From the IMG/VR virus record IMGVR_UViG_3300035212_000242, positions 1-36,359 of that record: a stretch of DNA of 36,359 bases; one strand, 5' to 3'. The DNA is from a virus. The notes beneath the pieces are model-generated. The model was not told the DNA's origin. It made no database searches and saw only the letters and a program-made list of their open reading frames with translations. Shown here one piece after another: positions 1 to 36,359 of the stretch. The position numbers and the translations under genes are program-made. Numbering within the stretch: position 1 is the stretch's first letter; each line of letters begins with the position of its first letter.

Positions 1-2
1 GG

Positions 3-407
3 AATATTTGGTTAAAGCGAAACACTTTTAAACAACATACAGATGGCTCAACTTCACCTTTAATGGAATACGCTAACACCTTACAAAACATAGATGCTTT
101 TGATTTTGATAGGACTTACATAAATCAAATATCTAAAGACTACGACCCGACAGCCGATATAGTTTTTGAAGCTGCAAAGAAAATAATAGCTAAAGATAGT
201 GATAGCGATAGAATGGAAATAAGATACCGAGCGAGGGTTTATAACCATTCTAACAATAACATTGCAGGCTTTGAAGCTATTAAATCATTTAAAAATGCTG
301 GCAGGTTTTCGCAATACATTGGAATAAAAAGATGCGCTATTTATAAAAGTTGTAGGGAATACCAAGAGATTTTAAAAAGTAAACTAAAATATATTATCAA
401 TGGTTAA
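3..407 (+). CDS. Hypothetical protein, 5' end outside window
   Basis: The reading frame is open from base 3, without a stop, through an internal ATG at 63, so the true start probably lies left of the window and only the C-terminal 134 residues are visible. The C-terminal half is basic, with a region (GFEAIKSFKNAGRFSQYIG onward) that could form a small helical DNA-binding-like domain, but I recognise no family. It overlaps the next gene by 8 bp, which makes it the first visible member of the coupled operon that continues through the glycosyltransferases. Function unknown. Confidence 0.6.
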   Translation, partial: NIWLKRNTFKQHTDGSTSPLMEYANTLQNIDAFDFDRTYINQISKDYDPTADIVFEAAKKIIAKDSDSDRMEIRYRARVYNHSNNNIAGFEAIKSFKNAGRFSQYIGIKRCAIYKSCREYQEILKSKLKYIING

Positions 408-639
408 TTATTTATACATAGCCCTCTTTGCATTTTGGTTTGCTGAACTTTCAACAATACCACAACGTATTTTAATAGCAACGGGATTTAAAAACCTTTA
501 CCCATTCAGTTGCGTAAAGTGTTTATCTTTTTGGATGGCTCTTATTTACTCTTATAACGAACCGTTTTGTATAATTATAGCAGGAGTTACCTCTTTACTA
601 TCAATGACTATTTGTTTAATATTTAATAGATTAAGATGA
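400..639 (+). CDS. Small membrane protein with CxxC-xxFW motif
   Basis: A 79-residue protein with a hydrophobic N-terminal segment (about residues 3-18) and a second long hydrophobic stretch (about 48-75), so it is probably inserted in the inner membrane. Between them lies PFSCVKCLSFW, a Cys-x-x-Cys followed by Phe-Trp. This recalls the DUF1360-type small membrane proteins, but that resemblance is by eye only. It overlaps the genes on both sides (8 bp upstream, 4-bp ATGA downstream) and is therefore likely co-translated with them. Role unknown. Confidence 0.6.
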   Translation: MVNYLYIALFAFWFAELSTIPQRILIATGFKNLYPFSCVKCLSFWMALIYSYNEPFCIIIAGVTSLLSMTICLIFNRLR

Positions 640-899
640 GCAGAGACGAGGCTTTAGATACATTAGTTAGGCATTCTCAGTTTTTTGAGATATATGCGAA
701 AGAACTATTTATCCCTAGAGGATGCGAGGGTATTATGGCGGAAATAATAGCAGCTTACAAAGTAATTAATAACGGTTACGTTTGCTCATCATGTGGTAAC
801 GAATTGATAATTGATGCGAACAGATACCGTTTACACAGAATGAAAGAACTTAATTTAAAACACCATACGTTTGATGACAAAGATACTCCTAATCCATAG
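636..899 (+). CDS. Hypothetical protein with a zinc-knuckle-like CxxC
   Basis: An 87-residue protein starting in a 4-bp ATGA overlap with the gene before it. Residues around 50-53 read VCSSCGNEL, a CxxCG knuckle as found in zinc ribbons. A second Cys pair is not visible, so metal binding would need His residues further on (RLHRMKELNLKHH) or dimerisation. It overlaps the following glycosyltransferase by 29 bp. I do not recognise the family. Confidence 0.6.
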   Translation: MSRDEALDTLVRHSQFFEIYAKELFIPRGCEGIMAEIIAAYKVINNGYVCSSCGNELIIDANRYRLHRMKELNLKHHTFDDKDTPNP

Positions 900-2001
900 C
901 TTTAACATTAAAGACAATAAGCCAGAGTTTAACGCTGTGTCTTATTATCGCATGAATAAACCGCATGAAGTTTTAGCACGTTTAAATTCAGAGTTTGAAA
1001 TTGTGCATTCTAAACCTAATGACATTTATCCTGATGACTTCTTACAAACTATTGACTTAGTTTTATTTTGTCGTGAAATAGATAATAGCAACGGAATTAT
1101 TGAAGCCCTTAATAAGTTAGGCATTAGATTTGGTTTAGATCTTGATGACTATTGGATTTTGCCTGAAGACCATTTGTTATACGAACATTATAAAGAAACT
1201 AATAAAACTCAACTAATTATTGATTCAATCAAAGCGGCTCACTTTGTTATTTGCACAACTGAAATATTAGCCGGTAAGATTAAAGAACACAATAAAGAAG
1301 TTTATGTTATTGAAAACGGTATTGATACGGATGACAGCGTGTGGCAAAACAACCACATAAACTCTAAACGTATTAGATACGGCTTTACGCAAGGCATAAC
1401 ACATATACCCGACGTTATGTCTATTCATAAAGACGTGCAAACTGCTTTATACGATGCCGATTTTAACCGTAATTGCCAAGTAATACTTACAGGTTGGAAC
1501 GCTATTAAAAGTGAAGAGTCGGTTTATATTGGTTACGAACGTATGTTAACTGATAACTTAAAAACCATGCTGCCAGTTGAACGTGAGTATTGTTTACGCT
1601 TGGTTAAATATAAATTTCCTAGTGGTATTAGTAAACCATACAGACGTGTGGGTGCTTTGCCGGTATATGAGTTCGCAAAGGTTTACGATGAAATGGATAT
1701 TTTAGTTGCACCTTTAATAGACAATGATTTTAATAATTGTAAGTCTGAGTTAAAAATGATTGAGGCAGGGCATAAAGGATGTGCATTTATGGGTCACAAT
1801 GTTAACCCTTACAGTTCTTTAATGACTAAAAAGAATAGCTTTGATTTGACTTGGGGAAACTTTTACGAATGGTCTAAATATATTTTAAGCAATCCTAACT
1901 TAGTAAAAGATACGGCTGCACAATTAGCTTTAGATACTAAAAAATATTCATTAAATTTGCTAACTGATAAACGTAAAGAACTTTATGAGCGATTCAAATA
2001 A
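871..2001 (+). CDS. Putative GT4-type (GT-B fold) glycosyltransferase
   Basis: 376 residues, typical for a single-domain GT-B glycosyltransferase that moves a sugar from a nucleotide donor. The C-terminal half carries the donor-site pattern seen in GT4 enzymes: PLIDNDFNNCKSELKMIEAG, that is an FNxxKSxLKxxExG run. An aspartate-rich segment (GLDLDDYW) and VIENGID mark the end of the N-terminal Rossmann domain. It is the first of three different putative glycosyltransferases in this operon. The acceptor cannot be told from sequence: modified DNA bases, virion proteins or host surface glycans are all possible. A second in-frame ATG at 874 could be the true start. Confident about the fold, not the substrate. 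Confidence 0.8.
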   Translation: MMTKILLIHSFNIKDNKPEFNAVSYYRMNKPHEVLARLNSEFEIVHSKPNDIYPDDFLQTIDLVLFCREIDNSNGIIEALNKLGIRFGLDLDDYWILPEDHLLYEHYKETNKTQLIIDSIKAAHFVICTTEILAGKIKEHNKEVYVIENGIDTDDSVWQNNHINSKRIRYGFTQGITHIPDVMSIHKDVQTALYDADFNRNCQVILTGWNAIKSEESVYIGYERMLTDNLKTMLPVEREYCLRLVKYKFPSGISKPYRRVGALPVYEFAKVYDEMDILVAPLIDNDFNNCKSELKMIEAGHKGCAFMGHNVNPYSSLMTKKNSFDLTWGNFYEWSKYILSNPNLVKDTAAQLALDTKKYSLNLLTDKRKELYERFK

Positions 2002-2665
2002 ACTCTACCACTATTACCACATATATGCAGACGGTCAATGGTTAGAACCAGTTAGCGAACATATTAAAGCCCTACGTAAATGGGGGCTTATTGATAACTT
2101 AGCAGCGTTCCGTATTGGAATAGTTGGTGCAGACCATAACCGTACATCCGTTATTCAATACCTAATTAACGAACGGATTAACTTTGATGTGATAGCAACA
2201 TCCGATACAGGGTGGGAACAGGTTACTCAAATACCAATGTATGAATTTGCCCAAGATAATGATGGCTATGTTTTATATGCTCACTCTAAAGGTTCATCAC
2301 GTCCTGAACAACCTAATCAATCATGGCGCAGGTCAATGACTTATTACAACGTTGGTCAATGGCAAACGGCAGTACAAAAACTAAACGAGGGCTTTGATGC
2401 AGTTGGTCAACATTGGATGCGTCCTTCACATCATTCAGTTGAACACAGAGGCAGTCCTTTCTTTGGAGGTACATTTTGGTGGACTTCATTAGCTCACGTT
2501 CGTAAAATGTTAGCGCCGCCTGTATTTAATAGGCATGATGCAGAAGGGTGGATTGGTTACGTTAATGGCGAGGATATGAAGTGCTTTGACTTTACTGGTC
2601 ATATCTCGGCTCACCCGTGTTATTCGATGTGGACAATAGAAACTCAACAATGGATATACGAATGA
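1985..2665 (+). CDS. Putative glycosyltransferase-like protein (YAHSKGS type)
   Basis: 226 residues starting inside the last codons of the GT4 gene (17-bp overlap). The protein has VLYAHSKGSSRPE, then DAVGQHWMRP, then GSPFFGGTFWW, and acidic residues in VNGEDMKCFDF. That order (HxKG, a conserved Gly/Trp region, GG-FWW, late acidic residues) resembles uncharacterised GT-A-like sugar transferases related to rhamnan-synthesis proteins. This is pattern recognition, not a proven homology. It ends in an ATGA overlap with the next small gene. Its place between two other glycosyltransferases supports a role in sugar transfer. Confidence 0.6.
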   Translation: MSDSNKLYHYYHIYADGQWLEPVSEHIKALRKWGLIDNLAAFRIGIVGADHNRTSVIQYLINERINFDVIATSDTGWEQVTQIPMYEFAQDNDGYVLYAHSKGSSRPEQPNQSWRRSMTYYNVGQWQTAVQKLNEGFDAVGQHWMRPSHHSVEHRGSPFFGGTFWWTSLAHVRKMLAPPVFNRHDAEGWIGYVNGEDMKCFDFTGHISAHPCYSMWTIETQQWIYE

Positions 2666-2862
2666 TTGAGATAACAGAAGAAGAGCTTTTAAAGTTGGGT
2701 TTTGAAAGAACTGGTAATTTAGATACTTGGTTTGGCAGAGCTTGTTGGACTAAAGGCGATGTAGTATTAATGCACGGTTATGGAACTTATACAGGTGGCA
2801 GAACAACGTGTAAAGATACCGAAGTTGATTATGTACACGAACTAATAGAATTAATAAAATGA
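2662..2862 (+). CDS. Small hypothetical protein between glycosyltransferases
   Basis: The start at 2662 is chosen because it forms an ATGA overlap with the stop of the gene before it, like its neighbours; longer readings from 2617 or 2650 would overlap coding sequence more deeply. The 66-residue product (MIEITEEELLKLGFERTG...) has a helix-like start and a Gly/Thr-rich centre (HGYGTYTGGRTT). It is followed by another ATGA overlap. No family is recognised; conserved coupling suggests a small partner of the modification enzymes. Confidence 0.6.
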   Translation: MIEITEEELLKLGFERTGNLDTWFGRACWTKGDVVLMHGYGTYTGGRTTCKDTEVDYVHELIELIK

Positions 2863-3413
2863 AACTAAATATATTTACACCTTTATTCCGTAGTGGAATG
2901 ATTAAGAAAGTAGCCGACTCAATACCAGATTATGAAGATATTAATTGGATTGTTGTTATAGCCAAACATAGAGAGATACTTATTAAAGAATGCCAAGCAT
3001 ATAACATTCCTTACTTAACAGTTGATTGTATTGATGACCTTAGCGGTGTGGGTAAAAAAGTTAACAAAGCCTTAGACAATTTACAAGACGGTTTCTTCTT
3101 TGGTTTAGATGACGATACTACATTCAATCATAACACATACGATATATTTAAACGTTACCAAAATGATTATGATATGATTGTTGGGCAACAAAAACTATTA
3201 GACGGTTCTATTAGAATAGCACAAAAGCCAACGCATTGCTATACAGATGGAGCGCAAGGATTAATTAGAACTACCTTAATAGATGGTTTACGCTTTGGAT
3301 GTTTTACGACTGATCCCGTAGCCGACTGTAACTTTTTATTAAATTGTTGGGATAAGTCAAATAAAAACCTTATCTTAGATGAAGTAATTAGTAACTATAA
3401 CTTTTTAAGATGA
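2859..3413 (+). CDS. Putative GT-A fold glycosyltransferase
   Basis: 184 residues. The N-terminus (MKLNIFTPLFR) looks like the first strand of a GT-A nucleotide-sugar-binding domain. The motif FGLDDDTTF at about residues 81-89 is the DxD-type metal/nucleotide-binding signature of GT-A enzymes. A later acidic pair (FTTDPVADCNF) could belong to the active site. It is shorter than most GT2 enzymes, so it is either a minimal catalytic domain or works with a neighbour. It is bounded on both sides by ATGA overlaps. Substrate unknown. Confidence 0.65.
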   Translation: MKLNIFTPLFRSGMIKKVADSIPDYEDINWIVVIAKHREILIKECQAYNIPYLTVDCIDDLSGVGKKVNKALDNLQDGFFFGLDDDTTFNHNTYDIFKRYQNDYDMIVGQQKLLDGSIRIAQKPTHCYTDGAQGLIRTTLIDGLRFGCFTTDPVADCNFLLNCWDKSNKNLILDEVISNYNFLR

Positions 3414-3496
3414 TAGACTTTAGTAAAATGACGCTACCTTGTGATGTAGCAAACTCACATATACTTGGTGAGATAATTGTATGTTTGAATTAAGGA
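3410..3496 (+). CDS. Possible 28-residue micro-protein
   Basis: The ATG at 3410 overlaps the stop of the glycosyltransferase in the same ATGA arrangement that joins all other genes here, and the frame runs 28 codons (MIDFSKMTLPCDVANSH...). It ends 1 bp before the next gene. It may be a real micro-protein, a leader that keeps ribosomes coupled to the next gene, or the remnant of a decayed gene. No homology can be judged at this length. Confidence 0.35.
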
Positions 3497-3497
3497 T

Positions 3498-3716
3498 ATG
3501 GAAGATGTAAATATAAAATCTAATGAGTTAGATAGGGTTATTAAGAATGGTATTAAGTTAGAAAAACTATATTGTTTCTTCTTAAATGAAAAACAAAAGA
3601 ATAAATGTATAAAAGACGAAATATCAAGAACGGCATATATAAATTTTAATATACCTTATGAAGACATTTTAAATGAAATATGTGGAATAATAGAAAGACA
3701 TTATAATAAAGACTAA
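3498..3716 (+). CDS. Hypothetical protein, 72 residues
   Basis: A small charged protein rich in Lys, Glu and Asn (MEDVNIKSNELDRVIKNGIK...), predicted helical at both ends, with no transmembrane segment. The start is preceded by an AAGGA-like ribosome-binding sequence a few bases upstream, one of the clearer ones here. Not recognised. It lies between the glycosyltransferases and the ParB-like gene in the same orientation and is probably part of the same transcript. Confidence 0.5.
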   Translation: MEDVNIKSNELDRVIKNGIKLEKLYCFFLNEKQKNKCIKDEISRTAYINFNIPYEDILNEICGIIERHYNKD

Positions 3717-3744
3717 TGCAGGATATTTACGAATACCAAACAGA

Positions 3745-4320
3745 ATGGAAATAGAAAAAATAGCAATAAGTAAAATTAAACTTAATCCAAATAACCCTCG
3801 GTTAATTAAGGACGATAAGTTTGCCAAGTTGGTTCAGTCTATAAAAGACTTCCCCGAAATGTTAAATATCAGACCGATAGTGGTTAATGATGATATGATT
3901 ATATTGGGCGGAAATATGCGTTTTAAAGCATGCAAAGAAGCTGGGTTAAAGGAAGTATCGATTATTAAAGCAAGTGGATTATCTGAGGAGAAACAAAGGG
4001 AATTTTTGATTAAGGATAACCTATCAGGTGGCGAATGGGATTGGCAATTATTAAACGACTGGGATGCTTTGGAATTGGAAAGTTGGGGTTTAGATTTGCC
4101 TAATTTTGCTGCAGAGGTTGATTATTCTATTTTAGATGATGAAGATGTATCAGGACAATTAAATGATATGACAGATGGTGTTAAAAAAGCCATCCAAATA
4201 GAATTTGAGGCTGAACATTACGACCAAGCTTATGAACTTGTTAAATTTTGGAGAGACCAAAAGGCATATGTAGGAGGAATGATTATGGAGTATTTAAAAG
4301 AAGAAAAAGAAAAGATATGA
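3745..4320 (+). CDS. ParB-like N-terminal domain protein
   Basis: 191 residues. Residues 1-75 form a ParB/sulfiredoxin-like domain: ISKIKLNPNNPR near residues 8-19, then RPIVV at 43-47 and the glycine-rich GGNMRFKACKEAG at 55-67, the variant of the ParB GxxR motif common in phages. It continues with FLIKDNLSGGEWDW and ESWGLDLP, a region often found in phage ParB proteins that sit beside, or are fused to, DNA methyltransferases. In phages such domains act as nucleases or DNA-modification partners rather than in plasmid partition. Here it directly precedes a methyltransferase and a dioxygenase. The gene ends in an ATGA overlap with the methyltransferase. Confidence 0.8.
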   Translation: MEIEKIAISKIKLNPNNPRLIKDDKFAKLVQSIKDFPEMLNIRPIVVNDDMIILGGNMRFKACKEAGLKEVSIIKASGLSEEKQREFLIKDNLSGGEWDWQLLNDWDALELESWGLDLPNFAAEVDYSILDDEDVSGQLNDMTDGVKKAIQIEFEAEHYDQAYELVKFWRDQKAYVGGMIMEYLKEEKEKI

Positions 4321-5000
4321 AACTAATCGAAGGGGAAATAAAAGGGATTAAATTTTTTCATAGAGAAGGTATGTCAGAACTTAAAACTTTTAATGAGGTT
4401 TTAGGAAAAGAAGTTTATTTAAAAAAAGGCATGACAATTAAACAAAATGAAACTTGGATGGATTGTGGCGGTAATGTTGGTGCTTTCACATTATTAGCTT
4501 GTTCAATGGGTGCTAATGTTACTGTTTATGAGCCGGATCCTTTTAACTGCGAAATGATTAAAAAGAACTTAGACCTTAATGGATTTAAAGCAACTATAAA
4601 GCAGGCTGCTCTAGTACATAATGAAGTGAAAGAAGTTATTTTATTTATTGGTAATAATGGTAATGTTTGGAGAAATTCAATTGTAAAGAAATGGAATAAT
4701 AAAGGATTGAAAGTCCCATGCTTAAATTTTGATGTTGAGGCTAAAAATTTCGATTGTTGTAAAATGGATATTGAAGGTGCTGAAATGTTAATTTTAGAAA
4801 ATACAAAGAAAGTATTTAAAAAAATGGTTTATGAATGGAGTTTTGATATTGACAAGAACCTTAATAGATTTAGAGAATGTTGTAATCTACTAATGCAAAG
4901 ATACGAAATGAAATTTATAGATAAGAGATTTTATGATTTAGTTGTTCCTCCCGGATTTGTTGCACCTTGTACTAATGTATTTTGTTATGAAAAGAATTGA
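4317..5000 (+). CDS. FkbM-family SAM-dependent methyltransferase
   Basis: The start at 4317 is chosen over an in-frame upstream ATG because it makes an ATGA overlap with the ParB-like gene. The 227-residue product has the Rossmann SAM-binding motif I DCGGNVGAF (residues 49-57), the acidic end of strand 2 YEPDP (71-75) and KMDIEGAE (149-156). This set is characteristic of FkbM/Methyltransf_21 enzymes, which usually O-methylate sugars or small molecules. No DNA-cytosine methyltransferase motif (PC or NPPY) is seen. Next to three glycosyltransferases and an oxygenase, methylation of an attached sugar is a reasonable guess. It overlaps the next gene by 14 bp. Confidence 0.85.
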   Translation: MKLIEGEIKGIKFFHREGMSELKTFNEVLGKEVYLKKGMTIKQNETWMDCGGNVGAFTLLACSMGANVTVYEPDPFNCEMIKKNLDLNGFKATIKQAALVHNEVKEVILFIGNNGNVWRNSIVKKWNNKGLKVPCLNFDVEAKNFDCCKMDIEGAEMLILENTKKVFKKMVYEWSFDIDKNLNRFRECCNLLMQRYEMKFIDKRFYDLVVPPGFVAPCTNVFCYEKN

Positions 5001-5769
5001 TTTAATTAAGCTAGAGCATAATGTCCAAATAGGGGATGTTTGCGGACATATTGAGCCTAATATAACAGAGGATTCAATGTTTTATTTTAATAATGAGCCA
5101 ATCGGGTTTTATATTAAGGATATAGGTACTTACTCCATAAAGGCTAAAAAACTTGCTGAATTAGCGGATGCCGAGTTGAGAAGTAAAAATGTACCAAAGT
5201 CAGTAATGAAAAGGTCAAGCGGACTGCATAACTCTGAAAAAGAAGTATTACAGTATAGTACAATATTAGGTGGTGTTCCTCCAAAACCTCACATGAGAAG
5301 ACCTTATGCAACTGTATCAAGTGTTCACTCTGTAAAATCTGCTCAAACATTTATAAAGGCAATGTACCTATTAGCTAAAGAAAGCGAGCAGATAATAAAA
5401 GAATTAACACCTCATATATACGAAAGGCAAAAAGAGATAATACAAAAAAATGCATCTGTAAAATATAGGTTTAGTGAATTATTTACAAGTTCAATCTCCA
5501 ATTATAATATATCAGCACCATTTCATAGGGATGCTGGAAACTTAGAAGGTTGTGTTAATGTAATAATAGCAAAAAAAAGAAACGCTAAAGGAGGGAATAC
5601 AACAGTTCCGGATTATGGCGCTACAATGGATAGCTGCGATAACTCAATGCTGGTATATCCGGCATGGAGAAACTTGCATGGTGTAACACCAATAGTACCA
5701 ACCCACGAAGGCGGTTACAGAAACAGTTTAGTATTTTACCCATTAAAAGCATTTAAAAACTTAGACTAA
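4987..5769 (+). CDS. 2OG-Fe(II) dioxygenase, TET/JBP-like
   Basis: 260 residues from the ATG at 4987, which gives a short overlap with the methyltransferase; the longer reading from 4942 adds an unlikely hydrophobic tail. The C-terminal third has a double-stranded beta-helix iron site: H180 and D182 in APFHRDAGN, H231 in NLHGVTP, and R245 in GGYRNSLVFY for the 2-oxoglutarate carboxylate. Before it comes FTSSISNYNIS, and between come GGNTTVPDYG and DNSMLVYPAW. This order closely follows the TET/JBP base-oxidising family (vN, HxDxGN, GG-l-vP-y, Hgv, R-s-vfY), known in some phages to oxidise 5-methylpyrimidines. The family assignment is by eye; a general phage hydroxylase remains possible. Confidence 0.65.
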   Translation: MKRIDLIKLEHNVQIGDVCGHIEPNITEDSMFYFNNEPIGFYIKDIGTYSIKAKKLAELADAELRSKNVPKSVMKRSSGLHNSEKEVLQYSTILGGVPPKPHMRRPYATVSSVHSVKSAQTFIKAMYLLAKESEQIIKELTPHIYERQKEIIQKNASVKYRFSELFTSSISNYNISAPFHRDAGNLEGCVNVIIAKKRNAKGGNTTVPDYGATMDSCDNSMLVYPAWRNLHGVTPIVPTHEGGYRNSLVFYPLKAFKNLD

Positions 5770-5770
5770 T

Positions 5771-6181
5771 ATGCCAAGTAGCGACGGACACAAAAACTTA
5801 ATACCCTATACAAAGGGGCAAACAGGAAACCCACACGGAAGACCTCGTAAATTCGTTTGTCAATTAAAAGATATGGGTTACAATAAACAAGACATAACTC
5901 AAACCATTGAAAATATGATGGCTATGACTATTACAGAATTAGCAGAAGTATTTAAAGATGATAACTCTACTGTATTAGAAAAAACAGTTGCCAACGCTAT
6001 TAAAAGAGGCATTGAAAAGGGAACGTTATATTCAATGGAAATTTTACTTAATAGAGTTTACGGGCAACCTAAACAAGAGGTCGAGTCTAAAAACGAAAAC
6101 ATAAACCTCAATACAACAGTTGAGATTATTAAAAGCGATTCACCATTGAGTAGTAATGAAAAGGATATTAGTTTAGATTAA
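5771..6181 (+). CDS. DUF5681-like small terminase / DNA-packaging protein
   Basis: 136 residues. The N-terminus has PYTKGQTGNPHGRPRKF, the KGQxGNPxGRP signature of DUF5681 proteins, which regularly lie just before the large terminase. The remainder is helical with a Glu/Asn-rich tail. It starts 1 bp after the dioxygenase and overlaps the large terminase start, so a role in recognising phage DNA for packaging is likely. Assignment as the small terminase rests on the motif and position; the fold is not verified. Confidence 0.7.
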   Translation: MPSSDGHKNLIPYTKGQTGNPHGRPRKFVCQLKDMGYNKQDITQTIENMMAMTITELAEVFKDDNSTVLEKTVANAIKRGIEKGTLYSMEILLNRVYGQPKQEVESKNENINLNTTVEIIKSDSPLSSNEKDISLD

Positions 6182-6182
6182 T

Positions 6183-7322
6183 GTGTTTAAAACCTCATGC
6201 CTATACGAAGCCAATTACTTTGCCACCGAAGATGTACTAGTCAATCAAGGCGGGAGCAGCTCAGGAAAAACCTATTCCATTTTACAAGTCCTATTCACTA
6301 AAGCTATTCAATCGCCAATAGTTATCACAGTTGTTGGCGAATCAATCCCTAACTTAAAAGCCGGGGCGTTACGTGATGCCTTAGATATTTATAACAATAG
6401 CGAACAACTTAGGCATAAGATAGCAGACTACAATAGAACAGACCGTATCTTTCAATTTGCTAATGGCTCAGTTATGGAGTTTAAATCTTATGAGACCGCC
6501 CAAGGTGCAAAGTCTGGTAAAAGGGATTATCTATTCATAAACGAAGCACAGGGCATAACATACGATATATTTAACGAATTGTATATGCGTACCCGTAAAC
6601 AAGTTTATATCGACTACAATCCCAATGCTGAGTTCTGGGTGCATGAGAATTTAATAGGTACGGATGGCGTAAAGTTATTTATATCCGACCACAGGCACAA
6701 TCCATTCGTTGCTCAAAAGATACGTGATAAAATAGAGGGTTTACGCTTTAAAGATATGGAACTATTCAAGGTTTATGCACGTGGCATGACTGGGAAAATA
6801 GAGGGCTTAGTCTTTAGAAACTTTGATATTGTAGATAACATTCCTTTGGGTGCTGAGTTACTTGGAATAGGTATGGACTTTGGCTTTACTAATGACCCTA
6901 CAACGGTTATAAAAGTATTTAGGTACAATAGTGAGATATACATAGACGAGCTGTTATATCGCACAGGATTAACCAATAGCGATATTGCAAACGAATTAAC
7001 AAGGTTAGGTGTAACACGTGCCATGCCAATAGTTGCGGATAGTGCCGAGCCTAAAAGTATTGAAGACTTAACAAGGGCAGGTTTTAATATTCAAGGGGCT
7101 AACAAAGGGGCAGATAGTATCCGTAATTCAATAGACACTTTAAAGCAATTTAAGATTAACATAACAAGAACGTCAACTTATACCATAAAAGAGTTTAGAT
7201 CTTATAAATGGATAGATGGTAAAAATATACCCGTTGATTTTAATAATCACACTATTGATGCTATTCGTTATGTAGCTCTTAATAAGATAAATAAAGGCTC
7301 AGGCAGATATTCATTTGCCTAA
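6183..7322 (+). CDS. terL: Terminase large subunit
   Basis: 379 residues, slightly short for a PBSX-type large terminase (about 400-450) but with both domains. Walker A is GGSSSGKT at residues 23-30 and Walker B with the catalytic Glu is YLFINE at 116-121, forming the packaging ATPase. The C-terminal RNase H-like nuclease shows GMDFGFTNDP (about 230), VADSAEP (about 285) and HTIDAIRY (about 358), with the expected acidic residues. Translation must start at the GTG at 6183; the ATG two bases earlier is in another frame and stops after 19 codons. The stop is followed by a two-box promoter-like motif. Confidence 0.95.
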   Translation: MFKTSCLYEANYFATEDVLVNQGGSSSGKTYSILQVLFTKAIQSPIVITVVGESIPNLKAGALRDALDIYNNSEQLRHKIADYNRTDRIFQFANGSVMEFKSYETAQGAKSGKRDYLFINEAQGITYDIFNELYMRTRKQVYIDYNPNAEFWVHENLIGTDGVKLFISDHRHNPFVAQKIRDKIEGLRFKDMELFKVYARGMTGKIEGLVFRNFDIVDNIPLGAELLGIGMDFGFTNDPTTVIKVFRYNSEIYIDELLYRTGLTNSDIANELTRLGVTRAMPIVADSAEPKSIEDLTRAGFNIQGANKGADSIRNSIDTLKQFKINITRTSTYTIKEFRSYKWIDGKNIPVDFNNHTIDAIRYVALNKINKGSGRYSFA

Positions 7323-7350
7323 AACAAATCAACTTTTTTAGTATTTAATA
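7319..7350 (+). promoter_or_regulatory. Two-box promoter-like motif, copy 1
   Basis: CTAAAACAAA at 7319-7328 and GTATTTAATA at 7341-7350, 22 bp start to start. The second box ends 5 bp before the ATG at 7356. The same GTATTTAATA, at almost the same distance from an ATG, occurs before three other structural genes. It lies in the only gap between the large terminase and the tail block. Confidence 0.5.
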
Positions 7351-7355
7351 GGTAT

Positions 7356-8018
7356 ATGACAATACCTTTTAATTGGAATAAAGTAACCATTGAACAATAC
7401 CAAACCATCTATCCTCACCTGCAAGGCGAAATAGATTGGTCACGTATTATATCATTCTTTACCGGCAAAACCTATGACGAAGTTGAAAACTTAGATTTAA
7501 AGCATTACAAGTACTTAGTTAAAAGTCTTTCATTCTTAACTAAACCCATCCAACCTAAAGTATCTTTTAAGTCTTTTACTTGCGGCTTATTAAAGTCTGT
7601 TAAGTATAAACCACAACCTAAGTTAATCACTTGGCAAGGTGGTAACTTTTACAAGGCATCACGCTCGGTAAACGATATAAACGTGGCTCGTTACATTACG
7701 ATTAAAACGTTAATGGAGCAGCCCGACTATTTCCCTAATAAACTACACGAACTTTGTGCCTTGACTTATGAGCCTGCTCAATACCTATCATTCAAATACG
7801 ATGGTAACAAACACGCTGAGGTAGCCGATAAGTTTCTAAACGCATCAATGTCGATAGCGCAACCAAGTGTTTTTTTTTGCTTAGAAGTATTGGCGAATTG
7901 GAATCTAAATACCTTGGATTATTTGGAGGGGGTGGAAGCGATGAAGACGATCAACAAAGAGATAGAAACAGAACTGAGAGAGAAAGGTTTGTCGATTTTT
8001 GGGGATGGGTTCACATAG
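7356..8018 (+). CDS. Putative tail assembly chaperone, zero-frame product
   Basis: 220 residues. Residues 1-174 precede a slippery T-run; the last 46 residues are read only when ribosomes stay in frame. The N-terminal domain (IPFNWNKVTIEQYQTIYPHL...) resembles N-terminal domains of unannotated tail-region proteins in Bacteroidota phages, without a firm family. Because a -1 shift fuses it to the next frame (7877-8164), it fits the G/GT tail-chaperone scheme of siphoviruses, in which two products of fixed ratio help assemble the tail around the tape measure. It lies 6.3 kb from the tape measure, further than usual. The frame after the shift site encodes a plausible charged helix, so 7878-8018 would be dual-coding. 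Confidence 0.7.
   Translation: MTIPFNWNKVTIEQYQTIYPHLQGEIDWSRIISFFTGKTYDEVENLDLKHYKYLVKSLSFLTKPIQPKVSFKSFTCGLLKSVKYKPQPKLITWQGGNFYKASRSVNDINVARYITIKTLMEQPDYFPNKLHELCALTYEPAQYLSFKYDGNKHAEVADKFLNASMSIAQPSVFFCLEVLANWNLNTLDYLEGVEAMKTINKEIETELREKGLSIFGDGFT
7871..7877 (+). promoter_or_regulatory. Slippery heptamer for -1 ribosomal frameshift
   Basis: A run of nine T (7870-7878) contains T TTT TTT in the correct phase of the zero frame: codons GTT, TTT, TTT, TGC. A -1 slip re-reads from TTG at 7877 and enters the long open frame to 8164, which lacks an early ATG of its own. Transcriptional slippage on the T9 run would have the same effect. No strong downstream pseudoknot was evident by eye. Confidence 0.65.
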
Positions 8019-8164
8019 TTAAAGAGGTATCCCAAGCTAATAGAATAACAGAGGACGATGTGCATGAGTGGGGAGTAATAAGATTATTAAATGAACTAGC
8101 TTATCTTAAAGATAAGAATAAAATGGAAGCTGAAGAAATTGAACGTCAACGAAGAAATAGATAA
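7877..8164 (+). CDS. C-terminal frame of frameshifted chaperone fusion
   Basis: An open frame of 95 codons in the -1 frame relative to the upstream gene. Its first ATG is only near the 3' end, so independent initiation is unlikely. Joined at the slippery site it gives a protein of about 269 residues. The segment has a Gly-rich, Asp-rich linker (LFGGGGSDEDDQQ) followed by a helical domain FVDFWGWVHIVKEVSQ...EWGVIRLLNELAYLK. A flexible linker followed by a helical domain is what the T part of GT tail chaperones looks like. Its last 26 bases overlap the next gene. Confidence 0.65.
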   Translation: MLRSIGELESKYLGLFGGGGSDEDDQQRDRNRTERERFVDFWGWVHIVKEVSQANRITEDDVHEWGVIRLLNELAYLKDKNKMEAEEIERQRRNR

Positions 8165-8693
8165 ATTACTAAATGACTTTGGGGCTAAATGGGCTAATGA
8201 TTTAAAGACTTCATTAGATAAAGCCTTAAAGGATGGTGCTAAACGTGGCGAAAGGTTACAAACCTCAAGGATTGAATTTGTTGGGGGTGTTAAATATTAT
8301 CCTAACAAAGTGATTATATCAATAACTCCTAATGAGGACTATTGGTACTATATTGAGAATGGCAGAAAGAAAGGTAAGCAACCGCCAACAAAAGTTTTAG
8401 GTGAAAAGTGGCAAGCTAAAAACGGAATAAATCCGTCTAAGATACTTTACCAAATGACTATTGATTATAACCAAAAAAAAGGGTTTACTAAACGAATAGT
8501 TAAAGAGTTACCATTCCCAAAAGCAGCGAAACAATTTGCTTTTATAGTGGCAAGGGCAATAGGTAAGAATGGAATTAAACCAAAGCCTTTTATAGATAGA
8601 GTAACAGAGGACGGAAGAAAGGCAGAGTTAGCAGAACAAATGGGAAAATTAATAGGTAAAGCAATAACAGTAACAGATATTAAATGGCAATAA
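8139..8693 (+). CDS. HK97 gp10-like neck/tail-completion protein
   Basis: 184 residues. The C-terminal half reads FAFIVARAIGKNGIKPKPFIDRV, the pattern seen in HK97-gp10-like proteins that join head and tail (I-A-x-x-I-x-x-x-G-I-x-x-x-PF). The central YYIENGRKKGKQPP also fits that family. No ATG is available before the middle of the domain, so translation must begin at the TTG at 8139, overlapping the frameshift product. The overlap may couple its translation to the shifted ribosomes. It overlaps the next gene by 10 bp. Confidence 0.6.
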   Translation: MNVNEEIDKLLNDFGAKWANDLKTSLDKALKDGAKRGERLQTSRIEFVGGVKYYPNKVIISITPNEDYWYYIENGRKKGKQPPTKVLGEKWQAKNGINPSKILYQMTIDYNQKKGFTKRIVKELPFPKAAKQFAFIVARAIGKNGIKPKPFIDRVTEDGRKAELAEQMGKLIGKAITVTDIKWQ

Positions 8694-9895
8694 CAATACA
8701 ATCAAGCCCAACGTCACCAACACCTGCTTATAATGAGAATTGGGTGGTTGCAACGTCAAATCAAACAATACAGCCTAACTTTTATTACACAATCGTTTTA
8801 ACCGATGTAACAGGCTCTTATGTGTTTGATACTATCAAAGTAAAACCAGACCCTAACAATAAATTAGTAATGGATTTACAAGCGTATGTTCAACTATTAA
8901 TGGTTAACTATATTCCCGTTAATTTATACGGTTGGCAAAAATGCACTAATGCAACTAGAAAGTTTAGATTTAATGTTGGTGAAACTTATGACGTTGCAAC
9001 CGTACCAACTTACTTTGCAGGAGTTGATAAAGATTATATTACTTGGAATGCAGGAGTTGATAAACAATATATCGCCCCTTATTCACCTAACTACTTTTGT
9101 TATGATAGTTCAATACCTAATTTAGTTTACTTAACTATACTTCCTAGCAAAACATACAAAGATCGCTCGCAATATCTTTACGCTTTATGTCAGGAAAATA
9201 TAGGCGAGTTAAATAAGATTGATATATTTACTTACGATGCAGCCGGCTCTTTATTAGGTAACTATTCAATCAATAGACCAGATGCCGGCACGGGTTTATT
9301 CTCTGATAATTACGTTGCCATTGACGTTGGTTATAAAGGCTTGTTAGGAATAACAGCCCCATTTGTTACCGTTAATAGTGGCACATATCCTATCATTACT
9401 TCTAACGTCGCATCTTATGTTATTAAGAATGGTGACACAAATGATGTTATCAAAAATATAACAATAGAATGTAATCCTAAATTTGAGGTGTACACTTTAC
9501 ATTATTTAAAAGCTAATGGCTCTTATGAAACATTACATTGCAATTTAGCAGCTACTTTATCGAGCAGTAAAACTACAACATCATTTAAAAAAAGCGGATG
9601 GTCTTTAATTTCTAACGTTATGACTTTAGATCCTGCTTTGAATAGCGAAAAGATACAATCAGTAACCATTCAAGATAAGCTACAATTAAATAGCGATTGG
9701 TTAACCGATGCTGAATTTGCCTTGCATAAAGATTTGTTTACTTCTACCGATGTACGCTTAGATATTGGCAGTTTAACAACTTACAAAGGTGTTAAGGTTA
9801 CTCAAACAAGTTACACCACTAAGAACACAGATAGGCTTAGAAATTACCAAATAGATTTAGATTATACTCACCAAAACTTTAGACAGCGTGGCTAA
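8684..9895 (+). CDS. Putative tail structural protein
   Basis: 403 residues, rich in Thr, Ser, Asn and Tyr and predicted mainly beta, with no signal peptide or membrane segment. The segment ECNPKFEVYTLHYLKANGSYETLHC resembles the (hyaL)-x-N-x-x-G-x-(W/Y)-(D/E)-x-(F/L) pattern recurrent in structural proteins of Bacteroidota phages. Position after the gp10-like gene and before the large 941-residue protein suggests a distal tail or baseplate component. Exact role not known. Confidence 0.55.
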   Translation: MAITIQSSPTSPTPAYNENWVVATSNQTIQPNFYYTIVLTDVTGSYVFDTIKVKPDPNNKLVMDLQAYVQLLMVNYIPVNLYGWQKCTNATRKFRFNVGETYDVATVPTYFAGVDKDYITWNAGVDKQYIAPYSPNYFCYDSSIPNLVYLTILPSKTYKDRSQYLYALCQENIGELNKIDIFTYDAAGSLLGNYSINRPDAGTGLFSDNYVAIDVGYKGLLGITAPFVTVNSGTYPIITSNVASYVIKNGDTNDVIKNITIECNPKFEVYTLHYLKANGSYETLHCNLAATLSSSKTTTSFKKSGWSLISNVMTLDPALNSEKIQSVTIQDKLQLNSDWLTDAEFALHKDLFTSTDVRLDIGSLTTYKGVKVTQTSYTTKNTDRLRNYQIDLDYTHQNFRQRG

Positions 9896-12713
9896 CATAA
9901 AAGTATTATTATATGACCAAGCTGGTGCTGAATACGACGTAAGTTATATTCAGGAAATACCTTTATCGTTAAGCTATTTAATAGCCGACGTTAAAGACCC
10001 TAGCAAAAGAAATACAACATTTTCTAAAACAATAAACTTTAATTCTAAGGATGTTGATTTATTCTTTAGAGTTATTTGGAAACTAAACAGTACACTAACT
10101 ACTTTTGACCCTCGATTAAAATGTAAGATAAAATACTACGTTAACGAGGTATTGCAGTTAGATGGTGATTTGCAATTAATAAAAGTAATTGTTGACCCTG
10201 ATAGTAAAACGGTAAACTACCAAACCACGGCAACCGGAACTATTGGCAATTTGTTTTTAGCCATTGGTGATGCTTACTTAACTGATTTAGATTTTAGTGA
10301 TTATGACCATGACTTAACTAAAGCTAATGTAACAAACAGTTGGATACCTGCAACAAGTGTAACGGGTGTAATTGGCTCGGGGTATTATTATGGCTTAATT
10401 AATTGGGGCGAAAACCAAATACTAACCGATGTTGAATATCATGTAAAGCACATGAGGCCTCAATTATACAAGCGTGAGTACATGGCTAAGATATTTGCGG
10501 CTGCAGGTTACACATGGACATCTACTTACTTAGACAGCGCATATTATAAAAGCCAATTAATACCACCAACAAAAGAATATCTAACGTTAGGAACGACGGC
10601 TATAACTAATAGCCAATTCTATGCAAGGCGTAACGCTACGCAAACGGGAACGCCTACGGCTTGTTTTTACGGTCCTTGGTCTGGGACAAAAATTCTTAAT
10701 TTTCCTCCTAATCCTAGCGAAGTTGTTTTGTTTAATGAAGATAACGTTTTACCTTATAATGACCCGGGCGGTAACTATGCAACGGGTACGGGTATATTTT
10801 CGCCAACAACAACTAATACTTTTATAATTGAAACGTTAGTTAATTTTGATGTTGTTTTAGAAAATGTTGGAGCGACCGCTGGAGCTGCAAGTTATGCCAT
10901 AATTAACTTTGCAAGTTTTGATGTTTACATAACTCAGTTTAACGGTATAGGTTGGCAGGCAGTAGGTACAAATTCGGTTTCTTTATTCAATATAACATTA
11001 CCTGCATTAACTTCATCACATCAAATTTATGTACAAATACCATCATGGGCTGCTTTAGCTACTGAAAACTATAGAGTTGAAATAGCTGGTAATATTAATT
11101 TTAATTTATTTACAGCTACAAATGTTCTTATTGTTGACGGTGCAACAACATGGAGATATGACACAAAAGTTAATAGTACTTATGCCGCAAGGTTATTAAA
11201 TAACAACATTACAGAGGGTGGTTTTTTAGAAGTTAACCAATGTATTCCTACCGAGGTTAAACAGATTGATTGGTTAATGACTGAAATAAAAGCGGCTAAC
11301 CTTTACATGATACCTAATCCCGACAAAGCAAAAGATTATATTATTGAGCCACGTGATGACGGTTTTTATGTAGGTGAAGATAACTGGTCTGAGTTATTAG
11401 ACTTTAGCAAAGATTATGAAGTATTGCCAGTTTCCGAACTTGACACAAAGCGTTATGAGTTTTGGAATAAACAAGACAGCGACCAGTATAACGATGCTTA
11501 TTTTAAACAATATAAACAAACTTATGGTTTTGGATATACCGATTGTGTAAGCGAATTTGTTAAGCCCGTTAAAAAGACTGAATTAATTTATGCACCTACT
11601 CCAATAGTAGATAATCAAGTTAATGGCTTAATACTACCTAAGATTTTTAAAAACGACAACGGAACTATTAAACCAATGAAGTCAGTAATACGCCAACTTT
11701 ATAGAGGTGGTAATATTAATATGTCTTATGGCGGTTGGAAACTAAGAAGTTCTATTGCCGGTGATACGGTTTACAATTACTATCCATTCGTTGGTGAAGT
11801 TGATAATCCTTACACACCTACACTTAGTATAAATTGGGATACGCCACAAAAGGTTTATTACAATTATATTAATGCTACTTACACCAATAACAACTTAAAG
11901 AATAAATACTATTCTAAAATGATTAATCAGTTGAGCGATAAACGTTCGGCAGTTGTTAAGGCTTATTTTAATCTTAATGAATTAAAGGTTAAAGATTTTA
12001 GTTTTAGAAAAGTAGTTTGGGTAGATCATTTTAACTGTTACTTCTACATTCAAAACTTTGAGTACATAATGAACACTCAACAAAGTACTTTAGTTACGAT
12101 GTTGAAGTTACAGGAATATGACACATGGCAGTCAAACACAATAGAATTACCAAACGAAGACCCTAGCGAATTAAACAGAATAGTTAACGGTAATTACTCT
12201 AATGGAATAAATAACACAAACAACGGTAACGCATCTCATATAGTTAATGGCAGGGGTAATTTTATAGCAAGTGGCGCAACGGATATTCAGTTAGATAATT
12301 GTACCAATGTAGTTGTTAACGGTGATGTGAGTGCCTTTAGAGGTATTGGATTAAGTAATGTTGTTATAACTAATGCTTTAAACAATTCAACTATTGAAGC
12401 ACCCATCGTTCCAATATCAACTTTAGTAGATATAACTTTAGATATTACTTACCACAATAAAACGGTTGAAGTTGATGCAACGTCAAATGATATTACCGTT
12501 TATTGGGATGTAGCAACAATGACGGGATGTCGTGTGTATATTAACAGAGTTGATAACTCAGCATTTAAGATTTATATAAATGATGCAGATGCAACGGCTC
12601 AATTCATTGGTAACGCTATCCCTTATGATTTAGGTATGGTACAATGGGATGGACTTTTATTAACTTCTAATTTAGATAGTGGTGGTGTTAAACAAATTAA
12701 ACCTTTAGTATAA
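9888..12713 (+). CDS. Large tail/baseplate protein
   Basis: 941 residues, the largest in the window, beginning with GTG at 9888 in an 8-bp overlap. The N-terminal region contains SYLIADVKDPSKRNTTFSKT, a segment I associate with large tail-tip proteins of Bacteroidota phages (ADxxxPxKRNxxxSKT). The remainder is Asn/Thr/Tyr-rich beta structure with a C-terminal region of short repetitive strands (INNTNNGNASHIVNGRGNF) like a fibre-attachment domain. Probably a tail-tip or baseplate hub protein. The next gene starts in a TAATG overlap. Confidence 0.65.
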   Translation: MANIKVLLYDQAGAEYDVSYIQEIPLSLSYLIADVKDPSKRNTTFSKTINFNSKDVDLFFRVIWKLNSTLTTFDPRLKCKIKYYVNEVLQLDGDLQLIKVIVDPDSKTVNYQTTATGTIGNLFLAIGDAYLTDLDFSDYDHDLTKANVTNSWIPATSVTGVIGSGYYYGLINWGENQILTDVEYHVKHMRPQLYKREYMAKIFAAAGYTWTSTYLDSAYYKSQLIPPTKEYLTLGTTAITNSQFYARRNATQTGTPTACFYGPWSGTKILNFPPNPSEVVLFNEDNVLPYNDPGGNYATGTGIFSPTTTNTFIIETLVNFDVVLENVGATAGAASYAIINFASFDVYITQFNGIGWQAVGTNSVSLFNITLPALTSSHQIYVQIPSWAALATENYRVEIAGNINFNLFTATNVLIVDGATTWRYDTKVNSTYAARLLNNNITEGGFLEVNQCIPTEVKQIDWLMTEIKAANLYMIPNPDKAKDYIIEPRDDGFYVGEDNWSELLDFSKDYEVLPVSELDTKRYEFWNKQDSDQYNDAYFKQYKQTYGFGYTDCVSEFVKPVKKTELIYAPTPIVDNQVNGLILPKIFKNDNGTIKPMKSVIRQLYRGGNINMSYGGWKLRSSIAGDTVYNYYPFVGEVDNPYTPTLSINWDTPQKVYYNYINATYTNNNLKNKYYSKMINQLSDKRSAVVKAYFNLNELKVKDFSFRKVVWVDHFNCYFYIQNFEYIMNTQQSTLVTMLKLQEYDTWQSNTIELPNEDPSELNRIVNGNYSNGINNTNNGNASHIVNGRGNFIASGATDIQLDNCTNVVVNGDVSAFRGIGLSNVVITNALNNSTIEAPIVPISTLVDITLDITYHNKTVEVDATSNDITVYWDVATMTGCRVYINRVDNSAFKIYINDADATAQFIGNAIPYDLGMVQWDGLLLTSNLDSGGVKQIKPLV

Positions 12714-13099
12714 TGGGATTTGTAAGAACAATAATAAGAAAAGCAGGAACTCTAATAGGCGTTAGACGTACTTTAAATTTAATAGAGGGGACTAACGTAA
12801 CATTAACTATTGCGGATGATGTAGCAAACGATAGGGTTAATGTAACCATTGCCGCAAGTGGTGGCGGTAGTTTACCAACTCAAACAGGAAACAACAGTAA
12901 ATACTTAACAACAGACGGCGTAAGTGCAAGTTGGGCAACGGTCTCAGCTTCTTTACCCGACTTAATAATAACTAAACAAGCCCCTGCATTAAACCAAACA
13001 ATTACAGATGGTTATTGTGCATACTACTCTGGTTATTATGAAATAGCAAATACTAAATTTTTAGAAATAGGCATAAATTCAACTTTAGAAATAGGATAA
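12713..13099 (+). CDS. Small tail-fibre-like protein
   Basis: 128 residues. It has a beta-rich N-terminus (GTNVTLTIADDVANDRVNVTI), a Gly/Ser linker (ASGGGSLP) and NSKYLTTDGVSASWATV, a motif common in phage fibre proteins (KYLTTDGxxxSWxxV). The closing repeats (FLEIGINSTLEIG) may be a trimeric beta tip. A short fibre or fibre-attachment subunit is likely. It starts in a TAATG overlap with the large tail protein and precedes another fibre-like gene. Confidence 0.6.
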   Translation: MGFVRTIIRKAGTLIGVRRTLNLIEGTNVTLTIADDVANDRVNVTIAASGGGSLPTQTGNNSKYLTTDGVSASWATVSASLPDLIITKQAPALNQTITDGYCAYYSGYYEIANTKFLEIGINSTLEIG

Positions 13100-13115
13100 T
13101 TAAAAACATAAAACA

Positions 13116-14354
13116 ATGGGATTAAAAATGACAAAAGGGGAAGCCCCCTCAACACCGGTAAGTAACAAAGTAGAAATTTTTATAGACAATAACAATAAAA
13201 CTTGTAGTATAGATGACAAAGGCGTGATATCCATTTTTAATCACAACGGATTAGATGAACGCAATATACTTGTTAACGGTGGGTTTAGTGTTCAACAAAA
13301 AGTTGCAGTAGCATCAACGGCTATTGCAGGAGTATCAACAACAACTCGTGGTGGTGTAGTTTCAGATGCTTGGAGTGTTACTTCATCTGTAGCATCAAAC
13401 TTAAACTGGCAGCAAGTCGATACTGGCTCAGCACCAGAAACAGGTGTAAATGCACGTTATTATGGCTCTATAATTTCTGCAACTGCTGGTAAAAAAGTAA
13501 TGCTGAGCCAATGGATATTAAATGAAGATATGCGTCACTTAGTTGGTAGAAAAGTAAGGGTATCAATTAAACATAATAAGAAAGTTGGAACAGACCAAAC
13601 CTTTAAACTAGGATTAATTCAGTTAACAAGTGCGGGAACTATTGATACATCACCTGCTTTCTTATCGGGTGCATGGTCGGTTACAACAGGTGTAGACCCT
13701 GCATGGAATACTAACTTAGCAGCCATTACACCCGATGCAAGTCCAACAGGAGAAAATGGAACTATAACAGGAAACTTTTTAAATGTAAACGTAGCCGCTG
13801 GTGTATGGACTAAATCAAGTTGTGTTTTTACCGTTCCAACTAATGCAAAAAACTTAGTAATGGTTTTCTTTAGTGATGCAACAGGCGGAACTACCGATAA
13901 CGTATCAATAGCAGAAGCTCAGATAACTTTAGGAACTGAACTTGTCGATTATTTAGAACCACTTTTTGCAGAAAATATTAATAGATGTTTAAGGCGTTAC
14001 TGTAAATCATTTCCTTTAACAACTGTCCCAGCTGCATCAATAGCGGTTGCAACGGCTGGTAATGGTGTAACTGGAATAATAGGTAAAGCAGGCGCAACAG
14101 CATTAGCTTGTTTTATTAATATTAAATTCCCTGTTAGAATGTTTAAAGTCCCTGCCGTTACTTTATACACACCTGTTGGTGCTGGTGCAGTACCTTATAG
14201 AATAACCGGAACTACCCCTGCCGTTCAAACAACAGCGGCACAAACGGGAGTTATGGATTATGGCTTAGTAGTATCTGCAACGGGTGATGTTAACGGGGCA
14301 GTAGGTGATTTAGTAGGTGTTCATTATGCAGCAAGTGCTGAAATAGTAAATTAA
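13116..14354 (+). CDS. Tail fibre with carbohydrate-binding-like domain
   Basis: 412 residues. After a short attachment region, NILVNGGFSVQQ begins a jelly-roll domain like the CBM4/9-type modules in phage fibres. It runs to about residue 285, with IAEAQITLGTELVDYLEPLFAENINRCLRRYC, a pattern very common at the end of such fibre domains (E-x-Q-L-E-x-G-x-x-x-x-x-x-E...C-x-R-Y). The remaining 120 residues are Ala/Gly/Thr-rich. Likely a virion protein binding cell-surface glycans. Starts after an A-rich leader. Confidence 0.7.
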   Translation: MGLKMTKGEAPSTPVSNKVEIFIDNNNKTCSIDDKGVISIFNHNGLDERNILVNGGFSVQQKVAVASTAIAGVSTTTRGGVVSDAWSVTSSVASNLNWQQVDTGSAPETGVNARYYGSIISATAGKKVMLSQWILNEDMRHLVGRKVRVSIKHNKKVGTDQTFKLGLIQLTSAGTIDTSPAFLSGAWSVTTGVDPAWNTNLAAITPDASPTGENGTITGNFLNVNVAAGVWTKSSCVFTVPTNAKNLVMVFFSDATGGTTDNVSIAEAQITLGTELVDYLEPLFAENINRCLRRYCKSFPLTTVPAASIAVATAGNGVTGIIGKAGATALACFINIKFPVRMFKVPAVTLYTPVGAGAVPYRITGTTPAVQTTAAQTGVMDYGLVVSATGDVNGAVGDLVGVHYAASAEIVN

Positions 14355-14356
14355 TT

Positions 14357-15967
14357 ATGGCAGAAAAAACAGTAATAAGTATTGAAGTTGAGGGAACGGG
14401 CAAAGCCATTAACTCAATTAAAGAATTAAAAGCCGAATTAAAAGCGGCTCAATCCGCTGCCTTAAATGGTGATGGTAAAGCTGCTAAAAGAGTAGCTGAG
14501 TTAAAGGATAAAATGGATGACCTTAAAGACACTACAAAGTCTTTACAAGGTTCGGGAGTTGAAAAGATTAGTTCAGGCTTTAGTATGTTGGGTCAAGGTT
14601 TTAAAGACTTTGACTTTGATAAAATTAAAACAGGTTTTAAAGGTGTAGGTGCTGCAATGTCCGCTATTCCTATCTTTTTAATTATAGAAGGGATTAGTTA
14701 TTTAGTACAAAACTTTGACGAACTAAGTAAAGGTTCGGGTTTTTTAGCAACTATTTTAAGAAGTGTTAGCGATGCCATTAGTTGGTTAGTTGATGGTTTT
14801 ACAGATTTAATAGGTGTAACAAGTGAATCGAGTAGGGCTATTGAAGACCAAGGCGAAGCAATGGTTAAAGCCAATGAGAAATCTCAGGAAGCCTTACAAG
14901 GTACAACTAGCGAATTTGATAGGCAGTTAGCAGTTGCAAAGGCGGCTGGCAAAAGTACTATTGAAATAGAGCAAGCTAAACAGCAAGCTATAATTGATAC
15001 CAACTTTCAAATAGCTAAAGGCATTGAGGCGCAAGTAAGAGCAGGTGGTGAGTTTACAGATGAAATGAAAAAGCAACTTAGTGGCAGTTTAGAAGCTATT
15101 AAAAATGCAAAGGTACAGGAATACGTTATAACTGAAAATGACAATAAGGCAAAGGAAGAAAAGTATAAAAAACATTTAGAAGAACAAAATAAAATAAAAG
15201 CCGAAGCGGCTAAATTAGAGCGTGAACAATCTATTATAGATGCTGAGGAGTTATTTAAACAACTTTCTTTACACCAAGATACCGAATTAGCTTTAAGAAA
15301 TAAAGCTCGTAAGGATGAGTTAGATGCTGAAAAAGCAGCACAAGAACAAAAATTCCAAGATGATATTTTTATGGAACAATTCATAAAAGATCAAGCGGCT
15401 AAAGAAATTGAAATAGAAAAAACAAAACAAGCTCACAAACAACAAATTCAAATGCAAGCGCTAAACACTGCTAGTCAATTAGTAGGTTTAGCAAATCAGC
15501 TAGCAGGCTCAAATAAGAATGTACAAAAAGCGGCATTAATAGCAGAAAGCGCAATAGGAATAGCTAAAATAATTATATCAACTAGGGCGGCTAATGCCGC
15601 TGCTAACCTTACACCACAAGCTATTGCAACAAGTGGAGCAGCTGCTATTCCTGTAATTGCTTTTAATAATATATCCGCAGCTTTAGGTATTGCAGCATCA
15701 ATAGCAGCAACTACTAAAGCATTAGGCGCATTAGGTGGTGGCTCTGCCGGGGCTGCACCATCATTAGGAGCTACACCGTCCGCACCATCTATGCCTGCTG
15801 GCAACGGCACGCCATCAATAGCAGCACCTCAACAAAACACAACAACTTTTACAGGAAACAATAACAACAACTTTAACCAACCGCCTATTAAAACATACGT
15901 AGTTGAAACTGATTTAAGAAATTCAACAAACACAATAGATAAGATTAAAGACCAAGCCACATTCTAA
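14357..15967 (+). CDS. Tail tape measure protein
   Basis: 536 residues. An N-terminal coiled coil (INSIKELKAELKAAQS) leads to a hydrophobic segment (about 95-120, AAMSAIPIFLIIEGISYLV). A long Glu/Lys/Gln coiled coil follows at about 230-360. Next is an Ala/Ile-rich stretch (ALIAESAIGIAKIIIST) and a Pro/Asn-rich linker, and the tail KTYVVETDLRNSTNTIDKI is typical of tape measures in Bacteroidota phages. By the usual rule of about 1.5 angstrom per residue the tail would be near 80 nm. Short but with all expected zones. Confidence 0.75.
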   Translation: MAEKTVISIEVEGTGKAINSIKELKAELKAAQSAALNGDGKAAKRVAELKDKMDDLKDTTKSLQGSGVEKISSGFSMLGQGFKDFDFDKIKTGFKGVGAAMSAIPIFLIIEGISYLVQNFDELSKGSGFLATILRSVSDAISWLVDGFTDLIGVTSESSRAIEDQGEAMVKANEKSQEALQGTTSEFDRQLAVAKAAGKSTIEIEQAKQQAIIDTNFQIAKGIEAQVRAGGEFTDEMKKQLSGSLEAIKNAKVQEYVITENDNKAKEEKYKKHLEEQNKIKAEAAKLEREQSIIDAEELFKQLSLHQDTELALRNKARKDELDAEKAAQEQKFQDDIFMEQFIKDQAAKEIEIEKTKQAHKQQIQMQALNTASQLVGLANQLAGSNKNVQKAALIAESAIGIAKIIISTRAANAAANLTPQAIATSGAAAIPVIAFNNISAALGIAASIAATTKALGALGGGSAGAAPSLGATPSAPSMPAGNGTPSIAAPQQNTTTFTGNNNNNFNQPPIKTYVVETDLRNSTNTIDKIKDQATF

Positions 15968-15999
15968 AGTAAACAAACTAAACAATTTAGTATTTAATA
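15968..15999 (+). promoter_or_regulatory. Two-box promoter-like motif, copy 2
   Basis: AGTAAACAAA at 15968-15977 and GTATTTAATA at 15990-15999, 22 bp start to start, with the second box ending 3 bp before the protease ATG at 16003. Both boxes match copy 3 base for base with identical spacing, while the 12 bp between them differ. Confidence 0.55.
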
Positions 16000-16002
16000 A
16001 TT

Positions 16003-16623
16003 ATGGAACTAATAGATTTAACAATCGAAGACGATGTAAAAGATGCTAGTGGTGTAACTGCCATTGCAACAGTTGACAGCCCTGCAATAGAGCAAGGTTA
16101 CTTTGCCTTTGGTTCTAACAAAGAATTAAAAACAATCCGTATTACTTGCGGAAGTCAAAAAGGAAACTTTGCAGCTCCTACAGGCGATAGACAAATACTT
16201 GCCGGTGCTTTAATGATCCCCGACATGGCTATTCCTAGAATAGACGAGAAAACTAAAAAGGAATATAACGTTAAATTCTCATCTAAAACTATTGAGCAAA
16301 TAGTTAAGAAACACGCTAAGTTAAGTTATGCCAATAACGTTAACCAAATGCACGATAACACACGCATGATTAACGATAGCTATTTATATCAATCGTTTAT
16401 TATTAATCGTGCTATGGGTGTTAATCCGCCTTTAGGACAAGAACATTTAGTTGACGGTACTTGGTTTGGTTTTATTTACATAGGTGATAAGAACGTTTGG
16501 GATGAATATATTAAGACGGGAATATATACCGGCTTTAGTGTTGAGGGTAATTTTTATGAAAGTGTGGCTACTGAATTAAGCGATGAATTTTGCGCCCACC
16601 TGTTAAGTGTAATTTTAGAGTAA
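16003..16623 (+). CDS. Prohead protease, XkdF-like
   Basis: 206 residues. It opens with VTAIATVDSPAIEQ, then ILAGALMIPDMAIPR, NVNQMHDN with a candidate catalytic His, and VWDEYIKTGIYTGFSVEGNF with a candidate catalytic Ser, the order found in XkdF-type phage serine proteases (W...G-x-Y-x-GFSxEG-x-F). The enzyme would cleave scaffold and capsid during maturation. It lies directly before the scaffold-like gene and the major capsid protein. The final bases of the gene are part of a 16-bp direct repeat that recurs 92 bp downstream. Confidence 0.8.
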   Translation: MELIDLTIEDDVKDASGVTAIATVDSPAIEQGYFAFGSNKELKTIRITCGSQKGNFAAPTGDRQILAGALMIPDMAIPRIDEKTKKEYNVKFSSKTIEQIVKKHAKLSYANNVNQMHDNTRMINDSYLYQSFIINRAMGVNPPLGQEHLVDGTWFGFIYIGDKNVWDEYIKTGIYTGFSVEGNFYESVATELSDEFCAHLLSVILE

Positions 16624-16717
16624 ACTAACTAGTGGCTAAAGCCTTAATGAGGGGAGGAGCTCTGCTGAAAGGGAGTTGAACCTATGAACACGCTAGTAGT
16701 TTAATTTTAGAGTAAAC
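16610..16717 (+). repeat. 92-bp structured insertion with 16-bp direct repeats
   Basis: TAATTTTAGAGTAAAC occurs at 16610-16625 and again, identical, at 16702-16717, exactly 92 bp apart. The 76 bp between are about 46% G+C, higher than the surroundings and G-rich. By eye they fold as a three-way junction: a closing stem of AAACTA(a)CTAG with CTAGTAGTTT (one bulged A), a GGC-TAAA-GCC hairpin, and an arm pairing AGGAGCTC (16655-16662) with GAGTT and CCT (16673-16677, 16681-16683) across a GAA bulge. No ORF of note. It sits between the protease stop and the promoter-like motif for the scaffold gene. Read as an inserted structured RNA element; identity unknown. Confidence 0.6.
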
Positions 16718-16742
16718 AAAAATAAATCTTAAGTATTTAATA
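16711..16742 (+). promoter_or_regulatory. Two-box promoter-like motif, copy 3
   Basis: AGTAAACAAA at 16711-16720 and GTATTTAATA at 16733-16742, spacing 22 bp start to start, 3 bp before the ATG at 16746. The first box overlaps the second copy of the 16-bp repeat of the inserted element. Confidence 0.55.
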
Positions 16743-16745
16743 AGT

Positions 16746-17369
16746 ATGAACGATAAAAAAACATTTAAAGATTTGGTAAACTCAATTTTATCACCTGAAC
16801 AAAAGGAAACTTTTGCAAAGGCTTTTAAATTCGAAACACCAATTCCAGTTGTAGAGCCAGTTAATAACGCTGAGCCTGAGACTGTTCCGCCTGTAGCAGG
16901 TGAGATAAAAACAAAAGATGGTACGGTTGTTAAATACTCAACACCAATGCCAATCCCTAACGAGACAATCGTAACTGTTGTAACTCCCGACGGTGAGCTT
17001 CCTGCTCCTGCTGGTGACCATGAATTAGAAAATGGTGATGAAATTACAGTTGGTGATGCTGGTTTATTATTAGAATACGAACCTGCTGAAGTTGTTGAGC
17101 CGGTTGCTCCTGTAACTCAAGAAGCTATGGATGCAGCGGTTAACGATGTTAAGTCACAATTAGATTTAGCTAACAAAACTATCTCTGCTTTGGTATCTCG
17201 TTTTGATGCAGTTGAAAAAGACAATACAGAGTTAAAAGCAACTTTAGCAACATTCTCAAAAACATTTACTGACTTACTAAGTACGCCAATGGCTAACCCT
17301 ATTGTTACACCTGAGCGTTCTTTTTCAAAGCAAGATAAAATGTTTAGCAAATTAGGATTAAACAAATAA
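16746..17369 (+). CDS. Putative capsid scaffold protein
   Basis: 207 residues, acidic, with Pro/Val/Glu-rich low-complexity regions (VEPVNNAEPETVPPVAG) and a C-terminal coiled coil (NDVKSQLDLANKTISALVSRFDAVEKDN). It ends with a basic tail, RSFSKQDKMFSKLGLNK, of the sort scaffolds use to bind capsid protein. The position between an XkdF-like protease and the major capsid gene is the usual scaffold place. No sequence family recognised; assignment is from composition and context. Confidence 0.65.
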   Translation: MNDKKTFKDLVNSILSPEQKETFAKAFKFETPIPVVEPVNNAEPETVPPVAGEIKTKDGTVVKYSTPMPIPNETIVTVVTPDGELPAPAGDHELENGDEITVGDAGLLLEYEPAEVVEPVAPVTQEAMDAAVNDVKSQLDLANKTISALVSRFDAVEKDNTELKATLATFSKTFTDLLSTPMANPIVTPERSFSKQDKMFSKLGLNK

Positions 17370-17398
17370 ATATAAACAAATAAAAAAAACAAAATAAA

Positions 17399-18310
17399 AT
17401 GGCATATTCAATAACAGCTCCATCGTATGTAGAGCAACCAGAACAACTGATTTATCAAAAACTTTTCTCAGGTTCACCAACAATGGATTTAGTGAAAAAC
17501 AAACAGACTGGCATTAAGTCGGCTGAAACTATTAACGTGGTTAACACTCGTGGTGTATTTCAAGCTCAATCATGTGCTTTTAACGCATCTGGTTCAACTA
17601 CAATTTCACAACGTACTATCACAGTAGGTAAAACTAAAATTGACATGCTTTGGTGCGAGCGTGACTTAGAGCCGTATTTCACTCAAAGAAAATTAGCTGC
17701 AGGTGGTGATTATGATTCTTTAGCTTATAGCAAAGAAATTATCGATGACACTATGCAACAAGCTAAAGAAGATATTGAAATTGCTTTATGGCAAGGTGAT
17801 ACAACTTCAACAAACGCTTACTTAAATCGTTTTGATGGGTTTGTAAAAATCATTGGTGCTGCTACAATCGGTGGTACTTATTCAGGCGTAGCTTGGAGTG
17901 AGGCAAATTCTAGAACCGTCATAAAGGGTTTAGCTACTTTAGTTATTGCTAACAATGACGTTTACCAAGGTAACCCAACTGTCAAAATGTTAATGTCACC
18001 TCAAATGGCTGCAACATACCGTTTCAAATTACGTACTGATAATTTATTCAACACTACAGGTGAAGAAAGCAAATTATATGCTGAGGGTGCAAACATTGAA
18101 ATCGTTGAAGTTGCTGGTTTATCTGGTTTAAATTACATCTACGCTATCGAGCCAGAAAATATGTACATCGGAACTGACATGGCTAACGAAGAAGAGAAAT
18201 TCAAAGTTTGGAAATCAGATGACGATCAAAACTTAAAGTTTCATGCTGAGTGGAAACTAGGAGTACAAATTGCTTTTCCGTCAAGGGTATACCGCTACCT
18301 TGGGGTTTAG
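17399..18310 (+). CDS. Major capsid protein (HK97 fold)
   Basis: 303 residues. The sequence shows features of an HK97-type capsid subunit: an extended N-terminus, an early beta region (TINVVNTRGVF), a long alpha helix (SKEIIDDTMQQAKEDIEIALWQGD, about residues 115-138), and a late PSRVYRYLGV strand. Context is decisive: protease, scaffold, then this gene, with a strong hairpin immediately after its stop. The leader upstream is very A-rich, as expected for a highly translated Bacteroidota gene. Confidence 0.85.
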   Translation: MAYSITAPSYVEQPEQLIYQKLFSGSPTMDLVKNKQTGIKSAETINVVNTRGVFQAQSCAFNASGSTTISQRTITVGKTKIDMLWCERDLEPYFTQRKLAAGGDYDSLAYSKEIIDDTMQQAKEDIEIALWQGDTTSTNAYLNRFDGFVKIIGAATIGGTYSGVAWSEANSRTVIKGLATLVIANNDVYQGNPTVKMLMSPQMAATYRFKLRTDNLFNTTGEESKLYAEGANIEIVEVAGLSGLNYIYAIEPENMYIGTDMANEEEKFKVWKSDDDQNLKFHAEWKLGVQIAFPSRVYRYLGV

Positions 18311-18329
18311 ATAAATAAATAAATAAATT

Positions 18330-18353
18330 GAGGGGTAATTAAGTTTACCCCTC
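18330..18353 (+). terminator. Stem-loop after the capsid gene
   Basis: Perfect 9-bp stem GAGGGGTAA / TTACCCCTC with a 6-base loop, 20 bp after the capsid stop. The following bases (TTAATTAAA) are not a real T-run, so this may be a weak terminator or an mRNA-stabilising or processing hairpin that sets a high level of capsid message. Confidence 0.65.
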
Positions 18354-18375
18354 TTAATTAAAAAAATATAAAAAC

Positions 18376-18912
18376 ATGGCATTATCAAGTTGCCCGATAA
18401 CCTCGGGAATAGCAAGAGATTGTAGAGATGGTTCACCCGGACTTACAAACGTTTATGCCGTAGAATTTTCTAACTATACACAAGGAACTATTACCTCTGC
18501 AAGTGGTAGTATTACTAACGTAGCTTCTTTCTTAAACACAGGAAAGAAAATGTGGGGTTTTGAATTTGACTATGGTAAAGCGAATGAGACTGAGGTTTTA
18601 ACCGCTAATACAAACGGAACATTAATGAATGCAATTACTTTGAATTTATACATTCCAAAGAAACAAGCTGCTGTGGCTCAACAAATTTTATTGTTAGCAA
18701 AGCAAGATACTATTTGGATGGTTAAAGATAAGAACGGTGCATTTAGATTATTAGGTCAAGAATTCGGAATGAGAATTACAACTGCAACCGCTGCAAGTGG
18801 TGCAATGGGTAATGATGATTCGGGATATACAATAGTGTTAACAGGTGAAGAGAGAACGTTCGCAAACGTTGTACCAAACGCTTTAGCTGCTTTACTATTG
18901 ATACCTGCTTAA
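18376..18912 (+). CDS. Putative major tail (tube) protein
   Basis: 178 residues. The C-terminal part GQEFGMRITTATAASGAMGNDDSGYTIVLTGEE matches a pattern I associate with abundant tail proteins of Bacteroidota phages (G-x-x-AMGDxxGYxxxxxGEE). The gene lies between the capsid and portal genes and is followed by a strong terminator. A tail tube protein would normally lie with the tape measure, so its placement here fits the rearranged gene order. Role inferred from this motif and size. Confidence 0.6.
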   Translation: MALSSCPITSGIARDCRDGSPGLTNVYAVEFSNYTQGTITSASGSITNVASFLNTGKKMWGFEFDYGKANETEVLTANTNGTLMNAITLNLYIPKKQAAVAQQILLLAKQDTIWMVKDKNGAFRLLGQEFGMRITTATAASGAMGNDDSGYTIVLTGEERTFANVVPNALAALLLIPA

Positions 18913-18939
18913 TTAATTCTTTAAAATATAAATGTAAGA

Positions 18940-18964
18940 CCCACCCTGTAAGGTGGGCTTTTTT
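18940..18964 (+). terminator. Intrinsic terminator
   Basis: Stem CCCACC / GGTGGG with a 6-base loop CTGTAA, then CTTTTTT. A classic rho-independent terminator, 28 bp after the tail-tube-like stop. Transcription of the portal block must restart downstream, which supports the promoter-like motif right after it. Confidence 0.9.
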
Positions 18965-18968
18965 ATTT

Positions 18969-18999
18969 AGTAACATTTGTAACTTTTTAGTATTTAATA
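18969..18999 (+). promoter_or_regulatory. Two-box promoter-like motif, copy 4
   Basis: AGTAACATTT at 18969-18978 and GTATTTAATA at 18990-18999, 21 bp start to start; the ATG at 19005 follows 5 bp later. Its location 5 bp after an intrinsic terminator is the best evidence that the motif starts transcription. Confidence 0.6.
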
Positions 19000-19004
19000 A
19001 GTAT

Positions 19005-19415
19005 ATGATGCAATTAATAACAGGGGCTAATACTATTGATATTTCGGTAACGGAAAATTCAACTATTGCAAATCCTCAATTTGTCTTTGTATTCATTAAT
19101 GATAATACAGGTCGCAAAGTAGCGTGTACAAGTACTTACACTAACTTAGACAATAACAAGCAACGTTTTGTTATAACCGTTGGAGCAGCTGTGCCTTTAA
19201 CTGGCAGCGTTTTATTTGATGACTATGGTAGTTATTCATTCTACGTTTATCAATCGGCTAATGCAGCCTTATTCAATTATGCAAATATAAATACAACAGA
19301 TATTAGAACGTTAACAGGTGAAGTTGGAAATGGCAAGGCGTGGTGGAAAGCACCATCGGTAACTAATATTTATTATAAAGATGTAAGAACATCAATCGTA
19401 ACAAATGGGCAATAA
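19005..19415 (+). CDS. Hypothetical structural protein
   Basis: 136 residues, beta-rich (QFVFVFINDNTGRKVACTSTYTN...GSYSFYVYQS) with no membrane segment. Two adjacent ATGs (19005, 19008) could start it. It overlaps the portal gene by 11 bp, so it is probably made in a fixed ratio with portal or neck proteins. In Bacteroidota phages similar short beta proteins with a G-x-Y-x-Y-x-V/I-Y pattern are found among virion genes, but I cannot name its role. Confidence 0.55.
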   Translation: MMQLITGANTIDISVTENSTIANPQFVFVFINDNTGRKVACTSTYTNLDNNKQRFVITVGAAVPLTGSVLFDDYGSYSFYVYQSANAALFNYANINTTDIRTLTGEVGNGKAWWKAPSVTNIYYKDVRTSIVTNGQ

Positions 19416-21507
19416 TATAACACAGGTCGGTAACCTTTTACAAATTGAATTTGATAGCTCGTTTCAACCTGCTATCAGAAAAATATCTAGCGGTAAATAT
19501 CTACAATGGGGTGAGCATAACTCACATCCTAATTACTTATTAGAATTATACAATAGAGATGCCGTTCACGGTGCTATTATAAAGGCTAAGGCTGACCATG
19601 TTTATGGACGTGGCTTATGTTATGACGAAAGCAAATTAACGTTAGCACAACAAGCGCAATACGATAAATTCTTATCACACGCTAATCGCTTTGAAGATTG
19701 GAATAGTCTATTTAGAAAAAACGTAACACCATTTGAAATATTTGATGGTATTGCTTTACAAATAGTTTACGATTTTAACGGTAAAATAGCTGAGGTTTAT
19801 AACCAAGAGTTTAGCAAATTTAGACGTTCACCAGACGGTAAAACTCTTTTCTATTGTGAGCAATGGGTTGACGATAATGGATGTGTAAATGACCAAGCAC
19901 ATAAGCATAAATCATTTATTGAATATCCTATTTTTAACCCTAATATAAGAACAGGAACTCAAATACTTTATTACAAAACAGAAGTAATGAGTGCTATGGA
20001 ATTTGGTAATATTTATCCTGCTCCAAATTACCAACAAGGTTTGCAAGACATTGAAACAAATATTGAGATAACTAACTTTAACTATTCACATTTAAAGAAT
20101 GGAATGTTTGCAAGTGCAATGTTATCTTTATTCAATGGTGAGCCAACTCAGGAAGAGCAAAGAAAATACGCTAAATTCTTTGACCGTAAATTCAAAGGAA
20201 GTTCTAACACCGGTAAAATGATGTTTAACTTTGTTGACAAAGGCGGTCAAAAAGCTGAGTTAACAACGTTTTCACAAAGCGATTTAGATAAAATGTTTGA
20301 GCAGGTTGCTAAACGTTCACAACAAAATATCTTTACAGCCCATAGAACAGATCCTGCTTTAGCGGCTATTTTTGATGGCTCGGTTAACATTGGTGATAAC
20401 ACTATTTATTTACAAAAGTTTGAAAGATGGTTATTTAGTTATATTGAGCATAGACAAGAAATACACTTAAACATTATTAAAGATTTAGCAGCCGTTAACG
20501 GTGTTGACTTATCTTTATTAGAAATAAAACAGAAACAACCTGCTAATGTTGATTTACCTTTTGATACTGCTTTACTTCAATCACTATTTGATTTAGATAC
20601 TTTACGTGAGCATTACGCTAAAAAGTTAGGCATTGATATTAAAGATAAAGTTACAGTTGACGGTGATTTAGCACAGATACCAGAAACGCAAGTAAATGAG
20701 CATTTAAAGAACTTAACCGGCAAACAATGGATTAATATTAAAAGATTAATTCGTGAGGTTAACAATCAAAAGACTACTAAAGAGGTGGCTGCAATGATGC
20801 TTAAGAATAGTTACGGATTAAGCGACCAAGACATTAATATTTTATTTGCAACACCTGAAGCTCAATTTAGTAAGTTTGACAAACAAGTTGATATGACTGA
20901 CTATGTTCTTAGTTTATTTGAGGGTAGTGCAATAGATGACAATGATGACCCAATAGTAAGTGAAGAGTTTGTAACCTTTGGAAGTAATGCTGAAGCTTTT
21001 AACTTTGAATTTGCAAAGCATAAATTTGTAACGGATACAGAAAAACAAGTATTAGATTTATTAAAAGGCGCACCCGAAACAACGCCCGAAAAGGCTGCAA
21101 AAATATTAGGATTAGATATTGAAACTGTAAAGAATATAATTAACAGTTTAGTTGTTGCAGGATTAATATCTACAATAAACAATACTATAACTATCACACC
21201 TAAAGGTTTAGAAACGAATACGCCAGAAGTTGAAACAGAACTTTACACTGTTTACAAATATGTAGAACGCCCTGATGCGCCTGCTTTATTAAAGGGTGGA
21301 ACGTCTAGACCATTTTGCAAAAAAATGCTTTTGTTAAGTAAATTTAGAACATGGACACGTGAGGGTATTGATGATATTACTAATGTGTTTGGCGAAGATC
21401 CTTGGTCTTTTAGAGGTGGTTTTTATACTAATCCCGAGACCAAACAAACAACTGCTTATTGCCGTCACATTTGGAAAGCAATAACTAAATCTAGAACTAA
21501 GAAATAA
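19405..21507 (+). CDS. Portal protein with unusual C-terminal extension
   Basis: 700 residues, much longer than a typical portal (400-500). Residues 1 to about 370 look like a portal: KYLQWGEHNSHPNYLLELYNRDAVHGAIIKAKADHVYGRG near the start, later the helical YLQKFERWLFSYIEHRQEIH. About 540-590 form a winged-helix-like segment (KQVLDLLKGAPETTPEKAAKILGLDIETV...). The last 90 residues have SRPFCKKM ... RGGFYTNP ... AYCRHIWKAI, with Cys and CRHxW residues reminiscent of C-terminal regions in phage minor-head (MuF-like) proteins. It could be a natural portal/minor-head fusion. Neighbours are virion genes on both sides. Confidence 0.75.
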   Translation: MGNNITQVGNLLQIEFDSSFQPAIRKISSGKYLQWGEHNSHPNYLLELYNRDAVHGAIIKAKADHVYGRGLCYDESKLTLAQQAQYDKFLSHANRFEDWNSLFRKNVTPFEIFDGIALQIVYDFNGKIAEVYNQEFSKFRRSPDGKTLFYCEQWVDDNGCVNDQAHKHKSFIEYPIFNPNIRTGTQILYYKTEVMSAMEFGNIYPAPNYQQGLQDIETNIEITNFNYSHLKNGMFASAMLSLFNGEPTQEEQRKYAKFFDRKFKGSSNTGKMMFNFVDKGGQKAELTTFSQSDLDKMFEQVAKRSQQNIFTAHRTDPALAAIFDGSVNIGDNTIYLQKFERWLFSYIEHRQEIHLNIIKDLAAVNGVDLSLLEIKQKQPANVDLPFDTALLQSLFDLDTLREHYAKKLGIDIKDKVTVDGDLAQIPETQVNEHLKNLTGKQWINIKRLIREVNNQKTTKEVAAMMLKNSYGLSDQDINILFATPEAQFSKFDKQVDMTDYVLSLFEGSAIDDNDDPIVSEEFVTFGSNAEAFNFEFAKHKFVTDTEKQVLDLLKGAPETTPEKAAKILGLDIETVKNIINSLVVAGLISTINNTITITPKGLETNTPEVETELYTVYKYVERPDAPALLKGGTSRPFCKKMLLLSKFRTWTREGIDDITNVFGEDPWSFRGGFYTNPETKQTTAYCRHIWKAITKSRTKK

Positions 21508-22046
21508 TGGCAAGTTTATTAATATCAGAAAACTATCTAAAGGAATATACCAACATAAACAAAAATGTTGATATGACCATCTTAACACCAATTTTACAAG
21601 AGGTGCAAGACTTTTATATTATTCCTTTATTAGGTACTAATTTATATAACGAAGTATTAAACCAAGTTACCACATCAACGGTAACCGTTTTAAACCAAAC
21701 GTTATTAGATTTAGTTGTGCCTTGTATGTTGCATTACGCTAAAATGGAGGCTATGCCAGACATGAAGTATAGGCTAATGAATAAGGGTGTAATGATTAAG
21801 AATAGCGAAAATTCTAGTGCAGCCGATTTAGCCGAGATTCAATTCTTAATGGATAGGTCTAAAAACAAAGCTGAGATTTACGCACAAAGAGTAACTAACT
21901 ATTTAAATAGATATGTTAGTAGCTATCCTTTATACATTAGCAATGTAGAGCGTGATGAAATAATGCCTAATAGAAACAACTTTACAAGCGGCATTATGAT
22001 TGACGATAATGACTGCGATGATTGTTATAAATATTTATATAAATAA
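21507..22046 (+). CDS. Head-tail connector-like protein
   Basis: 179 residues, mainly helical. The N-terminal region TPILQEVQDFYIIPLLGTNLYNEVL resembles gp6-like / DUF6712-type connectors (I-Q-D-x-x-I-x-P-x-L-G-x-x-L-Y). The C-terminus ends DDNDCDDCYKYLYK, Asp/Cys-rich. It starts in a TAATG overlap with the portal gene, which is the usual place of a neck adaptor. Confidence 0.65.
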   Translation: MASLLISENYLKEYTNINKNVDMTILTPILQEVQDFYIIPLLGTNLYNEVLNQVTTSTVTVLNQTLLDLVVPCMLHYAKMEAMPDMKYRLMNKGVMIKNSENSSAADLAEIQFLMDRSKNKAEIYAQRVTNYLNRYVSSYPLYISNVERDEIMPNRNNFTSGIMIDDNDCDDCYKYLYK

Positions 22047-22166
22047 ATGGGAATCAAAAAAGAACATATTAAGAAATTAGAACAATTCGAGAAAGCAAAT
22101 GTTAAGCCAAAACCAACTAAAACAGTTATTCCAAGACAAACAAACAAACCACAACCAACTAAGTAG
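22047..22166 (+). CDS. Small basic proline/lysine-rich protein
   Basis: 39 codons starting directly after the connector stop (TAA ATG). Sequence MGIKKEHIKKLEQFEKANV followed by KPKPTKT and a KPQPTK end. It overlaps the start of the next gene in another frame. Either a real small virion-associated protein or a coupling ORF. Composition is compatible with a nucleic-acid- or capsid-binding tail. Confidence 0.45.
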   Translation: MGIKKEHIKKLEQFEKANVKPKPTKTVIPRQTNKPQPTK

Positions 22167-22692
22167 TGGTACTTTTTTGTTTGATAGAGTGCCTGAGTTT
22201 GGGGCTGCTAATGAAATAACATACCCTTTAATGGGTGTTACTGTTAACCCAGTTACATTAGACATTAACATACATAGTTCGTCTTTTGCTTTTGTATTTT
22301 TAGACTTAGTACACCAAGATAACAGAAATATGGATGTGCTAATGAGTGAAATGCAGAAAGTAGCTTTGGAAGTATTCTCACAAATTAGATCGGATTTACA
22401 AAGTATTTATAATTGCACAGTAAATGAAAGTATAACATTAGAACCTTTACAATCGGTTTACGATGACGATGTGAGTGGTTGGGGCTTTGAATTAAATGTA
22501 GTTCAACATTATGACCATTCAACTTGTTTAACACCTAATAATAACACCGCTGGTTTAGTTTCAATCTTAGACCAAAACGGAAACGTAATAGCAACACTTA
22601 ATCCTAATAGTACTTACACGGTTGAGGTATTGCAAGAGATTATTCAAACATTAACAGACCCTGCACCTGCAACAATTATTCAAACTTTATAA
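22099..22692 (+). CDS. Hypothetical virion protein (tail/neck)
   Basis: 197 residues if started at the ATG at 22099. That start overlaps the small basic ORF by 68 bp, so it is uncertain. The conserved-looking part begins at GTFLFDRVPEFGAANEITYPLMGV and continues FVFLDLVHQDNRNMDVLMSEMQKVALEVFSQI. The style is shared with small neck or tail-terminator proteins of Bacteroidota phages (F-x-F-x-R-x-x-E-x-N...YPL). It immediately precedes the receptor-binding fibre. Function inferred from context only. Confidence 0.55.
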   Translation: MLSQNQLKQLFQDKQTNHNQLSSGTFLFDRVPEFGAANEITYPLMGVTVNPVTLDINIHSSSFAFVFLDLVHQDNRNMDVLMSEMQKVALEVFSQIRSDLQSIYNCTVNESITLEPLQSVYDDDVSGWGFELNVVQHYDHSTCLTPNNNTAGLVSILDQNGNVIATLNPNSTYTVEVLQEIIQTLTDPAPATIIQTL

Positions 22693-24366
22693 ATGGCAAC
22701 AGTAGAATTTAGATACGACCCAAAGAACACAGCATGGTTTACCGCTAACGCTGCAATGGTATTAAAAGCAGGTGAGCCTGCCTATCATGATACGACTGGC
22801 TTATTTAAGTTAGGCGATGGTGTAACGGCTTTAAGTGCTTTGTCTTTTTTACCAACGGTAAGTGCGTCAACTCCAACTATTCAGCAAGTTTTAACGGCTG
22901 GTCAAGTTGCAACAACAACAATAGAAACAACTGGCTTTATAAAAACAGGTGGTACTTCTACTCAGTTTTTAAAAGCGGATGGTACGGTTGATAGTTCAAC
23001 TTATTTAACTACATTAGGAACGGCAGCGACTTCACTAACAACAACAGGTTCAAGTGGGGCATCTACGTTAATTGCAAACGTTTTAAACGTTCCAAATTAC
23101 ACTTTAGCAGGATTAGGCGGTACAACTTTAGCGGCTGTTAACGCTCAAAATTTAAGCGTATTTGCAGCAACTACTTCATCTCAATTAGCAGGTGTAATAA
23201 GCGACGAAACAGGAAGTGGTAGTTTAGTTTTTGGAACTAGTCCAACTTTTACAACTAATATAACTACCCCACAGATAACAGGCGTAAGTGGTAATTTAGT
23301 ATTTACAAATGCAGCACAATCAAGCGGTGCTATTACTAACTTTACTTTTACTGCTGCTAATCATACAACTCAAACGGCAAGTGCTAATATTCCTACTGTT
23401 TCATTCACTTTAGGTACACTTCAAAGAAATACAGGTGCTGTAACGGCTCAACATGGTTTTTTAATTAATAGCCCTACTTACTCTTTTGTCGGTGCAAGTA
23501 CAATAACCAATGCGTATTCGCTTTTTGTAAATGCCCCTACCGTTGGAACTAATGCAACTATAACTAATAATTATGCTGCTGGGTTTAACGGAAGGGTATC
23601 ACAAGAGGGATTAGGAAGTTCTACTTTCTTTGGAAGTGGTTGCGGTGTGGCTGATGACTTAACTACTAATTTAAACACTGGATTTGGAGCAAATGCATTA
23701 CTAACAAATATAGTAGGTACAAAAAATTGCGCTTTTGGATATTTTGCTTTAAGACTAACAACTGGTAGTTTTAACGTTGGCTTTGGTACAGAAACATTAT
23801 ATTCAAATACTACTGGAACTCAAAATGTAGCTATCGGTACTAATGCTCTTTTTTCAAACCAAACTGCTACTGGAAATACAGCGGTTGGCGATTTAAGTTT
23901 ATTTCAAACAACAGGAGGTTCTAATACAGGTGTAGGTAAAAATACTTTATATGACCATACTAGCGGAACATTTAATACCGCTATTGGTTGGAATACTGGA
24001 AGGGGGATAACAACAGGTGGAAGCAATACAATTATAGGCGCTCAGGTAACTGGATTAAGTTCTACGCTTGCTAACAATGTAATTATTGCGGATGGTGCTG
24101 GTAATAAAGTGCTATGGTTTAATTCGGCAAATGCTTTAATTTCTGATTTAAAAATAGATACAACTACTGGGATAAAGATAGGTACGTCGACATCACAAAA
24201 GTTGAGTTTCTACAATTCTACACCAATAGTACAACCTACTACTGCTGTGGCTTCTGCTACCGTTGTAAGCGGAACAGGCGGAAACGTTAAGCACGATGAT
24301 ACTTTTGATGGGTACACACTTGAAAAAATAGTAAGGGCTTTAAGAACAATCGGATTGCTAGCATAA
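22693..24366 (+). CDS. Receptor-binding tail fibre with YadA-head-like repeats
   Basis: 557 residues. The N-terminus (ATVEFRYDPKNTAWFTANAAMVLKAGEPAYHDTTGLFKLGDG) is a common attachment domain of phage fibres. Residues of about 310-470 have short repeats of the type GxNALxxNxTGxxNxAxG (GFGANALL, GFGTETLYSNTTGTQNVAIG, TAVGDLSLFQTTGGSNTGVG, TAIGWNTGRG), the left-handed beta roll of YadA-head trimers. The end (SGTGGNVKHDDTFDGYTLEKIVRAL) is helical and may trimerise or be a chaperone-like tip. Expected to bind the host surface. Confidence 0.8.
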   Translation: MATVEFRYDPKNTAWFTANAAMVLKAGEPAYHDTTGLFKLGDGVTALSALSFLPTVSASTPTIQQVLTAGQVATTTIETTGFIKTGGTSTQFLKADGTVDSSTYLTTLGTAATSLTTTGSSGASTLIANVLNVPNYTLAGLGGTTLAAVNAQNLSVFAATTSSQLAGVISDETGSGSLVFGTSPTFTTNITTPQITGVSGNLVFTNAAQSSGAITNFTFTAANHTTQTASANIPTVSFTLGTLQRNTGAVTAQHGFLINSPTYSFVGASTITNAYSLFVNAPTVGTNATITNNYAAGFNGRVSQEGLGSSTFFGSGCGVADDLTTNLNTGFGANALLTNIVGTKNCAFGYFALRLTTGSFNVGFGTETLYSNTTGTQNVAIGTNALFSNQTATGNTAVGDLSLFQTTGGSNTGVGKNTLYDHTSGTFNTAIGWNTGRGITTGGSNTIIGAQVTGLSSTLANNVIIADGAGNKVLWFNSANALISDLKIDTTTGIKIGTSTSQKLSFYNSTPIVQPTTAVASATVVSGTGGNVKHDDTFDGYTLEKIVRALRTIGLLA

Positions 24367-24384
24367 TTTTATTATATTTACAGC

Positions 24385-24564
24385 ATGAAAACAGATAAAA
24401 TAGAAGTAGTTGAGGAAGTTGCAGCAACCGACCCAACACAAAAGAAAATTGAAGACTATTCTACAACTGAATTAAAAGCCTTAGTTTATGATTCACTTGC
24501 TATCATTGAGCAAAATCAAGCTAACATTAAATTCATTAATGAGGAATTAAAAAAACGTGGGTAA
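24385..24564 (+). CDS. Small acidic helical protein
   Basis: 59 codons from the ATG at 24385. MKTDKIEVVEEVAATDPTQ leads to a C-terminal helix, ELKALVYDSLAIIEQNQA, ending in ELKKRG, which could form a coiled coil. It lies just after the fibre and overlaps the next gene's GTG start. A TATATTTA box at 24373-24380, 4 bp before the ATG, could be a promoter, but it has no good -33 element at the right distance. Family not recognised; small helical proteins of this type are frequent after fibre genes. Confidence 0.65.
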   Translation: MKTDKIEVVEEVAATDPTQKKIEDYSTTELKALVYDSLAIIEQNQANIKFINEELKKRG

Positions 24565-24907
24565 ATTATTAATCATATTTTTGTTGTCGTCTATTTGTCT
24601 TAACTCGCAGATAGACGATAAAACAAAACACTTTTACGCTGGTTTTGGAATTACAGTACTAACAGCCGAAGTTACTAATCAAATGATTGATAAACCGTTT
24701 CTAAGTGCCTTAACGGGCTTTGTAGCCGGTACAACGGCAGGGATATTAAAAGAGGTTGTTTGGGATAAAAAAATGGATAGGGGCGTTTATTCTAATAAAG
24801 ATATGGGCATGACTATTTGGGGCGCAGCTTGCGGTGCTTTAGTCATTAGAGTAAGATTTGATTTACAAGATAAAAAGAAAAATAAAGCACTATATTACTA
24901 TGAATGA
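24557..24907 (+). CDS. Membrane/secreted protein, YfiM-like
   Basis: 116 residues, starting at GTG 24557 overlapping the previous gene by 8 bp. An N-terminal signal-like segment (KLLIIFLLSSICLNS) is followed by DDKTKHFYAGFGITV and AGTTAGILKEVVWDKKMDRGVYSNKDMGMT. The DKxKHFxxG and GxxKExxWDxxxGxG pattern recalls YfiM/DUF2279-type envelope proteins. Probably exported and membrane bound, in the lysis region. Possibly involved in envelope disruption; unproved. Confidence 0.6.
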   Translation: MGKLLIIFLLSSICLNSQIDDKTKHFYAGFGITVLTAEVTNQMIDKPFLSALTGFVAGTTAGILKEVVWDKKMDRGVYSNKDMGMTIWGAACGALVIRVRFDLQDKKKNKALYYYE

Positions 24908-25151
24908 GGTTTCTAAATTAAGGTTTGAATTTAAAGAAGTTGCTTATATTGTTGCGGCTGCAATAGCTTACTTTACTCAATTATCTATTTTGTCTAACAA
25001 AATTGAAAGTTATAAAAGCAAAAGCGATCTAACTTTTCAAGCGCATGACTTTAGAATTTCAGCTTTAGAAGTTAATTTTAAAGTAAACAGTTTTCCTAAG
25101 CAAGTTGCAACATTGCCAACAAGTCCAACAATAAAAGGAGAAGATGAATAA
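24900..25151 (+). CDS. Small single-pass membrane protein
   Basis: 83 residues from the ATG at 24900, preferred because it gives an 8-bp overlap with the gene before; an earlier ATG at 24858 would overlap more. One transmembrane helix (VAYIVAAAIAYFTQLSIL, about residues 14-31) is followed by a Lys/Ser-rich outside region and a Pro/Thr tail. It ends one base into the endolysin start. Candidate spanin-like or holin-accessory protein; no family is named. Confidence 0.5.
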   Translation: MNEVSKLRFEFKEVAYIVAAAIAYFTQLSILSNKIESYKSKSDLTFQAHDFRISALEVNFKVNSFPKQVATLPTSPTIKGEDE

Positions 25152-25558
25152 TGAATATATCCGAACACATAACATTAGAGGAGGCAATATTAAGCCCAAC
25201 AGCTTTAAGATTAGGCATAGATAACAAACCTAATAATGCTCAACTTAATAATATGGAAAAGGTAGCAGACTTTTGTTTTGAGCCTTTGCGTAAATGGTAT
25301 GGCAAGCCTATTAAAATTAATAGTTTCTTTAGAAATGAAAAACTAAACAAGGCAGTTAAAGGTTCTAAAACTTCACAACATTGTACCGGTGAGGCGATGG
25401 ATATTAGCGCAGGAAGTAAAGAAGAAAATAAAAAGTTATTTGATTGGTGTAAAGCTAATTTATATTTCGATCAATTAATTAATGAATACGATTATAGCTG
25501 GGTGCATATCAGTTATAAAATGAGTGGAAATAGAAACATGGTTTTAATAATTACATAA
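25151..25558 (+). CDS. Endolysin, peptidase M15 family
   Basis: 135 residues. The zinc site of M15 (D-Ala-D-Ala carboxypeptidase-like) enzymes is visible: H77 and D84 in SQHCTGEAMDIS (SxHxxGxAxDI), and H119 in WVHISY. The approach INSFFRNEKLN matches the SxxRxxxxN strand of the fold. It lies between small membrane proteins and a holin-like gene, so it is the likely cell-wall hydrolase that releases phage. No signal peptide; export would depend on the holin. Confidence 0.9.
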   Translation: MNISEHITLEEAILSPTALRLGIDNKPNNAQLNNMEKVADFCFEPLRKWYGKPIKINSFFRNEKLNKAVKGSKTSQHCTGEAMDISAGSKEENKKLFDWCKANLYFDQLINEYDYSWVHISYKMSGNRNMVLIIT

Positions 25559-25559
25559 T

Positions 25560-26042
25560 ATGCCTTTACCAAAATTCATAACAAACATATTAGCAGGAGG
25601 TGGCTCTAAGTTAATAGAAACAATTAGCAATACAGTTGACGAATTTACTTTATCTAAAGAAGAAAAGGAAGCTATTAAATTAAAACTAATTGAGGAAGCT
25701 AATAAACACACTCAGTTAATGGAAGTTGAATTAACTAAGCAAATGGATATTGAGCAGAAAGAAATGGACTCAGCTCGTAAGCGTGAAATTGATATTGCGA
25801 CAAGTGATAAAGCACCTTTATTAAATAAAATCATTACACCTATATTAGCCTTGTTAGTTTTAGGCAGTACCTTTATATTTTGGTACATTATTATATTTAA
25901 AGATTTAGAGCCACACAAAGAAGTATTAGTAAGCGGTATAATTGGCAGCTTAACAACTATTTCAATGGGAGTGATAGGTTATTACTTTGGAAGTTCAATA
26001 GGCTCTAAAGACAAACAAATTCAATTAGACAAACTAAAATAA
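25560..26042 (+). CDS. Holin-like membrane protein (GTA_holin_3TM type)
   Basis: 160 residues. An amphipathic, heavily charged N-terminal coiled coil (about 20-80, including LTKQMDIEQKEMDSARKRE) is followed by two hydrophobic segments (about residues 90-112, KIITPILALLVLGSTFIFWYI, and 122-145, VLVSGIIGSLTTISMGVIGYYF). The layout, with SARKRE before the first membrane helix, resembles holins of the 3TM GTA type. It starts 1 bp after the endolysin stop and is followed by a terminator, which closes the structural/lysis block. Confidence 0.7.
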   Translation: MPLPKFITNILAGGGSKLIETISNTVDEFTLSKEEKEAIKLKLIEEANKHTQLMEVELTKQMDIEQKEMDSARKREIDIATSDKAPLLNKIITPILALLVLGSTFIFWYIIIFKDLEPHKEVLVSGIIGSLTTISMGVIGYYFGSSIGSKDKQIQLDKLK

Positions 26043-26047
26043 AAAAA

Positions 26048-26074
26048 CCTAGCTTTGTTAGGGCTAGGCGTTTT
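26048..26074 (+). terminator. Intrinsic terminator after lysis genes
   Basis: Stem CCTAGC / GCTAGG (26048-26053, 26063-26068) with a 9-base loop, then CGTTTT. A modest T-run, but the stem lies 5 bp after the holin-like stop and before convergent minus-strand genes. It probably separates late transcription from the leftward operon. Confidence 0.7.
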
Positions 26075-26101
26075 AGGTGGGATGCTTTTAGTTAAGTAGT
26101 T

Positions 26102-26284
26102 TTACTCAGCACAATAAATACACTTACTTTTAATTTCAATTAATTGTGTATTAGCCTTTAAATATTGCGTTCGATAATATAGTATATCTTTATTAGCACG
26201 ATCTAATTTAGCCTGCAATATAACAGTTTCTTTTGAATTGCCAGAGCAACTTGTTAACGCTAGTATTATTATTAAGTATTTCAT
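26102..26284 (-). CDS. Small lipoprotein
   Basis: 60 residues if started at the minus-strand ATG at 26284, preferred over a TTG at 26299 because it follows GAGGGAT, a plausible ribosome-binding site. The N-terminus MKYLIIILALTSCSGNS has a lipobox (LTSC) with Cys at position 13, so the mature protein is probably anchored in a membrane. The remainder is helical (ILQAKLDRANKDILYYRT) with CxxC near the end. Convergent with the holin-like gene. Could be an outer-membrane spanin, but that is only a guess. Confidence 0.65.
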   Translation of the reverse strand: MKYLIIILALTSCSGNSKETVILQAKLDRANKDILYYRTQYLKANTQLIEIKSKCIYCAE

Positions 26285-26288
26285 AATA

Positions 26289-26576
26289 CTATCCCTCAAT
26301 TAGTCTTAATTCGTTATAAATCTCGCTATACAAAAAGTAAATAGTTTTGTACAATTCAGCAACGTCTAAACCATGACGGCTAAACCTCTTAATAATAGGT
26401 TCTAAACCTTTCTCAACAGAATAGCAAGTAATTACTATCTCATCCGTTTTAAAATCTATTTCAACTCTAACCTCTTCGCATAAAGTTGATAGTGAATAAT
26501 CGCCTTGATCCTCATTATAGAATATAGCATGAACAGCTCCTGTTATGTATTCCGTGTTATTGTGTAGTGTTATCAT
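26289..26576 (-). CDS. Hypothetical protein, leftward operon
   Basis: 95 residues, first gene of a leftward pair driven by the promoter at 26602-26633. It is acidic with beta strands (EVRVEIDFKTDEIVITCYSV) followed by a helix (VAELYKTIYFLYSEIYNEL). Nothing in it resembles a repressor. The lipoprotein gene begins 5 bp after its stop. Function unknown. Confidence 0.6.
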   Translation of the reverse strand: MITLHNNTEYITGAVHAIFYNEDQGDYSLSTLCEEVRVEIDFKTDEIVITCYSVEKGLEPIIKRFSRHGLDVAELYKTIYFLYSEIYNELRLIEG

Positions 26577-26601
26577 ATTTGTTTGGTTTTTAATTATACG
26601 T

Positions 26602-26633
26602 CAAAGATATATAATTAATTTGGTTATACCAAA
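26602..26633 (-). promoter_or_regulatory. Leftward Bacteroidota-type promoter
   Basis: On the minus strand, TTTG at 26633-26630, a 20-bp spacer, then TATCTTTG at 26609-26602 (TAnnTTTG). The gene begins at 26576. The spacer length and the -7 element match the rightward promoter at 26709-26740, which supports both. Confidence 0.75.
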
Positions 26634-26634
26634 T
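26618..26634. repeat. Inverted repeat operator overlapping leftward promoter
   Basis: ATTTGGT-TAT-ACCAAAT is a perfect 7+7 inverted repeat. It covers the -33 TTTG of the leftward promoter. A related copy, ATTTGGT-ATT-ACCATTT, lies at 26708-26724 over the -33 of the rightward promoter. This is the layout of a repressor that would block both promoters. Confidence 0.6.
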
Positions 26635-26668
26635 ATATTTTATTAAATCTTTCAAATAAAATTAAACG

Positions 26669-26683
26669 TACTGATAATCAGTA
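26669..26683. repeat. Palindrome between divergent promoters
   Basis: TACTGATAATCAGTA is a perfect 15-bp palindrome around a central A, lying between the two divergent promoters. It is a likely binding site for a dimeric regulator or bridging protein. Confidence 0.6.
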
Positions 26684-26707
26684 AGTTAAAATAATAATTG
26701 AAAATAA

Positions 26708-26724
26708 ATTTGGTATTACCATTT
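26708..26724. repeat. Imperfect second operator
   Basis: ATTTGGT-ATT-ACCATTT has the same left arm as the operator at 26618-26634 and 5 of 7 matching bases in the right arm. It overlaps the -33 of the rightward promoter. Confidence 0.45.
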
Positions 26725-26740
26725 TAAAGCTATATCTTTA
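26709..26740 (+). promoter_or_regulatory. Rightward Bacteroidota-type promoter
   Basis: TTTG at 26709-26712, 20-bp spacer, TATCTTTA at 26733-26740, and the ATG of the next gene at 26761, about 15 bp beyond the expected start of transcription. Strong agreement with the Bacteroidota -33/-7 rule. Confidence 0.75.
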
Positions 26741-26760
26741 CATCATAAAACAAAACAACT

Positions 26761-26961
26761 ATGAAAAAATTAAAAACAATCTCAAATCAAGAAATTAAAA
26801 TTTCATCTAATAAGTCTAATCGTACTTATACCATTAGAACTAATGGTTCTGTATATAGAACAATTAAGATGAGTAAGGAAGAATTTAAAAGCAATTCTAA
26901 CAATACAGGAAATGATTGGAAGAATTTTTTAAGCAGCGACGATTATTATTTAGTAAAGTAA
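26761..26961 (+). CDS. Small basic hypothetical protein
   Basis: 66 residues, rich in Lys, Ser and Asn (MKKLKTISNQEIKISSNKSN...). First gene of the rightward early operon, with an A-rich leader. It has beta strands (RTYTIRTNGSVYRTIKM) and an amphipathic end. It could be a regulator, given its place next to the operators, but no known DNA-binding fold is visible. Confidence 0.6.
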   Translation: MKKLKTISNQEIKISSNKSNRTYTIRTNGSVYRTIKMSKEEFKSNSNNTGNDWKNFLSSDDYYLVK

Positions 26962-26965
26962 AATT

Positions 26966-27115
26966 ATGATAAAACAACCAACAAGACCAGCCCCATTCGG
27001 GATAAGACTAACCCCTAACACTAAATTATTGTTAGAGAAAAAAGCTAAATTAAAAGGCATAAAGCTACACGCCTATTGTAAAGATGTACTAACTAAACAC
27101 GCTGATAGAAAATGA
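26966..27115 (+). CDS. Small ribbon-helix-helix-like protein
   Basis: 49 codons. The sequence has FGIRLTPNTKLLLEKKAKLKG, then an LHAYCKDVL helix, which reads like the strand-helix-helix of an Arc/CopG-type regulator (I-R-L-T-P followed by two helices). It is a candidate for binding the palindromes upstream. It ends in an ATGA overlap with the next ORF. Confidence 0.5.
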   Translation: MIKQPTRPAPFGIRLTPNTKLLLEKKAKLKGIKLHAYCKDVLTKHADRK

Positions 27116-27246
27116 TACAACTACTAATCTTTATGGCTTTATTTAGCTTTGGGTTATTAATCCTTACAATGTGTTACCCTCACATTGGAATAGTTATTCA
27201 CGATGCCATTGCTCACTACTGGCATAAATACATTATGAGAAAATGA
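27112..27246 (+). CDS. Small membrane protein
   Basis: 44 codons in an ATGA overlap. An N-terminal hydrophobic segment (LLIFMALFSFGLLILTMC) makes one membrane helix; the rest is short and His/Tyr rich (HDAIAHYWHKY). It ends in an ATGA overlap with another ORF. Role unknown. Confidence 0.5.
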   Translation: MIQLLIFMALFSFGLLILTMCYPHIGIVIHDAIAHYWHKYIMRK

Positions 27247-27344
27247 CATGGATTGCAGTAGTAAGCATAGTAACGCTAGGCGTTATTAGTTACATGATTA
27301 AAGATAATGAATATCTAGACTGGAGGGATAACAATGATATTTAA
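27243..27344 (+). CDS. Small membrane protein
   Basis: 33 codons in ATGA overlap with the previous ORF: MTWIAVVSIVTLGVISYM gives one membrane helix and an acidic tail. Its end overlaps the start of the homing endonuclease gene by 11 bp. A run of three overlapping micro-ORFs suggests real translation here. Confidence 0.45.
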   Translation: MTWIAVVSIVTLGVISYMIKDNEYLDWRDNNDI

Positions 27345-27882
27345 AAAAGACCATTGGTATCCTTTAAAAGGATTTGAAAACACTCACCATATAAATATAA
27401 ATGGTGATATAAAAAGACTACCAAGATACCTTAATGGTAAATTAGGCTCAAAAAGTTTTCGTGATGAAAAGATACTTAAACCCGAAAAGATGAAACTTGG
27501 ATATTTTAGACACGCTTTAGTTAATATTGATGGCACAAGAAGTAGGATTTTAGCCCATGTATTAGTAGCTAGAACGTTTATAAATAATCCTGAAAACAAA
27601 CCACAAGTAAATCATAAAAACGCTATAAGGAATGATAACAGAATTGAAAATTTAGAATGGGTTACAGCTAGAGAAAATTCAACACACGGCTCTATTAATA
27701 AAAAATTTAATTGTAATTCTGTTGGGGTGGTTTACAGTAAGGCAAGAAAAACATATCAAGCTAGGTTTAATATTAATCATAAGGTAATTTGTTTGGGTAC
27801 ATTTAAAACAGAAAAAGAGGCGTCTGAGGTATATAAAAATTACATGAAAGAAAATGGATTTAAAAATAAATTTATTAAATAA
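27334..27882 (+). CDS. HNH endonuclease with NUMOD4 and AP2 domains
   Basis: 182 residues in three parts. The NUMOD4-like start (WYPLKGFENTHHININGDIKRL, residues 8-29) binds DNA. The HNH nuclease core is AHVLVARTFINNPENKP, VNHKN and DNRIENLEWVTARENSTH, with H75, H94 and the N/E region near 101-118. The end (GVVYSKARKTYQARF...CLGTFKTEKEASEVYKNY) resembles AP2 domains. Such genes are free-standing homing endonucleases that copy themselves into related phages. It is in frame with nothing beside it and sits between small ORFs and the early genes. Confidence 0.9.
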   Translation: MIFKKDHWYPLKGFENTHHININGDIKRLPRYLNGKLGSKSFRDEKILKPEKMKLGYFRHALVNIDGTRSRILAHVLVARTFINNPENKPQVNHKNAIRNDNRIENLEWVTARENSTHGSINKKFNCNSVGVVYSKARKTYQARFNINHKVICLGTFKTEKEASEVYKNYMKENGFKNKFIK

Positions 27883-27888
27883 AAACAA

Positions 27889-28299
27889 ATGAGACTATAC
27901 ACTAAATATAACTTCGATAAATTAGAACTTAATAGGGCTACATTTATACGTGGCGTTTGCCAAAACATCAGAGTAAGCTCAAACCATTACTCGGAAAAAT
28001 ACAACGTTAAATTTAAGATTAAGAAAGTAGGCGATGGTGCAATGGTTACTTTAATTGAGGGAGTGCAACCTTTAATTAAAGAACGTCAGACTAGGGAGAT
28101 TGAAAATGATACTTTTATGACTAAAAGCGATATGGTTATTAAATTAGATCGTAGCCAAATTGAAACATTAATAGCTCATAGAAACAACCTAGACTACCGA
28201 GTAATTAATAACATTGACTTATACACAGATAAATGTATATTCTTTGAAAAGTCAAGGGAAATAACTAAATTCATAAATTCAAATCAAAACATAAAATAA
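27889..28299 (+). CDS. Hypothetical early protein
   Basis: 136 residues, 6 bp after the homing endonuclease stop. It has basic and acidic helices (FIRGVCQNIRVSSNHYSEKYNVKFKI) and a C-terminal part DMVIKLDRSQIETLIAHRNN. Not recognised. Co-directional with the DUF3127 and ERF genes, so it may be part of the DNA-metabolism operon. Confidence 0.6.
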   Translation: MRLYTKYNFDKLELNRATFIRGVCQNIRVSSNHYSEKYNVKFKIKKVGDGAMVTLIEGVQPLIKERQTREIENDTFMTKSDMVIKLDRSQIETLIAHRNNLDYRVINNIDLYTDKCIFFEKSREITKFINSNQNIK

Positions 28300-28306
28300 A
28301 ACAAAC

Positions 28307-28672
28307 ATGGAAATCACCGGACAAATCAAAGAGGTATTCGCAACCCAAACAATTAGCGAAAAGTTTAAAAAACGTGAATTTGTACTAACGACAGACGGAA
28401 GTACACCGTACCCAAACCATCTATTAATTCAAGTTACTAATGCAAAATGTGACTTATTAAATAGCTATTCAAGTGGGGATGAGGTTACAGTTAGCATAAA
28501 TTTGCGAGGGCGTTTATACGAAAACCCAACTAAAGGAACTCAGTACTTTAATAGTATTGAAGCATGGGCTATAAAGGGAGTATCACAATTTACTAAACCA
28601 GCTCCAAACGTACAAGCGGAGAATCATGCAATAATAAATAATAATTTAGATCAAGATATTTTGCCGTTCTAA
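28307..28672 (+). CDS. DUF3127-like single-strand-binding protein
   Basis: 121 residues. MEITGQIKEVFATQTISEKFKKREFVL, then NAKCDLLNSYSSGDEVTVSINLRGRLY and YFNSIEAWAIKG form an OB-fold-like pattern of the Bacteroidota DUF3127 family (SFKKREFV and GDxVxVxxxLRGR). The C-terminus NNLDQDILPF mimics the acidic DDxIPF tail of SSB proteins, which recruits replication and repair enzymes. Adjacent to the ERF annealase, consistent with handling of single strands. The promoter for the next leader overlaps its 3' end. Confidence 0.8.
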   Translation: MEITGQIKEVFATQTISEKFKKREFVLTTDGSTPYPNHLLIQVTNAKCDLLNSYSSGDEVTVSINLRGRLYENPTKGTQYFNSIEAWAIKGVSQFTKPAPNVQAENHAIINNNLDQDILPF

Positions 28673-28690
28673 ATATTATTAGTATATTTG
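28660..28690 (+). promoter_or_regulatory. Bacteroidota-type promoter before kissing-loop leader 1
   Basis: TTTG at 28660-28663, a 19-bp spacer, TATATTTG at 28683-28690. Expected transcript start near 28696, right at the first hairpin of the structured leader. The -33 lies in the last codons of the DUF3127-like gene. Confidence 0.75.
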
Positions 28691-28700
28691 CAGTAAGTTA

Positions 28701-28793
28701 AACAAGAGTAGAGACTTGTTATTCATAACTAAACTATTTAAAACCTAAGCGGGTGCGGTTTCTCTACGCCAATCCTGCTTAGGTTTCTTTTTT
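28701..28793 (+). ncRNA. Kissing-loop two-hairpin leader RNA 1
   Basis: Hairpin A: AACAAG (28701-28706), 8-base loop AGTAGAGA, CTTGTT (28715-28720). Hairpin B: AAACCTAAGCGGG (28741-28753) with CCTGCTTAGGTTT (28774-28786), a 13-bp stem including one G-T pair, followed by C and six T. Seven bases of loop A (GTAGAGA, 28708-28714) are complementary to TCTCTAC (28761-28767) in the loop of hairpin B. It lies between a clear promoter and the ERF gene (ATG at 28807). Either an attenuated leader or a free small RNA of about 95-100 nt. Compare the element at 33687-33767. Confidence 0.7.
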
Positions 28794-28806
28794 AAAACAA
28801 AACAAA

Positions 28807-29337
28807 ATGAAAGACTTAGTAAAAATTCAAACAGAATTAAAAGTTCCTAAAGGTAACTTTAACAGCTTTGGTAAATACAAATACAGAAGTTGTGAAGATA
28901 TTTTAGAAGCTGTAAAACCAATCCTAAACAAGTATAACGCTACATTTAGCTTAACTGATGAAGTTATATTAGTTGGCACTAAACTATTTGTTAAAGCAAC
29001 TGCATCTATTCATATTGGACAAGATCATAATTGGACTTGTGGCTTTGCAGAATTAGCAGAACATAAAGGAATGTCACCAGAACAAGCAACTGGAACTGCA
29101 TCAAGCTATGCTAGAAAATATGCCTTAAATGGTTTATTTTTAATTGATGAAACAGAAGCGGATGCGGATAGTCAAAAACCTGCACCGGTTAAACCAACTT
29201 TAAATGCTACTCAATTTGAATCAATGATTAAGGCAATTAACGAGGGTAAAAAATTAACAGTTGAGGTTGCAATGAATAACTACACAATTAGTCCTGAACA
29301 TTTAACAGCTTTAAAAACAGCATTAAAAAATAATTAA
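28807..29337 (+). CDS. ERF-family single-strand annealing protein
   Basis: 176 residues. GNFNSFGKYKYRSCEDILEAVKPIL and GTASSYARKYALNGLFLIDETEADAD are hallmark segments of the ERF family of phage recombinases, which anneal complementary single strands in recombination and repair. An alanine/lysine-rich C-terminal region follows. It is co-directional with the DUF3127-like SSB and a Gp157-like gene, which often travel with ERF. Its message is preceded by a structured leader with terminator-like hairpin. Confidence 0.9.
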   Translation: MKDLVKIQTELKVPKGNFNSFGKYKYRSCEDILEAVKPILNKYNATFSLTDEVILVGTKLFVKATASIHIGQDHNWTCGFAELAEHKGMSPEQATGTASSYARKYALNGLFLIDETEADADSQKPAPVKPTLNATQFESMIKAINEGKKLTVEVAMNNYTISPEHLTALKTALKNN

Positions 29338-29338
29338 G

Positions 29339-29509
29339 ATGGATGCCAAAACTAAAAAACAATTAACATTATTAACTAAAGAAATAGATGCTGCCTTATT
29401 AGCGATAGATAAATATGGAGATAATATGTTTGCTTTAGGCTACGCTATTGGCACAATAAAATCTATTCAACAAGACATTGAAACTTTAATAAATCTAAAA
29501 AACAATTAA
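29339..29509 (+). CDS. Small helical protein
   Basis: 56 codons, starting 1 bp after the ERF stop. The sequence (MDAKTKKQLTLLTKEIDAA...GTIKSIQQDIETLINLKNN) is two amphipathic helices with no membrane segment. It is between ERF and the Gp157-like gene and could be a small partner of either. Not recognised. Confidence 0.6.
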   Translation: MDAKTKKQLTLLTKEIDAALLAIDKYGDNMFALGYAIGTIKSIQQDIETLINLKNN

Positions 29510-29511
29510 TT

Positions 29512-30006
29512 ATGAAAGTAGCATTATACCAAATAGAACAGGAATATTTAAACATTGTACAATCTATAATAGATGCAGGTGGCGAAATAACGGAGGAGCA
29601 GGAAACTGCCCTCTCTATTTCTAAAGAACAATTACAAAACAAAGGCGTTTGTTATGGCTTTATTGTAAAAGAATTAGAGGGCAATATAGATTTAATTGAT
29701 TTAGAAATAAAGCGATTACAGGCATTAAAAAAACCTTTAGTTAATAGTATTGATAGACTTAAAAATAACCTATCTCAAGCCATGCAAATGTTTGATGTAA
29801 CGGAATTAAAAACACCGTTATTAAAGATTAACTTTAGAAAATCAGAATCTATTGAAGTTACGGATATTGACTTATTAGATGCCGATTTTGTTAAAACAAC
29901 TATAACTAAAGCAGCCGATAAAATAGCGATTAAAGAGGCTATTAAGGCGGAGATACCTGTAAGAGGTGCTGTATTAATTACTAACTATAACTTACAAATT
30001 AAGTAA
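29512..30006 (+). CDS. Gp157-like (siphovirus Gp157 family) protein
   Basis: 164 residues. Mostly coiled coil (VKELEGNIDLIDLEIKRLQALKKPLVNSIDRLKNNLSQAM) followed by KTPLLKINFRKSESIEV and TDIDLLDADFV, the pattern of the Gp157 family, common next to recombination genes in siphoviruses. Function of that family is not settled; Streptococcus phage Gp157 has been linked to phage resistance. The end overlaps a small ORF by one base (TAATG). Confidence 0.8.
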   Translation: MKVALYQIEQEYLNIVQSIIDAGGEITEEQETALSISKEQLQNKGVCYGFIVKELEGNIDLIDLEIKRLQALKKPLVNSIDRLKNNLSQAMQMFDVTELKTPLLKINFRKSESIEVTDIDLLDADFVKTTITKAADKIAIKEAIKAEIPVRGAVLITNYNLQIK

Positions 30007-30134
30007 TGGAAAAACCAATCCTGCCAAACATGATCGTGCTAAATGATAGCACGGTCATTTATAAAGGCAAAAAATTAAAGCCTATTTGTTTAACCATATC
30101 TCTTATAAGGGATAGTAAAAAAGTGAAGGAATAG
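30006..30134 (+). CDS. Small basic hypothetical protein
   Basis: 42 codons starting in a TAATG overlap with the Gp157-like gene: MEKPILPNMIVLNDSTVIYK, then KGKKLKP and a basic end RDSKKVKE. No domain is visible. Tight linkage to both neighbours suggests it is translated. Confidence 0.5.
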   Translation: MEKPILPNMIVLNDSTVIYKGKKLKPICLTISLIRDSKKVKE

Positions 30135-30135
30135 T

Positions 30136-30384
30136 ATGGAAATGATATACTTAATACTTAGCCAGTTTACTTTTAGTTTTAGTAGAACTTTAAATGTAAG
30201 ATATACTGCAAAAGAAAATGTTTTAATGGGTATTATAACATCTACATTGATAAAATTAACTTGGCTTGTTAGTAGCTCAATAGGTGTAAAATCTGTTATT
30301 GATGGCGATATAAAAATGTGTATTGCTTATGTAATAAGCGGATTAATTGGTGATTATTTATCTTATAAAATAAAAATAAAATGA
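30136..30384 (+). CDS. Multi-pass small membrane protein
   Basis: 82 residues with three hydrophobic segments (IYLILSQFTFSF; MGIITSTLIKLTWLVSSS; CIAYVISGLIGDYL), so probably embedded in the inner membrane. A segment reads SRTLNVRYTAKENV. It overlaps the PP-loop gene by 4 bp (ATGA), which suggests a joint function, for example small-molecule transport or anchoring. The family is not known to me. Confidence 0.6.
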   Translation: MEMIYLILSQFTFSFSRTLNVRYTAKENVLMGIITSTLIKLTWLVSSSIGVKSVIDGDIKMCIAYVISGLIGDYLSYKIKIK

Positions 30385-31118
30385 AAGAAACAATATCAGT
30401 TTGGTTTAGTTGCGGAGTTGCAAGTGCAGTAGCAGCTAAAAAAACTATTGAAAAGTATGGTGAAACTCATAATATTTTAATAGTAAACAACCCAGTTAAA
30501 AACGAGCATCCTGATAATTTAAGATTTTTAGCTGATGTTGAAACTTGGTTAGGACAAAAGATTATTAAAGCCACTAATGATAAATACCCAAATGCTGATA
30601 TTATAGAGGTATTTGATAAGGTTAAATATATTAGTGGTGTTGCAGGTGCGCCTTGCACAAGGGAATTAAAAAAGGAAGCGAGATACCAATTTGAAAAGAA
30701 AAATAAAATTGACTGGCACGTTTTAGGGTTTACCATTGATGAATGGGAAAGGCAAAAAAGATTTAATACAGGCGAAAGAGGAAATACAATACCTGTGCTA
30801 ATTGCTGAATTATTAACTAAACAAGATTGCTTTAAAATAGTTGAAAAGGCTGGGATTAAATTGCCTTTAATTTATTCGCTTGGTTATCCAAATGCTAATT
30901 GTATCGGGTGTGTAAAATCGCAAAGCCCTACTTATTGGAATTTAGTTAGAAAAACTTTTCCAGATGTGTTTGAAGAACGTGCAATACAGAGCAGAAGAAT
31001 AGGTTGTAAACTTGTTAAATTAAAAGGTAAAAGAATTTACTTAGATGAATTATTAGAAACTCATAAAGGCGGTAAAATTAAAAGCTATGAATGCGGAATT
31101 TTTTGCGATACTAAATAA
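30381..31118 (+). CDS. PP-loop protein, PAPS-reductase/sulfurtransferase-like
   Basis: 245 residues. The N-terminus has VWFSCGVASAVAAK, a PP-loop (SxGxxS type) that binds the pyrophosphate of ATP or PAPS. CTREL at 92-96 and NCIGCVKSQ (C174, C177) with CGIFC (C238, C242) could hold an Fe-S cluster or zinc. This arrangement resembles the PAPS reductase-like family found in phages and DndC-like sulfur-handling enzymes. The substrate is uncertain: sulfate metabolism, RNA thiolation or DNA phosphorothioation are all possible. The gene overlaps a membrane protein gene and is followed by a possible nucleotide-modification gene. Confidence 0.75.
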   Translation: MKETISVWFSCGVASAVAAKKTIEKYGETHNILIVNNPVKNEHPDNLRFLADVETWLGQKIIKATNDKYPNADIIEVFDKVKYISGVAGAPCTRELKKEARYQFEKKNKIDWHVLGFTIDEWERQKRFNTGERGNTIPVLIAELLTKQDCFKIVEKAGIKLPLIYSLGYPNANCIGCVKSQSPTYWNLVRKTFPDVFEERAIQSRRIGCKLVKLKGKRIYLDELLETHKGGKIKSYECGIFCDTK

Positions 31119-31129
31119 TAAATAACCAA

Positions 31130-31423
31130 ATGACCACAGACGAGATAAACAAACTAATCGCTAAGGAATATCAAAGCCTTAGCGATTTAGCCATTCAAAA
31201 GAATAACAGTTACGCAGGATCAATTTTTAATCCTGACTGGATTATTAAGCCATCAATGGAACTAACCAATAAAGATATGATTGAATTTGGAATAGCAGCC
31301 AGAGCTAACGATAAAATTAATCGTATCAAAAGTGCAGGTCTAAAAGGCTTTGACGAAGATAATTTAAAAGACTTAATAGGCTATCTTATACTGTTTAGGA
31401 TTGCTCAGGGTCTAAAGGAATAG
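31130..31423 (+). CDS. Possible Nmad1-type (DUF1599-like) protein
   Basis: 97 residues. The sequence QKNNSYAGSIFNPDWIIKP..., IEFGIAARANDKINRIKS and DEDNLKDLIGYLILFRIAQ fits the pattern KKxxxYGxS..., R...DKIxRI... and DxxxDLxGYxIL of the nucleotide-modification-associated domain 1 family. Proteins of that family are found near base-modification genes in phages. The match is by eye and moderate. If correct it links this early block with the base-oxidation locus at 3.7-5.8 kb. Confidence 0.55.
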   Translation: MTTDEINKLIAKEYQSLSDLAIQKNNSYAGSIFNPDWIIKPSMELTNKDMIEFGIAARANDKINRIKSAGLKGFDEDNLKDLIGYLILFRIAQGLKE

Positions 31424-31445
31424 TTGTTTATTATCCACAATAACC

Positions 31446-31793
31446 CTATATTTGTGGCTCATTATCAACAACTGGAATAGAATCAAAGTACTCATTTAGT
31501 TTACTATAAATCACTTCTGGTTTACCTGCTGAATAAATAACATCACCATTTTCAAAGACAACCTCAGTATAGTATTTTTTGTTAGTTTTACCTTTAGGAA
31601 TAAATACCTTTGGGTTTAAAGCTATTATAGTATTTCTACCTAAACTAAAGTAACCTATTGTAGTTTCGTAGTCATCCAATAAACCTTCGTTTAAAAGCCT
31701 TATTTTATCTAACTCATCTATTTCCTCATCCGTATTAAATGCTGAGTTTATAGGGTGAATTATTGATATTGAGAACCATTGTAGACTATCCAT
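31446..31793 (-). CDS. Hypothetical protein, leftward operon
   Basis: 115 residues, last gene of the leftward operon that starts at 33290. VVFENGDVIYSAGKPEVIYSKLNEYFDS looks like a small beta domain with an ending similar to phage proteins of unknown function; the N-terminal half is mixed. No catalytic motif is visible. It converges with the rightward Nmad1-like gene, whose stop is only 23 bp away. Confidence 0.6.
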   Translation of the reverse strand: MDSLQWFSISIIHPINSAFNTDEEIDELDKIRLLNEGLLDDYETTIGYFSLGRNTIIALNPKVFIPKGKTNKKYYTEVVFENGDVIYSAGKPEVIYSKLNEYFDSIPVVDNEPQI

Positions 31794-31804
31794 TGTATTA
31801 AAAT

Positions 31805-32224
31805 TTATGTGTTAATCTCATTATTTTTTAAGTATTCAATTGCACTACTTAGTATTTTTACGTCGTCGTTAAGTAGCCCTATTCCCCTATTACATTTATC
31901 ACATAACAAACCCCTTATTTTTTTTGTTTCGTGGCAATGGTCAACACATAAACTCTTTTTATGTTTATTATTTAATTGAGAAATATGTTTATTACAGATT
32001 TTACAACAACCTTTTTGTTCTAAAAACATTTCTTCATATTGTTTTAAATCAATACCATAAGCTCTTTTTAAATCATAATCCTTCATTACTTTAGAATCAT
32101 ATTTATTTCTCATTTTTTTATTATGGCAATCTTTACAATATGGTTGAGTTCCTGAAGTTCTATTACTTCTTTTAACAAATTCAATAATTTGTTTTTCTTT
32201 ATTACATAAATTACAAGTTTTCAT
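31805..32224 (-). CDS. Recombination endonuclease VII
   Basis: 139 residues. The first zinc site is CNLC (4-7) and CKDC (30-33). The EndoVII core follows: YGIDLKQYEEMFLEQKGCCKIC, VDHCHETKKIRGLLCDKCNRGIGLLNDD, with VDHCH (94-98) as the catalytic motif and C74/C77, C108/C111 as the second zinc site. It cleaves Holliday junctions and branched DNA so that heads can be packed. The usual T4 enzyme lacks the N-terminal finger, so this is a related variant. Confidence 0.9.
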   Translation of the reverse strand: MKTCNLCNKEKQIIEFVKRSNRTSGTQPYCKDCHNKKMRNKYDSKVMKDYDLKRAYGIDLKQYEEMFLEQKGCCKICNKHISQLNNKHKKSLCVDHCHETKKIRGLLCDKCNRGIGLLNDDVKILSSAIEYLKNNEINT

Positions 32225-32228
32225 AGCC

Positions 32229-33290
32229 TTAGAATTTATGGGTGAGCCGCATTATCTGACCATATACTGGGTGGTGAAGGTATGCTTCTATTGCTTTTGA
32301 TGAGTGTTGATACCCTTGTTTGTGATGCCAACTATCCGTTCCCGATGGGCTACGTGAGCTTTCAACTGTTATTCCGATATAATCTTTTGATGTTTTATGG
32401 TGTACGTGGTGAGTATAAATATAACGGTGTTTTGTATTAGCCCATTCTTTTTTAAACTCCTGAGCCATCAATAATGGCAAATCTTGATTCTTAGCACCAT
32501 CACCATGAGTTGAGCCAATTAGGTTATCTCCATAAACAAACGCTTTACGGTGGCTTATTGATGTATCAAAAGTTATATTTTTACTTAGTTTAAACCACGC
32601 TTGTATAGTTTGGGCTAAATACCACCCAGCCATATAATCATGATTTGATGGATTGTGTATTATGTGAACGTCTGCAATACCAACAAGTTTTTCAATAATT
32701 TGAACATATAACTTTTGAGCAACTAAAAAGTTTTCAAACCACATTCCATCCGTATCTTGCGGAGTTCCGCTTGTTGTACTTCGCCTTGTATTATCGGTGT
32801 GTAAAATATCATTGCCAATAATCAAAACTATCTTATCAATATTGAATGATTCAAGTCTTTGAATTATTTTATCTATTCCTTCATGTACTCTTTTAACTGC
32901 TATATTTGAATTGTAATTATCGCCTGATTCATATTCGGTTGCTAGTTTACCTATGTGTATATCTGCCGGATCTATAACTAAACAATGGCAGTCTTTTAAT
33001 TTAGTTCTTTTAATTACAGGATATTTAGGTGAATGTTTATCCATATCCTTAATAATATTTGCTTTTAAATCTTCTAAACTTTTTTCTTTAGGCTTTGCAA
33101 ATATTGAGAATAACTCACTTTTGTACCAATAATGTTTTACTTCGTTGGGGTCTATTCCTGCTGCATGACATTCTTCGTCAAGTTTAGATTTTTGTGTTCT
33201 ATATTTCATTAGCAAACTTTCTTCGTCGTCGGTAAGTCTGTATCTAACATTATTGTTTAGTTCCGCTTTACCTACATTAGATTTTGCCAT
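32229..33290 (-). CDS. Calcineurin-like metallophosphoesterase
   Basis: 353 residues from the minus-strand ATG at 33290 (an earlier in-frame ATG would run into the divergent promoters). Metal-binding motifs in order: DPADIHIGKL (DxH), IIGNDILH (GND), NPSNHDY (NH), STHGDG (HGD) and YTHHVHHK (HxH). This is the two-metal site of calcineurin-like phosphatases, including nucleases like SbcD. The N-terminal region (RYRLTDDEESLLMKYRTQ) is helical. In phages, members lie with DNA repair genes. Here it is beside two junction resolvases. Confidence 0.85.
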   Translation of the reverse strand: MAKSNVGKAELNNNVRYRLTDDEESLLMKYRTQKSKLDEECHAAGIDPNEVKHYWYKSELFSIFAKPKEKSLEDLKANIIKDMDKHSPKYPVIKRTKLKDCHCLVIDPADIHIGKLATEYESGDNYNSNIAVKRVHEGIDKIIQRLESFNIDKIVLIIGNDILHTDNTRRSTTSGTPQDTDGMWFENFLVAQKLYVQIIEKLVGIADVHIIHNPSNHDYMAGWYLAQTIQAWFKLSKNITFDTSISHRKAFVYGDNLIGSTHGDGAKNQDLPLLMAQEFKKEWANTKHRYIYTHHVHHKTSKDYIGITVESSRSPSGTDSWHHKQGYQHSSKAIEAYLHHPVYGQIMRLTHKF

Positions 33291-33306
33291 AAGTTGGTTT
33301 TTTGTG

Positions 33307-33314
33307 TAAATATA
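33307..33314 (-). promoter_or_regulatory. Possible leftward promoter (-7 only)
   Basis: TATATTTA on the minus strand, 16 bp before the ATG at 33290, matches TAnnTTTA. No TTTG at the right distance is visible. An AGTAAACAAA on the minus strand lies just upstream (33330-33321), identical to the first box of the late motif. It may be a mixed-type promoter. Confidence 0.4.
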
Positions 33315-33338
33315 ACATTTTTTGTTTACTTTTACATT

Positions 33339-33668
33339 ATGCATAAAATAAATATAAAACCATTGTCAGTTAACCAAGCATGGCAAGGGAAAAGATTTAA
33401 GACAAATTTATATAAACAATATGAGCATGATGTTTTGCTACTACTACCACAAATTAAAATAGTAGATCCCCCTTACAGGCTTAATTTAATAGTAGGATTT
33501 AGCAATAAAGCAAGTGATATTGATAACATTTTAAAGCCATTTTTAGATATTTTACAAAAGAAATATGGCATAAATGATAAGCATATTGAAGTTTTACATA
33601 TTGAAAAACAGATAGTTACAAAAAAAAATGAATTTATTTGCTTTGAGCTGTTGCACAATCAAAAATAA
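33339..33668 (+). CDS. rusA: RusA-like Holliday junction resolvase
   Basis: 109 residues from the ATG at 33339; a longer reading from 33294 begins with a hydrophobic stretch that overlaps the promoter region and is less likely. KPLSVNQAWQGKRFKT near the start and SDIDNILKPFLDILQ (D60, D62, D70) in the middle are signatures of RusA, which cuts Holliday junctions with two metals bound by these aspartates. It lies divergently from the metallophosphoesterase, so the phage has two different resolvases. Confidence 0.85.
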   Translation: MHKINIKPLSVNQAWQGKRFKTNLYKQYEHDVLLLLPQIKIVDPPYRLNLIVGFSNKASDIDNILKPFLDILQKKYGINDKHIEVLHIEKQIVTKKNEFICFELLHNQK

Positions 33669-33681
33669 TTTTTTATATTTG
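33650..33681 (+). promoter_or_regulatory. Bacteroidota-type promoter before kissing-loop leader 2
   Basis: GTTG at 33650-33653 (one base from TTTG), 20-bp spacer, then a perfect TATATTTG at 33674-33681. Transcript start expected near 33687, where hairpin A of the leader begins. Overlaps the end of the rusA-like gene. Confidence 0.65.
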
Positions 33682-33686
33682 CCCAA

Positions 33687-33767
33687 CCTAACTGCAAGTA
33701 GGATGTAAAATAATTACTCGAAAAGCCCTTTATTAAACGTCTTGCAGCGTTTTTTAGAGGGTTTTTT
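33687..33767 (+). ncRNA. Kissing-loop two-hairpin leader RNA 2
   Basis: Hairpin A: CCTA (33687-33690), 8-base loop ACTGCAAG, TAGG (33699-33702). Hairpin B: CCCTTTATTAAACG (33726-33739), 8-base loop TCTTGCAG, CGTTTTTTAGAGGG (33748-33761), two mismatches and one wobble, followed by six T. Seven bases of loop A (CTGCAAG, 33692-33698) are perfectly complementary to CTTGCAG (33741-33747) in loop B. The layout equals leader 1, but all stem and loop sequences differ, so the pairing is conserved rather than the bases. It lies 40 bp before the gene at 33807. Confidence 0.7.
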
Positions 33768-33806
33768 ATTAACGGTCAATTTGCAACCATATAGCAAATA
33801 AAAATT

Positions 33807-34034
33807 ATGAATGTAAAAACAATTTATTGTTGTGATGACGTAAGTCATAAAACAGAACTATTAGCTTATGCTAATCAATCAAACCAAATTTATATTGAAG
33901 TATATTTACCAGATGATGATTCTGGTTACTATTCTCAAAGTATTGTTTTGGATAAAAAAACTGCCATAAGATTGGTTAAAGATCTTAAAAGACAAATAGC
34001 TTACATTAATGAAAGTGAGGTTGGAAATGTCTAA
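33807..34034 (+). CDS. Hypothetical protein
   Basis: 75 residues: beta-rich start (VKTIYCCDDVSHKTELLAYAN), acidic middle (LPDDDSGYYSQSIVL), helical end (KTAIRLVKDLKRQIAYINE). First gene after leader RNA 2 and directly before the replication initiator-like gene, which it overlaps by 8 bp, so it is likely a replication-associated small protein. No family recognised. Confidence 0.6.
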   Translation: MNVKTIYCCDDVSHKTELLAYANQSNQIYIEVYLPDDDSGYYSQSIVLDKKTAIRLVKDLKRQIAYINESEVGNV

Positions 34035-34782
34035 ATTAGGTTATACTTGGTATCCTAAAGATTGGGGTAATTCTGAAAGCGTGTTTGAATTAAATTTAAC
34101 AGAACGTGGTTTATATAGAGAATTTATAGATCTTGCTATGTTAAATGATAATACTACTGAAATTAAAAAAGATGTTTGGATTCGTAAATTTTGTGTATCA
34201 AAAGAAGATTTAGACTTTATTTTATGTAAATTAATTACCCTAAATTTAGTAGAAATTATAGATAATATTTTATTTATACCAAGCTGCGAAAGCCGTTTAA
34301 AATTGGTACGTGGAGGTAGTAATGGGGGTAAGAAAAGTAAGCCTACCCCGAAGCCTTATAGTAAGCCTACCCCGAAGCCTTTTGGAAGCCTTGACGAAAA
34401 AAACACGAAGCCTACCCCGAAGCAAATAGAAAAGAAAGAGAAAGGAAAAGAAATAGAAAGTAAAATAAAATTAATAGATATTTATTTTGAAGATTTTAAA
34501 AATTCATCCTACCTTGAAGATATTTGCAATAGGCAAAAAGTAACCAAAGAACAAGTGTTAAATAAGTTAGAAGATTTTAAATTAAAAATGAATTTAGAAT
34601 ATCCTGACTACATATCTTTTTGCACTCATTTTAAAAATTGGTTTTCTAAACTTGGAATAGTTGGCGAAAAGAAAGAATATTTACTAACTTCGCCACAAGG
34701 TAAACATAAGTTTTTATTTACAGAAGACGAACTAAAGGCTAAAAAGCTAACTGGTTACTGGAAGGAGCAACACGAATTATGA
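34027..34782 (+). CDS. Replication initiator-like protein
   Basis: 251 residues from the ATG at 34027, chosen since it follows a GAGG ribosome-binding sequence; 34009 is an alternative. The N-terminal part (YTWYPKDWGNSESVFELNLTERGLYREFIDLAML) resembles the DUF1376-like winged-helix domain of phage replication proteins. A linker rich in KPTPKP and Lys/Glu follows, then a helical C-terminal domain (YPDYISFCTHFKNWFSKLGI). The linker DNA holds short repeats that could be iterons. It is followed by the primase-helicase in an ATGA overlap, like an initiator and its helicase partner. Confidence 0.65.
   Translation: MSKLGYTWYPKDWGNSESVFELNLTERGLYREFIDLAMLNDNTTEIKKDVWIRKFCVSKEDLDFILCKLITLNLVEIIDNILFIPSCESRLKLVRGGSNGGKKSKPTPKPYSKPTPKPFGSLDEKNTKPTPKQIEKKEKGKEIESKIKLIDIYFEDFKNSSYLEDICNRQKVTKEQVLNKLEDFKLKMNLEYPDYISFCTHFKNWFSKLGIVGEKKEYLLTSPQGKHKFLFTEDELKAKKLTGYWKEQHEL
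34339..34423 (+). repeat. Candidate origin iterons inside initiator gene
   Basis: AAGCCTACCCCGAAGCC at 34339-34355, identical at 34363-34379, a degenerate copy starting at 34386 (AAGCCTTGACGAA) and 16 of 17 bases at 34408-34423. Spacing start to start is 24, 23 and 22 bp, about two helical turns each. Directly after (34424-34490) comes a purine-rich, AT-rich stretch that could melt. The arrangement resembles lambda ori within the O gene. It also encodes the KPTPKP linker, so coding constraint is the alternative. Confidence 0.55.
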
Positions 34783-36359
34783 TAGTAATTAACCCAATAG
34801 ACAAAAAAGAATATACCATCGAGGTTACTAAAAACGGTGAAAACCAAATGACTTGTCCTGAATGTTCACCTAACCGTAAAAAGAAAACGTTAAAATGTTT
34901 TAGCTTTAACATTAATAAAAATGCTGGTAGGTGTAACCATTGCGGAGTGGTATTGGTAGCCAAAGAAGATAAGCCTGTTTTTGTAGAACCTGCCAAAGTT
35001 TACAGTAAGCCGATTTGGAACAATAAAACAGAATTATCAAATAATGCCGTTAAATGGTTTGAAAGTAGAAAGATAACACAAAGTATATTAAATGAATTTA
35101 AAGTTACTGAGGGGGCTGAATGGATGCCACAAACGCAAAATTCAGTTAACACCATACAGTTTAATTACTTTAAGTTTGGTGAATTAGTAAATGTTAAATA
35201 CCGGGATGGCGCTAAAAACTTTAAACTATTTAAAGATGGCGAAATGATTTTTTACAACCTAGATGCCACAATTAACAACAATGTGATAATAATTGTTGAG
35301 GGTGAAATGGATGTTTTAGCAATGGCTCAAAGTGGTTTTAAAAACGTTATATCAGTACCAAACGGATGCAACGATAAAGGCAAAATTAACATGGACTACC
35401 TAGATAATTGTATAGATTATTTTGTAGAGGATTGTAAATTCTTATTGGCACTTGACAATGATAAAGTAGGTAACAGATTAAAGGATGAATTAGCCAGACG
35501 TTTAGGTTACGAAAATTGCAGTACCATTACCTTTAAAGATTGTAAAGATGCCAACGACTGCCTAATTAAATACGGAATTATTGGGGTAACCGAATCTATT
35601 GAAGCGGCTAAAGAATATCCTATCGAGGGGGTTTTTAATGCTATTGATATTCAAGATTCAATATGGGATTATTACAATAATGGTTTACCAAGTGGCTTTG
35701 GTATTGGGATGCATGAGTTTGATATGTTTTTAAAGTTTCAGCCGGGTTACTTAACAGTAATTACAGGAATACCCGGACATGGTAAAAGTGAGTTTTTAGA
35801 CTTTTTAATGTGCCGATTAAACATTTCACATGATTGGAAGTTTGCTTTATACTCACCAGAAAACCACCCATTACAATTACACTTTAGTAAGTTAGCTGAA
35901 AAGGTTATAGGTAAACCATTTGATGGGCAAAACAGAATGTCACCTTTAGATCTTACAACTACAATAGAATATTTAAAAGACGTTTTTTACTTTGTTAATC
36001 CTGCAGAAAATTTTACACTTGACAATATTTTAACAGCCGTTAAAAGTCTAGTCCGTAAAAAAGGAGTTAAGGCTTTTGTGATTGACGCTTGGAATAAGTT
36101 AGAACACAATTACAGTACAAACGAAACTAAATATATCTCTGAACAATTAGATAAAATAGTTACATTTTGTGAAAAGAATAGCGTGCATTGCTTTTTAGTT
36201 GCTCACCCAACTAAAATACAAAAAGACAAAGCAAGTGGAAAATTTGAGATACCAAACCTTTATTCCATAAGTGGTTCTGCTAACTTTTACAATAAGGCTG
36301 CAAATGGAATAACAGTTTACAGGGACTACGAAAACTTTACTACTGAAGTTTATATTCAA
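34779..36359 (+). CDS. Primase-helicase, Twinkle/T7-gp4-like (3' end outside window)
   Basis: 527 codons visible; the frame has no stop before the window ends. Zinc fingers CPEC (26-29) and CNHC (52-55) start the primase. The TOPRIM domain has IIIVEGEMDVLAM (about 169-181) and ALDND (about 224-228). The helicase has Walker A GIPGHGKS (about 330-337) and Walker B AFVIDAWN (about 431-438), and FLVAHPTK (about 472). This is the primase-helicase layout of T7 gp4 and Twinkle, which unwinds and primes at the fork. Its ATGA overlap with the initiator-like gene suggests they act together. Confidence 0.9.
   Translation, partial: MIVINPIDKKEYTIEVTKNGENQMTCPECSPNRKKKTLKCFSFNINKNAGRCNHCGVVLVAKEDKPVFVEPAKVYSKPIWNNKTELSNNAVKWFESRKITQSILNEFKVTEGAEWMPQTQNSVNTIQFNYFKFGELVNVKYRDGAKNFKLFKDGEMIFYNLDATINNNVIIIVEGEMDVLAMAQSGFKNVISVPNGCNDKGKINMDYLDNCIDYFVEDCKFLLALDNDKVGNRLKDELARRLGYENCSTITFKDCKDANDCLIKYGIIGVTESIEAAKEYPIEGVFNAIDIQDSIWDYYNNGLPSGFGIGMHEFDMFLKFQPGYLTVITGIPGHGKSEFLDFLMCRLNISHDWKFALYSPENHPLQLHFSKLAEKVIGKPFDGQNRMSPLDLTTTIEYLKDVFYFVNPAENFTLDNILTAVKSLVRKKGVKAFVIDAWNKLEHNYSTNETKYISEQLDKIVTFCEKNSVHCFLVAHPTKIQKDKASGKFEIPNLYSISGSANFYNKAANGITVYRDYENFTTEVYIQ

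Follow-up and report, generated by a model that had tools for sequence, protein, structure and literature searches.

Organization of the locus

The 184-bp gap at 26577-26760 (18% G+C) separates two genes of opposite orientation in a viral record of IMG/VR. The window, i.e. the whole stretch of DNA that was analyzed, corresponds to the entire record of 36,359 bp. To the left of the gap, the minus strand encodes an acidic protein of 95 aa (26289-26576), followed by a lipoprotein-like protein of 60 aa (26102-26284; MKYLIIILALTSC..., lipobox read by eye), with which the putative leftward transcript ends. To the right, the plus strand encodes a KTSC-like protein of 66 aa (26761-26961), a ribbon-helix-helix-like (RHH-like) protein of 49 aa (26966-27115) that is a candidate repressor, and a membrane-protein-like open reading frame (ORF) of 44 aa (27112-27246). 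The acidic protein is 98-100% identical in six loci. It has no significant family, and the lipoprotein-like product matches no family at E<=0.001. A preliminary description of this DNA had seen in the leftward genes a small acidic protein and a lipoprotein with no clear repressor; indeed, family searches with both products gave no DNA-binding match.

According to PHROGs, the plus strand first encodes terminase, portal and virion proteins, an endolysin and a holin-like protein; these are followed by Erf, single-strand-binding, Gam-like, exonuclease (minus strand) and RusA-like genes. A primase/helicase-like frame, named by reading, is cut by the right end of the window. On a circular map based on the relative L227, window position 36359 corresponds to L227 position 6198 and window position 1 to L227 position 6770, leaving a gap of about 571 bp. 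In L227, the sequence between these points comprises a 46-aa ORF flanked by the last part of the helicase-like gene and the first part of a 202-aa ORF. Hence, if the phage resembles L227 in this region, the gene list of the window is nearly complete. The 202-aa ORF across the missing piece (L227, 6568-7176) shows a weak match to sigma-70 region 2 (E 0.006, below the cut-off), and a sigma-like ORF of 168 aa, identified by reading, lies directly left of the divergent promoter of locus L009. Judging from their sequences, these two ORFs possibly encode a late-gene regulator.

A terminator-like hairpin is found on the plus strand at 26048-26068, after the rightward late and lysis genes and before the leftward pair; it comes from a consensus scan only, which gave 3 such sites in the stretch vs. 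1.2 expected. Rfam has no match anywhere in the window. ParB_N-domain and PAPS-reductase-like genes often occur together in phage DNA-modification sets, and the window has one of each, at 3745-4320 (Pfam 4.5e-8) and 30381-31118, respectively. Finally, an HNH endonuclease gene (27334-27882) is absent from four related loci (L012, L019, L020, and L021) between otherwise conserved neighbors and is probably, on this comparison, a recent homing-type insertion.

Two divergent promoters with operator-like palindromes

In Bacteroidota, the -33 and -7 promoter boxes are described as TTTG and TAnnTTTG (PMC2483708). Both sides of the gap carry a promoter that fits these boxes with a spacing of about 20 bp, the exact value of 20 bp being measured in the window. 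The leftward promoter, P_L, reads TTTG-20-TATCTTTG on the minus strand from 26633 to 26602, with its -33 box at 26630-26633 and its -7 box at 26602-26609. The rightward promoter, P_R, reads TTTG-20-TATCTTTA on the plus strand from 26709 to 26740, with its -33 box at 26709-26712 and its -7 box, which ends in TTTA, at 26733-26740. The promoter pattern alone is weak, since it is matched 15 times in the window vs. 7.2 expected, and a generic sigma-70 promoter scan of the window was uninformative (16 found vs. 15.9 expected).

Three palindromic sites accompany these promoters. An exact 17-bp palindrome, ATTTGGT-tat-ACCAAAT (26618-26634, hereafter O_L), covers the left -33 box, which is formed by its right arm. 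A similar 13-bp version of this word, TTTGGTATTACCA (26709-26721, hereafter O_R), begins with the right -33 box; its 11-bp core TGGTA-t-TACCA (26711-26721) is palindromic. Midway between the two promoters lies a 15-bp palindrome, TACTGAT-a-ATCAGTA (26669-26683). The preliminary description had reported operator-like repeats at both -33 boxes and a perfect 15-bp palindrome between them, and these features stand, letters and coordinates included. It had also described two facing promoters; both TTTG/20-bp promoters are present, but they are divergent, back to back. A further palindrome (26830-26847; 8-bp arms with 3 G/C each, 2-bp spacer) is located inside the 66-aa gene, about 70 bp past its start.

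The clustering of these sites was evaluated with 5000 dinucleotide shuffles of the gap. Strong palindromes, defined by 7-bp arms having at least 2 G/C and a spacer of up to 3, occurred at least once in 2% of the shuffles and at least twice in 0.04%; two of them together with a third palindrome having 5-bp arms were never obtained (0/5000). Taken by its weighted score, the single best palindrome reaches P=0.034 only. Over the whole window, the 7-bp class is not in excess (6 seen vs. 7.2 expected from 50 shuffles), so that the significance rests on clustering and position. The word TTTGGTATWACCAAA is found 23 times in the window at up to 3 mismatches vs. 8.3 expected, an excess that is partly due to the counting of a palindromic word on both strands. 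At up to 2 mismatches, it is restricted to three places, the two promoter sites and a coding sequence (16108-16122). The operator-like word is therefore nearly confined to the two -33 boxes, and its regulator looks local.

The P_L and P_R regions are moreover inverted near-copies of each other, with 73% similarity over 56 nt (26586-26641 and 26701-26756), and their symmetry at 15, 30, or 50 nt was matched by none of 200 shuffles. This symmetry might be the by-product of a strong promoter duplicated in inverted orientation, in which case TTTGGTATWACCA would be an extended promoter with no operator role. Such an origin would account for the fact that the similarity spans the entire arms, 5' leaders and -7 boxes included, for the lack of a window-wide excess of strong palindromes, and for related cassettes in which the pattern is missing or weak (see below). 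However, the best-matching 15 nt of the arms are the -33 word itself (13/15 identical), and nothing in the promoter consensus calls for the exact 17-bp palindrome of the left copy. We regard simple duplication as unlikely. The gap is a real control region with solid statistical support, of a kind already known, and a fairly ordinary module.

Small proteins encoded to the right of the gap

The gene of the 49-aa protein starts 205 bp past the first start codon downstream of P_R. The structural model of the protein, based on four sequences and of modest confidence (pLDDT 75), contains two helices, 17-30 and 34-47, after an N-terminal segment. No strand is formed in this monomer model; in RHH proteins, the N-terminal strand, which reads DNA, pairs with that of the partner in the dimer. 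The list of fold matches is led by Arc, CopG, NikA, PutA, and antitoxin RHH domains, with Z of 5.0-5.5 across 38-43 residues for most of the top 13 rows (all under 6, and hence under 8). Foldseek also returned RHH matches, with E above 0.5. At the sequence level, no RHH family exceeds its curated cut-off; the best one is the NikA-like PF21983, with 24.7 bits vs. the 27 required and E 2.5e-5, and the NCBIfam MbpA model gives E 0.093. The predicted fold thus suggests an RHH-like protein, in line with the preliminary description, and the protein is not assigned to a named family.

The model of the 66-aa protein is confident (pLDDT 89). Its two best fold matches are the KTSC proteins 4rgi and 7x8c (Z 6.0, hence under 8, rmsd 2.8, 64/66 residues), ahead of HerA rows (Z 5.1 to 4.2) and of others at 3.9 and below, and the Foldseek comparison with 7x8c gives E 0.038. 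The Pfam KTSC family is absent among the 8 families matched at E<=1 by any of 9 members of the protein's family. From the model, the 66-aa protein likely has a KTSC fold. Its family is also found in L009/L010, L011 (identical to L218), and L219-L225. The gene is the first one beside a divergent neighbor in L009 and L222, and lies inside an operon in L218 and L219. It is often followed by the gene of a small DNA-binding protein, recognized by an HTH_3 match in L011 and by reading only in L009, L219, L220, L221, and L222. A relative with 43% identity (E 8e-5) is encoded next to a replication initiator gene in a human-saliva Microvirus (L214, 3425-3667); on this similarity, the KTSC-like family extends to single-stranded DNA phages. 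A search of cellular genomes with the KTSC alignment, which reaches close relatives only, gave none.

Because KTSC structures are its best fold match and KTSC proteins have been called DNA-binding (PMC9503650), the 66-aa protein could itself be a DNA-binding regulator, alone or with the RHH-like protein, perhaps through the central 15-bp palindrome. The KTSC-like family leads an operon in L009, L220, and L222, and L009, which encodes a 74% homolog, has the core of the central palindrome in the form TTGATaATCAA. Nevertheless, site and gene do not go together elsewhere: L019 has the TGATaATCA core and no KTSC gene, the core is missing before the KTSC-like genes in the gaps of L222 and L224 and in the last 300 bp of the L220 gap, and the KTSC-like genes of L218 and L219 lie inside operons with no divergent promoter just before them. 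A regulatory role of this protein therefore appears improbable.

TGATaATCA was also considered as a conserved third operator and set aside as weak: it occurs in 3 of 9 gaps (those of the window, L019, and L009), the word was chosen after it had been seen, and a 4-bp-arm palindrome common to at least 3 of the 9 gaps arose in 22 of 1000 shuffles. A looser scan with TTTGGTATnACCA-10..12-TAnnTTT gave at least 119 stretches; pooled over the loci fetched from it, TGATwATCA occupies 29 distinct places, 11 of them with a longer palindrome.

Exchange of the control region among relatives

A search with the endolysin gave 85 relatives, from which 80 loci were kept. Nine of these (L012 and L014-L021) span the same junction between the leftward pair and the rightward genes; L013 and L022 stop short of it, and the remaining ones have other arrangements or reach contig ends. 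The nine records and the window fall into five versions: window/L014, L017/L018/L019, L020, L021, and L012/L015/L016. Alignment of the window with L019, L020, L021, and L012 in 50-nt bins gives mostly 90-100% identity in the flanks, vs. an unalignable segment at about 26605-27101. From the identity profile and the letters at the boundaries, the exchanged cassette covers approximately 26622-27111 and holds the operators, P_R, and the 66-aa and 49-aa genes. A search for further cassettes through a downstream ORF of 136 aa gave no new version: of its 9 loci, 8 are on contigs already seen and L231 is cut off before the cassette.

The left edge of the cassette lies inside the O_L palindrome, up to which L019 matches the window (to about 26622), as does L012 (to about 26625). 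These two loci, which lack the operator, also lack the TTTG box of P_L, and the pattern search finds no left promoter of this form in them. L020 differs from the window throughout the left promoter as far as the start codon, and in L012 the left gene is replaced too. The right edge is formed by the 44-aa ORF, before which L012 has a further gene of 178 aa. The small protein encoded beside P_R differs from one version to the next, being RHH or RHH-like in four and weakly HTH-like in one. Besides the 49-aa protein of the window, these are a 46-aa CopG_antitoxin-like protein in L012 (E 1.1e-4, below the cut-off), proteins of 43 aa in L020 and 53 aa in L021 that are RHH-like by alignment only and have no Pfam match, and a protein of 54 aa in L019 that is weakly HTH_17-like (E 0.045).

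The preliminary description had proposed to judge the palindromes by their conservation in relatives. Taken literally, this check goes against the sites: they are absent from all four other cassettes, and no independent relative keeps them, the only other carrier found being L014 (identical to L184; contig 3300034117_000573), which is 100% identical over the shared stretch. Comparative support for the sites is therefore indirect. However, in the other cassettes the promoter/operator segment and the small protein are replaced together. The site is thus lost where the protein is lost, as a cassette-specific operator predicts. None of the other cassettes shows inverted symmetry as strong as that of the window (P 0.015-0.29 in L019, 0.02-0.185 in L020, 0.06-0.215 in L012, and 0.34-0.58 in L021). 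Their best palindromes are a 16-bp one over the right -33 box in L012 (P=0.052) and a 13-bp one in L019 (P=0.18), followed by those of L020 (P 0.46) and L021 (P 0.88); in L021, neither side has such a promoter by the pattern search.

Mosaicism is not restricted to this region. It also affects the holin region of L020, positions 28651-28800 in three of the four compared loci, and the Erf region of L021. Given these cases, and the replaced left gene of L012, exchange of the cassette alone is no proof that it moves as a regulator-operator unit. Two other rearrangements were noticed. In L012, the 29 nt that precede the stop codon of a GIY-YIG nuclease gene (6733-7146) are identical, except at one position (28/29), to the last nucleotides of the RHH gene of the window. 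An earlier exchange seems to have left this mark, the nuclease having apparently taken the place of most of an RHH gene of the window's type. In L021, an extra leftward gene of 80 aa (6427-6740) has a copied 5' leader (TATTTGTTTGGTTTTTAATTATACGTCAAAGATA), and leftward early genes thus appear to be stacked behind repeated leaders.

Occurrence of the operator-like word in other viruses

Scanning IMG/VR for TTTGGTnnnACCA present twice at 60-90 bp gave 19 stretches, among which only that of the near-identical phage L184 has the pair between divergent genes. Of the other 18, 14 fall within mechanical ORFs of at least 60 aa, and four (L244, L245, L250, and L252) lie outside such ORFs. An internally repeated stretch of an unrelated virus contig, L249, has four copies of TGGTAWTACCA in 91 bp (3996-4086), and its pair is counted inside a mechanical ORF of 91 aa.

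The form TGGTnnnACCA resembles operators of the GntR family (GntR/FadR-like). A host regulator might therefore bind these sites, and the phage would read the state of its host instead of regulating itself; the copies in L249 indicate that the word is not specific to the phage of the window. Against this, the site travels with the cassette, and relatives whose hosts are presumably of the same kind do not have it. A literature search on GntR/UxuR-like sites gave nothing useful. We give little credit to a host regulator.

A model for early transcription control

We lean, if only slightly, toward repression of both early promoters by the cassette's own 49-aa RHH-like protein, in the manner of P22 Arc. 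The gap would control two early operons that diverge from it, in an apparently integrase-free Bacteroidota phage. P_L would drive the acidic protein and the lipoprotein; P_R would drive the KTSC-like protein, the RHH-like protein, and the replication and recombination genes (SSB, Erf, Gam). Upon entry, both promoters would be read at once by the host RNA polymerase. As the 49-aa protein accumulates from P_R, it would bind TTTGGTATWACCA(AA) over both -33 boxes and would thereby close its own promoter and the divergent P_L together. Operators and RHH-like protein would form one cassette, exchanged as such between relatives.

The Arc protein of phage P22 acts on the divergent mnt promoter as well as on its own. 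In P22, arc and ant are described as transcribed from P_ant, which Arc self-represses (PMC12111858). The likeness with immunity I of P22 would reside in a small RHH protein encoded on the transcript of the promoter that it represses, as proposed here, and Arc is among the top fold matches of the 49-aa protein. In contrast, Mnt, Ant, and sar RNA, which are described in the P22 immunity I region (PMC2629481), were not recognized in the window, no integrase was found, and the promoters are of the Bacteroidota type. An RHH protein, MobC, is also reported to autoregulate through a palindrome overlapping its promoter (PMC4175270). MobC/NikA mobilization operons would thus share with the present locus an autorepressing RHH protein, and the NikA-like family is the best Pfam match of the 49-aa protein. 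However, there is no relaxase among the annotated genes of the window, and the sites of the window cover two divergent promoters. Finally, divergent promoters with intervening operators are also described for the CI-MOR system of TP901-1, which differs in that neither an HTH_3 protein nor an integrase was found in the window's phage.

The preliminary description had seen in this region the form of a genetic switch; one candidate is a switch of the lysis/lysogeny type. Divergent promoters, several operator-like sites, and exchanged regulator cassettes do resemble immunity regions, and such a switch could work with a repressor that family searches do not recognize. A lysis/lysogeny switch is not supported by the gene content. 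Phage_integrase and Resolvase gave no match in three records (the window and two relatives, the record G004 of one of them covering the 571 bp or so outside the window), and Phage_integrase gave none in 10 other records, mostly fragments. Among 11 records, HTH_3 matched only in the distant one that holds L011; the window gave no match, nor did the other nine, which are mostly fragments. The leftward genes, as mentioned above, have no DNA-binding match. A search with the portal protein in a genome collection of 84,980 species, which reaches close relatives only, gave no near relative. Since no integrase, resolvase, or HTH_3 protein was found in the window, and no near relative was found in the genome collection, we consider a lysis/lysogeny switch very unlikely.

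Biological significance

If the repression model is true, the locus illustrates, on a small scale open to experiment, how an uncultured Bacteroidota phage controls its early transcription. A literature search at the title and abstract level revealed, among the matches listed, no operator-level case from Bacteroidota phages. What adds slightly to its value is that, in a phage with no recognized integration genes, a small gene of DNA-binding type is exchanged along with the promoter/operator segment while the backbones stay nearly identical. Five interchangeable cassettes between the same flanks also constitute a ready set for the question of regulator-operator co-evolution, and bear on whether phages devoid of integration genes carry immunity-like types.

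One may go further and see in the locus an immunity-type module of integrase-free Bacteroidota phages, in which cassette exchange replaces the regulator along with its operators. A resident phage would then, through its early repressor, block early transcription from a co-infecting relative that shares its type, but not from one of another type. We consider this reading doubtful. If true, it would mean that superinfection control and diversifying selection can operate in these phages without lysogeny.
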